Positions 1 through 64,000 are shown, numbered from the stretch's first letter. The stretch is 64,000 nucleotides of DNA from Fervidobacterium thailandense (GCF_001719065.1 NZ_LWAF01000004.1:62001-126000); one strand, 5' to 3'. The notes: generated by a model from the letters alone, not told the origin. Made by a program: numbers and translations.

Positions 1-507
1 GCAAAGTGGCCGGAGGTTAGGAAAGAGTTCGTTGACCAGAGGTCCGAAGAACGTTTCGAACAACTGATGGCCATCATCAGAGGCATCAGAAACGTCAGGG
101 CGGAGGTTAACGTACCGCAGTCAACCAAGGTAGCAACCTACGTGAAAGGAATACTGAACGAGGAGGAAATAGGATACGTACAGTTCTTAGGGAACGTCGA
201 AAAGGTGGAGTTCGTTTCCGAACGCCCACAAGGCAGCGCCACCGCGTACGTATCTACGGACCTCGAAGTCTACGTTTCGTTGGGAGAACTCGTGGACATT
301 GGGAGTGAAATCTCCAGGTTGAGGAAAAAGGTGGAGAAACTCAAAGCCGATGCTGAGAAGTTCGCCAAGAAGCTGGCCGACGAGAACTTCCTAAACAACG
401 CTCCCGAAGACGTGGTCGAAGAAACCAGGGAAAAATACAGGACGATGACTGAACAAATCGAGCGGATCGAGCAAATAATCTCGGATTTGGAGGGAAATAG
501 AGCTTGA
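1..507 (+). CDS. valS: Valine--tRNA ligase, C-terminal part (5' end outside window)
   Basis: The reading frame is open from base 1 and encodes about 168 residues matching the end of bacterial valyl-tRNA synthetase. The first part is the end of the anticodon-binding domain (RSEERFEQLMAIIRGIRNVR, with the typical IRxxRxExNVP continuation). The last 65 or so residues form the charged helical arm (SRLRKKVEKLKADAEKFAKK) that makes the tRNA-contacting coiled coil. The catalytic Rossmann domain lies upstream of the window. The stop overlaps the TTG start of folC, so the two genes are translationally coupled. The enzyme charges tRNA-Val in the cytoplasm. Confidence 0.95.
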   Translation, partial: AKWPEVRKEFVDQRSEERFEQLMAIIRGIRNVRAEVNVPQSTKVATYVKGILNEEEIGYVQFLGNVEKVEFVSERPQGSATAYVSTDLEVYVSLGELVDIGSEISRLRKKVEKLKADAEKFAKKLADENFLNNAPEDVVEETREKYRTMTEQIERIEQIISDLEGNRA

Positions 508-1808
508 GTAAGTTTATCGATGCTCTGAAATACCTGTACTTCACAAGACCGTATAACACGATGAAACTCGGTCTGTTCAGAATAGAACAACTCCTTTCCC
601 AAATGGGCAACCCCCATTTGGGAGTTAAATTCTTCCACGTGACCGGTTCGAACGGTAAGGGAAGTGTGACCACATTCCTGGAGTATCTCACACACGAACA
701 TGGTAAAAGTGTTACGGGATATTACTCACCGCACCTCTCTACGATTCTCGAAAGGTTCAAGTATAACACCGTACCGATCGACGAAACACTCTTTGTGGAC
801 GCTCTCGAAGTCGTTAGGCCACACGCAGAACGACTCGACCAGTTCGGACCGGAGTTTTCTCCCAGTTTCTTCGAATTTGTAACGGCTATGTATTTCTACA
901 TAACCAAAAAACTGGGAGCCGAATTCGGCAGCGTGGAAGTTGGGCTAGGGGGCCGGTTCGACGCTACGAACGTTCTAACACCGGAAGTTTCGGTGATAAC
1001 CACGATCTCGCTGGAACACACAAACGTCCTGGGAGATACAGTTGAACAAATTGCCTTCGAAAAGGCGGGTATCGTGAAACCTGGCAAACCTGTCGTGATT
1101 GGCCAGATGCCGGAAGGTGCGAAAAACGTTATAAAACAAATCGCGCAGGAGCGCGGTTCAAAGGTTTACGAATACGGAAAGGACTTCGTAGCCGAAGTGG
1201 TTAAACTCGACTTTAACAAAAACATCTACAATTACTACGGTGATACTAAGATTGAAAACATTCCAGTGAAGTTAAATGGCAAGCATCAGCTGTACAACGT
1301 TGCCGTTGCGTTAAAAGCTTTCGAACTTGTACTTAAACCCGACGAAGATGCGGTCAGGAGCGCTTTTGAAAAGGCCTTCATACCTGGACGTTTCGAAGAG
1401 ATCGAAGGAATCATCTTCGATGGTGCTCACAACCCACAGGCAGCCGAAGCTTTCGTTGAAAACCTGGATCTGTACTTTCCCAACAAAACCCGCGCGGTAC
1501 TCTTTGGTATTCTCGACGATAAAGACAAGGAAAATGTCCTAAGGTTCATTGGTCCTCGCTGTCAAGCAATGATAGTTACCCGTCCGCCGTCAAAACGTGC
1601 GATGAAAGTGGAAGAAACATTCGAGATTGCAAAGAGGTACTGCCAAAAAGTTATCCTCGAACCCGATCCACTAAAAGCCGTTGAAATCCTCAAAAATTCT
1701 GAAGCGGAAGTAAAATTTGTGACCGGTTCCTTCTATTTGGTTGGACTCCTGAGAAGTTACGTAATGAACGGAAAAGTAAGCGAAGAACTGATTTTGGGAG
1801 GTGCATAG
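504..1808 (+). CDS. folC: Folylpolyglutamate synthase / dihydrofolate synthase
   Basis: 434 residues, normal for the Mur-ligase-like FolC family. It adds glutamate to folates (and may add it to dihydropteroate) using ATP. Visible motifs are the P-loop GSNGKGSV near residue 50, the SPHL motif near residue 74, EVGLGGRFDATN near residue 146 (magnesium and substrate loop), SLEHTNVLGDT near 172, and FDGAHNP near 307. The start is TTG at 504, preceded by GGAGGG at 488-493 and overlapping the valS stop as TTGA. It sits in a valS-folC-rsfS run on the same strand. Confidence 0.95.
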   Translation: MSKFIDALKYLYFTRPYNTMKLGLFRIEQLLSQMGNPHLGVKFFHVTGSNGKGSVTTFLEYLTHEHGKSVTGYYSPHLSTILERFKYNTVPIDETLFVDALEVVRPHAERLDQFGPEFSPSFFEFVTAMYFYITKKLGAEFGSVEVGLGGRFDATNVLTPEVSVITTISLEHTNVLGDTVEQIAFEKAGIVKPGKPVVIGQMPEGAKNVIKQIAQERGSKVYEYGKDFVAEVVKLDFNKNIYNYYGDTKIENIPVKLNGKHQLYNVAVALKAFELVLKPDEDAVRSAFEKAFIPGRFEEIEGIIFDGAHNPQAAEAFVENLDLYFPNKTRAVLFGILDDKDKENVLRFIGPRCQAMIVTRPPSKRAMKVEETFEIAKRYCQKVILEPDPLKAVEILKNSEAEVKFVTGSFYLVGLLRSYVMNGKVSEELILGGA

Positions 1809-1809
1809 G

Positions 1810-2139
1810 TTGGAAGTTTTGAGGAAGCTCAAAGAGAGGTTGGATAAAAAGGAAGCAATCGACATTGTTATCCTGGATATGTCGAGGACAAGGTTACTGA
1901 CAGACTATTTCGTCATATGCACGGCAAACAGCAACACGCATCTCAAGAGCTTGAGGGATGAAGTTGTTGAGTTTTTCGAGGAGATAGGCAAACCTCTCAT
2001 TTACTACGATCGCGGTGAGGGATACGACTGGATTTTGGTAGATGCCGGTGAGATCGTGGTGCACATCTTCCTGAAACATGCGCGCGAATTCTACGATATC
2101 GAACATCTCTGGATCGATGCGGAGAGGGTAAGAGTTTAG
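1810..2139 (+). CDS. rsfS: Ribosomal silencing factor RsfS
   Basis: About 109 residues of the RsfS/Iojap family, which binds ribosomal protein L14 and blocks subunit joining under starvation. The family core is visible: DIVILDMSRTRLLTDYFVICTANSNTH, then YDRGEGYDWILVDAGEIVVHIF and YDIEHLW at the end. I prefer the TTG at 1810, because GGGAGGTG (1796-1803) lies 6 bases upstream. The GTG at 1801 would fall inside that ribosome binding site and overlap folC. It directly follows folC. Confidence 0.93.
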   Translation: MEVLRKLKERLDKKEAIDIVILDMSRTRLLTDYFVICTANSNTHLKSLRDEVVEFFEEIGKPLIYYDRGEGYDWILVDAGEIVVHIFLKHAREFYDIEHLWIDAERVRV

Positions 2140-2141
2140 TT

Positions 2142-3380
2142 ATGCTGCTAAAAAACGTTGCAATACTAAGAAATTCTAACTCTTTGGAGTTCGGGGATAT
2201 CAGAATTGACGGAAGATTCATCGCGGAAATAGGTCAGAATTTGGTTCCTCATCAATCCGAAGAAGTCCTTGACTTCAGAGGTAGTAAATGCGTTTCTGTG
2301 GGATTTGTAAACACACACACGCACTCACCCATGTCTCTTTTAAGAGCCTTCGCCGAGGATCTCCCGTTCAACGAATGGCTTTTCGAAAAGATACTCCCAG
2401 CAGAGGAGAGATTAACTCCTGAAGCGGTTTACTATGGAACGATGGTTTCGATGATGGAAATGGTTTCTCACGGTGTTGTCGCATTTTGCGACATGTACTT
2501 TCACATGGATGCAGTTGCCCAGGCCGTAGCTGATTTTGGTATGAAGGCCGTTCTAACGAGGGGACTCGTTGACGAAAACGGTGATGACAACGGACGGTTG
2601 GAAGAAGCCTTGAAGCTCTACGAGAAATGGCACGGGTTTGACGACAGAATTTTCGTTGGCCTTGGCCCACACGCGCCTTACACATGTTCAAAACCCTACC
2701 TTCGAAGGATTTTAGATATCGCAAAAGTGAACGATATGCTTGTAACTATGCATTTCTTTGAGAATTCCTGGGAAAGGGAAAAGTACTCACCTGAAGAGAT
2801 AATGCGCTTAGGATTTGACGAAGTTCACTTCCTGCCCGTACATTGTGTACACTTGAATTCTGAAGAACTTAAGCTTTTGTCAAACTCCTATCCATCCATC
2901 AACGTGGTAAGTAACATGAAACTGGGCAACGGTGTACCCCCGGTCGCCGAGATGCTCAAGGAAGGTCTAAAACTCACGATTGGTACGGACGGCCCTTCAA
3001 GTAACAACTCCCTTAACCCGTTGTTCGACACGCGCGTGATGGTGCTGACACAAAAAATGAGTAACCCGGAGAACGTAAAAGTTACGCAGGCTTACACCAT
3101 ACTCACAAAGCACGGTTACGAAGCCCTCAGATTGAATGGTGGAGAACTCGCTCCGGGAATGCCCGCGGATTTAATTTTGATAGATCTGTTTAACCCCCAA
3201 CTCCAACCCATAAACCGCGCACTTGAAAACCTCATCCACACGTTCGACGGCCGCGTTTTTGCAACGATGGTAAATGGCAAGTTTGTCTACTACGATGGTA
3301 AGTTCCCCACGATAGACGCTCTGGAGGTGCTCGAACGATTTACGACTTTCTCGCGGATGGTTACAGGTACAGAAAACTGA
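2142..3380 (+). CDS. mtaD: 5-methylthioadenosine/S-adenosylhomocysteine deaminase
   Basis: 412-residue amidohydrolase of the MTA/SAH deaminase group, which deaminates methylthioadenosine and S-adenosylhomocysteine to the inosine forms. The metal-binding HTHSPMSLLRAFAEDLPFNEWL motif (residues about 59-80) is diagnostic for this subgroup. Further metal and catalytic positions are GPHAPYTCS (about 177), HFFENSWE (about 203), HCVHL (about 231) and GTDGPSSNNS (about 284). The C-terminal LAPGMPADLILIDL closes the small beta domain. Substrate choice within the subgroup is inferred from the motif. Its end overlaps the next gene by 43 bases if that gene starts at ATT. Confidence 0.9.
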   Translation: MLLKNVAILRNSNSLEFGDIRIDGRFIAEIGQNLVPHQSEEVLDFRGSKCVSVGFVNTHTHSPMSLLRAFAEDLPFNEWLFEKILPAEERLTPEAVYYGTMVSMMEMVSHGVVAFCDMYFHMDAVAQAVADFGMKAVLTRGLVDENGDDNGRLEEALKLYEKWHGFDDRIFVGLGPHAPYTCSKPYLRRILDIAKVNDMLVTMHFFENSWEREKYSPEEIMRLGFDEVHFLPVHCVHLNSEELKLLSNSYPSINVVSNMKLGNGVPPVAEMLKEGLKLTIGTDGPSSNNSLNPLFDTRVMVLTQKMSNPENVKVTQAYTILTKHGYEALRLNGGELAPGMPADLILIDLFNPQLQPINRALENLIHTFDGRVFATMVNGKFVYYDGKFPTIDALEVLERFTTFSRMVTGTEN

Positions 3381-4264
3381 GTGTTGAACTTAAGAAAAAG
3401 TACGGTGAGAGGGTCCAGCGTCTACCACTGAACGCTGGCTTCACGTGTCCCAACAGGGAAAACGGTAAACCTGGGTGTTTTTTCTGCGATGAAACGGGGA
3501 GTGGCTTTACGACCTTCGCTGGAATAACCATCAAAGAACAAATTCAACTGATGAAGGAGCGTTACAGGAAGAAAGGTATAAAAAAGTTCATTGCTTACTT
3601 CCAAAATTACACGAACACGTACGCTCCGCTTGAAATACTTGAGCAGACCTACGTTCAAGCATTGGACGAAGACGTAGTGCAACTGGACATCGCAACCCGA
3701 CCGGATTGCATCAACGAGGAAATTCTCGAGATGTTGAAGAGGATAAGCCAAAGATATAACATATCGGTCTCTCTTGACATGGGCCTTCAAACCGCCAATT
3801 ACCACACCCTTGTGAAAATCAACCGAGGTCACACACTTGCAGAGTACATTAACGCAGTACTGATGGTAAAAAAGTTCGGTTTTGAAATCGTCTCGCACGT
3901 CATTTTGAACCTCCCAGGCGACAACATGCTCGACGTGATCGAATCGGCGAAGATACTCTCAGCTCTCCGTGTTGATGGTGTGAAGATTCACTCTCTTTAC
4001 ATCGTGGAAGGTAGCATGTTCGGGGAGATGTACAAGAGAAACCAGCTCGAGATATGCTCTCTCGAAACTTACGTTGACAGGGTTGTCAGATTTCTGGAGA
4101 ACCTCTCACCACGCATAACAATCCACCGACTTGTGGCGGACCCACCAACGACTGGTACGTTATTCGGCAACTGGGGAAAATCGAAGTTGGAGATAGTCAA
4201 CATGATCGAAAGAAAGCTTGAAGATGATGATACTTATCAAGGCAAACGCGCAAAGGTTATCTAA
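3338..4264 (+). CDS. Radical SAM protein, TIGR01212/YhcC-like, apparent ATT start
   Basis: 308 residues. The cluster-binding segment (bases about 3446-3487) is FTCPNRENGKPGCFFCDE, with the extended Cys spacing of TIGR01212-type radical SAM proteins. It is followed by YFQNYTNTYAP, IATRPDCINEEIL, DMGLQTANYHTL and the C-terminal HRLVADPP. The first in-frame ATG (3551) lies after all three cysteines, so it cannot be the true start. Between the frame's upstream stop (3299-3301) and those cysteines there is no ATG, GTG or TTG. The only plausible start is ATT at 3338, which has GGAGGTG (3323-3329) 8 bases upstream. Function of the family is not established; reductive radical chemistry is inferred. 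Confidence 0.85.
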   Translation: MYDFLADGYRYRKLSVELKKKYGERVQRLPLNAGFTCPNRENGKPGCFFCDETGSGFTTFAGITIKEQIQLMKERYRKKGIKKFIAYFQNYTNTYAPLEILEQTYVQALDEDVVQLDIATRPDCINEEILEMLKRISQRYNISVSLDMGLQTANYHTLVKINRGHTLAEYINAVLMVKKFGFEIVSHVILNLPGDNMLDVIESAKILSALRVDGVKIHSLYIVEGSMFGEMYKRNQLEICSLETYVDRVVRFLENLSPRITIHRLVADPPTTGTLFGNWGKSKLEIVNMIERKLEDDDTYQGKRAKVI

Positions 4265-4271
4265 CACCAAT

Positions 4272-4311
4272 AAAAGAATGGCCGCCGAGAAAACTCGGCG
4301 GCCATTCTTTT
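4272..4311. terminator. Bidirectional intrinsic terminator
   Basis: An 18-base perfect inverted repeat (AAAAGAATGGCCGCCGAG, loop AAAA) gives T-rich tails on both strands. It separates the convergent radical SAM gene and the binding-protein gene. Confidence 0.92.
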
Positions 4312-4324
4312 ATCCCCAGTGTGA

Positions 4325-6172
4325 TTATTTCTCCTTCCAGACGACGTAGAAGTCCATACCAGGTCGCATCGGGTTGTCGTACCAACCCTTGACCCACGTT
4401 CTCTGGACGCGGACACCAAGTGGTTGATAAACCGGTACGCTGATGCAGTTGTCAATGACGAACTTCTGGATCTGGAGGTACAATTTTGCCCTAACTTGTG
4501 GATCGGTTTCAGCAGCTGCTTGCTCGATCAGGTCGTCAAGGCTCTTGCCACCGAGTTCCTTCCTTGGAGTGCTGACAAATTTTCTGAAGTTTTCACCCTG
4601 TCTTCCAGAGTAGTCACCTTTGCTGTGGTAGTAGGTGAATATGAAGTTATCCGGGTCTGGGAAGTCTGCAAGCCATCCAAGGATGAAGACCGGGAGTTCT
4701 CCACGCTTTGTAGCATCCAAGAATGTTGGCCATTGCAGTGGTTGCACATCGATCTTTGCCTTACCGGGTGCGGCCATCTCAAGGTACATCTTGATCATTT
4801 CTGCAACCCTCTGGCGTGCCACGTTACCCTGGTTGTACGCAACGCTGAACTTGAATCCCTTTGCCCAGGCTTGTCCATTCCAAGCCTTCATCAAATTGTT
4901 CCGAACTTCCGTAAGGTTGAACTTGTAGAGTGGAAGCGATGGATCAAATCCGAGCAATCCCTCGGGCAATGCCGTTGGAATCCTCTTACCGAATCCTTTC
5001 AGAACGTCCCTGATGAGAGCATCGTAGTTGATTGCAGCAGCAATTGCCTTCCTTGCGTAGATGTCATTGAAGAAGTCGGGTGGGATACCATTTCCGTCAA
5101 GTTTACCACTACCGATGTACTTGCTCGACGGGTTGACCGACCAGTTGAACGCGACGACCGTCACGGAAAGTGTTGGTATGTTCTCGATTATCTGAATGTC
5201 CTTGTTACCCCTAAGTTGGTCAAGGTACTCGAGAACAACGGCTATCGAGTCTGCATCACCGCGTTCAAGCATCGCTTTCCTTGTTGACCACTCGTCGATA
5301 CCCCAAATGATAACTTTCTTAAGTTTTGGAGCTCCTCTCCAGTACTGCTCGTTGGCTACGAGTGTGACTTTCTGCTGTTTCCTATCCCACTCTGCAAGCT
5401 TGAACGGACCGGTACCGTTTGTCCAAGCGTAAAGTGGAGATTCTTCCTTCTTCATGTCCTTCCATTTCCACCAAGTATCGGCCTTACCATCCCAAAGCCC
5501 GATTTTGATACAAGTTTCTTTGTCCAGTATCGCAGCCCAGTTTGCACTCTGAGCGATGATGTTCATGAACGGTCCGTACGGCCTCTTGAGCTTGATTACA
5601 ACGTTGTCACCTTGAACCTCTATAGCTGGGTCAACAACCTGTTTGTAGAAATCGATCAACTTTTGTCTGTACTCGGGCTTCGGTTCACCAGTCTTGGCGT
5701 CGAAAATTTCGCTTACAGGTTTGCCAACGAACTCTTCAAGTGCTTCGTCCCTCGAGTGCGTTCCGAACAGTGCGTACCAAAGCATCCACATTGGACCGCC
5801 CTCTGGATCGTAGAGCAGTCCTCTTTCGAACGAGTACTCAACATCCTCGGGTGTCAACGGGTTACCGTTGTGGAACTTGACGCCCTTCCTGATCGGGAAA
5901 ATGTACGTCTTTCCACCATCTTTGATAAGACCGTTCTTAACGCTTGGAACCTCGGTAGCCAACCTCGGTTCGAACTCACTGACGCTCCTACCCTTGTAAG
6001 CAATCAAGTTCTCGTAGACGTTGTAGATAACCTCTCCACTAGCCGTGTCATACGCAAGGTGTGGGTCAAGAGTATCTGGTTCACCAATCGTAGCGGAGAC
6101 GTAAACCGTTGGATCAAAAGCAAAGGTGAACGCAACCAGCAAAACGCCAAGCATCACCAAGAGCTTCTTCAC
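4325..6172 (-). CDS. ABC transporter substrate-binding protein, family 5 (peptide/nickel type)
   Basis: 615 residues, starting at GTG with GGGGGGAT 6 bases upstream. Residues 1-19 form a signal peptide with no lipobox cysteine, so the protein is probably periplasmic rather than lipid-anchored. SBP_bac_5 features include ATIGEPDTLDPHLAYDT near the mature N-terminus, IRKGVKFHNGNPLTPEDVEYSFER near 105, and YARKAIAAAINYDALIRDVLKGFGK near 375. No permease or ATPase genes are next to it, so it is an orphan binding protein. Ligands in this family in Thermotogota range from oligopeptides to oligosaccharides; the sequence alone does not decide. Confidence 0.9.
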   Translation of the reverse strand: MKKLLVMLGVLLVAFTFAFDPTVYVSATIGEPDTLDPHLAYDTASGEVIYNVYENLIAYKGRSVSEFEPRLATEVPSVKNGLIKDGGKTYIFPIRKGVKFHNGNPLTPEDVEYSFERGLLYDPEGGPMWMLWYALFGTHSRDEALEEFVGKPVSEIFDAKTGEPKPEYRQKLIDFYKQVVDPAIEVQGDNVVIKLKRPYGPFMNIIAQSANWAAILDKETCIKIGLWDGKADTWWKWKDMKKEESPLYAWTNGTGPFKLAEWDRKQQKVTLVANEQYWRGAPKLKKVIIWGIDEWSTRKAMLERGDADSIAVVLEYLDQLRGNKDIQIIENIPTLSVTVVAFNWSVNPSSKYIGSGKLDGNGIPPDFFNDIYARKAIAAAINYDALIRDVLKGFGKRIPTALPEGLLGFDPSLPLYKFNLTEVRNNLMKAWNGQAWAKGFKFSVAYNQGNVARQRVAEMIKMYLEMAAPGKAKIDVQPLQWPTFLDATKRGELPVFILGWLADFPDPDNFIFTYYHSKGDYSGRQGENFRKFVSTPRKELGGKSLDDLIEQAAAETDPQVRAKLYLQIQKFVIDNCISVPVYQPLGVRVQRTWVKGWYDNPMRPGMDFYVVWKEK

Positions 6173-6227
6173 ACAAATCCCCCCTTAAACAGAGTGTGGA
6201 ACTTGCAAAGGTATATGGGCTAAGTTT

Positions 6228-6233
6228 ATTATA
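6228..6233 (-). promoter_or_regulatory. Probable -10 element for the binding-protein gene
   Basis: TATAAT on the minus strand about 55 bases upstream of the GTG start, in a context (GGTATAAT) that recurs before other genes here. No convincing -35 at 16-18 bases. Confidence 0.5.
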
Positions 6234-6360
6234 CCACAACTTTTCACTTTTAGTGCAATCACCTAACTGATTCTCCTCTCGCGTTTATGAACAGTTAGAG
6301 ATTACCACATCGCCAAATCTTTAATTTGGAAACCGTTGCAAGTTCGTTCGACAAGCGAAT

Positions 6361-6390
6361 TTGACATTGGAAACATATACATGATATAAT
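6361..6390 (+). promoter_or_regulatory. Sigma-70-type promoter of the peroxiredoxin-ferritin pair
   Basis: TTGACA (6361-6366), an 18-base spacer and TATAAT (6385-6390). The leader then carries AGGAGGTGA at 6408-6416. An inverted repeat CCAAAT-N5-ATTTGG (6313-6329) lies upstream and could be an operator; that is speculative. Confidence 0.8.
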
Positions 6391-6421
6391 GTTGTACGGA
6401 ATTTCCCAGGAGGTGAAAATC

Positions 6422-6883
6422 ATGTTGTTAGTAGGATGTAAAGTTAAAGACTTCGAGCTTTTCAGCCACAACCTGGAGAGGGTAAAGCTGTCAGAACAAC
6501 AAGAACCGGTGGTCCTTGTCTTTTATCCCGGTGCGTTCACCAGTGTTTGCGAACGCGAGCTTTGCACGTTCAGGGACTCTTTGGCAAAGTTCAACAACCT
6601 GGGGGTTACCGTTCTGGGTATCAGCGTAGACTCACCGTTTGCAAATAAGGCGTTCGCAGAAAAGAACAGACTCAACTTCAGGCTGTTGTCGGATTTCGGT
6701 GCGAAGGTTTCCAGGGAATACTGCGGCGTGCACGAAGATTTTCTCGGAGTACCCGGATTCGTCGTTTCAAAGAGAGCCGTCTTTGTTATCAAAAACGGGG
6801 AAATAAAGTACTCTTGGATCAGTGACGATCCAGGCAAAGAACCACCGTACGAGGAAGTTTTCGCACTTTTGAAGAGTATTTAA
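6422..6883 (+). CDS. Peroxiredoxin, BCP-type
   Basis: 153 residues, starting at the ATG that follows AGGAGGTGA by 5 bases. A longer frame opens at 6389, but that codon lies inside the -10 box, so it is not used. It reduces hydroperoxides with thiols. The active-site segment FYPGAFTSVCERELCTF carries the peroxidatic Cys at about residue 43 and a second Cys five residues later (Cys-x4-Cys), the arrangement of BCP-type 2-Cys enzymes. GISVDSPFANKAF and the late GVPGF motif fit the thioredoxin-fold family. It is paired with ferritin under one promoter, suggesting joint oxidative-stress and iron control. Confidence 0.92.
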   Translation: MLLVGCKVKDFELFSHNLERVKLSEQQEPVVLVFYPGAFTSVCERELCTFRDSLAKFNNLGVTVLGISVDSPFANKAFAEKNRLNFRLLSDFGAKVSREYCGVHEDFLGVPGFVVSKRAVFVIKNGEIKYSWISDDPGKEPPYEEVFALLKSI

Positions 6884-6919
6884 CAACCGCAAAAATGGGA
6901 CCAGTGGGAGGGAGACACG

Positions 6920-7411
6920 ATGATACCTGAGAAGGTTTTGAAAGTATTGAACGAGCAAGTTGGTAAGGAACTGTACTCGGCGTACCTCTACCTTTCCATG
7001 GCAACGTACTTCGATGCCGAGGATTTGCAAGGATTCGCGCATTGGATGAAAGTCCAGGCAAAAGAGGAACTCGGCCACGCGATGAAGATTTATGAGTACA
7101 TCTATGAAAGAGGTGGGCGAGTCGAACTGCCCGCTTTGGAAAAACCCAGGTGTCAGTGGGATTCACCACTTGAAGCCTTCAAACAAGCTCTCGAACATGA
7201 AAGATTCATAACCTCGAGTATACACAACATTCTTGAGCTGGCACGTGCAGAGAACGATCATCCAACGGCGAATTTTATCCAGTGGTTTGTAAAAGAACAA
7301 GTTGAGGAAGAAGCACAAGTTGAATTCATCGTTAGAAAACTTCAGAAATTGGGAGATTCGCCTGTGGCACTCTATATGCTCGACAAGGACTTGGGAAACA
7401 GAGCAGAGTAA
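6920..7411 (+). CDS. ftn: Ferritin
   Basis: 163-residue bacterial ferritin of the non-heme type. It oxidises ferrous iron and stores it in a 24-subunit shell. The ferroxidase ligands are recognisable: E17 in LNEQVGKELYSAYLYLSM, AKEELGHAMK (E50/H53 region), ALEHERF (E94) and KEQVEEEAQ (E127 to E130). The start is ATG after GGGAGGGAG. It lies 36 bases after the peroxiredoxin gene and is followed by a terminator, so the two form a small operon for oxygen and iron stress in an anaerobe. Confidence 0.96.
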   Translation: MIPEKVLKVLNEQVGKELYSAYLYLSMATYFDAEDLQGFAHWMKVQAKEELGHAMKIYEYIYERGGRVELPALEKPRCQWDSPLEAFKQALEHERFITSSIHNILELARAENDHPTANFIQWFVKEQVEEEAQVEFIVRKLQKLGDSPVALYMLDKDLGNRAE

Positions 7412-7422
7412 AACTTCAAAAC

Positions 7423-7449
7423 CGCCCCTCAAAGGGGGCGTTGTTTTTT
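7423..7449. terminator. Intrinsic terminator after ferritin
   Basis: CGCCCC / GGGGCG stem with loop TCAAAG, then a T-rich run on the plus strand. It sits at the convergence with the endonuclease V gene and may act on both strands. Confidence 0.88.
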
Positions 7450-8140
7450 ACTGTTGTTTTCTCAGCTTTTCCAATCTCAGCAACTGTGTGTAATGATGAG
7501 CTAAACGAGTAGGTTCTGGCAATTTATATCCACGGAACATTTTTGTGGTTACCCTGAGAGCACTCTCTGGATCACACAGGTGACCAGGTGAGATATACAC
7601 CGGCGAAGCGCGTGGTTTTGGTATGTAGCAGTACCCCAAAACATCACCGTTGCGGTCAAGAAGTGGTTCTGGGAATCCAAGCAAAGGTTCATTCTTACAC
7701 ACACCGTACAGTCGTTTTTTTGCTACACCGATCGTCGGGAGGTTAACTAATATACCAAAATGACTTGCAATTCCCAGTCTTCGCGGATGCGCAATACCTT
7801 GTCCGTCCAAGAATACTATATCCGGTACCTGTCCCTGTTTTTTCGCTTTGAAAAAACAGTCAAGTAAAACCGGCAGTTCACGAAACGCCAACAAACCGGG
7901 TACGTATGGAAACGTTACCTTCTTCTCAGAACAGTAGACGGAAACTAAGTTTAAACTTCTATCGAGAACAACAAGCACACCCAGTGCAAAATCATTAACG
8001 TATGTAACATCCATTCCGCCAATTAAATTAACGTGCTCATCCAACAGTTCTTGTAATACCACCCTCTTCGATAACCTCTGCTGAATCTCAACAAACCTTT
8101 GCACAGCTTGGTCATTTAAGTAAACGTTCTCCATTTTCAT
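7448..8140 (-). CDS. nfi: Endonuclease V (deoxyinosine 3'-endonuclease)
   Basis: 230 residues, the normal length. It cleaves DNA near deoxyinosine, the product of adenine deamination, which matters at high temperature. Catalytic acidic residues are visible in IGGMDVTY (first Asp, about residue 43), LLAFRELP (Glu, about 89) and FLDGQGIAHPRRLG (Asp, about 110). PYVPG is the wedge motif that separates strands at the lesion. It is the last gene of a three-gene minus-strand run, starting only 4 bases after the stop of an IT-superfamily permease; no functional link is obvious. Confidence 0.95.
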   Translation of the reverse strand: MKMENVYLNDQAVQRFVEIQQRLSKRVVLQELLDEHVNLIGGMDVTYVNDFALGVLVVLDRSLNLVSVYCSEKKVTFPYVPGLLAFRELPVLLDCFFKAKKQGQVPDIVFLDGQGIAHPRRLGIASHFGILVNLPTIGVAKKRLYGVCKNEPLLGFPEPLLDRNGDVLGYCYIPKPRASPVYISPGHLCDPESALRVTTKMFRGYKLPEPTRLAHHYTQLLRLEKLRKQQ

Positions 8141-8144
8141 CGCC

Positions 8145-9431
8145 TCAAAGCACGCGAAGTAGGAAGAAGAAATACAAATTAGAGACCAGCAAGCTAATCA
8201 ACGTCACAACGGTACCTATCTTAAGAAATTCGACGAACCTTACTTCCCGTTCCTTGTATTTCTTCAGCAACGAGAGTCCGACGACGTTCGCCGACGCACC
8301 AACGGGAGTCATGTTACCACCGAGACACGCCCCAAGTGATAGAGCAAACCAGAACGGATGTATGTGTGAGAAGGCTGAAGGATTTATTTGCGGGAGCTCC
8401 TTGAGAACGGGGATCATCGTCGCCGTGAAAGGAATGTTGTCAACGAATCCGGAGATAATGCCGGAAATCCAGACGAGCAAACTTCCCAGGAATGGCCGTG
8501 AACCTCTGGAAATATCGACGAGCCAGTGTGCGATTCTTGACATGACTCCAACATGTTCCATAGCGCCTGTGATTATAAACAATCCGATGAAGAAGAATAT
8601 GACCTCCCACTCCACCTTTTCCAAGAACGGAGTAATTTCTTCCCTTTCAAAGAGAAGCAAACCGAAAAATCCAGCGATGAGTCCGATTATCGAACTTTCT
8701 AACTTCAGTTGCTTTTGAAAGACGAAGAGAACGACTATGAATAACATAAACAACGCCGACTGAACAAAGCGCCTTTGACTTTTAATAACCTTGCTTTCGT
8801 CGAAACCAGCAATGAATTCTTTTGGAAATTTATTCGAAAATTGTTCTCTATAGATAACCACGAGTACAAGGTCAACCAGGAATAATATCAACAAGTTTAC
8901 TGGGACCATGAACTCTGCAAACTCAGAGAACGGGATTTTCGCCGCCGAAGTTATCAAGATGTTCGGTGGGTCACCAATAGGAGTCATCGTACCACCGATG
9001 TTCGATGCAAAAATTTCACCGAGTACAAAAGGAACAGGATCGAGCCCGAGAATGTCGGTAATTGCAAACGTCACCGGAACGAAAATTAGAATAGTAGTCA
9101 CGTTATCTATGAAAGATGAAACGAAAGCCACAATGAAAGTGAGTGCAAAGAAGAGTTTAAAGACACTCGTACCAGCGATCTTGACAGTCTTAATGGCCAG
9201 GTATTGAAATATCCCCGATTGTTCCATTACCCTAACAAATATCATCATACCGATGAGAAACAGAATCGTGTTTATGTCAAGCGATTCTTTCAAACCTTCG
9301 TAAGGGTCTGGGAAGACGCGGATGGCAAGTAGCGTGAGACCCCCAGCCATCGCGATAACTGTTTTGTTAAGTCTTTCGGTGATAACGAAATACAAAACGA
9401 TGAAAAACGTTGCAAGAACGAGAAATTCCAT
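8145..9431 (-). CDS. IT-superfamily permease (ArsB/NhaD/CitM-like), copy 1
   Basis: About 428 residues with 11-12 hydrophobic segments. Two pseudo-repeated signatures mark the ion-transporter superfamily: FIDNVTTILIFVP followed by NIGGTMTPIGDPPNIL, and GFVDNIPFTATMIPVL followed by GACLGGNMTPVGASANVV. ArsB arsenite pumps, NhaD sodium/proton antiporters and dicarboxylate carriers share these, so the substrate is not assigned. I prefer the ATG at 9431 over the GTG at 9443, because GGTG lies 6 bases before it. It is downstream of a second, divergent permease (18-base intergenic gap). Confidence 0.88.
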   Translation of the reverse strand: MEFLVLATFFIVLYFVITERLNKTVIAMAGGLTLLAIRVFPDPYEGLKESLDINTILFLIGMMIFVRVMEQSGIFQYLAIKTVKIAGTSVFKLFFALTFIVAFVSSFIDNVTTILIFVPVTFAITDILGLDPVPFVLGEIFASNIGGTMTPIGDPPNILITSAAKIPFSEFAEFMVPVNLLILFLVDLVLVVIYREQFSNKFPKEFIAGFDESKVIKSQRRFVQSALFMLFIVVLFVFQKQLKLESSIIGLIAGFFGLLLFEREEITPFLEKVEWEVIFFFIGLFIITGAMEHVGVMSRIAHWLVDISRGSRPFLGSLLVWISGIISGFVDNIPFTATMIPVLKELPQINPSAFSHIHPFWFALSLGACLGGNMTPVGASANVVGLSLLKKYKEREVRFVEFLKIGTVVTLISLLVSNLYFFFLLRVL

Positions 9432-9461
9432 AATGTTCACCACGTTTCTCAGAAAGGAGGT

Positions 9462-10685
9462 TCATTTTAGCAAAAGTAGGTACACACTCGAAATTATACC
9501 ACCTGTCAACACTGGTTTCAATGAAGCTTTCATGAATTCTCCAAAACTTATCCGCTCGTTTTTGTACCTTAGAATTACGTTGTTTCCAACAATGTTACAC
9601 ATCGAAGCCACTGGTGTTAAGTTGCCACCGATCCCCACACCCAAAGCGAGAGCCCAGTAGAGCTTCGTACTTGCACCGTATAAAATCAACTTCTTCACCA
9701 CCGCGAGCATTATCATGGTAACCGGGAGAGCACTCAGAAAGCCCGTCAAGACTATCGAACCCCAAAGAACACCAACGCTGAGGAGAACCGAACGGGCAAA
9801 AGGCTTCAGGATCGTGATCAATGGTAGGAACAACCCCAACCTTTCAATTGCCGCATCGAGCAAGTAAAGGCCCGCGATCAGGAATAACGTGTCCCAATCG
9901 ATTTCGCTCGCAATCTCTTGAAAACTCTTCCTTTCCGAAAACATCAATATCAACGCGCCAAAAAGGGCGACGATTCCCAACTCAAGTTCCAAGACTTCGT
10001 GGAAAGCCATACCGAAAACAACAAGTCCAAAGGGGATCAGCATCAGGAGTACTCTACTGGGAGTGGAATACTGTTCCTTTTCCTCCATCCTCAAATCGAC
10101 ACGTCCCATGTCCCTCAAGGTAACTACGAGCGTTGCAACGGCAATCAGAAATCCAATCGGCATGAGGTACAATATGAAGGCGACGAAACTCAACCGCGAG
10201 GCCGAGTAGATAACGATGTTTGGTGGATCACCAATGGCCGTCGTCATACCACCGAGGTTAGAGAAAAATATCGCGTTGGCCGTAACCAACTTGTAGTCGA
10301 TCCCCGAAATATCACAAATGTACAGCAAGATGGGGATGAAAATCAAAATGGTGGTAACATTATCCAGGAACGCCGAGAGGAAGAAAATAGATACGTAAAC
10401 CAGTGTGACGATCGTCAAGATCTTTCCTTTCCCAAGCTTAACTATACGCTCTGCTATCGCGGAGAAGACACCTCGTTCTTTCAGTATGGAGACAGTTATC
10501 ATCATGCCAATCAAAACGAACATCGTATTGAAATCGACAAGCCGTGAAAAATCGGCTAAGTTCATCCAACCGACGAGTAGGACAGAAGTTAATCCGAAAA
10601 GCATCGTCGTAACCGGAGCTATGTTCGGTCGCAATACGATGAACAAGTAAGATAAAACGTACATGAGCAGAACGAGTAACTTCAA
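9462..10685 (-). CDS. IT-superfamily permease (ArsB/NhaD/CitM-like), copy 2
   Basis: 407 residues, TTG start with GGGTGGTGAGATG just upstream. It has the same two-repeat design as its neighbour: FLDNVTTILIFIP plus NLGGMTTAIGDPPNIV, and LSALPVTMIMLAV plus GIGGNLTPVASMCNIVG. The second repeat is more divergent, with SALPV in place of the usual DN-P motif and SMCN where the neighbour has SAN. The two permeases are adjacent and co-transcribed, so they could be a duplicated pair with different ions or a heteromeric unit. Substrate unknown. Confidence 0.87.
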   Translation of the reverse strand: MKLLVLLMYVLSYLFIVLRPNIAPVTTMLFGLTSVLLVGWMNLADFSRLVDFNTMFVLIGMMITVSILKERGVFSAIAERIVKLGKGKILTIVTLVYVSIFFLSAFLDNVTTILIFIPILLYICDISGIDYKLVTANAIFFSNLGGMTTAIGDPPNIVIYSASRLSFVAFILYLMPIGFLIAVATLVVTLRDMGRVDLRMEEKEQYSTPSRVLLMLIPFGLVVFGMAFHEVLELELGIVALFGALILMFSERKSFQEIASEIDWDTLFLIAGLYLLDAAIERLGLFLPLITILKPFARSVLLSVGVLWGSIVLTGFLSALPVTMIMLAVVKKLILYGASTKLYWALALGVGIGGNLTPVASMCNIVGNNVILRYKNERISFGEFMKASLKPVLTGGIISSVYLLLLK

Positions 10686-10839
10686 CGCATCTCACCACCC
10701 AATTTCCACCTTTCGAACACGACCAACCTCCGCATCTGGCTTAAACAATTTTACCACATCTTCATATAGTTTCATCCGCACACAGATTAACTCTTGAGAC
10801 CATAGTTAATGAAATTGTTAAGAACCTCCAAAAAATCAT

Positions 10840-10860
10840 GGCCACCTCTTGAAGGTGGCC
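10840..10860 (-). terminator. Intrinsic terminator closing the 24.5-kb minus-strand run
   Basis: Perfect GGCCACCT / AGGTGGCC hairpin with loop TCAAG; on the minus strand it is followed by ATGATTTTTTGG. It lies 40 bases after the TPR membrane protein gene. Confidence 0.85.
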
Positions 10861-10899
10861 GTCAATAATATCATTTTTGATTCAACACTGGTTGAGCTT

Positions 10900-12048
10900 T
10901 CACGAATCGGTACTACTCTGAACTTCCTTCAGTTCTTCAACTTCCTTGAGGAGTTTCTTGACGAGTATCCTTGTTTCCCGTTCGGTTATCTGTTCCAATG
11001 TATCAAACTCGTGAAATGGTTTCTGGAGCAATTCGAACTCTTGTAAGGTTAATTCTTCTGACCGCTCACCTGGCGCTGTGGTTTCCTGAAACTTCCTTAG
11101 ATTATCAACAAGATTCTTCTCAACAACTTCAGCGCTCTCAGTTTGCGAGGACTCTTGTCCCGCAGCTGTTTCCGCAGTTAAGCCAAGCTCATCCAGGACG
11201 TTGGATATTTCTTCTATTTCCTTTTTACCTTTCTCAATTTCCTCTAATATCTCGAACCTCTCACTCGACGCTCCTTTTTCTGCTTCCGCAACCTTTGCCT
11301 CTTCACCGGGTTTCAATCCACCACTTTCAATTTCACGGAGCAGTTCTTCGAAAATTTCAATATCGCTTTTAATCAGTGCGTCAAACTCGATCACCTGAGC
11401 ATTCTCAGGGATGAGTGACAGCTCCTCCTGTTCCAGGGCCTTAGCCGGTTCTGTAGCCACAACTTGTTGCTGAGGTTCCACGGAGCCAGGTGTGTACGTT
11501 CCCGAAGGTCTTGTGGGAGGTGGTAGTTCGATAAGTCTCCTTTTCAACGCGAGGATCCTGTATTCAGCAAAAAGCAGCGCGGCGAAGGTTGTGACGAACA
11601 CAACCACCAAGATCAGTATCCGTCTCATTAATGAAGTACCCTGATTAGTTTGGTCAGTTTGCGGGAGCTGGACTATTTCCGTGGCAGCTGGTGTGGTGGG
11701 TCTGTTCCTCAGTATCCACTTTTTCCACTCATCCTGGGCTTGTCGTTTTTCGATGGAGTCGATTAACTCACGCACGAAATCGGACTGATAACCCGATAGA
11801 TACCCCTTCGCTTTGATGTAATCTCCAACCATGTAAGCACAGATCCCCATCTTGAATTTAAGCATGGGGTCGTAACTTTCCAAACTTCTGTCGTAACTTA
11901 CTGCCAGCTCGTAATTCCGGAGTGCGGTAGCGTAATCGCCAGATTTATAGGAAAGTTCGGCAGCGGTATAGTATTCAACGCTCTTTTGGGAGAGTGAAAA
12001 TCCAAAAACTGCGGACAAAAGGATTAGGAACGCAAATATCCTTCTCAT
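10900..12048 (-). CDS. TPR-containing, membrane-anchored protein of unknown function
   Basis: 382 residues, starting at ATG 12048 after AGAGGAGG. Residues 1-20 form a signal peptide. Residues about 22-100 make a TPR-like repeat (YYTAAELSYKSGDYATALRNYELAV, then FKMGICAYMVGDYIKAKGYL). A single transmembrane helix follows near 143-163 (LILVVVFVTTFAALLFAEY). The last 200 residues are acidic, low-complexity and probably coiled coil (EEIEKGKKEIEEISNVLDEL). The TPR part should be outside the inner membrane and the acidic tail inside. It directly follows rho and ends the run. I do not recognise a named family; a scaffold role is a guess. Confidence 0.75.
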   Translation of the reverse strand: MRRIFAFLILLSAVFGFSLSQKSVEYYTAAELSYKSGDYATALRNYELAVSYDRSLESYDPMLKFKMGICAYMVGDYIKAKGYLSGYQSDFVRELIDSIEKRQAQDEWKKWILRNRPTTPAATEIVQLPQTDQTNQGTSLMRRILILVVVFVTTFAALLFAEYRILALKRRLIELPPPTRPSGTYTPGSVEPQQQVVATEPAKALEQEELSLIPENAQVIEFDALIKSDIEIFEELLREIESGGLKPGEEAKVAEAEKGASSERFEILEEIEKGKKEIEEISNVLDELGLTAETAAGQESSQTESAEVVEKNLVDNLRKFQETTAPGERSEELTLQEFELLQKPFHEFDTLEQITERETRILVKKLLKEVEELKEVQSSTDS

Positions 12049-12092
12049 TTTGCCTCCTCTTTTTCCCAAGGTACGCTCGCCACGTGGACAGT

Positions 12093-13376
12093 TCAGCCAG
12101 ATTTGTAGGCGTCTATTAGTCTCAAGAACTCCTCGTTATTTCGCGTCTCTTTTAACTTTGAGAGTATCAGCTTCAGACCTTCCTCTTCGCTCATCGAGTT
12201 CAGCATACGCCTCAGTATCCAAATTTTCTTCAACGTCTCCTGGTCAAGTAAGAGTTCTTCCTTTCGCGTTCCCGAGAGAATCAGGTTGATCGCCGGGAAA
12301 ATGCGTTTGTTGGCCAGCTGTCTTGAGAGAACAAGTTCCATGTTACCAGTTCCTTTGAACTCTTCGAATATGACTTCGTCCATCTTTGATCCAGTCTCTA
12401 TAAGTGCTGTCGCTATGATGGTTAAACTTCCTCCTTCCCTGGTGTTGCGCGCGGCACCGAAGAACTGTTTTGGTTTGTACAGAGCGGCCGGGTCAACACC
12501 TCCGGTGAGTAACTTGCCGCTCGGAGGTACGGTGATGTTGTAAACACGAGCCAAACGCGTTAAGCTATCAAGCAACACAACCACATCGTTGCCGTACTCA
12601 ACGAGTCGCTTGCACATTTCAAGCGTTAGTTCGGCTATTTTGATCTGTTTATCCGATGGCATATCGAACGGTGCAGCGATGACCCGCGCATCGACCGACT
12701 CACGGATATCCGTAACTTCTTCCGGACGTTCGTCGATAAGTAACACAATACGAATGGTGTCGGGATGGTTCTTCGCAATACCGTTGGCTATTTCCTTGAG
12801 TATCGTCGTCTTACCGGCTTTCGGTGGTGCAACGATCATCCCACGTTGACCCTTACCTATCGGCGCGAAGAGGTCAATGAGCCTGGTTGAGTAGATATCC
12901 TTTTCTGTTTCAAGGTAGTAGCGTTCTTTCGGGTAATCCGGCGTGAGATTTTCGAAATTTACTCTCTCATCCGCGAATTCCGGTGGTTTGTAATTGATCG
13001 CTTCGATCTTTATCATCGCGCTGAAACGCTCCCCTTCTTTTGGGGGACGGATTACACCGGAAACGATATCACCGGTGTTGAGGTTGAACTTTCTGATCTG
13101 GGATTGCGAAACGTAAATATCCTTCGGCCCGGTCAGCATCGTTTCCAAGCTTCTCAAGAAGCCAAACCCATCGGGTGCGATTTCAAGTACGCCTTCTCCA
13201 AAGAAATAACCTTCAGCTTTCGCTTTGGCTTCGAGGATTTCGAAGATTAGGTCTTGCTTTCTCATGCTCGTGTACCTTGGAATATCGTATTTTCTGGCAA
13301 GCTCGTACAGTTCTTTCATGTTCATCTCCTGAAGTTGTTTCATGCTGATTCCTTCGTTCAGGACTATCACCTCCAC
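12093..13376 (-). CDS. rho: Transcription termination factor Rho
   Basis: 427 residues, hexameric RNA helicase that ends transcription. Order: N-terminal helical Rho_N domain (MKQLQEMNMKELYELARKYDIP), the cold-shock-like RNA-binding fold (about 65-135, EGVLEIAPDGFGFLRS), then the ATPase with Walker A APPKAGKTT near residue 190, Walker B VVVLLDSLTRLARVYN near 270, and the GGVDPAAL Q-loop/R-loop region. No large insertion is seen. The start is uncertain: GTG at 13376 or a GTG two codons later, both within AGGTGGAGGTG. It follows upp closely. Confidence 0.96.
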   Translation of the reverse strand: MEVIVLNEGISMKQLQEMNMKELYELARKYDIPRYTSMRKQDLIFEILEAKAKAEGYFFGEGVLEIAPDGFGFLRSLETMLTGPKDIYVSQSQIRKFNLNTGDIVSGVIRPPKEGERFSAMIKIEAINYKPPEFADERVNFENLTPDYPKERYYLETEKDIYSTRLIDLFAPIGKGQRGMIVAPPKAGKTTILKEIANGIAKNHPDTIRIVLLIDERPEEVTDIRESVDARVIAAPFDMPSDKQIKIAELTLEMCKRLVEYGNDVVVLLDSLTRLARVYNITVPPSGKLLTGGVDPAALYKPKQFFGAARNTREGGSLTIIATALIETGSKMDEVIFEEFKGTGNMELVLSRQLANKRIFPAINLILSGTRKEELLLDQETLKKIWILRRMLNSMSEEEGLKLILSKLKETRNNEEFLRLIDAYKSG

Positions 13377-13405
13377 CTGCGCAAGTTATTACACGCTAAA
13401 TTTCA

Positions 13406-14056
<651 letters not shown>

Positions 14057-14068
14057 TCAACTAAACGG

Positions 14069-15124
14069 CTATCGTGTTATGACCCCAAGTTCCCTGAGTT
14101 GCTCCTCGATTTCATGTTGCATGAGTTTGGGGATGATCAAATCCAGTTCGCCATCGAGTACCGCTTGAAGGTTGTATATCGTGAGGTTTATCCTGTGATC
14201 GGTCACGCGGTTCTGTGGGAAGTTGTAGGTTCTTATTTTTTCGCTCCGCTCACCGGTTCCAATCTGCGATTTACGTTGGCTCGAGATCTTTTCCTCCTGC
14301 TCGCGTCGTGCCAATTCGTACAACTTGGCCCTTAGAACCATCATCGCGCGTTCGCGGTTCTGGAGCTGAGAACGTTCCGACTGGCACGTAACGACTATAC
14401 CCGTGGGAATGTGGGTGATTCGAACGGCCGATTCCGTTTTGTTAACGTATTGGCCACCAGCTCCCGAGGCGCGGTATGTATCGATTCGTATATCTTTCGG
14501 ATCTATGTACACATCGACATCCTTGAGTTCGGGCAAGACGGCAACGGTTGCCGTTGAGGTGTGAATTCTACCGCCTGATTCCGTAACCGGGATACGCTGG
14601 ACTCTGTGCACACCTCGCTCGTACTTCATGTAAGTACCACTGTTCTTACCCTTTATCCGGACGATGACTTCTTTGTAACCACCGAGGTCCGACCTACTTT
14701 CGTCCAAAATTTCCGCTTCCCAACCTTTGCGCTCCGCGTAGCGCAGGTACATCCGTAGCAAATCACCGGCAAACAGGGCAGCTTCCTCGCCCCCGGTTCC
14801 AGCACGAATTTCGAGGAAGACGTTTCTATCCCTGAATTCGTCCTCGGGTAATAAAAGCGCCAGTATCTCGTTGGTGGTCGTTTCGATCTTGGCATCCAAC
14901 TTGGCGATTTCTTCGTCGCTACCAGGTTCCTCTCTCCACAGTTCCCTTTCATCAAGGAGGTTAAAGTATTCGTTTACCAAATCGAGTACTTCTCTAAAAC
15001 GGTTGTATTCCGATGAAACTTTTATCATTTCTTTAACATCAAGATTCTCCATCATCTTCCTTTCTAGCTCTTCGAGTGAGTTTTGTACCCACTCGCGGAT
15101 ACTTTCCATTACGTGTTTGTCCAT
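14069..15124 (-). CDS. prfA: Peptide chain release factor 1
   Basis: 351 residues. It reads UAA and UAG stops. The codon-reading PxT loop is PVT in [18 protein letters not shown], which marks RF1 rather than RF2. The catalytic GGQ sits in [17 protein letters not shown], and the [19 protein letters not shown] helix follows. The gene overlaps the end of pilT by 16 bases, so it is coupled to it. A methyltransferase gene (prmC), often next to prfA, is not in this window. Confidence 0.97.
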
Positions 15125-16167
15125 CCTATCTTCTTGGCCACCTCCTCCGGGTTCCTCGCAAATCCCATAACAGTTTCCTTCGTAATGTGTCCCATCAGAT
15201 AAGCTTTTACGAGTGCATCGTCGAAAAGTACATTACCTTGTTTTTGAGCTGCTTGCATCATACCTTCTATCTGATGGATCTTACCTTCACGTATGAGGTT
15301 CCTTACAGCCGTGTTGGCGACCAGTACCTCAATGATGGGCATGAGCCCGGATGTTTTTTTCGGTACGAGTCTCTGATATACAACACCGATGAGCGTGTTG
15401 GCAAGTTGCAGTGATACTTGCCTTTGCTGGTGTGCCGGAAAAACATCGACGATTCGTTCCGGTGCGGTCGCCGCCGAGTTTGTGTGAAGTGTTGCTAAAA
15501 CCAGGTGTCCAGTTTCCGCCGCGGTGAGAGCCAAGGAAATCGTCTCCAAGTCGCGCATTTCCCCCACGAGTATGATATCCGGGTCCTGCCTCAGGGCGTA
15601 CTTTAAACCATCGTAAAAGCTCTCGGTGTCGCGTCCGACCTCGCGTTGGTGAATGAGAGAGTTCTTATTCTCGAAAACGTACTCGATTGGATCTTCTATC
15701 GTGATTATGTGGTAAGCGTACGTGGTGTTTATGTACTCTATCATCGCCGCGAGCGTGGTCGATTTACCACTTCCCGTTGGCCCGGTAATTATGAGCAACC
15801 CGGAATCTCTATCACAGAAATCTTTCAGTATCGGTGGCAAACCTAACTCTTCGAACGTCCTAATGCGCTTGGTTATGAGCCTGAGCGCAAGAGCCGGATT
15901 TCCCCTCTCGTAGTACAGGTTCGCCCTCACTCTCAGGTCCTGGAATCCGAAGGAAAAGTCAACCTCCATCTTCTCTTTAACTTTCGTCCTCGAGTGGAGG
16001 ATGCTTTCAACAAATCCCAGGATATCTTCCGAACTGACAGGAGGGTAACCTTGCATTCTCGAGAGAAATCCGTCAATCCGTAGAACCGGTGGATTTCCAA
16101 CGGAAAGGTGGACGTCCGTTGCACGTGCGTGTTTTGCTTTCTGGATGATATCGTAGACATCTATCAT
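15109..16167 (-). CDS. pilT: Type IV pilus retraction ATPase PilT
   Basis: 352-residue GspE/PilT-type hexameric ATPase that powers pilus retraction. Features in order: N-terminal PAS-like [16 protein letters not shown], Walker [10 protein letters not shown] near residue 130, Asp box [10 protein letters not shown], Walker [13 protein letters not shown] near 195, His box [13 protein letters not shown] near 222, and the PilT-type C-terminal region ([20 protein letters not shown]). The AIRNLIRE-like motif of PilT is present as [10 protein letters not shown]. No pilin or pilus assembly genes lie nearby; its neighbours are housekeeping genes. Confidence 0.95.
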
Positions 16168-16197
16168 TTTTCAGCCTCCCGAAATTAACCTCGCAGC

Positions 16198-17748
16198 TTA
16201 GGTCTCCGGCTCACCAAAAAGCGATTTGAGACGCTCGAGAACAGGATCTTCCCCATCGGATGCGATTTCCAACCTGACGGGACGGAATTTGCCACTCTTG
16301 TTCTTGTAGAGCATCTCGACCTCACTTTTTCTTTCTTTAAGTAGCTCGTAGCTGAACTTCCTCGATTCGTCGAAAACTATGCGAATCTCGTCGGGATTTT
16401 CAAACACTTTCGCCAAGGAAAGTGCAACAAAGATGGAAAGGTCCCCTTTGTACTTAAGATCCTCCAGGATAGACTCTGTGACGCGCGTTACCCCCTGTGT
16501 TGTGTCGGAAACGTTTGCCTCCGCCAAACCGGAGAAGCTCTTTTCATCTTTCAACTGTTTCTCATCTTGCTCTTTAGCTCCAGATTTCAGCGTTGAACCT
16601 TCATCGCCACCTGTCTTACCACTTGTCTTACCACTTGCCCCGCCTATGTTTCCCGCATCAGGTGTCCCACTCTTTGAGGTCCGCTCACTTCCCACGGCCA
16701 GGTGCACCAGAGCGGCAGCTTCCCTGCGGCTCCCAGGTTCGGAACTCGATTCAGTTTTCCATTTTTTGCACAAGGCAGTGAAAAGTAACTTTGCAATGAG
16801 TAGTTTTTCTTCAGCATTTTTAAGTTCTTTCTTTATCCGATAAAACTCAAGTCCAAGCCTTACCATTTCGTCAGTTCCAACGGAAAGTGTGTAGTCTATC
16901 AACTGCGTTGTGAACGTGTCGAAGTCTCCTTTCTCAACGTAAACGTTCTCAACAAACTCGGCAATCTTTTGCGTATCACTCTGAACAATCGCGTTCACAA
17001 ACTGTTCTATCTTCTCTTCACTCATCAATCCCAAAGCTTCATCCACTGCTGAGGATTGAACCTCGCCACCTGTGAATCTTACAACCTGCTCGAGGATCGA
17101 GAGTGCGTCCCTGAGACCACCGGCCGCCCGTTTGGCAATTTTTCGCAGCGCATCCTCACTCACGTCGAACCCTTCCACCCGACAAACATCCCTCAGGCGC
17201 TCGACAATATCCTCAACTGAAAGGTTTTTGAACTCGAGGATTTGGCATCTTGAAGCGATCGTTGGGGGTATCTTCTCCGGATTCGTCGTGGCGAGTACGA
17301 AAACCACGTGAGCTGGAGGCTCTTCCAACGTCTTCAAAAGCGCGTTGAACGCTTCTTTCGTGAGCATGTGTACTTCGTCGATGATGTACACTTTGTACCT
17401 TCCCATTGCCGGTGCAAAGTTCACGCCATCCCTGATTCGCCTAATTTCGTCGATACCCCTGTTCGACGCCGCATCCAACTCAACTACATCCAGATGCGAC
17501 CCGGCGTCGACTGCCCTACAGGATTCGCATTCGTTACACGGTTCGGAGAACGGGTTAACCGCGCAGTTCAAAGACTTCGCCAAGATACGGGCGGTTGTTG
17601 TCTTACCCGTTCCGCGTGGGCCGGCGAATATGTAAGCATGGGATATAGTCCTAGTTTCGAGAGAGTTCAAAAGTATTCTTTTAACATGTTCCTGACCTAC
17701 GATCTCTCCAAATTTTTTGGGTCGGTATTTACGGTAAAGGGCTTCCAC
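16198..17748 (-). CDS. dnaX: DNA polymerase III subunit gamma/tau
   Basis: 516 residues. Clamp-loader ATPase of the replisome. Walker A GPRGTGKTT near residue 45, a four-Cys zinc module (CAVNPFSEPCNECESC near 63), Walker B and sensor IIDEVHMLTKEAFNALLKTLEEPP near 120, and SRC motif ASRCQILEFKNL near 167. Domain III is followed by a low-complexity linker (about 360-430, rich in Gly, Ser, Glu and Lys) and a C-terminal domain. I see no convincing slippery site for a truncated gamma form. It is flanked by miaA and pilT. Confidence 0.96.
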   Translation of the reverse strand: MEALYRKYRPKKFGEIVGQEHVKRILLNSLETRTISHAYIFAGPRGTGKTTTARILAKSLNCAVNPFSEPCNECESCRAVDAGSHLDVVELDAASNRGIDEIRRIRDGVNFAPAMGRYKVYIIDEVHMLTKEAFNALLKTLEEPPAHVVFVLATTNPEKIPPTIASRCQILEFKNLSVEDIVERLRDVCRVEGFDVSEDALRKIAKRAAGGLRDALSILEQVVRFTGGEVQSSAVDEALGLMSEEKIEQFVNAIVQSDTQKIAEFVENVYVEKGDFDTFTTQLIDYTLSVGTDEMVRLGLEFYRIKKELKNAEEKLLIAKLLFTALCKKWKTESSSEPGSRREAAALVHLAVGSERTSKSGTPDAGNIGGASGKTSGKTGGDEGSTLKSGAKEQDEKQLKDEKSFSGLAEANVSDTTQGVTRVTESILEDLKYKGDLSIFVALSLAKVFENPDEIRIVFDESRKFSYELLKERKSEVEMLYKNKSGKFRPVRLEIASDGEDPVLERLKSLFGEPET

Positions 17749-17754
17749 GATCGT

Positions 17755-18660
17755 TCACCTCGGTAGATTTTCTTCGATGATACGTCTAACCTTTTCTACC
17801 ACGTTACCTTCGGTCGGATCCAACCAGATGGCATCTTTGAACCTACGCAAGTAAATTATCTGCCTGCGCGCGTAATGCCGTGTGTTTCGCTTAATCAGAT
17901 GGATGGCCATATCGAGCGAGTAAACACCATCGAGGTAATCAATCACTTCCTTGTATCCGATGGTTTTGAACGCGTCCAAGTTTTTGTCGTAACGTGATAT
18001 AAGCTCGCGTACTTCATCAACCAGACCATGTTCGATCATTTTCTCGACGCGTTCGTTTATCTTTGCGTACAACTTTTCGCGGGGCGGATTAATTACCATA
18101 AGCAGGTACTCCGTTTGCACGACCTGCTTTTGGAGCTCCGAAATCCGCTTACCCGTCTTGAGGTAAACTTCCAACGCCCGGATTGTTCTCTTAATATCCT
18201 GGGGATGGATCCTCGAAGCCGCTTCGGGGTCAAATTCCTCAAGCATCTTCCTTAAAATTCCAGGTTCCTGTTCGTTAAGTCGGCTCAGCTCTCTCCTTAT
18301 GTTCTCGTCCCTTGGAACCCCTTCGAAAAATCCTTTCACAAGGGCATCTATGTACAATCCCGTGCCGCCGACGAATACCGGTATTTTCCCGCGCTCCCAG
18401 ATATCCCGTTCGATCTCCTTCGCCATCTTCTGGTAAAGAAATGCGTTGAAATATTCGTTCGGCTCGATGATATCTATCATGTGGTGCTTGACTTTTGAAA
18501 GCTGAAACGGATCAGGTTTCGCGGTACCGATGTCCATGTACTTGTATATTTGCCGCGAATCCATTGAGATAACTTCAAGCGGTAATTTTTCGGAAAGTTC
18601 CACAACCAAGTCAGTCTTTCCAGCACCAGTGGGTCCGGAGATGATGAGCTTTTTTCTCAA
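17755..18660 (-). CDS. miaA: tRNA dimethylallyltransferase
   Basis: 301 residues. It prenylates A37 of tRNAs reading UNN codons. P-loop GPTGAGKTDL at the N-terminus, substrate motif MDSRQIYKYMDIGTAKP, VGGTGLYIDALVKG near 100, and the C-terminal RNTRHYARRQIIYLRRF. A longer frame begins at 18711, but its first 17 residues have no family match. The TTG at 18660 is preceded by GGGGTGG 6 bases upstream and gives a normal N-terminus (MRKKLIISGPTG). It ends 6 bases before dnaX starts. Confidence 0.93.
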   Translation of the reverse strand: MRKKLIISGPTGAGKTDLVVELSEKLPLEVISMDSRQIYKYMDIGTAKPDPFQLSKVKHHMIDIIEPNEYFNAFLYQKMAKEIERDIWERGKIPVFVGGTGLYIDALVKGFFEGVPRDENIRRELSRLNEQEPGILRKMLEEFDPEAASRIHPQDIKRTIRALEVYLKTGKRISELQKQVVQTEYLLMVINPPREKLYAKINERVEKMIEHGLVDEVRELISRYDKNLDAFKTIGYKEVIDYLDGVYSLDMAIHLIKRNTRHYARRQIIYLRRFKDAIWLDPTEGNVVEKVRRIIEENLPR

Positions 18661-18703
18661 AGTAACCCACCCCGTTGGATTTGGCTCGTCAGCCAGCTTG
18701 ACG

Positions 18704-19381
18704 TTAGTCAACCCTGAGCTCTATTGTAACGTTGTTCGCCTTCATATCGTTGTTCTCTGTGTATATCAGTGCATCGGAAGCGGTCATCTTGATTCCTTTC
18801 TTGTTGTCGGTCAGAACAACAGATCCGACAAGTTTCAGTTCCCCTTTCTTCTTGTCGTATTCGAACCTATCGGCCACCGCCGTTACATCGCCTTTCGTTA
18901 TGCTTACACCGCCCTTCTTTGTTCCAGAGTACCTGTCGTTGTCCAAATCAAAATTCAAGCTGTCGGCCACAACAACGATTTTTTCCTTACTCTTATCATC
19001 CACGATCGTAACGGTGGTGTTGGTCAACGTACCGGTCTTGTTATCCAGATCGTAGGTCATCTTGTCCGCAACGGCACTACCTCCTTCAAAGGAAAATTCT
19101 GATTTTGCTGTAACTTCAACAAGTCTCCACTTATCGCCAACCTTTCTCACGTACATCTCGGATGTTTTCAAGCTGACCTTGTCCTCCTCTATGTTCACGA
19201 AAATCTTGCCCCTGTAGTAGATAACATCGCTCTTGGGCTCCACGTAGTCGGCTGATACCCTTACGGTTTTCGACTTTTTCGCCGGTGTGGTAGTTTGAAC
19301 GGTTGTCGTCTGCGAGGTGGTTATGGTGACCACGAAAAACGTCAACAACAATGCGAGTAGAAAAAACAGCTTTTTCCTCAT
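18704..19381 (-). CDS. LptA/OstA-like periplasmic protein
   Basis: 225 residues with a signal peptide (about 1-24), a Thr-rich linker, then short repeats of the OstA-like beta-jellyroll: VRVSADYVE, GGSAVADKMTYDLDNKTGTLTN, IVVVADSLNFDLDNDRYSGTKKG, TAVADRFEYDKKKGELKLVGSV and MTASDALIYTENND. LptA relays lipopolysaccharide across the periplasm in classical diderms. The lipid cargo in Thermotogota, whose outer layer is a toga, is not clear, so transport of an outer-layer lipid is an inference. It follows two patatins and an Omp-alpha-like gene, an envelope context. Confidence 0.8.
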   Translation of the reverse strand: MRKKLFFLLALLLTFFVVTITTSQTTTVQTTTPAKKSKTVRVSADYVEPKSDVIYYRGKIFVNIEEDKVSLKTSEMYVRKVGDKWRLVEVTAKSEFSFEGGSAVADKMTYDLDNKTGTLTNTTVTIVDDKSKEKIVVVADSLNFDLDNDRYSGTKKGGVSITKGDVTAVADRFEYDKKKGELKLVGSVVLTDNKKGIKMTASDALIYTENNDMKANNVTIELRVD

Positions 19382-19400
19382 GACAGAAACCTCCCGGATA

Positions 19401-20123
19401 CTAATTTAGCCTACGGTGAAGCAAATCTTGTGCTGCTTTGAGAAACCTGGCAGATGTGAGTGAAAAATCCAAAGAATTTTCGGGAACTATTTCGCAAACA
19501 AATCTAAATGAGCTAAGTCTCATCTGTAAAACCTTCCTGTACCTCGCAAGATAGGATATAAAGATGTAGTCCAACGCTCTCTTCGGAACTATGTCATCCT
19601 TCAAACTAACGTGTACCGCCACATCTCCGAAAGGAATTCCAAAAACCCAGGCGAGTGACATGTAACCATCTACGGGTGGAAAGTTCGGCGGGTAAACAAG
19701 TACCTTAGCTATTATATCATACAAATCGCCGACAAGTAACTCCTCGTTTTGCTTGCGCAGATTGTAAGCGTAGATTTTTACTGGCGAGGATTCGTCGATC
19801 CTCAGATTCGGTAACCACTTCTTGACAAACTTCATGAGCTCGTTTACGTTGTTTACATTCTCCAAACGTCTCTTCACCTTAAATATCGTACTCAAATCTT
19901 TCACGAATCCAGAAAGACACGTCTTCGAAGCGGTCTTGAACAAGTGCTTTGCCTCTTCCCACATGTTCGAGAGGAGTACGTAGGATTTCTCCTCCCGATC
20001 CATAAAAAGGACGGCAGGTATACACGATAACCCGCAACAGTTCACTTCGTAGTCCTTACCGAGGACTAGGCCAGCTTTCTTAAGTGCAACCAGCAAACTT
20101 CCACTACACAAATAGTGAATCAA
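19401..20123 (-). CDS. Degenerate patatin-like protein
   Basis: About 240 residues if started at TTG 20123 (AGGCGGAG just upstream); a GTG at 20147 is also possible. The fold order resembles patatin phospholipases, but key motifs are broken. The oxyanion GGGxRG region is GGDLIHYLCSG, the nucleophile elbow GxSxG is CGLSCIPAV, and the DGG/DGA Asp motif is VDGYMSLAWV. It lies directly after an intact patatin gene and overlaps it. Likely a diverged duplicate that lost or changed catalysis. The assignment rests on motif alignment and context only. Confidence 0.6.
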   Translation of the reverse strand: MIHYLCSGSLLVALKKAGLVLGKDYEVNCCGLSCIPAVLFMDREEKSYVLLSNMWEEAKHLFKTASKTCLSGFVKDLSTIFKVKRRLENVNNVNELMKFVKKWLPNLRIDESSPVKIYAYNLRKQNEELLVGDLYDIIAKVLVYPPNFPPVDGYMSLAWVFGIPFGDVAVHVSLKDDIVPKRALDYIFISYLARYRKVLQMRLSSFRFVCEIVPENSLDFSLTSARFLKAAQDLLHRRLN

Positions 20124-20976
20124 GTCTCCGCCTAAGGAAATCTTCAAACTCGTGCTTCCTCCCCGCTAAGTAGTTTTTTGCATTTTCGTAAACCACCCTG
20201 TATTTGTCGAATTCCATCCATTCCACTCTTAATGGAAAAACGAATGCGTAGTCCGACTGACGTATCTCGTTTTCAAGGATTTCCTTTTCCCTCAGGGCAT
20301 CAAGTAATTCCAGCAAGTCCTCAAAGGTTTTGGGAGAAGTCCTTTCCACCTCGAATGCACTCGCAACAACGATTTCAACACCGAAACGCTTCAACTCCGT
20401 AACTGGAAGCGGGCTGAGCACACCGCCATCCAACTGCTTGGAACCTCCCAGGAACGGTGGCTCGAAAAATCCAGGAACGGTGCAGCTTGCGAGCACAGCA
20501 TCCACTAAAAACCCCTCATCTATGACCAGCGATTCCCTCGCTGCAAGGTCAAAGGAAACAACCAAAAGCTTTCGTTTGAGCTCGGAGAAACGCCTCCTAC
20601 CGAACATTCTCCTGAAAAACACGTAGTAATCGTCAAGGCTGAACAAGTTTTCACTGAAAAGCATCCTAACCTCAGTAAAGGGCCCCGGATAAACTCGTCC
20701 CCCTTTCCGTCCACCACTGTTTAGAGCCAACCTTATGTTTTCCGACAGAACCTGGTAAACAGTTTTAGCATCCTCGTAAATGCAATAAAGTGCACCAACA
20801 ACCGCTCCTATGGATGAACCTGCCAAAATTTCCGGTGCTATTCCGTAGTGTTCCAAAAACTCCAGCACCGCGATGTGCGAGAAACCGCGAACTCCGCCGG
20901 CTTGGAGTGCCAATCCCCACTTGTACGTGGACTCCACCCCCAAACTCACGTTGAACTGAAGATCACTGCGAACCAA
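20104..20976 (-). CDS. Patatin-like phospholipase
   Basis: 290 residues, RssA-like. Intact motifs: oxyanion hole LALQAGGVRGFSHIAVLEFL (about 21-40), nucleophile GSSIGAVVGALY (GxSxG, about 54-58) and catalytic Asp in QLDGGVLSPLPV (about 175). It should hydrolyse acyl esters of phospholipids or related lipids. Start choice is uncertain: TTG at 20976 overlaps the upstream gene by 14 bases; an internal GTG lies nine codons later. No signal peptide, so it is probably cytoplasmic or inner-membrane associated. It lies between an Omp-alpha-like gene and a degenerate paralogue. Confidence 0.9.
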   Translation of the reverse strand: MVRSDLQFNVSLGVESTYKWGLALQAGGVRGFSHIAVLEFLEHYGIAPEILAGSSIGAVVGALYCIYEDAKTVYQVLSENIRLALNSGGRKGGRVYPGPFTEVRMLFSENLFSLDDYYVFFRRMFGRRRFSELKRKLLVVSFDLAARESLVIDEGFLVDAVLASCTVPGFFEPPFLGGSKQLDGGVLSPLPVTELKRFGVEIVVASAFEVERTSPKTFEDLLELLDALREKEILENEIRQSDYAFVFPLRVEWMEFDKYRVVYENAKNYLAGRKHEFEDFLRRRLDSLFV

Positions 20977-22459
20977 GCACGAAGAGAAGGGCGAATACGC
21001 CAGCTGTTAATATTCCCGCAATCGAGAGCCATTTGTAAATCTCGATCTCGTTCTTCAATTCTTGGAGCCTTTTTTCCGATCCCCGAACCATGCGCTCAAG
21101 TTCGCTCTGCCTTTCGATGGACGTTACGAGTTTTGAATTTACGTCTTCCAACGCCTTTTGGGTGGATTTGATATCGGCAATCTGAGCACCTAATTGCTTT
21201 AAATCAGCACTGAACGTCCTGATAGCCTCGTCGTTCTTCTGCACCTTGGCTTCAAGCTGCTCGAGTCTGTTCACTGTAAGCTGTAAGTTGCCAACGAAAT
21301 TCACGAGTGTGAGCGGATCCAACACCTCCAACCTGCTTATGAAATCCTCACCCGTGTTAATCACTTTTTCGAGCTTCTGTACCCTCGCATCCAAACTCGA
21401 AAGCATCCTTGAAAGTTCTCCAACTTGTGAACTCAACTGCTTTGTTATTTCCGATTCCACACCGGAGATTCTTTGACGAGTTTCGTTCAATGCATCAACC
21501 AGACTTCGAACGGACTTCGCCATCTCCTCCTGTTGTTCGGATAACTTGGAAATATCTCTTTTCAACATATCGAGCTGCGTTGTAAACGTCCTCCTGTCGC
21601 TGGTAAGCGTCTCGGGGATTCCACTCAGACGCGAATCCAATTCCGCAAGACTCCGGGACAACTGCTGGACGGCATTCTCCACACTCGTTATTTTAGACCT
21701 CAGACCCGCCAAATCCGTTGCTTGCGCTTTCAGAGTGTCGTCCATTTTCCTGAACGAATCGGACAAATTTTTCACGGTGTTATCCAACGTTTTGAACGAA
21801 TTTTGAAGCTCTGTTAGAGCCGGATGTACACTTTGAACAGCTTGAGCGGACTGCGCAGTCTGTGTAGCTTGACTTAATTGTGAAATCTGAGTTGACAGCT
21901 GCGTAACCCTTGACTCCAGGGCCTTCAACCTCGTCTCGAGCTCCGTCAACTTGGCATCTGACTGTCCCAAGCGCGTGTCAAACCGTCCTTCCAACGTGGT
22001 TAGTCTTTTTTTCAAGTCACCTACCTCGTTACTGAGGCGTGAAGTATCCGCTGCTTGTAAGGTTTTTTGGATTTCCTGTAACTGTTTCTCGAGGTTACCG
22101 ATTTGGTTCTGAAGTCTGTCAATATCTTTGGAAACGTCTGGTACCACTTTCGTGGGTAAATTTTCAAGGTTGTAAACGGTAATCAGGTTGTATAGGTATT
22201 TTGCAAGGTCCAGCCTTGTTATCAACAGGGAAGGTTTGAAATTTTGGTTTTGGTCAAGCTCCATGATCTTTTTTTGAACCAGGAAAGAAACTGCCTTGTA
22301 TTCACTCGATGCCGGAGTTAAGTCTCGGATCGTCGTAGCCATCGCCACGCTACCCAGTGAGATCAAAAGTACAAGAAACATGTGCAAACGGCGGAAAGTC
22401 CGCACTTGTACTATAACCTTAGACACCTGTCTCACCGTCCTTTCGAGCTTCGATTCCAT
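20963..22459 (-). CDS. Omp-alpha-like SLH and coiled-coil envelope protein
   Basis: About 498 residues. A signal peptide (LHMFLVLLISLGSVAMA) is followed by one SLH-like domain (about 45-110, SSEYKAVSFLVQKKIMELDQNQNFKPSLLITRLDLAKYLYNL). Then comes a long heptad coiled coil (about 115-470), and a C-terminal hydrophobic helix (WLSIAGILTAGVFALLFVLG). This is the plan of Omp-alpha of Thermotoga, a rod that spans the periplasm between cell wall and toga. The start is ambiguous: ATG 22459, or a GTG 11 codons downstream giving a more normal signal peptide. It is co-transcribed with a PEGA protein upstream and patatins downstream. Confidence 0.85.
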   Translation of the reverse strand: MESKLERTVRQVSKVIVQVRTFRRLHMFLVLLISLGSVAMATTIRDLTPASSEYKAVSFLVQKKIMELDQNQNFKPSLLITRLDLAKYLYNLITVYNLENLPTKVVPDVSKDIDRLQNQIGNLEKQLQEIQKTLQAADTSRLSNEVGDLKKRLTTLEGRFDTRLGQSDAKLTELETRLKALESRVTQLSTQISQLSQATQTAQSAQAVQSVHPALTELQNSFKTLDNTVKNLSDSFRKMDDTLKAQATDLAGLRSKITSVENAVQQLSRSLAELDSRLSGIPETLTSDRRTFTTQLDMLKRDISKLSEQQEEMAKSVRSLVDALNETRQRISGVESEITKQLSSQVGELSRMLSSLDARVQKLEKVINTGEDFISRLEVLDPLTLVNFVGNLQLTVNRLEQLEAKVQKNDEAIRTFSADLKQLGAQIADIKSTQKALEDVNSKLVTSIERQSELERMVRGSEKRLQELKNEIEIYKWLSIAGILTAGVFALLFVLGSQ

Positions 22460-22462
22460 TTC

Positions 22463-23845
22463 TCATTTTTCGGATTTTATTTCGTTCAACCTTCCGCGTG
22501 ACACAGTCACCAACTTCTTCTCAAACACCGTGTTAGCCAGTCTGAACTCAACCTCGTACCTTCCCTCCGGAAGTTCGAGGAGGTATATCGGGGTACGACC
22601 GACGAAGTTTCCGTTGATGTACACATCGAGCACACTCCTCGAAAAGATGTTGACAAGACATCTCTCGGGAGCATCCAACACCGTGAGTGTTTTCACACTC
22701 ATCGTCCGATAACCGTCTTTGGTCAAATACTCAACTTGCGTAGCGGGGGGAACCTGGATAATCCCAGGGCCTTTGAAGGTGTGTTCACCTATTTTCAGCT
22801 GGAAATCTCTTGCGAAAGCGACGGGAACGGTACTTGGTACGTTGTGTATCGATGCATCGGTGAACCCGAACCAAATCATCTCACCATCGGTGTTCTTGAT
22901 TGCCGTAAACCACAGCTTTTTTACAACCCTTTCCCGTTCGAATCCATCGTATTCCACAACTAAGTTGTGTGCCACCTTTGTAGTACTCGTTTCACCCAGT
23001 GGCTCCAGGTTGTATACCAGGTACTCGTCCCGCAACAATTTTACTGTGTAGGTTTTTCCCGTGTACCCAGGTGCCGAAATTGTCACTTCGTAGTTTCCCT
23101 CGGCAAGAAAGATCTCGATGGGCGTTGTGTAGACAAGTTCGTTTATCTTAACAATCGCACGCTCGGGCTTCCCTAACACCGATAGTTTGAAATACCTTCG
23201 ACTGTCAACCCGATAAACGTACTCATTTATGGATGGTACCTCGAGCAATACCCTGTTCGTCACGTAGTTCACCGGAAGCTCAAGCTTGTAAGTACCGGGC
23301 ACAACCTCGTACGTTCCGGGAACACTCACACGTTGACCGTTTAACAGTGCACCTTCAATTTGTACATCCGAAACAAGCTTCAATGTCGTTGTTTTTTTCA
23401 GGTTTACCTCGACACGTTTTTCCTCAAACGGCGACAGTTGAACCTCACCGCTCCACTCCGTGTAACCATCAGCCCTCACCGTTATCCGATGTCTCCCCGG
23501 CTTGGTGGAAACCTTCGCCTGGCCGGTACCCACAAGGATGTCATCCAAGTAAATTTTTGCCGCGGCCGGGGTTGCGGAAACGTTCAGGTACGCCGGGAAA
23601 GACAACTCAACCACCACAACCCCATCCTCGGTAACTTCCTTTTCAAAGTCGACATATCCCGGTTTGGTGACTTTCAAGATTCCCGGAAATGTCGCCTCGA
23701 ACGTCAACGAACCGTTCTTTATAACTCCTATTAACTTTCCGTTGTAGTAAACGATACTACCGTTTTCCCCTACAATGGTGAGAGCTAGAAGTGGCGAGAC
23801 AAGGAAGAGTAACAGGACAGTCAGTACTAACCTGGTAAACCACAC
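22463..23845 (-). CDS. Secreted PEGA-domain protein
   Basis: 460 residues with a signal peptide (about 1-22). At least three PEGA-type beta repeats are visible: about 80-150 (AKIYLDDILVGTG ... GRHRITVRADGYTEWSGEV), about 215-285 (AIVKINELVYTTPIEIFLAEGNYEVTISAPGY) and about 390-450 (LDVYINGNFVGRTPIYLLELPEGRYEVEFR). PEGA domains occur in surface-layer and envelope proteins and probably bind wall or surface structures. It ends 3 bases before the Omp-alpha-like gene starts, so both likely serve the cell envelope. Precise role unknown. Confidence 0.83.
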   Translation of the reverse strand: MWFTRLVLTVLLLFLVSPLLALTIVGENGSIVYYNGKLIGVIKNGSLTFEATFPGILKVTKPGYVDFEKEVTEDGVVVVELSFPAYLNVSATPAAAKIYLDDILVGTGQAKVSTKPGRHRITVRADGYTEWSGEVQLSPFEEKRVEVNLKKTTTLKLVSDVQIEGALLNGQRVSVPGTYEVVPGTYKLELPVNYVTNRVLLEVPSINEYVYRVDSRRYFKLSVLGKPERAIVKINELVYTTPIEIFLAEGNYEVTISAPGYTGKTYTVKLLRDEYLVYNLEPLGETSTTKVAHNLVVEYDGFERERVVKKLWFTAIKNTDGEMIWFGFTDASIHNVPSTVPVAFARDFQLKIGEHTFKGPGIIQVPPATQVEYLTKDGYRTMSVKTLTVLDAPERCLVNIFSRSVLDVYINGNFVGRTPIYLLELPEGRYEVEFRLANTVFEKKLVTVSRGRLNEIKSEK

Positions 23846-23874
23846 ACTTCCACTTCCTTGAATTGTTTCCTACG

Positions 23875-24327
23875 CTACTGCTCCTGAATAACTTCGTACA
23901 GCCTTTTCAGCTTTTCAAACAGTTCGACAGCTTCGAGATTTCCGAGATCGGATACCACTTTTCGCACGTACTCCACGCGCTTGTTTATAACCGATCTAAT
24001 AACCTCTCTTCCCAATTCCGTGATCTCCACCACGATTACGCGCTTGTCCTCGTCACTGGGACGTCTTCTCAAAAATCCATCGCGTTCCAAACGTGTAACC
24101 AAACCTGTGGTCGTGCTCTTGGCAACACCGAGTACTTGGCTGAGCTTGGTCATCGTCTGTGGACCGTCGAAGTAAAGTCGTTGGAGCAAATCGAATTGTG
24201 CGGGCGTGATGGGATAGTTTTTTAAAGCCTCTCTACCGGTGACCCTGATTCTGAAACATATTAGTCTCAGCATCCGTTCGAGTTCTTCGAAGAATCTATC
24301 GTTGATCCCGTCGTGCATAGCCACCAC
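23875..24327 (-). CDS. MarR-family transcriptional regulator
   Basis: 150-residue winged-helix regulator. ITPAQFDLLQRLYFDGPQTMTKLSQVLGVAKSTTTGLVTRLERDGFLRR covers the helix-turn-helix (about 40-88), followed by the wing PSDEDKRVIVVEITELGREV. A shorter start at the ATG four codons in is possible. It lies between the M18 aminopeptidase and the PEGA/Omp-alpha genes on the same strand, so it may regulate the envelope genes that follow; that is inference from position. Confidence 0.93.
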   Translation of the reverse strand: MVAMHDGINDRFFEELERMLRLICFRIRVTGREALKNYPITPAQFDLLQRLYFDGPQTMTKLSQVLGVAKSTTTGLVTRLERDGFLRRRPSDEDKRVIVVEITELGREVIRSVINKRVEYVRKVVSDLGNLEAVELFEKLKRLYEVIQEQ

Positions 24328-24372
24328 CCTTTTAATTCCGTTAACCTACGTAAGACAAATCCTCTCGCAATT

Positions 24373-25728
24373 TCACAAATTTTCCAAGAGGACCTTGAAC
24401 GCGAGGTACGTTTCGTAAAGGTCCGCCTTGGAAACGAGTTCAAAAGGAGAATGCATGCTCAGAAGCCCAGGCCCCATGTCTATGGTGTCAAACCCTTCTT
24501 TGGCTAAGAACTTTGCTACGGTACCGCCGCCGCCGACGTCAACCTTCCCCAGCAAGCTCGTTTGCCAAGAGATACCGTTTTTGTTCAAGATGCCCCTGAC
24601 ACGTGCCACCAATTCGGCGTGTGCTTCACTTGCACCGGACTTGCCACCCCGTCCGGTGTACTTGACTATTGCGACCCCGTAACCCGGCTTTGCCACGTTC
24701 AGCTTATCGTGGACGTCGGCAAACGAGGGATCGTACAAGGCTGTAACGTCCGCCGAAATCGCAACCGATTTCGAGATGATATCGTCAAGCGACAATTCGT
24801 CGCTGCGCAACCCTTTTTTAACAAGTAGTTTCCTTAAGAACGCTAAGTAAAACCTTGCTTGTGCACCCGAGTCACCTTCACTTCCTATCTCCTCGCGATC
24901 GAAGAACAGTATCCCCGCTGCCTTACCTTCGGACCTCGCCTCGACCTCCAAGAAAGCCTTGAGTGCTTGATAGGCACATATCCTGTCATCCTGGCCATAC
25001 GCCCCTATGAAACTCTCGTCGATCCCCACGACGCGAGGCTTGAGCGCTGGAACCAACTCAAGATCGGCGCTGACGAAATCTTCCTCACCTATTCCGTACT
25101 TTTCTTTGAAGATCCTGAGAATTTGCTTTTTCACAGGCTCGCTCTTTTCATCCTTCAGTGGAATCGAACCGAGCAGAATATTCATCTTATCAGCTCTGAA
25201 TTGCTCGCTAACTTTCTTGTCTTCCTTATCCAAGTGTGGCAGGAGGTCGGGCAACACGAACACAGGATCCTTTTCATCACAACCGATGCAAACGCTCACC
25301 TTTTCTCCATCTTCTTTAACGACAACTCCGACCAAAGCCAGGGGTACGTTGAACCACTGGTACTTCTTCACACCACCGTAGTAGTGAGTTTCGGCCAACG
25401 CGTATCCGTTATCCTCGTAAAACGGATAAGTCCTCAAGTCCAGGCGCGGAGCATCCACGTGGGCTGCGATGAAGTTGATCCCGTTTTCCACGTTTCCTTT
25501 TACAGCCACAAGCGACTTCTCACGATGCACCTGGTAAACACCAACCATTTCGCTGGAGGGGTCGAACTCCTCGATGGATACAAATCCCGCCTTTCTGAGA
25601 GCCTCTTCCGCGTACGCGATTGCTAAGCGTTCCGTCCTCGCGAAGTCTATGAACCGTAGATAACCTTGTGCAAAGTTCTCGATCTCTTCCTTGGTTCTCT
25701 TTTCCCACACGAGCTTTCCAAAGTTCAT
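24373..25728 (-). CDS. M18 family aminopeptidase
   Basis: 451 residues, two-zinc aminopeptidase of the M18 (aspartyl aminopeptidase) family. Zinc ligands and catalytic residues are recognisable: FIAAHVDAPRLDL (first His, Asp), YGQDDRICAYQAL (bridging Asp), FDREEIGSEGDSGA (catalytic Glu pair), SADVTALYDPSFA (Asp) and LLSMHSPFE near the C-terminus (last His). Acts in the cytoplasm on peptides. It follows murB by 10 bases on the same strand. Confidence 0.94.
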   Translation of the reverse strand: MNFGKLVWEKRTKEEIENFAQGYLRFIDFARTERLAIAYAEEALRKAGFVSIEEFDPSSEMVGVYQVHREKSLVAVKGNVENGINFIAAHVDAPRLDLRTYPFYEDNGYALAETHYYGGVKKYQWFNVPLALVGVVVKEDGEKVSVCIGCDEKDPVFVLPDLLPHLDKEDKKVSEQFRADKMNILLGSIPLKDEKSEPVKKQILRIFKEKYGIGEEDFVSADLELVPALKPRVVGIDESFIGAYGQDDRICAYQALKAFLEVEARSEGKAAGILFFDREEIGSEGDSGAQARFYLAFLRKLLVKKGLRSDELSLDDIISKSVAISADVTALYDPSFADVHDKLNVAKPGYGVAIVKYTGRGGKSGASEAHAELVARVRGILNKNGISWQTSLLGKVDVGGGGTVAKFLAKEGFDTIDMGPGLLSMHSPFELVSKADLYETYLAFKVLLENL

Positions 25729-25738
25729 AATCTACCTC

Positions 25739-26683
25739 CTATTCCCAGAACTCAATTTCTGTTTCAAGTTCCACATTGTAGGCTTCCTTAACCTTGTTAC
25801 GCACGAACTCAACCAACGCTTTAACGTCCGACGCACTTGCACCACCTTTATTTATTATAAACCCCGCGTGTTTTTCGGAAATTTGCGCACCACCGATAGT
25901 ATAGCCTTTCAAACCAAGCTTCTCTATTGCGGTTCCAACATAAAAATCCTGACGCGGTCTTTTAAAGACACTGCCGGCACTCGGGTACTCGAGTGGCTGC
26001 TTTTCGTACCGTTGTCTCAACGTTTCCATCATCAAATGCTCGATCTCGGACTTATCACCCGGTTGACACGAGAAGGTAGCTCCCAATATCACCAAGTCTT
26101 TCTCCCGTTTGAATATACTTGATCTGTAGCCGAACTGCGCTTCATCTTTCGAGATCTTGCTCACACGATTCCCGTCAAAAACCGTTATTTCTAAAACACT
26201 TTCCGCAGTTTCCCATCCATAACATCCAGCGTTCATGTAGATCGCCCCGCCCACCGATCCAGGCAAACCGTACGCCTTTTCGAAACCGGATAATCCGTTT
26301 TTAAGTGCCAGCAAGCACAACTTCTTGAACGACACACCGGCTGAAGCGTAAACTTTCGTTCCATCGAAGTGTACATCGTTGATACGCTCCATTGAGATGA
26401 CTAACGTCTCCATCAACCCATCGGAAGGTACAATATTGGTTCCGTTACCCAGCAACCTAAACGACAGACGCTCGCGTTTTAAAAATTCCAGCGTGGACAG
26501 TAACGCTTCGAGTGTATTCGGAACGATGAAAAGTTCCACGCACCCCCCCAACCTAAAGCTCACATGTCCACTCATGGGTTCACACAGGTACACATCACAC
26601 CCGTGTTCCCACAGAATTTCCAAAAACCGGCGCCCGTACTTTTTCCAAACCAACTCTCTGCAGTTCTCAAGCGTGCAATCCAC
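25739..26683 (-). CDS. murB: UDP-N-acetylenolpyruvoylglucosamine reductase
   Basis: 314 residues. FAD enzyme that makes UDP-MurNAc for peptidoglycan. FAD-binding motifs LLGNGTNIVPSDG and GLPGSVGGAIYMNAGCYG, the active-site FGYRSSIF (Tyr/Arg), the proton-donor Ser in YPSAGSVFKRP and the C-terminal HAGFIINKGGASASDV are all present. GTG start with GAGGG about 8 bases upstream; it overlaps the end of the giant GGDEF gene by 17 bases, so cell-wall synthesis is coupled at the transcript level to a signalling gene. Confidence 0.95.
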   Translation of the reverse strand: MDCTLENCRELVWKKYGRRFLEILWEHGCDVYLCEPMSGHVSFRLGGCVELFIVPNTLEALLSTLEFLKRERLSFRLLGNGTNIVPSDGLMETLVISMERINDVHFDGTKVYASAGVSFKKLCLLALKNGLSGFEKAYGLPGSVGGAIYMNAGCYGWETAESVLEITVFDGNRVSKISKDEAQFGYRSSIFKREKDLVILGATFSCQPGDKSEIEHLMMETLRQRYEKQPLEYPSAGSVFKRPRQDFYVGTAIEKLGLKGYTIGGAQISEKHAGFIINKGGASASDVKALVEFVRNKVKEAYNVELETEIEFWE

Positions 26684-29600
26684 CGGTCATTCCCTCCGTG
26701 TACACAACGATTCTGTCTTTACCAGTGTTTTTCGCGTGGTACAGCGCAGTATCTGCCCTGATTATTAGAGAATCCACCGAATCAGTGATTCCCGGCTTGT
26801 ACTCCGCAACACCGAAGCTGAGCGTTAACGTGAACGGGAACTGTTCCAAACCCTTCAGTATCCTTCGGAGCCTCTCCAAAACGATGACAGTTTCCTCCAC
26901 ATCCGTGTGTGGGAACACAAGTATGAATTCCTCACCTCCGAACCTTCCAACGAGGTCCTGGCTCCTCAGATTCTCGCGGAACACCTTAGCCAAAGTTTTC
27001 AACACCTCATCCCCCACCAAGTGTCCGTAGGTGTCGTTGATCTTTTTGAAATTATCGATGTCGCACATAACAACCGTGAAATAGTCGTTGTACTGAGACG
27101 CGTTGTTGAAAAGCTCCTCAAGGAGGCTGGTAAGATAGTAGCGTGTGTAGAGTTTTGTCAAAGGATCGACCATGCTACGGAGCGTTGTGAGAAGTGATTT
27201 AAAAACGGAAACTAACGTAAAATCCAGCACCTCAACGTACTTGAACAACTCGTCGATATGTTGACGGGAAAGCACAAGGTGTTCATTTTCGCAACACAGG
27301 TAGTAACGCGCCTGCGAATCTATATCACCTTTCAGGACAAGCTCAAGAGGTGAGGCCTGTATCTTTTCTGTATTACACTCCTTAACGTTACCGACCGACG
27401 CAACGATCTCCCTCTCCAAGTAGTCATCGCTCACCTTGGTCTCAACACCCTCGAAAGGTAACTTTGATACCAAACTCGACGCAAAATATCCCAGAACGTT
27501 ATCCGGCTTGATCCTAATGTCAGCAATCTTCAGACTGGAGATCATTTCCCTAACGAACTGGTCGTAATTCGATAATCCTCCAACCTCGGTGTGGCGGACT
27601 TCGAACTGGTAATCGTGCAACTGCGCTATTTTCCAGCATGCGTTCGAAAGGCCGATGTTCATGTAAATTTCGAGGGCTTTTCGCAAATAGACACGGGACT
27701 TGTACAAGTTTCCCGTAGCCTTATAGTAATTGTGGAAACCTTCGTAAAGTATGGCAAGCGATAGGAAGCTTCCGTCAACGATGAACATCTTTTCAAGGTT
27801 GAGTAACTCGTTCCGTACCACGTCCGGAAGCATTCTGGCCAACTCTTCCCCCAGTACTGCGAGGATTTCTTCCCGGTATATCTTCACCGGAGAAGCCACG
27901 TATTCGAGCCACTTCTCACCGAAATCGGGAGTTCCGTAACTTCTCAGCAACTCCAGCACGATGCGCTCATCTCGACTCAACTCGTCGAACCGATCTTCCA
28001 CCTTTCGAATCAACTCTTTTACCCTTCCCAAATCCCTCGTTACGAATCGGACGAAGATCTCCTGAATTACCGGCTCGATATCGTTGGGAAGAAGTTCGGC
28101 AACTTCGTCGATATGTGCCAGCGCTTCATCAACCTCGAAATTGTACGCGTGGTAGAATGCTTCAAGCACGTTGCAGTACACGAGCTCGTCCTTCAGATTC
28201 AACATCTTCAATCTGGGCTTGATCTCCATCAATCCGTCAACAAATTCCTTTATCCTTCCGGCGTAAAGCGCGTGATACAGCAAATTCAAACGAGCAAGGT
28301 ACGCCCTTGCAGGTAAACTGATGTCGAGTGCAACTTCCACCGCTCGCTTGAGATACTGTATGGCCAAAGTATTGGAGACGGTGGAGACGGCCAGATTGTT
28401 GTATATGGTTGGTAATTTGTGGGCGATATTGTAGTCCAGCGCAATCCTTTCGGCTGTCTTCAAGTAGTTTACCGCCTCGGCACCGGTACCAAGTAGGTTT
28501 GCGAGCAAGAGGTAAACATCCACCATTAACTTTGCTTCCGCGGGATTGTTTTCCGAAAGCTGCCCCAGGATGGACTTTAAAACTCCGTAGTAATTCCCAC
28601 GGCGTCTTTGTGAATAATACTCGGCCTTAACCTTCCCAAAGGTTCTACGCAAAGTTCCCAGCTTTCCAAAACCCTCCAGATGTTTCGCGAAAATTTCAGC
28701 CGCCTCTTTTTCCTGGCATAGAAGGAAGAACTTTTGCCCAAGGTAGTAGCCGTAAAGCTTTGTGTCAGGTATCTCAAGCTCACCAAGGGTGTAAAACTCT
28801 TCGGTTCGCTCGGCAAGCTCCGTTTCGAACTTTATCACCGCGTAAGATGTTCTGTTTCCGATAAGCTCCTTCACACGCGCCAAGTAACCTTTCAGCAAGG
28901 ACGGAGAGTAATAGAACTTTAACCCGTCGTAGATCGCTTGCAAGTACACTCTTGCAGCGCTGACGTGTCTTCCCATGACCTCGAAGTGCCAGGCACGTTT
29001 TTCAGGCTCTTTGATATTTTCCGAAAGTTTCTCGTGGAGCCATTCTCTTTTCTCCCTCGGAATCTGGTCGTAGAACGCTTCCCAGTACTGTTTCAATGCA
29101 AACCTATAACGGTTGTACTCTCTGTAAACGATCCCCTCTGCAACCAAGTCTTCCAACCTGAAATCGGTGTTCGTAAGTCTTTTCAGGATCTCCAGTTCCC
29201 GTTGCTCGAATTTTTGACCCAAAACGGCCAACAACACATTCGGCGAATTCAAAAACTTCTGCACTTTCTCACGGATAACATGCTCGGTGGTTAACCCGGC
29301 TACCAAATCCATATCGAAGCGGTACTTCCCGTCCCTTTGGACTTCGAATACGTTGTTTTCGTAAAGTGTCCGCAAATGCTCGACCATCACCCCTGGTAAA
29401 CCGGACGTGATCGTGTTAACCCAGCCGGCAAACTCCTCGAGGTTGGAAAAGTCTCCCAAAGAGCTTCGGATGAGTTCTTTCGTCTCTTCCAGATCAAAAG
29501 GAGGTATCATTATCTTCTGTGAGAAATCCTCAAAATCCTCTACCGAAAACGCGATGACCTTCACGCACCCGTCGGTGGCGTGTGTTACGATGCGTCTCAG

Positions 29601-30596
29601 CATCGATCTCAGAGTCTCGGGTACTTCATGATAATCGTCAACAATGATCACAACTCGATCAAGTGTTGAGAGCGCCTCTACCACCGCAAGACTGATACTG
29701 TCGATCTTACAAGTGTTCTCCAAGCAAAAACTCAGCTCCTCGAGTAACCTTTTCGAAATCTTGTCCGCAGTCAACTCGAGTGTTTGAACGATCAAGTCTG
29801 CTGCCGTTACGGCGCTGATGAACGGAACACCATTTTCCCTGAGAGCGTTACAGAGGTTCTCTATTATTGTCGTCTTACCGGACCTTTGTGGTCCGATCAC
29901 CCCAAGAAACGTTGACGCTCTTGTTTCCAAGATCAGGCTCTGGATCTCATCTTCAATACGTCTCCTGATCCTTTTGACTTTGAAAATCTTCGGTCTTGAA
30001 AGAGCAAAATAGGGAATATCCTCGTCGAAAGCTCTGTGTATTGGATCCTCCGCGCATAGCTTTTCAGCAATCTCCAGGACATTCTCCGCATCGGTCAGTT
30101 TAAGAATCAACTTTCCAAACACGAACATGGTCGACTTATCAGTCGGTCCGATGTTGAAGAATTCCGGTGCAACAATTATGTCACCCTTTTCCCAAAGTTT
30201 CTTGAGAACGTCCATGTTCTGAACAAACGGTAAGAATACAAATGTCTCCCCACTGCACCTAACCACGTCGTGCAGCCCTATGAACGGAATGCTGAGCCTG
30301 GGGACGTGTAGGACGTTCTTCAAAGTGTTTAACAACGCCTGGGCAGCGCTTAGCGACTGCTCCGGTGGTTCGTAACCTTCGATGTCGTATATGAGCACGG
30401 GAACTTGATGAAATTCTATACGCTCTGGGACCAGCAATCCGTGAACGTTTCTGCCCAACTCCTTCTTAATGGCAACGTCGAATGGAGAAGTTATCAAACC
30501 TTCCTTGACGAATTTAGCAACTTTCTTATATCCATCAACTTCAACGACGTAGTCCATGCTCCAGTAAGTTTCCCTAATGAACGCTAAAATTTCCAT
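26667..30596 (-). CDS. Giant signalling protein: kinase-like region, STAND-type ATPase, helical repeats, GGDEF
   Basis: About 1309 residues from ATG 30596 (or 1315 from TTG 30614). Residues about 1-200 resemble a degenerate protein kinase C-lobe (VAPEFF like the APE motif; STMFVFGKLILKLT like the DxxxxG helix; LCAEDPIHR). A P-loop ATPase follows: Walker A GPQRSGKTT near 241, Walker B VVIIVDDYHE near 323. Residues about 500-1000 are helical repeats of TPR character (YLKTAERIALDYNIAHKLPTIYNNLA). The C-terminal GGDEF domain has DPLTKLYTR, DIDNFKKINDTYGH, a canonical RxxD inhibitory site (RSQD) five residues before GGEEF (about 1226), and should make c-di-GMP. The kinase reading is inference. Confidence 0.85.
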   Translation of the reverse strand: MEILAFIRETYWSMDYVVEVDGYKKVAKFVKEGLITSPFDVAIKKELGRNVHGLLVPERIEFHQVPVLIYDIEGYEPPEQSLSAAQALLNTLKNVLHVPRLSIPFIGLHDVVRCSGETFVFLPFVQNMDVLKKLWEKGDIIVAPEFFNIGPTDKSTMFVFGKLILKLTDAENVLEIAEKLCAEDPIHRAFDEDIPYFALSRPKIFKVKRIRRRIEDEIQSLILETRASTFLGVIGPQRSGKTTIIENLCNALRENGVPFISAVTAADLIVQTLELTADKISKRLLEELSFCLENTCKIDSISLAVVEALSTLDRVVIIVDDYHEVPETLRSMLRRIVTHATDGCVKVIAFSVEDFEDFSQKIMIPPFDLEETKELIRSSLGDFSNLEEFAGWVNTITSGLPGVMVEHLRTLYENNVFEVQRDGKYRFDMDLVAGLTTEHVIREKVQKFLNSPNVLLAVLGQKFEQRELEILKRLTNTDFRLEDLVAEGIVYREYNRYRFALKQYWEAFYDQIPREKREWLHEKLSENIKEPEKRAWHFEVMGRHVSAARVYLQAIYDGLKFYYSPSLLKGYLARVKELIGNRTSYAVIKFETELAERTEEFYTLGELEIPDTKLYGYYLGQKFFLLCQEKEAAEIFAKHLEGFGKLGTLRRTFGKVKAEYYSQRRRGNYYGVLKSILGQLSENNPAEAKLMVDVYLLLANLLGTGAEAVNYLKTAERIALDYNIAHKLPTIYNNLAVSTVSNTLAIQYLKRAVEVALDISLPARAYLARLNLLYHALYAGRIKEFVDGLMEIKPRLKMLNLKDELVYCNVLEAFYHAYNFEVDEALAHIDEVAELLPNDIEPVIQEIFVRFVTRDLGRVKELIRKVEDRFDELSRDERIVLELLRSYGTPDFGEKWLEYVASPVKIYREEILAVLGEELARMLPDVVRNELLNLEKMFIVDGSFLSLAILYEGFHNYYKATGNLYKSRVYLRKALEIYMNIGLSNACWKIAQLHDYQFEVRHTEVGGLSNYDQFVREMISSLKIADIRIKPDNVLGYFASSLVSKLPFEGVETKVSDDYLEREIVASVGNVKECNTEKIQASPLELVLKGDIDSQARYYLCCENEHLVLSRQHIDELFKYVEVLDFTLVSVFKSLLTTLRSMVDPLTKLYTRYYLTSLLEELFNNASQYNDYFTVVMCDIDNFKKINDTYGHLVGDEVLKTLAKVFRENLRSQDLVGRFGGEEFILVFPHTDVEETVIVLERLRRILKGLEQFPFTLTLSFGVAEYKPGITDSVDSLIIRADTALYHAKNTGKDRIVVYTEGMTGGLHA

Positions 30597-30659
30597 CCTG
30601 AAACATTCCCCCAACTAACCATCTCGTGCTTTACATCGCACTCTACCTTGCATTTAACG

Positions 30660-33600
30660 TCAAACTAACGAGTTCGCGCACACGCTGTTTTTGCCCGAAT
30701 TCTTCGCCACGTACAACCTTTGGTCGGCAAGTCCTATCAACTCGGTCAAAGTCTGACGTTCCGTAACCTCAGCCACGCCAACACTGATCGTAACGTGAAA
30801 TCCGAGGTTAGGTTGCGACTCAGCCTCAACTGACCGTCTGAAGTCCGAACAGAGTGTAGATGCACTGAGTTTATCCATTTCGAGGATTCCCACGAATTCC
30901 TCTCCGCCAAACCTGCCGACGAACCCTTTACCATTCGAGAATTCTTTCAGTTTTCGTGCGAGCCAACGGAGTACCTCATCCCCTTTTGCGTGTCCCATCG
31001 TGTCGTTAATCTTCTTAAAGTCATCGATGTCGAGTATAAAAATTGAGAAGATCTGCCCCTTTTCAAGATACTTCCGATGGTACTCTCCCAGTATGTCCAA
31101 AAACTTCCACCTGTTGTACAACCCGGTCAACGAGTCCAAACTGGATCGTTCTCTGTAAACCGCGGCACGTATTTGTTCGGAGAAGAGTTCCTCCAACAAC
31201 CAGACAATATTTTCTGCTTCCTCAAGACTCTCGTAGTCCATCACTGGTGAACAAAAGTGCACTACGTACCGACAGTACTCGTCAATACTGTCCTTGATCG
31301 TCACCGTAAAAGGATGGAGCCTTATCTCGGTACGTTCGCTATCCAACCCACCAGTCGTTGTGAAAATCTCGCGGATACCGCTCTTCTCGTCGACAACTTC
31401 GACGTGTATCCTCGAGGCCTGGAAAACCTCGTAGATTATGTTCGAGAAAAGCTGCACAATCTTCTCAGGCCCGGACTTAGGATCCAAGGATTTAAAAACC
31501 TCCAGGACAAAGAGGAGGGGATGTGCTTCTCCTTCTTCGCTTCCACTAACCTGTACTTCTGGGTGCGTAATTTCCATCGATCTTGCCAACCTCAGAAGTT
31601 GGCGGCGAGTGAGTTCTCGACGAATATCGTTGCCCTTGAATTTGTAGTATTTCTCTTTGGCCAGGAGTACGTAAAAGAGCGAGAGCTTAGTCCTCTCGAC
31701 AGTGTAAGCGGATTCCCATTTGGCAACTTCCTCAAGGAAGCCTTGTTCATCCAAGGTTGCTATCCTTTCGGCAAAGGAATAAAGTATCTCTTCCCTGAGC
31801 AAGTACACTTCCGAAGTTTTGTAAAACCTCCACGCCCTTAGGAATTCATCATCACTCTCAGCCAGCACAAGCTGGGTTAAATATTCGAACGCCCTTGTTT
31901 TCAGTGCGGGATCCTCTCTGTTTTCCATTATCAAACGTTTCGCTTCATCGAATTTTCCGCACATAACTTCCAGTAGCACGAGTCCCCTGAGGCTTGCACG
32001 TTGGAACCCAGCTCTTTGCTCAATGGATAAAGAGCGTTCGTAACATTTCTTTGCACCCTCGTAGTCGAGTAAGTACGTGCCGAGGAAACCGGCTATGCGC
32101 CAAAAGTACGCTTTAACACTACTATCCAAAGTGTCATCCGTTTCGACAACTTCCTTCAGCCTCCTGAATTCCCTCTCAAACTCCTTGAGTCGTCCGAAAT
32201 AGAGGAGTGCTCGGAGTAAGTTTATCCTCGCGTCGAACGTGCGATAGTAGTACCCCATCCTGTTTGTAAGCTCTATCGCTTTCCTCAAGAAGACGAGGGA
32301 CACCAGTTCCGAGTCGTAAACCGTACTGTAGGAGTTCGCTATCTTCACGGTAATGTGCGTTATGTTGAACGCGTTCGCCAATTCTTCCGCATGACCAAGA
32401 TAACCTTTTGCGCGCCTTCTATCGTAGTACGCTACGCTTGTGCCGAGCAAATGCAAGATCTCCGCTTTGAGTTCGTAGGATTTCCGATTCTTCAACTTGA
32501 GCCTTGCAACAGTGTCCTGCAACTGTCGTTCGTCATGTACCCTATCGTATTTTTTAAAGTGCGCGTAATTGTACAAAAAATCAATCCATGCCTTCTTAAA
32601 TGGCGATACTTTGTCTGAGGTGCATCGCAACCCGAGGCAAGCGTCGTATTCCTCCAGAACAAAGTTCCGAAGAATCTTCAAGAGTGGGTCCTCAGGTTCC
32701 CAGTTTCTGAGAAACTCTTCGAGAATCAGGTGTGAAGTTTGATAGATGTATTTGAGTAATAGGAATTGGAACGCGTAACTGTTCAATCTATCCATCACCT
32801 TCAGAAGTTCGTACACACGCTTGAGCACGTACTGGATTCGCGTTGGGGATGCTGCATAGTCATCGAGTCTGCACCGTACGAAGCGAAGGTACATAACAAC
32901 CGCTCTTTCCAAACAACCGGCCTTTTCCCAGTGCACTCCACTCCAGAATTTCCCCAGTGTGTACGAATCGTCGAACACAGAGAGGTTTCTGGCGATAGCC
33001 GAGTGTAGACGTCTCCTCTCGTCCGGATCCAAAGACGCATACATCCGCTCGTAGGTAAGAGGATCGAATGTGAAGTCCAGATTCCTTCTGAAAATCACGG
33101 AGTTTTTGTAGGCTCGCTCGAGTAGCTCTTCCAACTCGTAACCGAAAGTACGACAGTAAACTTGGAGCTCTTTCAGCTTAAACTTTGGTCCCAAGATGGT
33201 GAGATTTGCGAAATCAAGATCTTTGTTTCCAAAGCGGGGGCTTTCATCGCAATTTTTCAACGTTCGTTGTACTTTTACCGTACGTGTCGCACTCGTTTTC
33301 GCATTAAGCGCTATAACAACGAACGAATGTTCCTCATTTCCTGCCACCTTTTTTAGCAACCTAAAAAATTCGTGCACGAAAAGGTCCGCCTCATCGTAGT
33401 TGTCCACCACAAAAAGGACTCCTTTACCCATGGTTCTTACAAGACCAGTGAGCTCGTACGCTACAGTGTCGAATCGGCAGTTCTCGTACAGGCACCTGAA
33501 AAGCGATTCCTCGACTGGAACATTCAAAGCATCCGCGTAACGAACCAGGTGCCTGAGTATGTTCATAAAATCACTTTTGATGGGCACAACGAACCATTCA

Positions 33601-34394
33601 TCCATGACTTCCGGGACCAAATGCCTCGAGAGTGCATCAAGAAACGTTATATCAACGCCTTCGAGTTGTACCACCTGAAAACCTTTAAGGCCCTGGAGTT
33701 CTTTCTTCAAGTTCCTTACAACTTCATCGATATACTCCAGACTTGCTACGTGCAGTGTGTAGTACTTATCACCGAACACGGTTTTCCTGAACGTGTCCAA
33801 GTACGTTCCATCCGTATCGATTCTCTCGACAACATTCTCGAGCAATCTCAACGATGATTCAACGTTACTCTGTCCAAGCGTGTGCTCTTCCGAAAGCACG
33901 AATATCGAATCGTTGCTCGACGAAAGATCGGCAAGTCTTGTTGAGGAGAGGGGAACTGGAGGGATAAACGTGAAATCGCCAGCAAATTCAAATACGTCAT
34001 CAAAACTGAAGTAAGGTATAGTGGGAACGAACCCATTCCTGATTGCCCACGCCAATTCCGTAAGACGTTCGATCAACTTTTGTCTTTGCGGCATCGACAA
34101 TTTATCAAGTGATACTCTGTCACCCAGAGCACCAAGGTACGTTACGTAATAAAAATCTTCGATTTCCCGCACCTCCGCAGGAACGGCGAAAAAGTCAAGC
34201 CAAGTAAACGAGTTCTGATACTTAACAAACTTATCAAAATCACCCGCAACGTGCTTCGAAATCTTGCGCACGAGTACATCGTCATTTCTCGACTTCTGAA
34301 ATTCTTCCCCACCCCATGCCAAGTTTCCGAACAATCCGGAGCCTCGTTCCTTCGTAGTGATCCGCCCCTTTTCCTTTTCTGTCGTAAACGTCAC
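30660..34394 (-). CDS. Giant paralogue with degenerate ATPase and C-terminal GGDEF
   Basis: 1244 residues with the same plan as its downstream neighbour: N-terminal region with weak kinase-like features, P-loop-like region, helical repeats and GGDEF. The Walker A position (about residue 246) reads QLEGVDITFL and lacks GxxxxGK[ST], while the Walker B-like GVLFVVDNYDEAD remains near 328. The GGDEF domain keeps DSLTGLYNR, DIDDFKKINDTMGH and GGEEF (about 1165), but the RxxD inhibitory site is replaced by NGKG. It should still make c-di-GMP, without that feedback site, and may not bind or hydrolyse ATP normally. GTG start overlaps the DHH gene stop as GTGA. Confidence 0.83.
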   Translation of the reverse strand: MTFTTEKEKGRITTKERGSGLFGNLAWGGEEFQKSRNDDVLVRKISKHVAGDFDKFVKYQNSFTWLDFFAVPAEVREIEDFYYVTYLGALGDRVSLDKLSMPQRQKLIERLTELAWAIRNGFVPTIPYFSFDDVFEFAGDFTFIPPVPLSSTRLADLSSSNDSIFVLSEEHTLGQSNVESSLRLLENVVERIDTDGTYLDTFRKTVFGDKYYTLHVASLEYIDEVVRNLKKELQGLKGFQVVQLEGVDITFLDALSRHLVPEVMDEWFVVPIKSDFMNILRHLVRYADALNVPVEESLFRCLYENCRFDTVAYELTGLVRTMGKGVLFVVDNYDEADLFVHEFFRLLKKVAGNEEHSFVVIALNAKTSATRTVKVQRTLKNCDESPRFGNKDLDFANLTILGPKFKLKELQVYCRTFGYELEELLERAYKNSVIFRRNLDFTFDPLTYERMYASLDPDERRRLHSAIARNLSVFDDSYTLGKFWSGVHWEKAGCLERAVVMYLRFVRCRLDDYAASPTRIQYVLKRVYELLKVMDRLNSYAFQFLLLKYIYQTSHLILEEFLRNWEPEDPLLKILRNFVLEEYDACLGLRCTSDKVSPFKKAWIDFLYNYAHFKKYDRVHDERQLQDTVARLKLKNRKSYELKAEILHLLGTSVAYYDRRRAKGYLGHAEELANAFNITHITVKIANSYSTVYDSELVSLVFLRKAIELTNRMGYYYRTFDARINLLRALLYFGRLKEFEREFRRLKEVVETDDTLDSSVKAYFWRIAGFLGTYLLDYEGAKKCYERSLSIEQRAGFQRASLRGLVLLEVMCGKFDEAKRLIMENREDPALKTRAFEYLTQLVLAESDDEFLRAWRFYKTSEVYLLREEILYSFAERIATLDEQGFLEEVAKWESAYTVERTKLSLFYVLLAKEKYYKFKGNDIRRELTRRQLLRLARSMEITHPEVQVSGSEEGEAHPLLFVLEVFKSLDPKSGPEKIVQLFSNIIYEVFQASRIHVEVVDEKSGIREIFTTTGGLDSERTEIRLHPFTVTIKDSIDEYCRYVVHFCSPVMDYESLEEAENIVWLLEELFSEQIRAAVYRERSSLDSLTGLYNRWKFLDILGEYHRKYLEKGQIFSIFILDIDDFKKINDTMGHAKGDEVLRWLARKLKEFSNGKGFVGRFGGEEFVGILEMDKLSASTLCSDFRRSVEAESQPNLGFHVTISVGVAEVTERQTLTELIGLADQRLYVAKNSGKNSVCANSLV

Positions 34395-35386
34395 CCCACA
34401 GAACCTGCTGAAATTTGTATACTCATCAGTGCTCTTGCTTCTTTCAAAACCTCATCGATGATTGCGAAAAGATCACCCTTCAAGGTACAACCCGCGGCTC
34501 GCGGATGTCCCCCTCCACCGAGCAAAACCGCAAGCTTGCTACAGTCGAACCAATCTTTCGAGCGGAAGCTTACGTGCACCTCACCGTCTGTGTACTCGGA
34601 GAAGAATATCGCCAGCTCGACTCCTCTGATGGATCTGAGCTCTCCGACGAAACCACCACTGTCATCTTCGTTGCAGTTGTTCTTTTCGTAATCTTCTTTC
34701 GAAAGGTACGAGTAAACCAACTGACCGTTCATTTCCATTCGCAGATGCTGAATCATCGTGGACAACAGGTTGAACTGCTCGATGCGTTTGTTTTCGAATA
34801 TTCTGGAAACAAGGTACGCCTTCGCTCCCATCGATACGAGTTTTGCCGCATCCGAAAACGCGAGTTCGTCGGCGTTGGAGTATCTGAAAAAACCCGTATC
34901 GGTTGCAATACCCATAAGGTTTATCGTTGCCAATCGTTCGTCGTATGGTACCTCGAGTGCTTGGTTCAGTCTAAAGACCATCTGCGCGGTTGAACCGAAC
35001 TTCGTATCAACCCAATTGTGCGTTCCAAAAAGCGTGTTTGTACCGTGGTGGTCGATCACGCACACGGTTCGCCCGTTGAAAAAGTTTTGGAACCGGCCAA
35101 CACGATCCGGACTGGACGCATCAACACAGATGACCAAATCGGGGGAGAAACCGGAGTTTTCTATCTCCTCATAGGACCTTACAATACCCGTTTCCTCGAA
35201 GTCGTAGAAATACCACGGAATCCGCCAATCGATACCTGCCACTACATCTTTACCCAGTCGTGACAAACCAATAGACAAGCTTAAAACCGAGCTAATGTCA
35301 TCACCGTCGGGCATTATGTGTCCGACGACGAGGATCTTACCTGCGTTCGAAATTTCTGCTACAATAGAGAGGAAATCCCTGTTCAT
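34391..35386 (-). CDS. DHH/DHHA1 phosphoesterase, NrnA/c-di-AMP phosphodiesterase-like
   Basis: 331 residues from ATG 35386, which follows AAGGAGGACGTGAG. DHH motifs: VVGHIMPDGDDISS (metal site), ICVDASSPDRVGR, VIDHHGTN (the DHH itself), ATDTGFFRYSNA, and the DHHA1 motif GGGGHPRAAGC near the end. This family cleaves nanoRNA and pAp (NrnA) or c-di-AMP (a Thermotoga protein of this type does so). It is first in an operon with two giant GGDEF proteins, overlapping by 4 bases, so a role in breaking down cyclic-dinucleotide products such as pGpG is a reasonable inference. Confidence 0.9.
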   Translation of the reverse strand: MNRDFLSIVAEISNAGKILVVGHIMPDGDDISSVLSLSIGLSRLGKDVVAGIDWRIPWYFYDFEETGIVRSYEEIENSGFSPDLVICVDASSPDRVGRFQNFFNGRTVCVIDHHGTNTLFGTHNWVDTKFGSTAQMVFRLNQALEVPYDERLATINLMGIATDTGFFRYSNADELAFSDAAKLVSMGAKAYLVSRIFENKRIEQFNLLSTMIQHLRMEMNGQLVYSYLSKEDYEKNNCNEDDSGGFVGELRSIRGVELAIFFSEYTDGEVHVSFRSKDWFDCSKLAVLLGGGGHPRAAGCTLKGDLFAIIDEVLKEARALMSIQISAGSVG

Positions 35387-35443
35387 CTCACGTCCTCCTT
35401 CTGAGTCCACTCAAGTTTACTATTAGAGTCTTGGCTTTAGTTT

Positions 35444-35449
35444 ATTATA
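35444..35449 (-). promoter_or_regulatory. Probable -10 element for the DHH/STAND-GGDEF operon
   Basis: Minus-strand TATAAT in a GGTATAATAAAC context, about 60 bases upstream of the DHH gene ATG. The -35 is poor. Confidence 0.5.
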
Positions 35450-35485
35450 CCACAAAAAAGCAAAACAAACGCTTGGGGTGATGAG

Positions 35486-36844
35486 ATGGTAGCTTTAATA
35501 TTCACAATCCACCTCTTTTTCGCTACCGTGTACTTGGTTATAAAAGAGCCGGAGGTGGTTGTGAAAAACAGGAAGATAATCTTCGATTATGCGCGCGTTT
35601 CCCTCGGTGTTCTCGGACTCTTGATCGCTTCCGGTATCGCGTCGTTGACCACGGTAAAGGAAGCGATTATGCCACAGATGAACATCGTGCCGTGGCAAAT
35701 TCTGATCATCTTCTTCGGCTCGGCCTATATCTGTTCTTCGCTCGATGAATCCGGTGTTCTGAAGTTTGTGGCGTACAAATTCGCAACGAACACAAAGAAT
35801 GGAAGAGAGTTATTTTTCAAACTCACGCTACTGGCCGGTATATTAACGGTCTTTACCTCAAACGATATCGTCACCTTAACACTCACACCAATTATAGTTT
35901 ACATAGCCCAGTATGCACACATAGACCCCTTGCCGTACTTGATAACTACGTTCTTCACGTCCAACACTTGGAGTATGTTCTTCTACATTGGAAATCCAAC
36001 CAATGTGATCGTCGCGCAAGCGTACCGTCTTAACTTTGCCACGTACGCCAAGTACATGTTTCTTCCCACGCTTACCGCAATCCTCACATCCATAATCGGT
36101 TTCTACTTGCGCTACAGGAACAAACTCCCGGAAAGCATCACGTTGGAGTCGAAAGAATCTTTCAGCCTTGATAAGGTTATTAAGGATAAAAGGTACGCCT
36201 TCTTGTCGTCCGCGTTTTTCGTGGTATTCTTTTTTACCATAGCACTTGGCGATGTCGTTGGGATTGAACTATGGAAAGCCATCTCGATCTTTTCAGCCAT
36301 ATACTTGCTCTTAAATCTCGCATTCTCGGACGTTTTATCGACTCGCGATGAGGTAGTAGTAGAGATGGGAAGATTCGACTATAACTTGACATTTTTAGTG
36401 GATACACTCAGAAGGGTACCATGGAAGATGCTACCAATGGTCGTTACCTTCTTTGTGTTTGTTCACATCTTCACCACTTTCGGATTAACGAGGTACCTGT
36501 CAACGTTTTTCAGCTTCCGTGACGAGCTCATCGGAACGGTTGTAACCTCGTTCGTTTCGGCCTTCGCTGCCAACATCATGATAAACCAGCCGATGACCAT
36601 TTTCTTCGCCCAAATGCTCTACGACAGACCTGTCAACTATGCGATGAGTTTGGTACTCGGTTCAAACATAGGCGGGAACATCACATTGATAGGTGCCCTT
36701 GCGGGTGTCATGTGGTCACGAATTCTCAAGTATTACAACATCGAGATGAACAACAAAAAATTCACAAGGGAAACCTTTCTTATCGCCATGCTCGTACTTT
36801 TGTTCTCAAGCCTGGCAATACACTTATTTACGAAAATCTTCTAA
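35486..36844 (+). CDS. IT-superfamily permease (ArsB-like), copy 3
   Basis: 452 residues, ATG start after GGGGTGATGAG. Multiple hydrophobic helices and a weaker version of the superfamily repeats: TSNDIVTLTLTPIIVYIAQ with FYIGNPTNVIVAQAYRLNF in the first half, and MINQPMTIFFAQML with GSNIGGNITLIGALAGVMW in the second. The first repeat has NPTN in place of DPPN. Probably an anion or cation permease; substrate unknown. It is divergent from the DHH operon and followed by a VUT-family transporter 55 bases downstream. Confidence 0.85.
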   Translation: MVALIFTIHLFFATVYLVIKEPEVVVKNRKIIFDYARVSLGVLGLLIASGIASLTTVKEAIMPQMNIVPWQILIIFFGSAYICSSLDESGVLKFVAYKFATNTKNGRELFFKLTLLAGILTVFTSNDIVTLTLTPIIVYIAQYAHIDPLPYLITTFFTSNTWSMFFYIGNPTNVIVAQAYRLNFATYAKYMFLPTLTAILTSIIGFYLRYRNKLPESITLESKESFSLDKVIKDKRYAFLSSAFFVVFFFTIALGDVVGIELWKAISIFSAIYLLLNLAFSDVLSTRDEVVVEMGRFDYNLTFLVDTLRRVPWKMLPMVVTFFVFVHIFTTFGLTRYLSTFFSFRDELIGTVVTSFVSAFAANIMINQPMTIFFAQMLYDRPVNYAMSLVLGSNIGGNITLIGALAGVMWSRILKYYNIEMNNKKFTRETFLIAMLVLLFSSLAIHLFTKIF

Positions 36845-36899
36845 TGGCGATTGATTTTTTCCAGTTGAATGATAACATATACCTGAAAGGAGGTAAAGT

Positions 36900-37625
36900 A
36901 TGCCACAGGCAAGTCTCCTCTCAAACCTTTTGGTACTCGCTTTGGAGTACATCTGGTCTTCTATTATCGTGTTGTTAGCCTTGCGATTCATAAAAAAAGA
37001 AGGTGCATACGTTGCCTTGGCAACGCTCATCATTGCATCTAACCTCGGTGTTGCCAAACTTTTCAACCTCTTCAACCTGGAAGTAACCGCCGCGAACATG
37101 AGCATGGGGATGGCGTTTGTGATTTACTCGATAGTCACCGAAGTGTACGGTAAAAGGGAAGGCCAGAAGGCTGTCTGGGTTGGTTTCTTCGCACAGTTCG
37201 CCTTTGTTATGCTTGGCTTGATTTACACAAGTTACGTACCGTCACAAAACGACTTTGCTCAAAGTTACTTGAGCCAAGCTTTCTCGATAACACCTCGAAT
37301 AGCACTTGCCAGCTGGATCGCGTACATACTATCCGGCTATACCGCCGTTTTCATCCACAACGCCTTGAAGCAAAAGACAAAACTCTGGTTCAGGAACAAC
37401 TTAGCCACGAAAGTTGGACAGATAGTCGATAACCTGGTCTTTGTGACGATAGCGTTCCTCGGCCTTGTGGACTTCCGAACTTACCTAAGCATATTCCTCA
37501 CAACAACACTGGTAGAATTCGTCCTCGATTACGTCGACACATGGGTCGTTTACGTCGGGGTTAGGTTCCTTAAAGCGGAAGATGGAGAAAATGAGAGTTT
37601 GGAGGACTTGACAGCGAACGGATAA
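36900..37625 (+). CDS. VUT family / queuosine-precursor (YhhQ-type) transporter
   Basis: 241 residues with about six membrane helices, ATG start after AAAGGAGGTAAAGT. Family hallmarks: ATLIIASNLGVAKLFNL near 45, MAFVIYSIVTEVYGKREGQKAVWVGF near 70, and the late NNLATKVGQIVDNLVFVTIAF. YhhQ-type members import 7-cyano- or 7-aminomethyl-7-deazaguanine. No queuosine genes or obvious preQ1 riboswitch lie in the window, so the substrate is inferred from family only. Confidence 0.83.
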   Translation: MPQASLLSNLLVLALEYIWSSIIVLLALRFIKKEGAYVALATLIIASNLGVAKLFNLFNLEVTAANMSMGMAFVIYSIVTEVYGKREGQKAVWVGFFAQFAFVMLGLIYTSYVPSQNDFAQSYLSQAFSITPRIALASWIAYILSGYTAVFIHNALKQKTKLWFRNNLATKVGQIVDNLVFVTIAFLGLVDFRTYLSIFLTTTLVEFVLDYVDTWVVYVGVRFLKAEDGENESLEDLTANG

Positions 37626-37663
37626 AAGTGGGGGTTCTGAAGTACCGAGGACGTGGAAAAATG

Positions 37664-37694
37664 AAGCGGGGCAAAATTAGGAGCCCCGCTTTTT
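37664..37694 (+). terminator. Intrinsic terminator upstream of flgA
   Basis: AAGCGGGGC / GCCCCGCTT stem with an AT-rich loop and a T5 tail; ends the transporter transcript. Confidence 0.88.
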
Positions 37695-37738
37695 GTTGAA
37701 AAATGATATAGGTAGAGAACTATCAGGGAGGTTTCCAA

Positions 37739-38707
37739 GTGAGCTATTGTGCAGAGCGTTCAAGCTTAATGGTGAAGTTTTTCTTCATATTGACGATCGT
37801 ACCGGTTTTGAGCGGCTTCGGTTATAAAGTCGTTTTCGCCGATCGTGCAACAACATTCGGTGGACCGGTTACGATGAACGAACTTGTGCTCGAAAGTGAT
37901 ATACCGGCAGAAGTACTCAAAGGTATTGTGGTGGCCTATGTACCAAGCGGGGCAACAACAAGTCTCGATAAAAGACTCCTCGTTACGTTGCTCAAAAGAA
38001 AAGTCAGAGAACTCGAGGTCGATCTTGGACAATCCAACGTTGTGTGGATCGAGGCAAAGAGGGAACCAACCGAACGGGAACTGAAAGAGACCATTGTCAC
38101 CAGCGATGAAGAGCTCATCAAACTTGTACACGAAGAGCTTTACAATTACTATCCACGTGAGACCAAGTTCGAGCTGAGGTCGAAAACGGGCACGATTCCG
38201 AAGCATACGGACTTTTCTGTGAGCGTAAATATAAGCAACAAAGCCACTCCCAGCGTTCGTGTTACGTTCAGAAACGCTGGAAAAGTGGTTGGATACGTGC
38301 TCTATCAATTCTCCGCGTCCCTTATGAGGAAAGTAGCGGTCGCCAATAGAAGAATTAATAAGGACGAGGTTATAAGCGCTTCCGATGTTAAGTTCGTTGA
38401 AACGAACATCTTCTCACTCGTGAAGGCACCAGTGTTCGAGGAAGATCTTCCACTTTTCGCTCGAAAAAACTTTTTGAAAGAAGAAGTACTTGATTTAAAG
38501 TACCTCGACGAGGTCCCAACGATTTTGAAGGGGCAACTTACCCGGGCTTTCAGTGTTGTCGGTGGTGTAACGGTCTCAACTCTCGTACAAGCTCTCGAAA
38601 GTGGTTATGCGGGGAACGTGGTAAGTGTCAAAACCGTTGATGGTAGCGTTATCTTGAAGGGAATAGTCATGGACGACGGTACAGTAATCGTGTTGGAGGT
38701 GAAGTGA
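37739..38707 (+). CDS. flgA: Flagellar P-ring assembly protein FlgA
   Basis: 322 residues, GTG start with GGGAGG 7 bases upstream and a signal peptide within the first 33 residues. The C-terminal third carries the SAF domain (KVAVANRRINKDEVISASDVKFVETN) and the FlgA end (GQLTRAFSVVGGVTVSTLVQALESG ... VSVKTVDGSVILKGIVMDDGTV). FlgA is the periplasmic chaperone for P-ring assembly. It overlaps flgH by 4 bases, forming flgA-flgH-flgI. Confidence 0.88.
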   Translation: MSYCAERSSLMVKFFFILTIVPVLSGFGYKVVFADRATTFGGPVTMNELVLESDIPAEVLKGIVVAYVPSGATTSLDKRLLVTLLKRKVRELEVDLGQSNVVWIEAKREPTERELKETIVTSDEELIKLVHEELYNYYPRETKFELRSKTGTIPKHTDFSVSVNISNKATPSVRVTFRNAGKVVGYVLYQFSASLMRKVAVANRRINKDEVISASDVKFVETNIFSLVKAPVFEEDLPLFARKNFLKEEVLDLKYLDEVPTILKGQLTRAFSVVGGVTVSTLVQALESGYAGNVVSVKTVDGSVILKGIVMDDGTVIVLEVK

Positions 38708-39306
38708 TGAAAAAGCTCTTCGGAATGGTTGTGCTACTGGTTGTGACTGTTTCGATGCTTGGGACATCACTGTACACGAATTCAAACAATCCGCAATTCA
38801 AGAATCTGATCGGAACTTACAAACCAACCAAGGTGGGGGACTACATAACTATCGTGGTTTACGAGTCACCACGTATTTCAACCTCTTCGCAGGTGAATTC
38901 ACTTGCAAGTGCGTTCCTGAACGCACTTAACACCGGTACAAAGTTGATTGGACTCGATCTCAGCAGATACCTCCCAAACACCGCTCAGCCAACTGATAAG
39001 AGGGATAACAAAAGCCAAGCAAATGCTGTAGTTGAATTAACAGCAGTCGTTAAAGACGTCGACAGCACCGGAAAACTTTTCGTCGAGGGAAGAAAGCAGA
39101 TAAAGGTTGGAAACGACTTAAGGGAAATCATCGTAACTGGATGGGTGCATCCAGATAGCATCAAACCAGGTAATCTGGTCAACTCGACTGACCTGATCAA
39201 CGCTCAAATTTGGGAAAACGGAAAGATCGTGTTCCAGGACGAGCCACAGCAAAGCTCCTGGCTCGGTTTAATCTTAGCTTCCATCGCAAGTTTATTTAGG
39301 TTTTAA
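38704..39306 (+). CDS. flgH: Flagellar L-ring protein FlgH
   Basis: 200 residues with a signal peptide (about 1-24). The FlgH core is present: TKVGDYITIVVYES, NAVVELTAVVKDVDSTGKLFVEGRKQIKVGNDLREIIVTGWVHPDSI and the later LINAQIWENGKIVF. No lipobox cysteine is visible near the signal peptide cleavage site, unlike many proteobacterial FlgH proteins. It forms the L ring in the outer layer around the flagellar rod, consistent with a diderm envelope. Confidence 0.9.
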   Translation: MMKKLFGMVVLLVVTVSMLGTSLYTNSNNPQFKNLIGTYKPTKVGDYITIVVYESPRISTSSQVNSLASAFLNALNTGTKLIGLDLSRYLPNTAQPTDKRDNKSQANAVVELTAVVKDVDSTGKLFVEGRKQIKVGNDLREIIVTGWVHPDSIKPGNLVNSTDLINAQIWENGKIVFQDEPQQSSWLGLILASIASLFRF

Positions 39307-39343
39307 CAATGAAAGGAAAACGTTGAAAGGAAGGAGATTCGGT

Positions 39344-40351
39344 ATGTCCATTCGTAAACTCACGTACATCTTGTTGATCTTGTTAACGGTCTTAACTGTG
39401 ACGTATGGACTCTCCGTTAACGTGCGCATCAAGGACATCGCGAAATTCAGAGGAGCCAGGGATAATCAGCTCTTCGGTGTGGGACTCGTCGTTGGTTTGA
39501 ACGGCACGGGAGACAGCGGCACACTCAACTCCACCCTCATCTCGAATATGTTAAAGAATTTTGGCGTGAACGTTGATCCGAACTTGCTTAAAACAAGGAA
39601 TGCTGCCCTTGTTATGGTCGTAGCTGACATCCCACCTTACTACAAACCTGGCATGCGCTTGGACGTCCAGGTTGCGAGTATAAACGATGCAAAAAGTTTG
39701 AGAAACGGCATTCTACTTCAAACACCACTTTACGGCGCCGATGGAAACGTGTACGCTGTTGCGCAAGGTCCCATCTCAGTTGGTGGTGAGGATGTCAAGG
39801 ACAGTGCTAACTTACAAAAACGCTTTCCCGTGGTTGGTTACATTCCTAATGGAGCGTTGATAGAGCGGGAAATTCCGATGAACGTTCTTGATTCAAATTC
39901 CGTCACGCTGCTGCTGAACCGTCCGGACTTCACAACGGCAGCCAGAACCGCGCTCGCCATCAACCAAAAATTCGGTGTTACGCTCGCCAAGGCAATCGAC
40001 GCTTCAAGTATCAAAGTGAACGTCCCCAGCGCATTTTCAGATGACGTTATCGCTTTCCTTGCGTTGCTCGAGGAGATAGAAGTTCCCGTTGACACACCCG
40101 CACAGGTTGTCATCAACGAACGAACCGGAACTGTTGTGTTCGGTGGAGATGTTAAAATCGCCGATTTCGTACTTTCTTACGGAAATTTTGTCGTCGTAAT
40201 TCAAAATGGTAAGATAAACGACCAGCAAGCAACTATCGGCAATTTGATAACCGCTCTCAAATCTCTGGGGGCAAAACCCCAAGATATTATTGCGATCATC
40301 CAAGAACTCCATAAAGCTGGCGTCATCTTCGCACAGTTACGTATCATGTGA
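39344..40351 (+). CDS. flgI: Flagellar P-ring protein FlgI
   Basis: 335 residues from the ATG at 39344 (AAGGAGATTCGGT just upstream); a TTG 21 bases earlier lies before that site. Signal peptide, then FlgI motifs: RIKDIAKFRGARDNQLFGVGLVVGLNGTGDSG, MLKNFGVNV, NAALVMVVADIPPY, GMRLDVQVASINDAKSLRNGILLQTPL, VVINERTGTVVFGGDVKI and the C-terminal LGAKPQDIIAIIQELHKAGVIFAQLRIM. It forms the ring in the peptidoglycan layer. No flgJ follows; the next gene is on the other strand. Confidence 0.95.
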   Translation: MSIRKLTYILLILLTVLTVTYGLSVNVRIKDIAKFRGARDNQLFGVGLVVGLNGTGDSGTLNSTLISNMLKNFGVNVDPNLLKTRNAALVMVVADIPPYYKPGMRLDVQVASINDAKSLRNGILLQTPLYGADGNVYAVAQGPISVGGEDVKDSANLQKRFPVVGYIPNGALIEREIPMNVLDSNSVTLLLNRPDFTTAARTALAINQKFGVTLAKAIDASSIKVNVPSAFSDDVIAFLALLEEIEVPVDTPAQVVINERTGTVVFGGDVKIADFVLSYGNFVVVIQNGKINDQQATIGNLITALKSLGAKPQDIIAIIQELHKAGVIFAQLRIM

Positions 40352-40366
40352 GCTTACCGCATAAAT

Positions 40367-41125
40367 TCACCGCATGATAATTCTTACCATCAAAAGTGCC
40401 AGGACAACAATCATCACCGGTTTGATAATCCTGGCACCTTTTTTTAACGCAAGTCCCGTGCCCAACCAGTTGCCGATGATACCGAAAAGCGCAGCAGGTA
40501 ACCCTAAGGAATAAATAACTTTATTCCCAATAAGAAAAGTCACCAAAGCACCAACGTTCGAGGCGAGGTTCACGATTTTCGCGGTACCAGAGGCTTGAAC
40601 ATGTGTCAGGCTGAGTACCGACACGTAAAGTATGATGAGGAATGTGCCCGTACCGGGGCCAAAGAACCCGTCGTACAACCCAATTAGACCACCGATCAAA
40701 AAGGCCAGCATGTACTGCTTTAAAGTACTTCGTGGTTTGTTTTGTCCATTAGCGTCCTTTTTTCCAACTAATACAAAAAAAGCCGCAACCGGTATGAGTA
40801 CTGTGAGTACCTTTTTCAACAACGATTCGGGGATGAAAAGAACCAACCTCGCTCCAACGACGGAGCCAACAAGTGCACCGATAGTCGACGGTACGCCGAT
40901 TCGAAAGACAACAGCTCCTTTCTTTGCGTACCGTATCATGCTGAAGAGTGTACCTATCGTAGACGACAACTTATTCGTTGCCAGCGCGTTGTGACTCGGC
41001 AACCCAACGAAAAGGTACGCCGGGAGCGAGATCAACCCTCCTCCACCAGCTATCGAATCAACAAATCCGGCAAGAAAGACCATACCAAAGAGAATGAGCC
41101 TATCGATAATGCTTATTTCAATCAT
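40367..41125 (-). CDS. TauE/SafE (TSUP) family permease
   Basis: 252 residues with about eight helices. N-terminal GFVDSIAGGGGLISLPAYLFVGLPSHNALATNKLSS and the second repeat GLIGLYDGFFGPGTGTFLIILY are the TSUP signatures; the GGGG and FFGPGTGTF loops mark the two halves. Members move sulfite, sulfonates or related organic anions; the substrate here is not known. It follows a VIT-family transporter by 24 bases on the minus strand. Confidence 0.9.
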   Translation of the reverse strand: MIEISIIDRLILFGMVFLAGFVDSIAGGGGLISLPAYLFVGLPSHNALATNKLSSTIGTLFSMIRYAKKGAVVFRIGVPSTIGALVGSVVGARLVLFIPESLLKKVLTVLIPVAAFFVLVGKKDANGQNKPRSTLKQYMLAFLIGGLIGLYDGFFGPGTGTFLIILYVSVLSLTHVQASGTAKIVNLASNVGALVTFLIGNKVIYSLGLPAALFGIIGNWLGTGLALKKGARIIKPVMIVVLALLMVRIIMR

Positions 41126-41149
41126 TGATCTGGCTCCCTTCTGAATTCT

Positions 41150-41977
41150 CTACACAACGATACCGAATACCGTTCTCAAGAGCCAACCGATAAAGTAAGC
41201 AACCGCGGCACTCGTACCACCAACAAACAGCATTTCCAACCCACCTTTGTACCATTTAACCCCGGTAACCACCTGCCTAAGTGCGCCAACGAAGAATAAC
41301 GTTGCGGCGGTAATAACACAGGAAAGCATGAACTGATGATTAGCAATGAACGACCAGGTGGAAGCAAAAACGTAAGTCACCAGGGGCATAAAACCTGCGA
41401 TGATGAACGAAAAGAACGTCACCAAAGCGCTCTTCAGGGGAGACGTGTCATCTTCAAACAGCCCAAGTTCCTCGTGAAGCATCGTTTCGATCCAAAGTTC
41501 TTTGTTGCTCGTAATTGCATCGACAAGCGCCTCCAGCTTTTCTCCACTCAAACCTTTCCGTTTGTATATCTCCCTGACCTCAAGCTTCTCCGCCTCGGGG
41601 AGGTGTTCCACTTCCCACAGTTCCCTCTCGCGCTCAGCTTTGATGTAATCTTTTTCTGACTTTTCGGAAAGATAATCCCCAATGGCCATCGAAAGCCCAT
41701 CAGCAAACAAGTTTGCAAGCCCAACGATCAAGGCTACCGTCGGACTCAAATTTGCCCCTGCAACACCCGAAATAGCTGCAAAAGTCGTCACTATACCATC
41801 ACTCGCCCCGTACACAGCCTGACCAATGTACTTACCTTGCTCCGTCTTATGCCAAGGTTCTTTACCGATCTCCTCCGGTGAGTGAAGCCTTCTGTGCATT
41901 TCCAGATCACCATTCAGGAACGCTTGCCGAGCCCTTTCAACCCGCGTTTTCCCCACCTTCTTCAGAAACCTGAGCAC
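41150..41977 (-). CDS. VIT1/CCC1-family iron/manganese transporter
   Basis: 275 residues, GTG start preceded by GGAGGTGAGG. Domain order: helix 1 region QAVYGASDGIVTTFAAISGVAGA, helix 2 GLANLFADGLSMAIGDYLSEKSEKDYIKAERERE with conserved metal-site Asp and Glu positions, a cytoplasmic helical metal-binding insertion (about 110-180, ETMLHEELGL), then helices 3-5. Family members export ferrous iron or manganese from the cytoplasm. Regulation by iron is possible but not visible. Confidence 0.9.
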   Translation of the reverse strand: MLRFLKKVGKTRVERARQAFLNGDLEMHRRLHSPEEIGKEPWHKTEQGKYIGQAVYGASDGIVTTFAAISGVAGANLSPTVALIVGLANLFADGLSMAIGDYLSEKSEKDYIKAERERELWEVEHLPEAEKLEVREIYKRKGLSGEKLEALVDAITSNKELWIETMLHEELGLFEDDTSPLKSALVTFFSFIIAGFMPLVTYVFASTWSFIANHQFMLSCVITAATLFFVGALRQVVTGVKWYKGGLEMLFVGGTSAAVAYFIGWLLRTVFGIVV

Positions 41978-42026
41978 AAAATCCTCACCTCCAAGTTTAT
42001 TTGAGTTCCGTACGCCAACAATTTTT

Positions 42027-42032
42027 ATTATA
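42027..42032 (-). promoter_or_regulatory. Probable -10 element for the VIT/TSUP genes
   Basis: Minus-strand TATAAT about 50 bases upstream of the VIT-family start; no clear -35. Confidence 0.45.
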
Positions 42033-42118
42033 CAGCAACAGAACTACACCATAGATGAGGACACTAAGTGTTACACTCATTTAACTTCATTTTTTCATCA
42101 ACTCCACACGTATCCCTC

Positions 42119-42146
42119 TTGACAAACCACATTTCTTTGGTATTAT
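42119..42146 (+). promoter_or_regulatory. Promoter of the tRNA cluster
   Basis: TTGACA (42119-42124), 16-base spacer, TATTAT (42141-42146), about 42 bases upstream of tRNA-Glu. Confidence 0.75.
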
Positions 42147-42187
42147 TGGAAACGGTCATCAAAATCGACCATATATCTTTTTCCGAT

Positions 42188-42263
42188 GCCCCCATCGTCT
42201 AGCGGTCTAGGACACTGGCCTTTCAAGCCAGCGGCACGGGTTCGAATCCCGTTGGGGGCGCCA
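42188..42263 (+). tRNA. tRNA-Glu (TTC), CCA encoded
   Basis: 76 bases with a 7-bp acceptor stem GCCCCCA/TGGGGGC, anticodon loop CTTTCAA between CTGGC and GCCAG, T loop GGTTCGAATCC, and genomic CCA. Confidence 0.98.
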
Positions 42264-42300
42264 GTTTTTAAATATAAATCCTGCCTAAGTCCAGAAGCGT

Positions 42301-42375
42301 GGGTGCGTAGCTCAGAGGGAGAGCGTCTGCCTTACGAGCAGAAGGTCGTAGGTTCAAGTCCTGCCGCACCCACCA
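42301..42375 (+). tRNA. tRNA-Val (TAC), CCA encoded
   Basis: 75 bases; acceptor GGGTGCG/CGCACCC, anticodon stem TCTGC/GCAGA with loop CTTACGA giving TAC, T arm GGTTCAAGTCC, genomic CCA. Position 37 is G, where A is more usual in tRNA-Val. Confidence 0.97.
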
Positions 42376-42423
42376 CGGGAAGAAATAAATGAGTTGATAA
42401 AAGTAAATAACTAAAAAGTGTGT

Positions 42424-42499
42424 GGCCAGGTAGCTCAGTTGGTAGAGCAGTGGACTGAAAATCCACGTGTCGACGGTTCGATTCCGTCCCTGGCCACCA
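42424..42499 (+). tRNA. tRNA-Phe (GAA), CCA encoded
   Basis: 76 bases; acceptor GGCCAGG/CCTGGCC, anticodon stem GTGGA/TCCAC with loop CTGAAAA, T arm GGTTCGATTCC, genomic CCA. Confidence 0.98.
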
Positions 42500-42656
42500 T
42501 TTTTATTTTTCTTGAACCAATCGCGAGCTCCCCGGGTCTAAATCAATGTACCACCTGCTTGGGTCGTTTTATAACGTTTTAACGTTTTGACGTTCTTAGG
42601 TATAGGGAAACCAGAATCTTAGAGTCTGTTCGACGATATGATTGGGGTACGATAGT

Positions 42657-43880
42657 AAAGGGTATGCCGCCCGGTCTCCAACAAAAACTTCGGTCTTTGA
42701 AATCTTTTTTGACTCTCAAAAGCGCTATTTTCCTCAGCTTTGCCAAAACATCATCCCCGCTGCTCTCGCAGCTTAACTTCTTCTGTATTCCACTTTCATT
42801 TACTCAACACGCTCCACAACTCAGCCAAACGCAAATAGCTCTTCAAAATGATTCACCAGGTACTCCACCAGTGGTCTTTGTATCTTCACCCAGTCTCCTG
42901 GCTCTTGCATTCTCAACTCCCGCTTGATGTTGTGGAGCACAACAAATGCTTTGATGTACTCAATCACGTTTGATAGCTTCTTGAACCCTCTTCTGATTTG
43001 CGTGAACATCGCAAGAAGGCTGTTTCTTGATTCTACCGCTTGATTTACTCTGGAGCTGACGGTTTTGTGGGAAATGTTTAGATACTCACAGGCTTGAGCG
43101 TATGAGGTTAATCCATCAGATAGCACAAGCTTTGGCCGACAAGGGAATATTAGCTTGATGGCCTCAAGAGTATCACGGTTGAGAGAGACACGGAAGTTAG
43201 CAATCAGGTAGTTATCGAAGCTAACGGCAAGGAAGACATAGATGGTATCGGTCTTTCCCTTTGAAGCGAGTTTTTCGAACTTTTCATCGACACAAAGGAC
43301 CTCAAAATGGATGGGAGTAAACTTGATGGCAGAAGAGAGTGCTTTTATCCAGCGGTAGATGGTAGAAACACTCGGGGAGTAGCCGTTGAGAGATAGGACG
43401 TTTCTGATTTGTCTGAATGAGAGGTTAGAGAAGAAGAGGATGAAGGCAAGAAGGCAGATGAAGAGAGGGTAGTTTGGGGAGAAAGGCAAGGGGTTGGTTT
43501 GAGGAGAGGAGTTTTTGAGTAAGTAAACGTTAGACTTATACTTGCATTTACGGCAGCGGAAACGGACGAAAGAAGAGCGGATTTTGAAGATTTCCATGGT
43601 GTTGTTGCAGTGAGGGCACCTGGGGTAGGAGAAGTTGAAGAGCTTGTTAGGGTTTGGTGAGCGAGGGGCTTTTGGGAACGAGAAAGTGCGTTTGCAGTTA
43701 GGGCAGATGAAGCTGAAGACCTGGGTAAGGGAGCCGTCAGGAGCACGGCGGAAGTAGCGGGAATTGACGTAGACTTTGGGATGATGGCAGTAGGGGCATG
43801 AAGGTCTTTGAGGAAGGTTGAGTTTTCTTGGCATAGGGTATACCTCCTTTCGTGGGGTGGAGGGGGGTGTACCCCTTTTT
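42657..43880 (-). mobile_element. Insertion sequence 1 (zinc-ribbon DDE transposase)
   Basis: Approximate ends come from imperfect inverted repeats: AAAGGGTATGCCGCCC at the left and, read on the other strand, AAAGGGGTACACCCCCC at the right. The element holds one transposase gene. A decayed relative lies at about 44985-45425. I could not fix a target duplication. About 155 bases between tRNA-Phe and the left end show nothing coding. Confidence 0.75.
42821..43834 (-). CDS. Transposase, IS6-like DDE type with N-terminal zinc ribbons
   Basis: 337 residues from ATG 43834 (AAAGGAGG upstream). Two N-terminal zinc-ribbon motifs are visible (CPYC...CPNC and CPHC...CRKC). The catalytic domain shows LCVDEKF (first Asp, about 183), VLSDGLTSY (second Asp, about 241) and NQAVESRNSLL (Glu, about 268) with a KAFVVLHNIKRE C-terminal motif. 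The D-to-E gap is shorter than in classic IS6 members, so the family label is tentative. The frame is intact, so the element may be active. Confidence 0.85.
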   Translation of the reverse strand: MPRKLNLPQRPSCPYCHHPKVYVNSRYFRRAPDGSLTQVFSFICPNCKRTFSFPKAPRSPNPNKLFNFSYPRCPHCNNTMEIFKIRSSFVRFRCRKCKYKSNVYLLKNSSPQTNPLPFSPNYPLFICLLAFILFFSNLSFRQIRNVLSLNGYSPSVSTIYRWIKALSSAIKFTPIHFEVLCVDEKFEKLASKGKTDTIYVFLAVSFDNYLIANFRVSLNRDTLEAIKLIFPCRPKLVLSDGLTSYAQACEYLNISHKTVSSRVNQAVESRNSLLAMFTQIRRGFKKLSNVIEYIKAFVVLHNIKRELRMQEPGDWVKIQRPLVEYLVNHFEELFAFG

Positions 43881-43924
43881 AAGGAATTATACAACAATTC
43901 GGTGGGTTTTCATAATTTCATGGA

Positions 43925-44798
43925 ACAGTCTAGTAGTAACAAACTAATTAAGAAGAATTTCAAGTGTCCTTGGTTCTTGCTTTATTCGATTTACCAGGTA
44001 CACTAACATCCTCCCTATTAGCATCCACTCTATCGATACTTTCACGTCCTTCCACTTTTTCCGCTCAAAATTTATCTTCATCTTCAGCCGCTGAATGAAT
44101 TTCTCTATTTTCCACCTGTGCATGTATATACTCCCTATCAACAGCCTTTTAGTAAATTCTTTTCCCGCTTTCCCCCTGGGCCTTATGTACCCTTCTGTTT
44201 CCCTTACGAACTCAGCTTCGGCATATCCTCTGTCGGCTATTACTTTTCCCCTTATTCCTTCGATTAGTTTTTCAGCTACTCGTACGTCCCTTTGGTCGCT
44301 TATTGCAAAAGCTATTAACTCTTCCCTTCGGATGTCTATTACCAGATGGAGCTTCTCGTTCTTTTTTAGCCTTGTGCTTTCTACGGCCACGATACTTCCG
44401 ATCAGTTTTTTGATTAGCCCAGATAGTTTCTCTTTGTCTATTTTCTTCATTCGATAACTTATTGTCTGTATCGATGGGAGTTTTTCATCGAAAATTACTT
44501 GCTTAGCTTTTATTTTCCTGTATAGTTCTCTAATCGAGCGTGATTGGAGGAAGTGGAAAATGATCAAGAGTTTGAGAAAGAGGACATTGCCATACTTGCG
44601 AAGATACATACGTTTAGAAGGTTTACAAACGATACTTGCGATAGACTCGAGAATATCGTTAGGGATATTGAAAGAGACAGTAATGAGTTGAGCTCCTTCA
44701 TTCATGAGCTACACCTCCGAAGAAGAGTAACTAATAGAATGTTATTTGGTGTAGCTCGTTTTTTCAAGTTCTGCTTAATTTGGACAGGGTGAGACTGT
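43925..44798 (-). mobile_element. Insertion sequence 2 (IS4/IS5-like)
   Basis: 874 bases bounded by inverted ends: ACAGTCTAGTAGTAAC at the left and, read on the other strand, ACAGTCTCACCCTGTCC at the right. Inner arms also match (AATTAAG then AGAA with one mismatch). It carries one transposase gene. No clear target duplication (TGGA at the left, AATG at the right). It sits 45 bases from insertion sequence 1. Confidence 0.75.
43944..44705 (-). CDS. Transposase, IS4/IS5-like
   Basis: 253 residues. The catalytic region has VIADRGYAEAEFV (second Asp) and YMHRWKIEKFIQRLK, a Y-x2-R-x3-E-x6-K signature of IS4/IS5 transposases (Glu is the third acidic residue). The expected first Asp (DxT motif) reads VAVESTRL, with Glu where Asp is normal, so activity is uncertain. 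The N-terminal helical domain (YLRKYGNVLFLKLLIIFHFLQ ... SIRELY) is complete. Confidence 0.83.
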   Translation of the reverse strand: MNEGAQLITVSFNIPNDILESIASIVCKPSKRMYLRKYGNVLFLKLLIIFHFLQSRSIRELYRKIKAKQVIFDEKLPSIQTISYRMKKIDKEKLSGLIKKLIGSIVAVESTRLKKNEKLHLVIDIRREELIAFAISDQRDVRVAEKLIEGIRGKVIADRGYAEAEFVRETEGYIRPRGKAGKEFTKRLLIGSIYMHRWKIEKFIQRLKMKINFERKKWKDVKVSIEWMLIGRMLVYLVNRIKQEPRTLEILLN

Positions 44799-44984
44799 AA
44801 TGATAAAGATTTAAAAAATTTCAAAATTTCCATACCAATAGTAGAAGCAACTCGGTGGAATTACAAAACACTTTGGATGAACACCATAGACAAATTTTGG
44901 TTTGCTGGAATAGATTAACAAACCAGCAATTCCTGAGAGAACTTGAAAAAAATTAGAAAATATTGTATCATTATACATGAAAGA

Positions 44985-45425
44985 TTACGTTACAGTGCTA
45001 AGTGGTATACCTCTCAGTTTTCAAGGAAAACTCTGTTGCTTGCTTAGTTTCGCAAGTCGTTCTTTTCCTTAGCTTTGTCGAACGCATACCTTTCACCACT
45101 TGCACAGCTTGCTCTCTTTACAATTTAAGTTTTTTACTTAAATAAATCCACCGTTCATCCAACGGAAAACAACTTTTTCTGGTCTTTGAATGCTTTGAAT
45201 TCTCCTAATCTTCACCCCATTCTCGTATTTCGCCAATCTTTAGCTTAACTCTCAATATTGTGAATCGCAGCAAATGTTTTGGTCTAATCAATCACTAGAA
45301 CAGGTGAAACCGAAGACCTGAAGTCAAAGAGCCACCAAGAATGCAGGAAAAGTATAAAGCATTTGGAATAATGGAAATAGGCACATGAAGGACTTTGAAA
45401 AATGCTGGATTTTTGAGGTATAGCT
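44985..45425 (-). pseudogene. Decayed, internally deleted copy of insertion sequence 1
   Basis: Reading the plus strand, 44990-45300 aligns with the left third of insertion sequence 1. Examples are TTTTCCTTAGCTTTGTCGAA against TTTTCCTCAGCTTTGCCAAA, and TTGTGAATCGCAGCAAATG against TTGTGGAGCACAACAAATG. From about 45309 it jumps to the N-terminal coding part of the transposase (GAAGACCTG..., GCACATGAAGGACTTTGA against GGCATGAAGGTCTTTGA). The middle of the transposase is missing and stops abound. The block 44799-44985 before it holds no gene I can support, only a TTGCTGG/CCAGCAA hairpin near 44902-44929. Confidence 0.75.
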
Positions 45426-45474
45426 AGGCCTCATTTTATAAAACAGTCTAAACCAGCGGAATGGAGGTGAGTGC

Positions 45475-46950
45475 ATGAAAAAGCTTGCTCTAACTGTGAT
45501 CGGGGGTTTTACGGTCGTTTTAGCTGTAACGCTTCTCTTGAACAGTTGTGCTGCCCCTGTGACCATTAAAGATTTCAGAAGTGAGATCAGCGAACCAAAC
45601 AAAGTTCCGATTAGTGATCCAGCATACTTGGTAAATATTCTCGGTAACGAAGAGTTCACCAAAATGATCTCCGAGATGGGCTACATACCGAACGCAAACA
45701 GGAACGAGGGATTCATACTTGGTAACCTCGCAGACTCTGCGGAAAATTTCCTCGAGGATTTCATCGATAAACTGGAAAAAAACGAGAGACGTAGGGAACT
45801 AGTTAGACAGATGATTGAATATCGAAAAGCCGTAGAAAAACTTCTAACGGCTTCTGATAGATACGAATACTTACTTAAGTTGGATGGAGAGGCAAAAAAA
45901 CAAATAGAAAAATCCTTTGGTGTTCAAGTTAGCACTGAATTATATGTTGATTTCCGCGACGTGCTTTATTTCTACCGTTCTTGGATTGAACCAATCGTTT
46001 TCATATATGAACACCGTGCAGAACTGAGGAGACTCTTAGAGGAATACAAAAACCTTAAGCAATCAAACATAGAAAAGTACTTTACAAAACAGTTTTTAGA
46101 ACTTTTGAATTTACTGAAAACTGGCGACAGGATCGATCTTGATATACTATCAAAGGCATTCCTCGAATTGGCAGCTGTAAAATCTCCGCCAAATGAATTG
46201 GGAATATCAGACATCTTTACCGAATCTTTCTTGGTTAGAGGAGGGATCGATCTCAAAGTAAGATTTCTTGACCACGAAATTTTATACCTGGTGGAAATAT
46301 TCGAGTTTGAAAGTTCCATGTTAGACGACAAAGGTGAAAGAAAGGACAAAAAGGTAACGATCTTATCGAAACTAAGATGGCGGTTTTTCTTAACAGAACC
46401 GTTTTTGGTTAAGTCCTGGGGCGAAAAAACTCTTGGAAGTTTACTTTTTAACATTGTGAGTGGAGAGTTCCAATTAGGGAATCTTACTGTAGACCTAAAA
46501 ACCACGAAAATTATCGAAGTTTTAAAAGAGCTAAACAAGATACTTCCGGACAAAACACTTAAGATAGTCTTCAGAGCCGCAGATTCAAAATCAGGCTACA
46601 TCGAAATTCTTATAAATTTTGGTTATTTAGCTAGAAGTAAAACAATCAACCTGGGTGATAATAACATAACGATAAAAACAGGATTATTCACAAGGGAAAA
46701 CCTCGAACAAATCAAAAGTATGTCAAACTCCCTCGAAAAAGTTCTCTTGTTCGTTGACAAATATTGTGACTTTTTTGATATTAAGGAGGAAAATGGTACT
46801 AAACTTTTACGCGTGGATATTAAAATTGCCGGTACCACTAACCCTGCGTTCCGAATACTGGTGCAATTCAAATTTGAAAACTTGGAATCGCTAATTCGGA
46901 AAACTAATGCTCTGAAACTATTGTTCAACATTCTGAGATTGACAAACTAA
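45475..46950 (+). CDS. Lipoprotein of unknown function
   Basis: 491 residues, ATG start after GGAGGTGAGTGC. Residues 1-25 form a lipoprotein signal with lipobox LLNSC, so the protein is lipid-anchored outside the inner membrane. The rest is charged and mainly helical up to about 230 (RRRELVRQMIEYRKAVEKLL, EHRAELRRLLEEYKNLKQ), then mixed, with many beta-like stretches. I do not recognise the family. Base use is more AT-rich than its neighbours, and it sits next to insertion sequences, which hints at acquired DNA. It is followed by a strong terminator. Confidence 0.8.
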   Translation: MKKLALTVIGGFTVVLAVTLLLNSCAAPVTIKDFRSEISEPNKVPISDPAYLVNILGNEEFTKMISEMGYIPNANRNEGFILGNLADSAENFLEDFIDKLEKNERRRELVRQMIEYRKAVEKLLTASDRYEYLLKLDGEAKKQIEKSFGVQVSTELYVDFRDVLYFYRSWIEPIVFIYEHRAELRRLLEEYKNLKQSNIEKYFTKQFLELLNLLKTGDRIDLDILSKAFLELAAVKSPPNELGISDIFTESFLVRGGIDLKVRFLDHEILYLVEIFEFESSMLDDKGERKDKKVTILSKLRWRFFLTEPFLVKSWGEKTLGSLLFNIVSGEFQLGNLTVDLKTTKIIEVLKELNKILPDKTLKIVFRAADSKSGYIEILINFGYLARSKTINLGDNNITIKTGLFTRENLEQIKSMSNSLEKVLLFVDKYCDFFDIKEENGTKLLRVDIKIAGTTNPAFRILVQFKFENLESLIRKTNALKLLFNILRLTN

Positions 46951-46976
46951 GCGAACTAAATAGCCACATCGTTTCT

Positions 46977-47013
46977 AAGCTCCATCTTCTCCAAGAGAAG
47001 ATGGGGCTTTTTT
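46977..47013 (+). terminator. Intrinsic terminator after the lipoprotein gene
   Basis: CCATCTTCTC / GAGAAGATGG stem extended by AAGC/GCTT, followed by T6. Confidence 0.9.
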
Positions 47014-47050
47014 AATTCGTAAAAGGTATAAGGTAAATTTTTCCACCCCG

Positions 47051-47078
47051 TTGAATTCGGAGGATTTTCTGGTATAAT
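47051..47078 (+). promoter_or_regulatory. Promoter of the rpmH-rnpA cluster
   Basis: TTGAAT (47051-47056), 16-base spacer, TATAAT (47073-47078), about 55 bases before rpmH. Confidence 0.78.
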
Positions 47079-47132
47079 CACATATGCGATACACGGGTGA
47101 CCTCGAAAAAAACGAAAAAGGAGGACGGTACT

Positions 47133-47267
47133 ATGAAGAGAACCTATCAACCTTCACGCATCAAGAGAAAGAGAACACATGGATTCCTCGCGAGGAAGTC
47201 CACACCTGGTGGAAGAAGAGTCTTGAGAAACAGAAGGAAAGCAGGTAGATGGAGACTGACAGTTTGA
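47133..47267 (+). CDS. rpmH: 50S ribosomal protein L34
   Basis: 44 residues beginning [20 protein letters not shown] and ending in a basic [18 protein letters not shown] tail, the standard L34 sequence. ATG start after AAAGGAGGACGGTACT. The stop overlaps the rnpA start region, as is common in thermophiles. The usual upstream neighbour dnaA is not here. Confidence 0.97.
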
Positions 47268-47641
47268 GGTTTACATTTCGCAAGAGAGAGCGCCTAAAAC
47301 TCAGGAGGGACATAAAGTTACTCTTCGAAGAAGGTAAATCGTTGCAAAGCCAGTTTTTTGTGGTTATCTTCAGGAAGAACGGACTTGATTACAGTAGGAT
47401 CGCGGTTTCGGTAAGGAAAAAATTTGGTAAAGCGAACCGGAGAAACAAAGTGAGAAGATGGGTAAGGGAATGTTTTAGAACAAACAAGCAGTATTTTCCA
47501 AAAGGTTTTGACATGATGTTCATCGTTAGAAGAGCATTGTCAGAAAAATTCGAAGAAGTGAATTACCATAAGATTTGCGAGGAACTTTTGAAGCTTTGTG
47601 CGAGGATCGTGGATGAAAAAAATAGTGCTTTATCTCATTAA
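47249..47641 (+). CDS. rnpA: Ribonuclease P protein component
   Basis: 130 residues. It binds the RNase P RNA and helps trim tRNA 5' leaders. Family motif [14 protein letters not shown] (the RNR motif, about 67-80) and the N-terminal [19 protein letters not shown] are clear. The ATG start at 47249 overlaps rpmH by 19 bases; a TTG at 47264 that overlaps the rpmH stop as TTGA is an alternative giving a slightly shorter N-terminus. Confidence 0.95.
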
Positions 47642-47879
47642 GTTATACCAGCGGTACATATCACCACTCAAACCACCAACATGTCGATTTAAACCTACGT
47701 GTTCCACCTACACGTATCAAGCGGTGGAGCGTTTTGGTTTTATTAAAGGTCTCCTCCTGGGTTTTTGGCGCATTTTACGTTGTAATCCCTTGTCAGCTGG
47801 TGGTTACGACCCCGTACCTGAGAAATTCAGCCTTTCCGCGTTCAGACGAAAAATCGAATACGATAAAAGGAGGCGGTAA
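47613..47879 (+). CDS. yidD: Membrane protein insertion efficiency factor YidD
   Basis: 88 residues from ATG 47613 (an in-frame GTG at 47598 is less likely). Typical YidD sequence: [35 protein letters not shown] with the conserved cysteines, then [20 protein letters not shown]. It overlaps rnpA and abuts yidC (TAATG). It acts with YidC at the inner membrane. Confidence 0.95.
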
Positions 47880-49237
47880 TGTTGCAAAAATTCACCGTCA
47901 TTTTTTTGTTGTTACTCACAATCGCACTTTCGTTCGGAAATATCCTGTTCCAGGAAAATCAAGACAGTTTGGTAATAACGGGGAAATACGTTCAGCTGGA
48001 AATCGGTAAAGATGGAAATCTCAGATGGGTTTCACATCTCTTTGGCCGAGCGGTTGCGTTCTACAAGTACGATAAAGATGGCTTCGATATCTCGATTTTG
48101 AGCGGAGAAACGGAAACACCTTTGGAAACTCCAACGTTCAATGTAGAATTCGGACCCGAGAAAAAGAACGGCAGCTACGAATCCGTAAAGGTTATTTTCG
48201 AGTACCCCAACGGGAGTCAGAAGGTTTACATATTTGATGAGAAGTTGGTCACTTACCAGTTCAAAGTTCTAATCAAATCTGCAGACCCGTCCGTCAACCA
48301 GAAGGTCACTCTTCCATTAATCTGGAGCACAGACACTGTTAGATACGGCGGGAATATTTTCATCTCGTATCGACCGGATAAAGACTACGCAGTCATCGTC
48401 AAATTTAACGGCCAGTTGGCAAAAACTGGTGTTCCGAGTGTTAGCGGCACTAATGTTGAGCTCGATGTCTTCATGGGACCTTACAAGAGAATGCTTGTGA
48501 AACACATTTACGGCCCGGAGAGTGACAAGATCTTCACACTACTTAAAACGATACCAGGTGTTGGTACATGGTACAGTTTCATCTCCGATGGTTTGTCCGA
48601 ATTCTTTAACTGGTTGAACTTGCTAACGAGGAACTTCGGTTTAACGATAATACTCTTCACCATAATCGTTAGGCTCGTGCTTTATCCGTTCTACCACGCC
48701 CAAACAAAGCAGATGATCCAGATGAGAAAGCTCCAACCTGCAATAGAAGCGATCAAGAAAAAGTACAAGGAACCGCAAAAGCAACAAGAGGAGCTCATGA
48801 AACTATACAAAGAAAACAACATAAACCCGTCGAGCGGTTGTCTGATGCTACTCATCCAGCTTCCGATTTTCATGTTACTCTACGGTGTGATTCAAAGCTA
48901 TCAAGAACTTTTCTCCGTCTCCGGAGGTTTTCTGATTTGGAGAGACCTCTCAGCCGGTGGTTGGTCCGAGAACTGGCTATTCCTAATAATCACGATACTT
49001 ACAAGCTACTACTTGGCACTCATTACCAGCCAAGATACCCGGTCAGCATGGCAGCAAATTATCATCGGTGCGGTGTTTCCGTTCTTCTTTATAAATCTTC
49101 CGAGTGGTATTTTCCTATACTGGACGATGAACTCGATCATCCAGCTGGCTATAACGTTCTACATCTACAAACGCTACAAGATTAAGGGATTAACGCATTA
49201 CGAACTCTGGGGTGTAAAACCAAAGAAGAGGGGCTGA
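47879..49237 (+). CDS. yidC: Membrane protein insertase YidC
   Basis: 452 residues. An N-terminal signal anchor is followed by a periplasmic beta domain (about 20-200), as in diderm YidC proteins. The conserved insertase core begins near 235: NFGLTIILFTIIVRLVLYPFYHAQTKQMIQMRKLQPAIEAIKKKYK, with the groove Arg in RLVLYPF, then SGCLMLLIQLPIFMLLYGVIQ and the late FFFINLPSGIFLYWTMNSIIQLA. ATG after AAAGGAGGCGGTA, sharing one base with the yidD stop. Confidence 0.96.
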   Translation: MLQKFTVIFLLLLTIALSFGNILFQENQDSLVITGKYVQLEIGKDGNLRWVSHLFGRAVAFYKYDKDGFDISILSGETETPLETPTFNVEFGPEKKNGSYESVKVIFEYPNGSQKVYIFDEKLVTYQFKVLIKSADPSVNQKVTLPLIWSTDTVRYGGNIFISYRPDKDYAVIVKFNGQLAKTGVPSVSGTNVELDVFMGPYKRMLVKHIYGPESDKIFTLLKTIPGVGTWYSFISDGLSEFFNWLNLLTRNFGLTIILFTIIVRLVLYPFYHAQTKQMIQMRKLQPAIEAIKKKYKEPQKQQEELMKLYKENNINPSSGCLMLLIQLPIFMLLYGVIQSYQELFSVSGGFLIWRDLSAGGWSENWLFLIITILTSYYLALITSQDTRSAWQQIIIGAVFPFFFINLPSGIFLYWTMNSIIQLAITFYIYKRYKIKGLTHYELWGVKPKKRG

Positions 49238-49248
49238 GGTGAGCGAAC

Positions 49249-49917
49249 TTGAAGACACTGAACTACGTTGGCAAGTCGGTTGACGAGATTATCAAGGCTT
49301 TTAAAGAAGATTACGACGTGTTGGAAGGTGAGTACGAGATCAACGTCCTGGATAAGGGAACGCACGGTATATTCGGCTTGTTCGCCCGAGATGCGGTTGT
49401 CGAGATAACCATCACGAACAAGTACTACGAGAGGAAGCTTCGAGAGTTTCTTGAAGGTATTTTCAAAATCTTCAACCTCGAATTTTTCATCGAGGTCTCA
49501 AGCAGAGGCAAGACATTTCTGGCATCGTGTCACAGCGAGGATATTGGAAAAATCATCGGCAAACATGGAAAAGGCCTTGGAGCTCTACAGCACCTTGCAA
49601 ACATTTACTTGAACCGCATGACCGAGACAAAAGTTACCGTCATCATCGACGCAGGAAATTACAGAGAGCGACGTCGTGAACAACTCGAAAGAATTGTTGC
49701 AGTCGCTGTTGAGAAAGCCCGCAAGGTCGGGAAGGTTAAACTTGATCCGATGTTCGCTTTTGAGCGTAAGATCGTTCACGAGATAGCGAAAAAATACAGT
49801 GACATCAGAACGTATTCTGAAGGTCTTGAACCGTACAGGTACGTCGTTATCGAACGCAAAGGGGGGAACAGACGTGAAGATCGGAAACATTTCAGAAATG
49901 CAACCACAGGAAATTGA
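49249..49917 (+). CDS. khpB: RNA-binding protein KhpB/Jag
   Basis: 222 residues, TTG start after GAGGTGAGCG. Jag_N domain at about 1-50 (GKSVDEIIKAFKEDY ... GTHGIFGLFARDAVVEI), KH domain about 85-135 with IIGKHGKGLGALQHL (GxxG loop), and R3H domain about 145-210 with ERKIVHEIAKKYSDIRTYSEG. It lies after yidC, the usual order. Regulates RNA stability or translation in other bacteria; the direct role here is not known. Confidence 0.94.
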   Translation: MKTLNYVGKSVDEIIKAFKEDYDVLEGEYEINVLDKGTHGIFGLFARDAVVEITITNKYYERKLREFLEGIFKIFNLEFFIEVSSRGKTFLASCHSEDIGKIIGKHGKGLGALQHLANIYLNRMTETKVTVIIDAGNYRERRREQLERIVAVAVEKARKVGKVKLDPMFAFERKIVHEIAKKYSDIRTYSEGLEPYRYVVIERKGGNRREDRKHFRNATTGN

Positions 49918-50212
49918 TGGGGGAAAGATTCTCAAAAGAGTGTTAATAGGTCCAAGAGATGGCGCTCCGAATTTCGTAATGCGGCTTTTCACACTCCAAC
50001 CGGGTGCTTCAACACCGTACCACACACACCCCTGGGAGCATGAAGTCTTCGTCGTAGAGGGTGAAATTGAAGTAATCCAAAAAGAATCGAGGCACAAACT
50101 CACAACAGGCAGTTACGTTTTCGTCGAACCGGAAGAAGAGCATCAATTCCACAATCCATCGGATAAACCGGCGTCGTTCATTTGCGTTATACCAAAGGCG
50201 GGAGGAGAATAA
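49874..50212 (+). CDS. Small cupin protein
   Basis: 112 residues from GTG 49874 (AAAGGGGGGAA upstream, overlapping khpB by 44 bases). One cupin domain: motif 1 TPYHTHPWEHEVFVVEGE supplies two His, a third His and Glu as metal ligands, and motif 2 is FVEPEEEHQFHNPSDKPASF. Small single-cupin proteins like this in Thermotogota are metal-binding but without a fixed function. Co-transcribed with khpB; a terminator follows. Confidence 0.88.
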   Translation: MKIGNISEMQPQEIDGGKILKRVLIGPRDGAPNFVMRLFTLQPGASTPYHTHPWEHEVFVVEGEIEVIQKESRHKLTTGSYVFVEPEEEHQFHNPSDKPASFICVIPKAGGE

Positions 50213-50228
50213 GTCGAATAACCTGTCG

Positions 50229-50260
50229 AAAACGGGAGAGTTGCAAAACTCTCCCGTTTT
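50229..50260 (+). terminator. Intrinsic terminator after the cupin gene
   Basis: AAAACGGGAGAGTT / AACTCTCCCGTTTT, nearly perfect arms with A-rich and T-rich edges, so possibly active on both strands. Confidence 0.88.
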
Positions 50261-50305
50261 CACAAAAAAATTAGCGCTAAGTTGTGTAAAAGGGGAGGAG
50301 TCAAT

Positions 50306-51250
50306 GTGGCTTTGAGCCTGTTATTGCTCATCTTTGGCTTTGTGTTGGTTAGCTATGGTGCCGATAAACTCGTGGAAGGGGCATCAAGTCTTGCAAAAAG
50401 ACTCCGTGTTTCTGATTTACTCATAGGTTTAACTATAGTATCGTTCGGAACCTCCGCACCCGAACTTGCGGTAAATATCGTTTCTTCACTGAAAGGCTCG
50501 TCGGAAATAAGCCTTGGAAACGTCGTGGGAAGTAACATATTCAACCTCCTTGGTGTAGTAGGAACTAGCGCACTTATTAAACCTGTGATTGTCAAACACT
50601 CAACACTACGCAAAGAGATACCTCTTAGTTTGATTGCGGCACTCTCCTTGCTCGCGCTTGGCTCAAAATCTACAAGCATCATCACACGTGGAGATGGTGT
50701 TGTGCTTTTGTTGTTCTTCGTCATCTTCCTGTCATACGTTCTCGAGATGGCGAAGAAGGACCGCGAGATGTTCGATGAACTTGCCGTAACAAAGGAAAGC
50801 AACATTCCCGTCTGGTTAAGCATTATCTATATCATCGGTGGTTTGGTGGGCCTTTCGCTCGGTGGTCGCTGGATTGTAAACGGTGCTGTCGAAATTGCTC
50901 GTGCCTTTAAGGTATCGGAAAAGTTCATCGGTTTAACGATAGTAGCCATTGGAACTTCCATTCCCGAACTTGCAACATCCTTGGTTGCCAGCATCAAGGG
51001 AAACGACGAAATAGCCCTTGGGAACGCGGTTGGTTCGAACATCTTCAACATATTCTTCATACTTGGAATTTCAGCGTTGATAAGTCCCATCCAGTACAAT
51101 AGCGCACTCAACGCTGATCTTTGGTTCCTCGTAGCGGTCACCAGTGTACTCATAATCTTCTCAAAGGACCTGAGAATTCAGAGACTCGAAGGCCTTGGAA
51201 TGATAATCGGATACATCGGTTATACTGTTTTCCTATTCATCAGAAAATAG
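50306..51250 (+). CDS. Calcium/sodium antiporter (CaCA, YrbG-like)
   Basis: 314 residues from GTG 50306 (AAAAGGGGAGGAG upstream; a TTG at 50282 lies before that site). Two alpha repeats mark the family: IGLTIVSFGTSAPELAVNIVSSLKG with GNVVGSNIFNLLG in the first half, and IGLTIVAIGTSIPELATSLVASIKG with GNAVGSNIFNIFF in the second. Ten predicted helices. Exchanges calcium for sodium or protons at the inner membrane. Confidence 0.94.
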   Translation: MALSLLLLIFGFVLVSYGADKLVEGASSLAKRLRVSDLLIGLTIVSFGTSAPELAVNIVSSLKGSSEISLGNVVGSNIFNLLGVVGTSALIKPVIVKHSTLRKEIPLSLIAALSLLALGSKSTSIITRGDGVVLLLFFVIFLSYVLEMAKKDREMFDELAVTKESNIPVWLSIIYIIGGLVGLSLGGRWIVNGAVEIARAFKVSEKFIGLTIVAIGTSIPELATSLVASIKGNDEIALGNAVGSNIFNIFFILGISALISPIQYNSALNADLWFLVAVTSVLIIFSKDLRIQRLEGLGMIIGYIGYTVFLFIRK

Positions 51251-51385
51251 GTACCGAATGTCCGTTGCTTAGCCTCGAAAAATTTGATAAAATTTGAATA
51301 GCACCGAGTGATCGTCAGTAATTCACACATGTGTGGGTTTGCTCTCAAAGGCAAGATATATCTCCTAAATTTAACCTGTATGACG

Positions 51386-52465
<1,080 letters not shown>

Positions 52466-52477
52466 TGAACAGTGAAT

Positions 52478-52499
52478 GAGGGGGGCCACCCCCTCTTTT
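52478..52499 (+). terminator. Weak hairpin between gap and pgk
   Basis: GAGGGGG / CCCCCTC stem with a four-base loop and only a T4 run, so probably a partial terminator that sets relative expression of gap and pgk. Confidence 0.6.
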
Positions 52500-52559
52500 C
52501 GCTTGTTCCCCGACGATTTTCTTAACTAACCCGCAAAGGCTAAGGGGAGGTGTTTCACA

Positions 52560-53762
52560 ATGGAAAAGCTTACAATCCGCGATGTTGATCTCAAGGGAAA
52601 AAGGGTAATCATGAGGGTGGATTTCAACGTTCCCATAAAAGACGGTGTCGTTACCGACGACACAAGAATTGTTGAAGCGTTACCAACTATCAAGTACGCT
52701 CTCGAGCAAGGTGCAAAAGTCATTCTCCTCTCACACCTCGGAAGACCAAAGGGAGGACCGGATCCGAAGTACACGCTGAAACCTGTGGCAGAACGCCTCG
52801 CACAACTTCTTGGAAAAGAAGTAAAATTCGTTCCAGCCCTCTACGGTGAAGAGGTTGAAAAGGCTGTTGCTGAACTTAAAGAAGGCGAAGTTTTGATGCT
52901 TGAAAACACCAGATTCGATCCCGGTGAGGAGAAGAACGATCTTGAACTTGCAAGAAAATGGGCCGCACTTGCAGATATTCACGTGAACGATGCGTTTGGT
53001 ACGGCCCACAGGGCACACTCCAGTAACGTCGGAATCGCTCAATACATTCCAAGCGTTGCAGGGTTCCTCATGGAAAAAGAAATCAAGTTCCTCTCAAAAG
53101 CCACACACAACCCCGATAAACCCTACGTTGTCGTACTTGGTGGTGCAAAGGTTTCCGATAAGATAGGAGTTATCACGAACCTTCTGAATAAAGCTGACAG
53201 AATCATCATCGGTGGTGCCATGATGTTCACGTTCTGGAGAGCTCTCGGTAAGCAGACCGGTAACTCGCTTGTCGAAGAAGACAAGATAGATCTTGCAAAG
53301 CAAATACTCGAACAAGCGAAGGAAAAAGGTGTCGAAGTTGTCATTCCAACAGACGCAGTGTGCGCGCAGAAAATGGAAGCTGGTGTTGAGAAGAAAGTCT
53401 TCACCTGTGAAGAGGGCATTCCCGAAGGATGGGCCGGTTACGATATTGGACCGGCGAGTGTTGAACTGATCAAATCCAAACTTGCCGACGCTAAGACGAT
53501 CGTCTGGAACGGACCTCTCGGTGTGTTTGAAATCCCCGACTTTGCTGAGGGAACAAAGGCCGTCGCGGAATTCATCGCTTCGCTCACCGACAAAGGTGTA
53601 ACAACTGTCGTTGGTGGCGGTGACAGCGCGGCAGCTGTTAGCCAGTTCGGACTTGAGAAGAAATTCAGCCACGTCTCGACCGGTGGCGGTGCATCATTGG
53701 AGTTCCTGGAGGGTAAAGAACTACCCGGTATAGCCTCGATAGCGGATAAAAAAAATAATTGA
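52560..53762 (+). CDS. pgk: Phosphoglycerate kinase
   Basis: 400 residues, ATG start with GGGGAGGTG upstream. N-terminal substrate loop [38 protein letters not shown] near 62, nucleotide-binding [15 protein letters not shown] near 190, [15 protein letters not shown] near 320 and the late [15 protein letters not shown]. The gene ends TAA-poor: codons GCG GAT AAA AAA AAT AAT TGA, with an A8 run at 53748-53755. A frame change here joins it to the TIM frame, as in the PGK-TIM fusion of Thermotoga maritima. Confidence 0.97.
53748..53755 (+). promoter_or_regulatory. A8 run, proposed frameshift site joining pgk to tpi
   Basis: Eight A residues, two codons upstream of the pgk stop at 53760-53762. 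A +1 (or -2) slip places the ribosome in the TIM frame, reading ATA ATT GAG AGA AGG TAC into ILAGNWK. Supported by the known PGK-TIM fusion in Thermotoga; the slip direction is inferred from frame arithmetic. Confidence 0.7.
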
Positions 53763-54528
53763 GAGAAGGTACATATTAGCAGGAAACTGGAAGATGAACA
53801 AAACACCTTCCGAAGCTCAGAGTTTTGCCAATTTGTTGGTGAACGAGCTGGTTGGAATCAAGTCGTTCGATATCTACGTTGCACCGCCGTTCACCGCACT
53901 TGACAGAGTACGTGAGGTCATATCTTCAAGCAATATAAAACTCGCCGCACAGAACATGTATTACGAAGATAGTGGTGCGTTTACCGGGGAAGTTTCAGCA
54001 AAGATGTTGAAAGACTTGAACGTCGAAGCGGTAATCATTGGGCACAGCGAGAGAAGAAAAATATTCGGAGAAACGGACGAGTTGATAAACAAGAAAATCA
54101 AAAAAGCTCTCAACGAGGGTTTGACACCGATTTTCTGTATAGGCGAAACCCTTGAGGAAAGGCAAAAAGGTTTGACCTTCTGCGTCGTCGAGAAACAGGT
54201 TAGGGAAGGCTTCTACGGTCTTTCAAGGGAAGAAGCTATCAAAGTGGTAATCGCCTACGAGCCCGTGTGGGCCATCGGAACAGGAGTCGTCGCCACACCA
54301 TGGCAGGCTCAGGAAGTGCACGCATTCTTAAGGAAGTTGCTATCCGAAATGTACGATACCGAGGTTGCGCAGAAGATCAGGATACTTTACGGTGGGAGCG
54401 TCACACCAGAAAACTGGTTTGGATTGTTCGTACAAAAAGATATCGACGGTGCCCTGGTTGGAGGAGCGAGTTTGAAGGAGAGCTTTATCGAACTTGCAAG
54501 GATAATGGAAAGAGTTATATCAAAGTAA
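53758..54528 (+). CDS. tpiA: Triosephosphate isomerase, no canonical start, likely made as PGK-TIM fusion
   Basis: About 256 residues. The catalytic N-terminus [10 protein letters not shown] (Asn and Lys of the active site) lies before the first ATG at 53794, so that ATG would give a dead protein. Upstream of it the frame has no ATG, GTG or TTG; only ATT at 53758 or ATA at 53755, without a ribosome binding site. The other active-site motifs are intact: IIGHSERRK (His), [11 protein letters not shown] (Glu), [12 protein letters not shown], and [10 protein letters not shown]. The best reading is translation as a continuation of pgk after frameshifting. Confidence 0.93.
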
Positions 54529-54554
54529 AAACTGTACGCAAATTTAAGCATCCC

Positions 54555-54591
54555 AAAACACCGCGCAGTATTCGGACTGCGCGGTGTTTTT
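54555..54591 (+). terminator. Intrinsic terminator after tpi
   Basis: AAAACACCGCGCAGT / ACTGCGCGGTGTTTTT with loop ATTCGG, a very stable hairpin with a T5 tail. Confidence 0.94.
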
Positions 54592-54622
54592 ACTTTCTGG
54601 CACCTTAAATTATCGTGAGTGG

Positions 54623-54628
54623 TATAAT
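54623..54628 (+). promoter_or_regulatory. Probable -10 element upstream of the unknown membrane protein
   Basis: TATAAT in GGTATAATAAG context, about 55 bases before the start; no good -35. Confidence 0.5.
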
Positions 54629-54682
54629 AAGTTGACAGCTCACAAAATTTGGTGCGCTGGCGTTATGAAAGGAGGGATACCC

Positions 54683-55918
54683 ATGTGGGATGAACTGCTA
54701 CTTGCCGCTCTCCTCTTTGTTGTTGTGTTCGGTGTCATATTCTTTTGGTCCGATCTTGCCCACACCTTCGTTGATCCTGAAAATGAATTAGTTAAGTTCA
54801 TCGAGAGCGCCGTTGACAGAAAAACGCCTATCGGTCTTTCAAAAATCACTGCACAAGATGTTACCGAGGATTTGACCACACGCCTGTACCTTCTGTACGT
54901 ACTTGCGAAAAACAACTTCGATCTTTGTGATAAAGCAAGCTTTGTCAAAAACCCATTCGAAGAACAGTTCGCACTGAACCTCCAGCTGGTTTCGAAAGGT
55001 ACATCCTTCAAGAAACCTGAAACGGCAATTTACAGACTCTCATCGGAACTTAGAGATAACAAGCTTCTCTTGACTATTGAAGACGTCAAGACTGGTAAAA
55101 TCATGAAAACACAAGCCTTCAAATTTCCCAGGAAGTACAACGAAATACTCTCCAAGGTTCGCGAGGCCTTCCCAAGCGTAGTCGATGCCAAGTACAGCTT
55201 GAGAGGTGAAGAGCTGTACGTTGGTATCATCGCGAATTATCCGTTCACCAAAACAGTTACAATAAAAGTGAACGACAAAAACTTTGGAACATTCGAACTC
55301 AAGAACGAACTACTCCTCGTGACAATCCCAAATGTGAAAGTTGGAGAACGCTATCAAATTGACTTCACACCGACAAGTCCTACTGGAAAAACCGGAGCAA
55401 CACTATCTCACAGATTCGTACTTGAGCCACCACCCCAAGCCGTTACAACACTAAGCTACGAAATTCAAGCCAATAAAATTACCTACCTCTGGACACACCA
55501 AAACCGCACTCTCCAAGAGCTGAAATTTAAAGTTGAAACACCCAAAGGTGTGTTCTACACGGAGGATACCAAATTTTCCGAAGAACTCGTCCTCGGCCGC
55601 ATTTATCAAGTTAACGTCACTGTTGTTGCAAAGTTTGGAGAATCCGAACCGAAGAGCATCTTAGTGAAGACACCGCCATCGAAGCCGTTGGTAAACTATC
55701 GAATCGATGGCAACATTATAAAACTGACATTAACTAACACTTGCGATTATCCCGTTACCTTTCTCATAACCGTTGACGGGCGAACCTTTGAGACAACAAG
55801 TCAGACTTTCGAGTACAAGATCCCAACGCTCGGCCTTACTTACACCTTTGAGATATCAGCAACGGATGGAAGGTACTTCTCCGAGCCGATTAAATTTTCT
55901 GTTCAAACTAAAAAATAG
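54683..55918 (+). CDS. Membrane-anchored protein with beta-sandwich repeats, unknown function
   Basis: 411 residues from ATG 54683 (AAAGGAGGGATACCC upstream). One N-terminal transmembrane helix (residues 4-22, LLLAALLFVVVFGVIFFW) is followed by a mixed helical region to about 130. Beta-rich, fibronectin-III-like segments make up the rest (RYQIDFTPTSPTGKTGATLSHRFVLEPPP, RIYQVNVTVVAKFGESEPKSILVKTPPSKP, TYTFEISATDGRYFSEPIKFSVQT). The order suggests a periplasmic stalk. No family recognised. It is a single-gene unit, convergent with the metalloprotease operon. Confidence 0.75.
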   Translation: MWDELLLAALLFVVVFGVIFFWSDLAHTFVDPENELVKFIESAVDRKTPIGLSKITAQDVTEDLTTRLYLLYVLAKNNFDLCDKASFVKNPFEEQFALNLQLVSKGTSFKKPETAIYRLSSELRDNKLLLTIEDVKTGKIMKTQAFKFPRKYNEILSKVREAFPSVVDAKYSLRGEELYVGIIANYPFTKTVTIKVNDKNFGTFELKNELLLVTIPNVKVGERYQIDFTPTSPTGKTGATLSHRFVLEPPPQAVTTLSYEIQANKITYLWTHQNRTLQELKFKVETPKGVFYTEDTKFSEELVLGRIYQVNVTVVAKFGESEPKSILVKTPPSKPLVNYRIDGNIIKLTLTNTCDYPVTFLITVDGRTFETTSQTFEYKIPTLGLTYTFEISATDGRYFSEPIKFSVQTKK

Positions 55919-55943
55919 CGCACCGGAAATTTTGAAAAAAATC

Positions 55944-58601
55944 TCAAAAACCACCCATGAACAACGTTGGAGGTAAAGTATGTGGGGACGTGTTGATTCC
56001 TAAATAGATGAAACCATTCGTCCCCTCCAGTTGCTTCATGGGCAACAGTACACCAAGGGATGGGTATAACTTCAAGCCTTGCAGATACATTTCGACGAAG
56101 AAATGCGAATAAAAACCATCGATTAACTCTTCAGACTCTTTCATCCCGAAATTCGCCAAGCCTACCGTAAGTCCAGAATTTTTTATAAGAACGCCGCCAC
56201 CAAATAACTCCGCTCTGTCTTTAAAGAGCGTGAATGCCAAAGATGCGTCATAGAAAACTTTACTTGCATCTTTTAAGTTCAGCTCGAATAAACCTGCAAA
56301 ACTCACGTTCGTGTTCAACGCTGTCAAGAAGTTACCGGAAACAAAATAACTGTCCATGCCAAAAAGTTTGGTGTAATCATCCGCACTTGTGAGTAAGAAA
56401 ACACTCGCACTAACCGGCTTTCCGAAGACATTGCTTCTAAGTCCAAGGCCAAAACCAACGTTCTTAGAATAAACCGCTGGCAACTGGAAATTTCCAACCA
56501 AACTGAACACCGTATCGAGATTATACTCCTCGCTCGACTTGAAACTGGCCGTCAGGATGGGATACAACTTCGTGAGATAGCCGATTTGAACGCTGGGAAG
56601 TTCCAAGGCTAATTGCAAACTGTAATCGTTCGATGGGTAGAGGTAGCTTCCCGAAAATCCCCACCAGTCTTTGTATGTAATAAATCCAACGAATTGTCGA
56701 TAACCTGCAAATTGAAAACTGAATTCCGAAGTATTCGGTTGTAAAAAGTCGAAGATCGGTGTTAGCACAAAAAAGGTGTCGGATTCTACGTTCGTGAACG
56801 TGAATATTACAAATAACGTATGAAGAGCACTCTCCTCATCTTCGAAGAACTGCGGTAAGTACATCGGAGCCCAGGTGACGGGTGTAATAAACTTCGCTAA
56901 ACGGAACTGAAGCTCATTACCTTTGTTAAACGGTTTCTCCGTAATGTCAAACCTGTAGCTCTTTACCGTTGACGGGAGCTCCTCGTAAGGTTCCATCAGA
57001 ACTTTGGTGGTGTAAACTCCCATTCCACCTGTTGGACCGTAGGGTACGTAACTAACGTAATACATATCCTCCCCGACAATGGTGAAATCCATCAAAACAG
57101 TATCGGTGGCAAGTCTGTAAAATTTTCTTTCATTCAGGTCGAAGTAATAAGGAATTACGTAATCTCCCTCCACACGAGAAAACAGCACACCGTCTTTCCA
57201 AGCCTTGACGTACGGTCCCTTCATGTTCGGATCATCTATTCGTGCAACCTCGCTTCTCTTTTCAGGATCAACGAATATTATCTTATTATCGAGTGTTAAC
57301 AAAACAAGAAACTCCCCAGCACACTCCATATACCTCACATAACCGTTGTATTCGAAGATCGATTCTGGAGAATCAACCCGCTCTTTGATTAAAGTCTTCA
57401 ACTTCTTTGTGTCAAAGACTGCGTAGTAAACTTTTCCAGTCTTAACCGCAAAAGCACTGATGTCACCACGTGCAAGCAACCTATTTTTCGTCAAATCCCA
57501 AACTTGATTCTCAACACGTCCCAACTGCACAGACTTCACAAGTGCGTACCGAGTATTACCGTCGAACTTGAGGTCTATTGCGGAAATAGGCTTGGAACCA
57601 GTGGATTTACCACTTCTTGGATCAACAAAAACCACCTCGTTGAACGTTACTCCCAGATACGAAGTAACCGGCCCAAAACTTTCAACCATCAAGGCTAACT
57701 TGCCATCAGTTTCGGGTTTCCCAACATAATCTACTTTCATAAAGGATGCGTTGTCTTGTTTGTACACCAATTTATCATTTCGGTACCTTAATTTAGTGAG
57801 AGACATAATCCAGTCGGTGTAGAGTTCCGAAAATTTCTTTCCAAAAACTTCCTCGTACGGGTCTTTGAGTTCAACGTTCAAAATAGCCTGCAAGCTCGCA
57901 AGTTGAGTTGTTAGTTCGAAGAACTTTCTCATCTTATCAGGCCCATACGTCTCCACAAGGTACTTGTAGAACCCGGCGGTAAAGTTATAGTACAACAATC
58001 CTCCACGATAATCGTCCTCAGGCATGATCTCTTTGTAGGTAAAACTCGGGAAGTTTGGTAACGAGTAGTAATAAAGGGCATTTGACATGAACGGGTTATT
58101 AAGCCTGCCCGAGGCAAGTGAAAAGTTACTCTCAGCGAAAACCGTCGGTCCCTCGATGTACTGACTGTTCAACTGCGGGTAAAAAGGAATACCAGTAAGT
58201 ACGGTTATGATTCTTGACAAAACGTCCTGATACGTCAAATGACACATATGTGTGAACTCGTGAATCAGCAAATATGTGTACCAATCTTCAAGTGGTAAGT
58301 AGAAATGAATCCAACTCTCCGGTGGCCAAACGTACAGCACTATCGTTCTGTGAAACAACGGATTCGTGTACCCGTTACTTACAGTGCCCTTCTCTTGCAG
58401 AACGATATTTATCCGGCCTGGATCGTTGCCGATCATCTCCACTATCGGTTTCCGGATCGTTTCGAATATATTTCCCACGAGGACCGCCACATCGAAATAC
58501 CCTTCTGGATAAACCACATCCGCATGCTCGAAATGAAGAACTCCGGCGAAACTTAAAACAAAGAAAACAATCAAACACAAAACTCCCATCCTATACACCA
58601 C
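55944..58601 (-). CDS. Surface metalloprotease with propeller-like and outer-membrane beta-barrel regions
   Basis: About 885 residues (start probably GTG 58601, 9 bases into the frame, with AAGGAGTG upstream). Signal peptide, then a gluzincin-like domain: LLIHEFTHMCHLTY (HExxH, about residue 118) and YIEGPTVFAES about 36 residues later, supplying the Glu ligand. Residues about 270-560 look like propeller blades (repeated GxxxxVDPxSG / VxxFDLxxRKFY patterns). From about 600 the sequence alternates hydrophobic and polar residues, with Phe at the very C-terminus (LFMGGF), as in outer-membrane barrels. Last gene of the c-di-GMP operon. Substrate unknown; the barrel is an inference. Confidence 0.78.
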   Translation of the reverse strand: MVYRMGVLCLIVFFVLSFAGVLHFEHADVVYPEGYFDVAVLVGNIFETIRKPIVEMIGNDPGRINIVLQEKGTVSNGYTNPLFHRTIVLYVWPPESWIHFYLPLEDWYTYLLIHEFTHMCHLTYQDVLSRIITVLTGIPFYPQLNSQYIEGPTVFAESNFSLASGRLNNPFMSNALYYYSLPNFPSFTYKEIMPEDDYRGGLLYYNFTAGFYKYLVETYGPDKMRKFFELTTQLASLQAILNVELKDPYEEVFGKKFSELYTDWIMSLTKLRYRNDKLVYKQDNASFMKVDYVGKPETDGKLALMVESFGPVTSYLGVTFNEVVFVDPRSGKSTGSKPISAIDLKFDGNTRYALVKSVQLGRVENQVWDLTKNRLLARGDISAFAVKTGKVYYAVFDTKKLKTLIKERVDSPESIFEYNGYVRYMECAGEFLVLLTLDNKIIFVDPEKRSEVARIDDPNMKGPYVKAWKDGVLFSRVEGDYVIPYYFDLNERKFYRLATDTVLMDFTIVGEDMYYVSYVPYGPTGGMGVYTTKVLMEPYEELPSTVKSYRFDITEKPFNKGNELQFRLAKFITPVTWAPMYLPQFFEDEESALHTLFVIFTFTNVESDTFFVLTPIFDFLQPNTSEFSFQFAGYRQFVGFITYKDWWGFSGSYLYPSNDYSLQLALELPSVQIGYLTKLYPILTASFKSSEEYNLDTVFSLVGNFQLPAVYSKNVGFGLGLRSNVFGKPVSASVFLLTSADDYTKLFGMDSYFVSGNFLTALNTNVSFAGLFELNLKDASKVFYDASLAFTLFKDRAELFGGGVLIKNSGLTVGLANFGMKESEELIDGFYSHFFVEMYLQGLKLYPSLGVLLPMKQLEGTNGFIYLGINTSPHTLPPTLFMGGF

Positions 58602-58606
58602 AGTAA

Positions 58607-59560
58607 TCACTCCTTGTCGTCTTTTTGTTCAAACAATTCAGCATTGCGTCCCTTTAGCCGCTTATGTTCGTACATTTTCTTATCAATAGCATCGATTATA
58701 TCTTCTGGCTTTAAGTGGTCTTTGAACTCTTCTGAAGATAGGATACCAAATGAAAAACTGATACCCTCACCCTGACACTTTTTCAATATTCTCTGCATCA
58801 CCTTTTGTGCTTTAAAAGTGTCGGCTTGTGACAAAATCACCACAAATTCATCACCGCCGTACCTGATGATTTTATCCTCTCCCTCCCTCAAACTGCCCTC
58901 CATGATATTTACGAACCTCTTTAAGATGAAATCCCCATAAGCGTGACCATATGTATCGTTAAGCTTTTTAAAGTTGTCCAAATCACAAAACACAACGCTA
59001 AATACCGAACCATAGCGTCTCGCTTTTGCTATCTCGGCTTTTAGATAATCGTCCAAGTACCTTCTATTGTACGCACCTGTCAGCGGATCGTGAAGTGCCA
59101 TTTCTTCGATTTCTCTGTTTTTCCTTATCAGCATACGGTTCATAACCGCAAGTTGTTTTACAATCTCAGCAAGTTGTTCTGCCAGTAACGATTGTTGTTC
59201 CCGAAGTTCCGCAATCTCTTTAGCGTTCTGCCGAATCATGTCCGTTTGTGCAGAAATTATGTTTGACAACTCTGCAACGACATCGCTGTGTCGGAGAACG
59301 ATGATTAATTTCTCTTTGTTGGGCAACACAACTCCGAGAACGCTGAGCAAAATGAACTCGTCCAAATAGTTTAAAACTACCTCAGTATAATATACTCTTT
59401 CTACAGGGAGGTTCAGCAGTAGATGCGCAAACTTTGGGTCTTCGAAAGCTAACCTCGGAACTTGCTGTGCCCACTCCGGCTGTTCGATGCCCGCTAAAGG
59501 AACAAGCTGCCCGTCCTCGTGCATGAAAATCGCTATACCTTCAAAGAACGCTCGCATCAT
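58607..59560 (-). CDS. Diguanylate cyclase (GGDEF)
   Basis: 317 residues. N-terminal sensor-like region (about 1-100) with no named domain, a coiled coil (about 105-150, REQQSLLAEQLAEIVKQLAVMNRMLIRKN), then GGDEF: HDPLTGAYNRRYL, FCDLDNFKKLNDTYGHAYGD, IIRYGGDEFVVILS. The Arg of the RxxD inhibitory site is one residue out of place (REGED before KIIRY-GGDEF), so feedback may be altered. Its start overlaps the B12-binding protein stop as ATGA, and its stop overlaps the protease frame, so the three are coupled. Confidence 0.92.
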   Translation of the reverse strand: MMRAFFEGIAIFMHEDGQLVPLAGIEQPEWAQQVPRLAFEDPKFAHLLLNLPVERVYYTEVVLNYLDEFILLSVLGVVLPNKEKLIIVLRHSDVVAELSNIISAQTDMIRQNAKEIAELREQQSLLAEQLAEIVKQLAVMNRMLIRKNREIEEMALHDPLTGAYNRRYLDDYLKAEIAKARRYGSVFSVVFCDLDNFKKLNDTYGHAYGDFILKRFVNIMEGSLREGEDKIIRYGGDEFVVILSQADTFKAQKVMQRILKKCQGEGISFSFGILSSEEFKDHLKPEDIIDAIDKKMYEHKRLKGRNAELFEQKDDKE

Positions 59561-60582
59561 CTCTCGACACTACCCTTCTCCAGAATCTTTCGAACCTCCC
59601 CCACCCCTTCCCTGAGTCCGGTTGCCGCGAGTACTTTAACACCAGGTAAATCGATTCCCAACAGCACTCTCGCACCTTGACCACCCACAATGATTGGCAA
59701 CGATGGTTTAAAGCTCTTTATTGCTCTGATCATTTCCAACACTTCCAGAAGTCTCGTTCCCAACGTCACAGATATACAAATCAAAGTAACTCGTTGATTT
59801 TGAAGATAACTTCCAAGCTCAGTCTCAGGAGTGTCCGCCCCCAAGAAATCCACGTTGAATCCGTCAAGTTCAAGGGCATCGGCAAACATGCGCGCACCAA
59901 TCGCGTGACGTTCGCTTCGAGGACAGGTGACCAGTACTTTGGGACCCTTCACGTTTAATGGAACGAATCGACCGTACAACTCGGACATTATAAACTCTAT
60001 CACCGCACTCGAATAATGCTCGACGACAATTGAAAGCCTATTCGTCTGCCAAAGGTATCCTATTTCCCAAAGCGAAGGGGTAAAAATGTTCTCGTAAATG
60101 TCGATAAGATTCATACCACCATCAATCATGCGACGTACGAGATCATAGGCACCGGATTTGTCAAAAGAGAGCAAAGCGTTCAAAAATGTCTCCTGGTATT
60201 TTTTAAACCGTTCATCCTTAAAACCTTCGTCAATACCACTTCGACGACCGTACTGCTTTTCGAATTTTTTCAATTTTCTGGTAGCCTGACTTAGCGTCTT
60301 TTGGATCGCTCGCTTCTCTCCCGCAAGTTTTTTCGAGGATTCCGTACAGAACTTCTCTATAAAATTTAGCACCTCTCCGTGATCTTGCCCTCGTGCATTG
60401 AAATAAATGTACAACCATTCCAGCATTTTTTCCAGTAGATCCGAGCCAACAAAAGCCGATATCATCGCACTTTCAAACATCATCTTGACAATCTCGGAAA
60501 TGGTAGAACGTTCAACAGATGTTTTCGCGTTAGAGAAATAATTAATGTTGCGGTTCAAAAAATCAGCAAATTCATGTTGCAA
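59557..60582 (-). CDS. Cobalamin-binding sensor-like protein
   Basis: 341 residues, TTG start (weak ribosome binding site). Residues about 1-115 are helical and unlike a MerR domain. A B12-binding-2 cap follows (about 130-205): SLWEIGYLWQTNRLSIVVEHYSS contains W-x9-EH, the motif of CarH/LitR-type adenosylcobalamin sensors. The Rossmann domain has SERHAIGARM (ExHxxG, where His ligates cobalt), CISVTLG (SxT) and VGGQGA (GG). These residues fit a B12-binding sensor rather than an enzyme. No DNA-binding domain is present; coupling to a GGDEF partner is inferred from the 4-base overlap. Confidence 0.85.
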   Translation of the reverse strand: MQHEFADFLNRNINYFSNAKTSVERSTISEIVKMMFESAMISAFVGSDLLEKMLEWLYIYFNARGQDHGEVLNFIEKFCTESSKKLAGEKRAIQKTLSQATRKLKKFEKQYGRRSGIDEGFKDERFKKYQETFLNALLSFDKSGAYDLVRRMIDGGMNLIDIYENIFTPSLWEIGYLWQTNRLSIVVEHYSSAVIEFIMSELYGRFVPLNVKGPKVLVTCPRSERHAIGARMFADALELDGFNVDFLGADTPETELGSYLQNQRVTLICISVTLGTRLLEVLEMIRAIKSFKPSLPIIVGGQGARVLLGIDLPGVKVLAATGLREGVGEVRKILEKGSVER

Positions 60583-60642
60583 CTCTTCCAGCAGTCCAAA
60601 CCTATTGAAAAAAGTCGTTCACAAGCATCACCACCTAACTTT

Positions 60643-61707
60643 TCAAATGTTCACAACCCTCACCGGTTCCGGTGTCGGTTTTCCAAACAAATAGCCTTGT
60701 GCAAGATCCACTTTGTCCTTGATGAAATCAAATTCCTCGAGTGTCTCCACTCCTTCAGCCAAAACACCAATTCCGGAATCACGTGCTATTTTTACTAAAG
60801 CTTCCAAAACAGCACTCTTTACCTTATCTTCGTGCACATTCCGTATTATTTCCCGGTCGATCTTTATGATATCCGGCTTTAGCTCAACGATAACGTTCAA
60901 GTTCGAGTACCCGCTTCCAACGTCATCCAAAGCCACACGGAATCCCTTGCTCCTATAATAGTCGAGGATACTCTTAAGATGCCTTAAATCTTCAACTTTC
61001 TCACTCTCAACAACCTCGAAAACAAGGTTCTTCGGATCAAGATGAAGCTGTGTAGCCCACTCGACGGTGTCTTTGAGACAAAACTGTGGATCATAAATTG
61101 CTGTAGGCGTGAAATTGATGAAAATCATGTAGTTGTTCAATTTCTTTACCGCCGCCATTTTGACAGCAACCTCGCGGCACGCACGATCAAGGTAAAAAAG
61201 CGTATCGGTTTTCTTAGCACTCTCGAATAACTGGCTCGGAGGAACTATCGAACCGTCCTTTCCAACCCCACGTGCCAAAAGTTCGAACCCCACAACCTTG
61301 TGCTTCCTAACATCGATAACGGGCTGGAAATACACCGTTAACCGGCCATCGGAGAGCATTTCGAGGTATTCCTCTGCTTCAACCAAAGCTGTCCACGTAC
61401 TCAGTGGTTTGAGGGACTTGAACGCGGAAATGGTTAGAGGTACGTTTCTGTCAAGCACCACGCAATGTATATCGTTATATTCGACGTTTGAAAAAATGCC
61501 AGAATTCGTAAGTTTGGCAATAAAAGATTTTAAACTCTCGACCTCGAATCCCAAAAATTCACCTTCGTCTAAGAACTCACACCCATGCTCTCTCAGAAAG
61601 TTCTTAAACTTCTCTTTAATAACGTCCAGAGGAAAAACGCAGAACAACTGTTTCGGCTCGTCCGCAACATATGGTAAAACTTGACACCTTTGGCAGCGCT
61701 CGGCCAT
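60643..61707 (-). CDS. c-di-GMP phosphodiesterase (EAL)
   Basis: 354 residues from ATG 61707 (GGGGGTGATAGGA upstream). An N-terminal CxxC (ERCQRC) is followed by a region of unknown fold to about 110, then a complete EAL domain: VGFELLARG, MIFINFTPTA, LVFEVVESE, ALDDVGSGYSNLN, IIKIDREII, VLAEGVETLEE and AQGYLFGKP. All catalytic metal and base residues are present (loop-6 DDFG is DDVG), so it should degrade c-di-GMP. It is the first gene of the B12-sensor/GGDEF/protease operon, 60 bases upstream of the sensor gene. Confidence 0.93.
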   Translation of the reverse strand: MAERCQRCQVLPYVADEPKQLFCVFPLDVIKEKFKNFLREHGCEFLDEGEFLGFEVESLKSFIAKLTNSGIFSNVEYNDIHCVVLDRNVPLTISAFKSLKPLSTWTALVEAEEYLEMLSDGRLTVYFQPVIDVRKHKVVGFELLARGVGKDGSIVPPSQLFESAKKTDTLFYLDRACREVAVKMAAVKKLNNYMIFINFTPTAIYDPQFCLKDTVEWATQLHLDPKNLVFEVVESEKVEDLRHLKSILDYYRSKGFRVALDDVGSGYSNLNVIVELKPDIIKIDREIIRNVHEDKVKSAVLEALVKIARDSGIGVLAEGVETLEEFDFIKDKVDLAQGYLFGKPTPEPVRVVNI

Positions 61708-61753
61708 TCCTATCACCCCCAAATAAGGACAAAACTGTAAGACTCTCACTAAC

Positions 61754-61759
61754 ATTATA
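61754..61759 (-). promoter_or_regulatory. Probable -10 element of the EAL operon
   Basis: Minus-strand TATAAT in GGTATAATG context, about 50 bases before the EAL start; a TTGATG lies 15 bases further upstream. Confidence 0.55.
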
Positions 61760-61856
61760 CCACGTCAACGAATCCATCAATTCAGATTCAAAGGGTTATA
61801 AGTTACATGGTAAAATATTTTAGTAATGCAACGAAAGCATCAGGAGGTATCCCTCT

Positions 61857-62528
61857 ATGGGACTTTTAGAAGTTGCCGGGCCGGTGATGGTAGGACCCTC
61901 AAGTTCGCACACGCTGGGTGCGCTGAAAATTGCGCGGTTCGTTTACAAGCTGATGGGAATTCCACAGGAAGTCACGTTCGTGCTACACGGTTCGTTCGCG
62001 CTCACCTATAAAGGTCACGGAACTGACAGAGCTTTGCTTGCCGGAATCGTCGGATTAAAACCGGATGATACCAGAGTAAAAGATGCTTTCAACATAGCCC
62101 AATCGCAGGGTTTGAAGTTTAGTATTGAGATATCCGACCTTGGTGATGTTCATCCCAATACCGTACTCGTGAAAGCTAAGCGTGGGGCAATCTACAACGA
62201 AGTGCGTGGTTCATCCATTGGTGGTGGCGCAATAAAGATAAATCAGATAAACGGTGTAGATTGCGACCTCAGTGGTGAGTTTCCAACACTTGTAATCCTC
62301 AACAAAGACCTGCCGGGCGCGTTAAGGGGTATTCTCGAGTGCATCACGTACAACATAGCTAACGTCTACCTGAGACGTGTGAACGCTCTCGAGGGACTTG
62401 CGCTAACGATTATCGAGCTGGATTCGAATGTTGATGATGAAACGCTCGAAAGGTTACGCGCAAACAAATACGTGCTCGAAATTTACAACGTAAAAAGTGA
62501 AGAAGGTGAGGACGTTGGTGTTCAGTGA
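61857..62528 (+). CDS. sdaAB: L-serine dehydratase, beta subunit
   Basis: 223 residues, ATG after AGGAGGTATCCCTCT. N-terminal beta domain with the signature GPVMVGPSSSHTLGALKIARF (SSHT), then an ACT-like C-terminal domain (about 148-220). Part of the two-subunit iron-sulfur L-serine dehydratase that turns serine into pyruvate and ammonia. Overlaps the alpha-subunit gene. Confidence 0.93.
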   Translation: MGLLEVAGPVMVGPSSSHTLGALKIARFVYKLMGIPQEVTFVLHGSFALTYKGHGTDRALLAGIVGLKPDDTRVKDAFNIAQSQGLKFSIEISDLGDVHPNTVLVKAKRGAIYNEVRGSSIGGGAIKINQINGVDCDLSGEFPTLVILNKDLPGALRGILECITYNIANVYLRRVNALEGLALTIIELDSNVDDETLERLRANKYVLEIYNVKSEEGEDVGVQ

Positions 62529-63393
62529 TTTGCTCACAATTTGGCGTAACACCGGCCTTGAATTCAGTGAAATCATCCTTGCACAAGAGATGATGGAAAC
62601 TGGTAGGGATCCTGTCATCGTAAAACAGGCGTTAAAACGTTTAATGATGGTCATGCTCGAAGAGGCTGAGAGGAACTTTGGAAAGTCGTTCGAAACGTTA
62701 ACCGGCCTGACGGGTAAAAACGCTTCAAAAATGTACATGTCAAAGCCCAGGGTTCTAAGCGAATTCAACTGGGTTGCCACGGTCACGGCACTCTCGATGG
62801 CAGAGTCAAATGCCGCGATGGGGAGGATAGTGGCTTGTCCGACGGCTGGTTCATGCGGTGTTATGCCCGGAATGTTGTACGCACTAAAAAGCGTAGAAAA
62901 AGCTAACGACGAAGACCTACTCAGAGCATTCGTTGTTGCTTCGGGAGTCGGAAACGTGGTCGCGAAAAAGGCCACTCTCTCGGGTGCCGCAGGTGGTTGC
63001 CAAGCGGAAATCGGAACAGCCACCGCGATGGCCGCTGCATTGATGACGTATTATTTCTCGCAGAACCCAGAAGCCGTTGGTCATGCTTCAGCTTTGGCTC
63101 TTAAGTCTTTGATGGGACTCGTGTGTGATCCCGTTGGTGGCTTTGTGGAAGTTCCTTGTGTTAAACGAAATGCGAGTGCTGTGAACGTTGCTATAGCATG
63201 CGCTGAGATGGCCTTAGCGGGGATCGAGAGTGCTATTCCTTTCGACGAAGTTGTTGAAGCCATGTACCACGTTGGAAGGTCCCTTCCTGAATCGTTGAGG
63301 GAGACAGGTCTTGGTGGCATAGCGGCAACGCGAACTGCTCAAAAACTTGTTGAAAGTATTCACAAAAATTTGAACAGTGGTTCTGAAACTTAA
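62518..63393 (+). CDS. sdaAA: L-serine dehydratase, alpha subunit
   Basis: 291 residues from GTG 62518 (GGTGAGG 7 bases upstream); GTG 62497 and TTG 62515 are alternatives. Binds the catalytic 4Fe-4S cluster: Cys residues in [36 protein letters not shown] are the expected ligands and neighbours. Overlaps sdaAB by 11 bases. Together with the hut gene downstream it suggests amino-acid fermentation. Confidence 0.93.
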
Positions 63394-63443
63394 AATTTTT
63401 CTCCATTCTTGTATATGCTGATTATTCTAAATTCGAATGTTTG

Positions 63444-63472
63444 TTGCTAACACACAAACCGGTTGGTAAAAT
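63444..63472 (+). promoter_or_regulatory. Possible promoter of hutU
   Basis: TTGCTA (63444-63449), 17-base spacer, TAAAAT (63467-63472), 37 bases upstream of the hutU ATG. Confidence 0.5.
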
Positions 63473-63509
63473 CAATATAACGGAACGCTTACATTTGGGA
63501 GGTCTTAGT

Positions 63510-64000
63510 ATGGCCGAGGTAATTCGTGCACCGAGGGGAACGCAATTAACGTGTAAGTCCTGGCAGACAGAAGCTGCTATGCGAATGCTGATGAACAATC
63601 TTGATCCTGAAGTTGCTCGCGATCCGGCAAACCTCATCGTCTACGGTGGAAAAGGTAAGGCTGCACGTAACTGGGAATGCTTCTACAAGATCGTCGAAAC
63701 GCTCAAGGTACTTGAAAATGACGAAACCCTCCTCATCCAAAGCGGAAAACCCGTAGCTGTTTGGAAAACTCACGAGTGGGCCCCAAGGGTCCTTATAGCC
63801 AACTCGAATCTCGTGCCAAAATGGGCTACGTGGGAGTACTTCAACGAACTCGAAGCACGTGGTTTGATTATGTACGGTCAGATGACCGCTGGGAGCTGGA
63901 TCTACATCGGTACACAGGGCATCCTTCAGGGCACGTACGAAACATTCTACGCAGTTGCAAAAAAGTACTTCGGTGGAACACTGCGCGGTAAACTCGTCTT
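63510..64000 (+). CDS. hutU: Urocanate hydratase, N-terminal part (3' end outside window)
   Basis: 163 residues before the window ends, ATG after GGGAGG. Near-canonical HutU N-terminus: [77 protein letters not shown] and [25 protein letters not shown] (NAD site). Converts urocanate to imidazolonepropionate in histidine breakdown. Confidence 0.96.

Follow-up and report, generated by a model that had tools for sequence, protein, structure and literature searches.

A cobalamin-binding protein encoded between two c-di-GMP enzymes raises the question of what it senses and which of its neighbors it controls. The window (the whole stretch of DNA analysed, 64,000 nucleotides) belongs to a 2.04 Mb genome, G000, whose host appears to be an anaerobic, thermophilic member of the Thermotogota near Fervidobacterium. 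The minus strand carries four ORFs in a row, EAL phosphodiesterase first, then sensor, GGDEF cyclase and HExxH protein (Table 1), all of them long and open and with their catalytic and B12-contact residues intact. Overlaps of 4 bases join the sensor to the cyclase and the cyclase to the protease, and a gap of 60 nt separates the EAL gene from the sensor. An earlier reading of this DNA from the sequence alone had described a compact set of EAL, sensor, GGDEF and protease genes in which sensor and cyclase overlap by 4 bases and the cyclase stop overlaps the protease frame; the overlapping or abutting minus-strand ORFs and the Pfam matches bear out the gene set, and the ORF coordinates bear out the overlaps.

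Table 1. Features of the locus (positions counted from the first letter of the window).
Feature	Position	Strand	Basis or remark
EAL c-di-GMP phosphodiesterase	60643..61755	-	PF00563, 2.5e-56; probable start 61707
Candidate alternative sensor start: ATG (60628), SD-like AGGTGG, then T6 run (60613-60608)	60608..60628	-	
Stand-alone photocobilin-type cobalamin sensor (putative), 341 aa from TTG	59557..60582	-	Pfam B12-binding, 1.7e-15; B12-binding_2, 1.7e-12
Sensor residues 1-122: weakly recognisable, apparently degenerate photoglobin (phycobiliprotein-like globin)	60217..60582	-	W56 kept; Cys of CxxD absent
Sensor residues 126-341: helical bundle and Rossmann B12 domain	59560..60207	-	W178, E188-H189, E224/H226, G248-P252
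GGDEF diguanylate cyclase, 317 aa	58607..59560	-	PF00990, 2.7e-38
Cyclase residues 60-154: input module (end of PAS-like region and NNEQxN-type coiled coil)	59099..59383	-	partner-module HMM, 27 bits; hhalign E 2.5e-4
HExxH protein, 888 aa	55944..58610	-	motif-based

As the sequence-only reading had proposed, the translated sensor contains the motifs W-x9-EH (W178, E188-H189) and ExHxxG (E224-R-H226-A-I-G229), and searches of the Pfam and NCBIfam families found no HTH or other DNA-binding domain in it. The absence of such a domain rules out a CarH-like repressor. The best PDB matches of the protein were the photocobilins SasPcob (8j2w/8j2x, E = 1e-20) and AbDPcob (8j2y), with CarH after them. 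Similarly, the top Foldseek hits of its AlphaFold model were the SasPcob photocobilin, the light-sensing CtMerR domain and TtCarH, where the whole-sensor model supports the B12 domain only and its N-terminal part is of low confidence. CarH/LitR of Thermus thermophilus (5C8D, 3WHP) shares with the window sensor the B12 fold, the adenosyl-caging W and EH, and ExHxxG; unlike CarH, the window protein has no MerR-type DNA-binding domain and carries a Gln (Q179) at the position of CarH H132. Identity between the window sensor and its relatives is only 23-29%. Nevertheless, W178, E188, H189 and H226 are invariant across 38 aligned sensors, and the W-x9-EH and E/DxH motifs as a whole are invariant or nearly so in these sequences. 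By homology we consider it highly likely that the window sensor binds adenosylcobalamin (AdoCbl). His226 would then act as the lower ligand, and W178 and E188-H189 would cage the adenosyl group.

One alternative is that the protein is nothing more than a corrinoid carrier or a subunit of a methyltransferase and lies between c-di-GMP genes by chance. It does give weak matches to the MtgC, MtbC and pyl_corrinoid families, and similar short CBD proteins occur in the phylum. However, its scores against CarH and the photocobilins are far higher, no methyltransferase gene was recognised adjacent to it, and its pairing with a signalling partner proved to be conserved across phyla. A corrinoid methyltransferase subunit is ruled out by the scores and the gene context, and the explanation as a whole is very improbable.

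The N-terminal part of the sensor points to a different kind of protein from the one first proposed. A profile of this domain built from eight relatives, with the window sequence left out, matched allophycocyanins (best E = 1.7e-5) and, in all, about 30 phycobiliprotein chains together with the globin domains of both photocobilins. The sensor family is therefore best described as a photoglobin-B12 protein with an N-terminal globin; two of its members also touch Pfam Phycobilisome. Photoglobins are phycobiliprotein-related globins that occur together with B12 domains in proteins of signalling (PMC10151467). The CarH-type assignment made from the sequence alone thus holds for the B12 domain, but it missed the photoglobin-like domain, and by its domain content the sensor is better regarded as a domain-swapped stand-alone photocobilin than as a CarH that has merely shed its DNA-binding part.

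In the window protein itself the globin is weakly recognisable and appears degenerate. It scored 13.6 bits against a 37-sequence HMM, above all 5,000 shuffles, and W56 occupies the place of a Trp conserved in all 38 sensors. The hhalign match extended over 33 columns only (E = 0.003), AlphaFold modelled the domain alone at a pLDDT of 54 (low confidence), and a Foldseek search with this low-confidence model returned nothing significant. The attachment motifs of photoglobins and phycobiliproteins are CxRD/CxQD (PMC10151467). In two relatives CxxD occupies the attachment site of phycobiliproteins (CRKD in L010 and CLED in L011), whereas the alignment of sensors showed neither an attachment-site Cys nor CxxD in the window protein, and the CxQD of photoglobins is missing. 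The G012/L010 case is less degenerate than that of the window. Comparison with Asp270 and Trp296 of SasPcob likewise found no bilin-pocket Asp or Cys at the aligned place, where the local alignment is ambiguous.

The start codon of the sensor is uncertain, with a TTG at 60582 and a possible frameshift upstream. One T fewer in the T6 run would extend the N-terminus in frame, and such an extra T could be a sequence error, a mutation or slippage. It could be speculated from this possible frameshift, and from the divergent N-domain with its degenerate globin, that sensor and operon are decaying and possibly non-functional in the genus; the EAL and cyclase genes are indeed truncated at transposon-like ends in the sister species G001. 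The open frames and intact residues of all four window genes argue against decay, and we regard it as quite unlikely.

Which neighbor, then, belongs with the sensor? The cyclase has an RYGGDEF motif and a GGDEF domain with an intact A-site, and lacks a canonical RxxD I-site (R225-EGE-D229); in the PDB it matches the diguanylate cyclases 5llw, 6et7 and 6zxm. It also carries an input module that the sequence-only reading did not mention. The 27-bit score of this module lies above all 5,000 block shuffles, and the window cyclase was the sole match when the partner-module HMM was run over the whole of G000.

Of the 103 genomes scanned in the phylum, eight have a full-length sensor, and a GGDEF cyclase adjoins every one of these sensors (8/8). 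Both gene orders occur: the sensor precedes the GGDEF gene by 20 nt in G012, while in G015 the order is reversed, with an 8-nt overlap between the GGDEF gene and the sensor gene after it. In a ninth genome, G082, a fragment of a sensor lies near such a GGDEF cyclase. Outside the phylum, the partner is a GGDEF protein in a Mollicutes MAG (L041), and histidine kinases take the partner position in an Armatimonadetes MAG (L039) and a Cyclobacteriaceae MAG (L040). With the catalytic domains removed, the N-termini of kinase and cyclase partners are homologous (hhalign 99.5%, E = 4e-22). In the module that they share, a PAS-like region leads into a coiled coil that carries INNEQxNxxR and LNNExxNxxREL.

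This arrangement was widespread in the lineages of the three MAGs. In the class of L041 a module-carrying partner stood beside 25 of 25 sensors, with GGDEF or AGDEF wherever the partner was complete; a module-carrying kinase stood beside six of seven sensors in the phylum of L039 (two of them matching by the coiled-coil half only) and beside four of six in the class of L040. Over the four lineages together, a partner with the shared module lies beside 43 of 46 sensors; two lineages use GGDEF as its output and the other two a histidine kinase. In a few sensor-less Thermotogota genomes the module matches were mostly confined to the coiled coil, so this half alone is not fully specific. These neighborhoods indicate that the evolutionary unit is the sensor together with its neighboring partner. 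The earlier proposal that the sensor sets c-di-GMP is accordingly supported, as an inference, insofar as it concerns a CarH/photocobilin-type sensor with an adjacent cyclase (8/8 in the phylum and a second lineage); its extension to a four-gene protease pathway fared less well.

The EAL protein has the features of a phosphodiesterase: the motifs ELL, INF, EVVES, DDVG, KID, EGVET and QGYLFGKP are intact by eye, the closest solved relatives are 6ifq/6ih1 (E = 7e-50), and a start at 61707 is likely given the SD-like GGGGGTGATAGGA-ATG. The HExxH protein had no match in Pfam, NCBIfam or PDB searches. Because HEF[T/S]H and, further downstream, EGxTxFxES are conserved across 12 orthologues, a gluzincin-like peptidase is a reasonable assignment, and the 888-aa product is presumably an exported surface metallopeptidase of this kind; its C-terminus, read by eye, is barrel-like.

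That the sensor-set level of c-di-GMP controls this surface protease was suggested by the sequence-only reading. The overlap of the genes is consistent with it, as are the junction between cyclase and protease retained in G001 and the situation in G035, where the EAL gene lies directly before the protease gene and the sensor is absent. In addition, F. islandicum grown on keratin shows a joint increase of c-di-GMP enzymes and proteolysis, although this is correlative only (PMC13157175). On the other hand, protease orthologues were found in 37 of the 61 related genomes, which takes in nearly the whole family, and full-length sensors in only three of them, so that the protease is mostly kept without a sensor or an adjacent cyclase. 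The sensor-cyclase pair and the protease are far apart in G015 and G012, an EAL orthologue (48%) sits at another locus in G015, and a Pfam search found no known c-di-GMP receptor domain in the protease.

Only the sister species G001 shares the junction between cyclase and protease, and it does so in a broken operon. There the protease is intact (82%), while transposon-like contig ends truncate the EAL beyond residue ~216 and the cyclase ahead of ~236, and no sensor was found. Most likely the central part of the operon is gone from G001, with an assembly gap as a possible alternative; the apparent loss suggests that the sensor is dispensable. Among relatives, therefore, the sensor-cyclase pair is clearly kept while the four-gene order is nearly absent in all of them, and a conserved four-gene unit is ruled out by proteases without sensors across the family and EAL orthologues elsewhere. 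We consider the four-gene pathway unlikely, and doubt equally that the protease is a regulated output. It is a core gene of the family, probably either a co-transcribed passenger or an output, and control of it by c-di-GMP from this unit is speculative.

On balance we favor, with reasonable though not strong confidence, a split photocobilin-type unit in which AdoCbl, and possibly light, controls the adjacent cyclase in trans. The stand-alone sensor would bind AdoCbl, and a change from dark to light or from bound to unbound would reach the cyclase through direct protein contact, at its N-terminal module and coiled coil. This contact would set c-di-GMP synthesis by the GGDEF domain, and the EAL protein from the same operon would degrade the product and oppose its activity. 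PilZ proteins are present and could serve as c-di-GMP receptors. We infer the AdoCbl binding, the contact with the cyclase and the direction of control; the most likely route of contact would be the shared module and the coiled coil leading into GGDEF.

There is precedent for the core of this mechanism. Stand-alone photocobilins change the activity of an isolated cyclase domain, in a dose-dependent manner for AbPcob, and alter the oligomer state of that domain (PMC10979010). By homology, action of the window sensor on its cyclase in trans is likely. SasPcob of Saccharothrix syringae (8J2W/8J2X), which acts on a cyclase in trans in vitro (PMC10979010), is stand-alone and has the same two domain types as the window sensor, for which trans action is proposed; in contrast to the window sensor, its domain order is reversed and it binds biliverdin, and no paired cyclase gene of the window type is described for it in the text consulted. 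AbDPcob, an Acidimicrobiaceae fusion (8J2Y), also has CarH-type B12 and photoglobin domains governing a GGDEF cyclase, with W-EH and E/DxH motifs (PMC10979010). There all domains lie in a single polypeptide and the globin follows the B12 domain, whereas the window has two proteins, an N-terminal globin and a separate input module on the cyclase.

What cue would such a unit read? An ATP:cobalamin adenosyltransferase (PF01923) was found in all six sensor genomes and heme oxygenase (PF01126) in none of the six, with control genomes positive. With heme oxygenase undetected, the sensor is unlikely to carry a bilin chromophore; AdoCbl is thus plausible as a cofactor and biliverdin, at least if made by the known route, is not. 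The published signature of light-responsive CBDs is GxxW, EH, GxxH and GxxxP (PMC11796333), and the window sensor has three of the four sites (GYLW, EH and GADTP), with SERH in place of GxxH (S223 is off).

One possibility is a light-independent sensor of AdoCbl status, in which the B12 or adenosyl state (or redox state, or thermal Co-C homolysis) sets c-di-GMP to the nutrient or anaerobic state. The lack of heme oxygenase and of CxxD, the substitution at S223 and an apparently anaerobic, thermophilic host all favor it, and in AbDPcob the binding of AdoCbl alone lowers cyclase activity in the dark, light then raising turnover more than 10-fold (PMC10979010). However, the invariant adenosyl-caging W and EH are typical of light-sensing B12 domains, and photocobilins respond to green light without biliverdin. 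A purely light-independent sensor is a real possibility that we would nonetheless not bet on; light as the natural cue of the window sensor is about as open to doubt, and visible light as a natural signal is speculative. More tentative still, and on the doubtful side, is a general version, in which a widespread two-protein unit (a photoglobin-B12 sensor and a common receiving module with swappable GGDEF or kinase output) is bilin-free in anaerobes, and AdoCbl state rather than red or green light sets c-di-GMP and surface behavior.

The claim of the sequence-only reading that no similar system had been described does not stand: a light-activated photocobilin-cyclase fusion and trans-acting stand-alone photocobilins were published in 2024 (PMC10979010). 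Control of a diguanylate cyclase by a B12 photoreceptor, also in trans, is therefore known. In the papers covered we did not find described a natural split unit with an N-terminal globin, a common receiving module, interchangeable outputs over four lineages and no bilin source, nor the shared partner module; part of this may already appear in the 2022 photoglobin paper by Schneider et al., which reportedly discusses gene neighborhoods. A further likeness is to the Moorella stressosome that controls a diguanylate cyclase (PDB 3zta), in which a non-heme globin sensor protein lies upstream of c-di-GMP synthesis and acts via protein contacts. Unlike the window unit it is STAS-based, with a kinase switch, and is not known to contain a B12 domain, and a literature search for a link between stressosome, B12 and cyclase found nothing on B12.

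Photocobilins are recent, and the one shown controlling an enzyme, AbDPcob, is a fusion. A pair in which sensor and effector are naturally separate, the interface module is common and the outputs are swappable would allow a direct test of how B12 sensors signal to enzymes, and such a pair would be a ready optogenetic part, possibly a heat-stable one. For the organisms themselves, these data raise the question of why bacteria that seem to be anaerobic and lack heme oxygenase have retained a B12 sensor of the photoreceptor type.

In the sister species G001, both the EAL gene and the cyclase gene of the operon are truncated, each at an end resembling an IS200/IS605-TnpB element, and no sensor was found. 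The protease gene is intact.

For the window sensor itself, a stand-alone photocobilin-type protein, an ATG with an SD-like AGGTGG offers a better start than the one called. A T6 run in the same segment puts this ATG one base out of the sensor frame; with one T removed, the predicted N-terminus would read MLVNDFFNRFGLLEELQHEF. The offset may reflect sequence error, mutation or slippage.

Coordinates of the alternative sensor start and of the truncated genes
Feature	Sequence	Positions	Strand
Alternative sensor start with T6 run	window	60608-60628	-
G001 truncated EAL and cyclase genes, first segment	L100	1-940	
G001 truncated EAL and cyclase genes, second segment	L099	1-356	

Elsewhere, an adjoining partner gene was missing at two Bacteroidota sensors (L174 and L175). 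Many partner cyclases of the Mollicutes-type class of L041 (L151-L169 partners) carry IAGDEF or ISGDEF in place of GGDEF.

Four loci (L120, L121, L126 and L168) encode a short B12-domain protein of 215-230 aa, distinct from the sensor, with a W..EH motif. In Thermotogota and the class of L041, a MacB/FtsX-like permease repeatedly lies 3' of such a protein, and the two possibly form a second B12-linked system.

CarH-type B12 domains (WQENK...EH) are also encoded in Nitrososphaerota-type archaeal MAGs (L042, L043 and L044), there preceded by an unrelated N-terminus. Aquimarina and its relatives (L045-L073) possess a MerR-B12 (CarH/LitR-type) gene, in most cases adjoined by a phytoene-desaturase-like gene. 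This pairing is the classical carotenoid arrangement, and these MerR-B12 genes could serve as an outgroup control.
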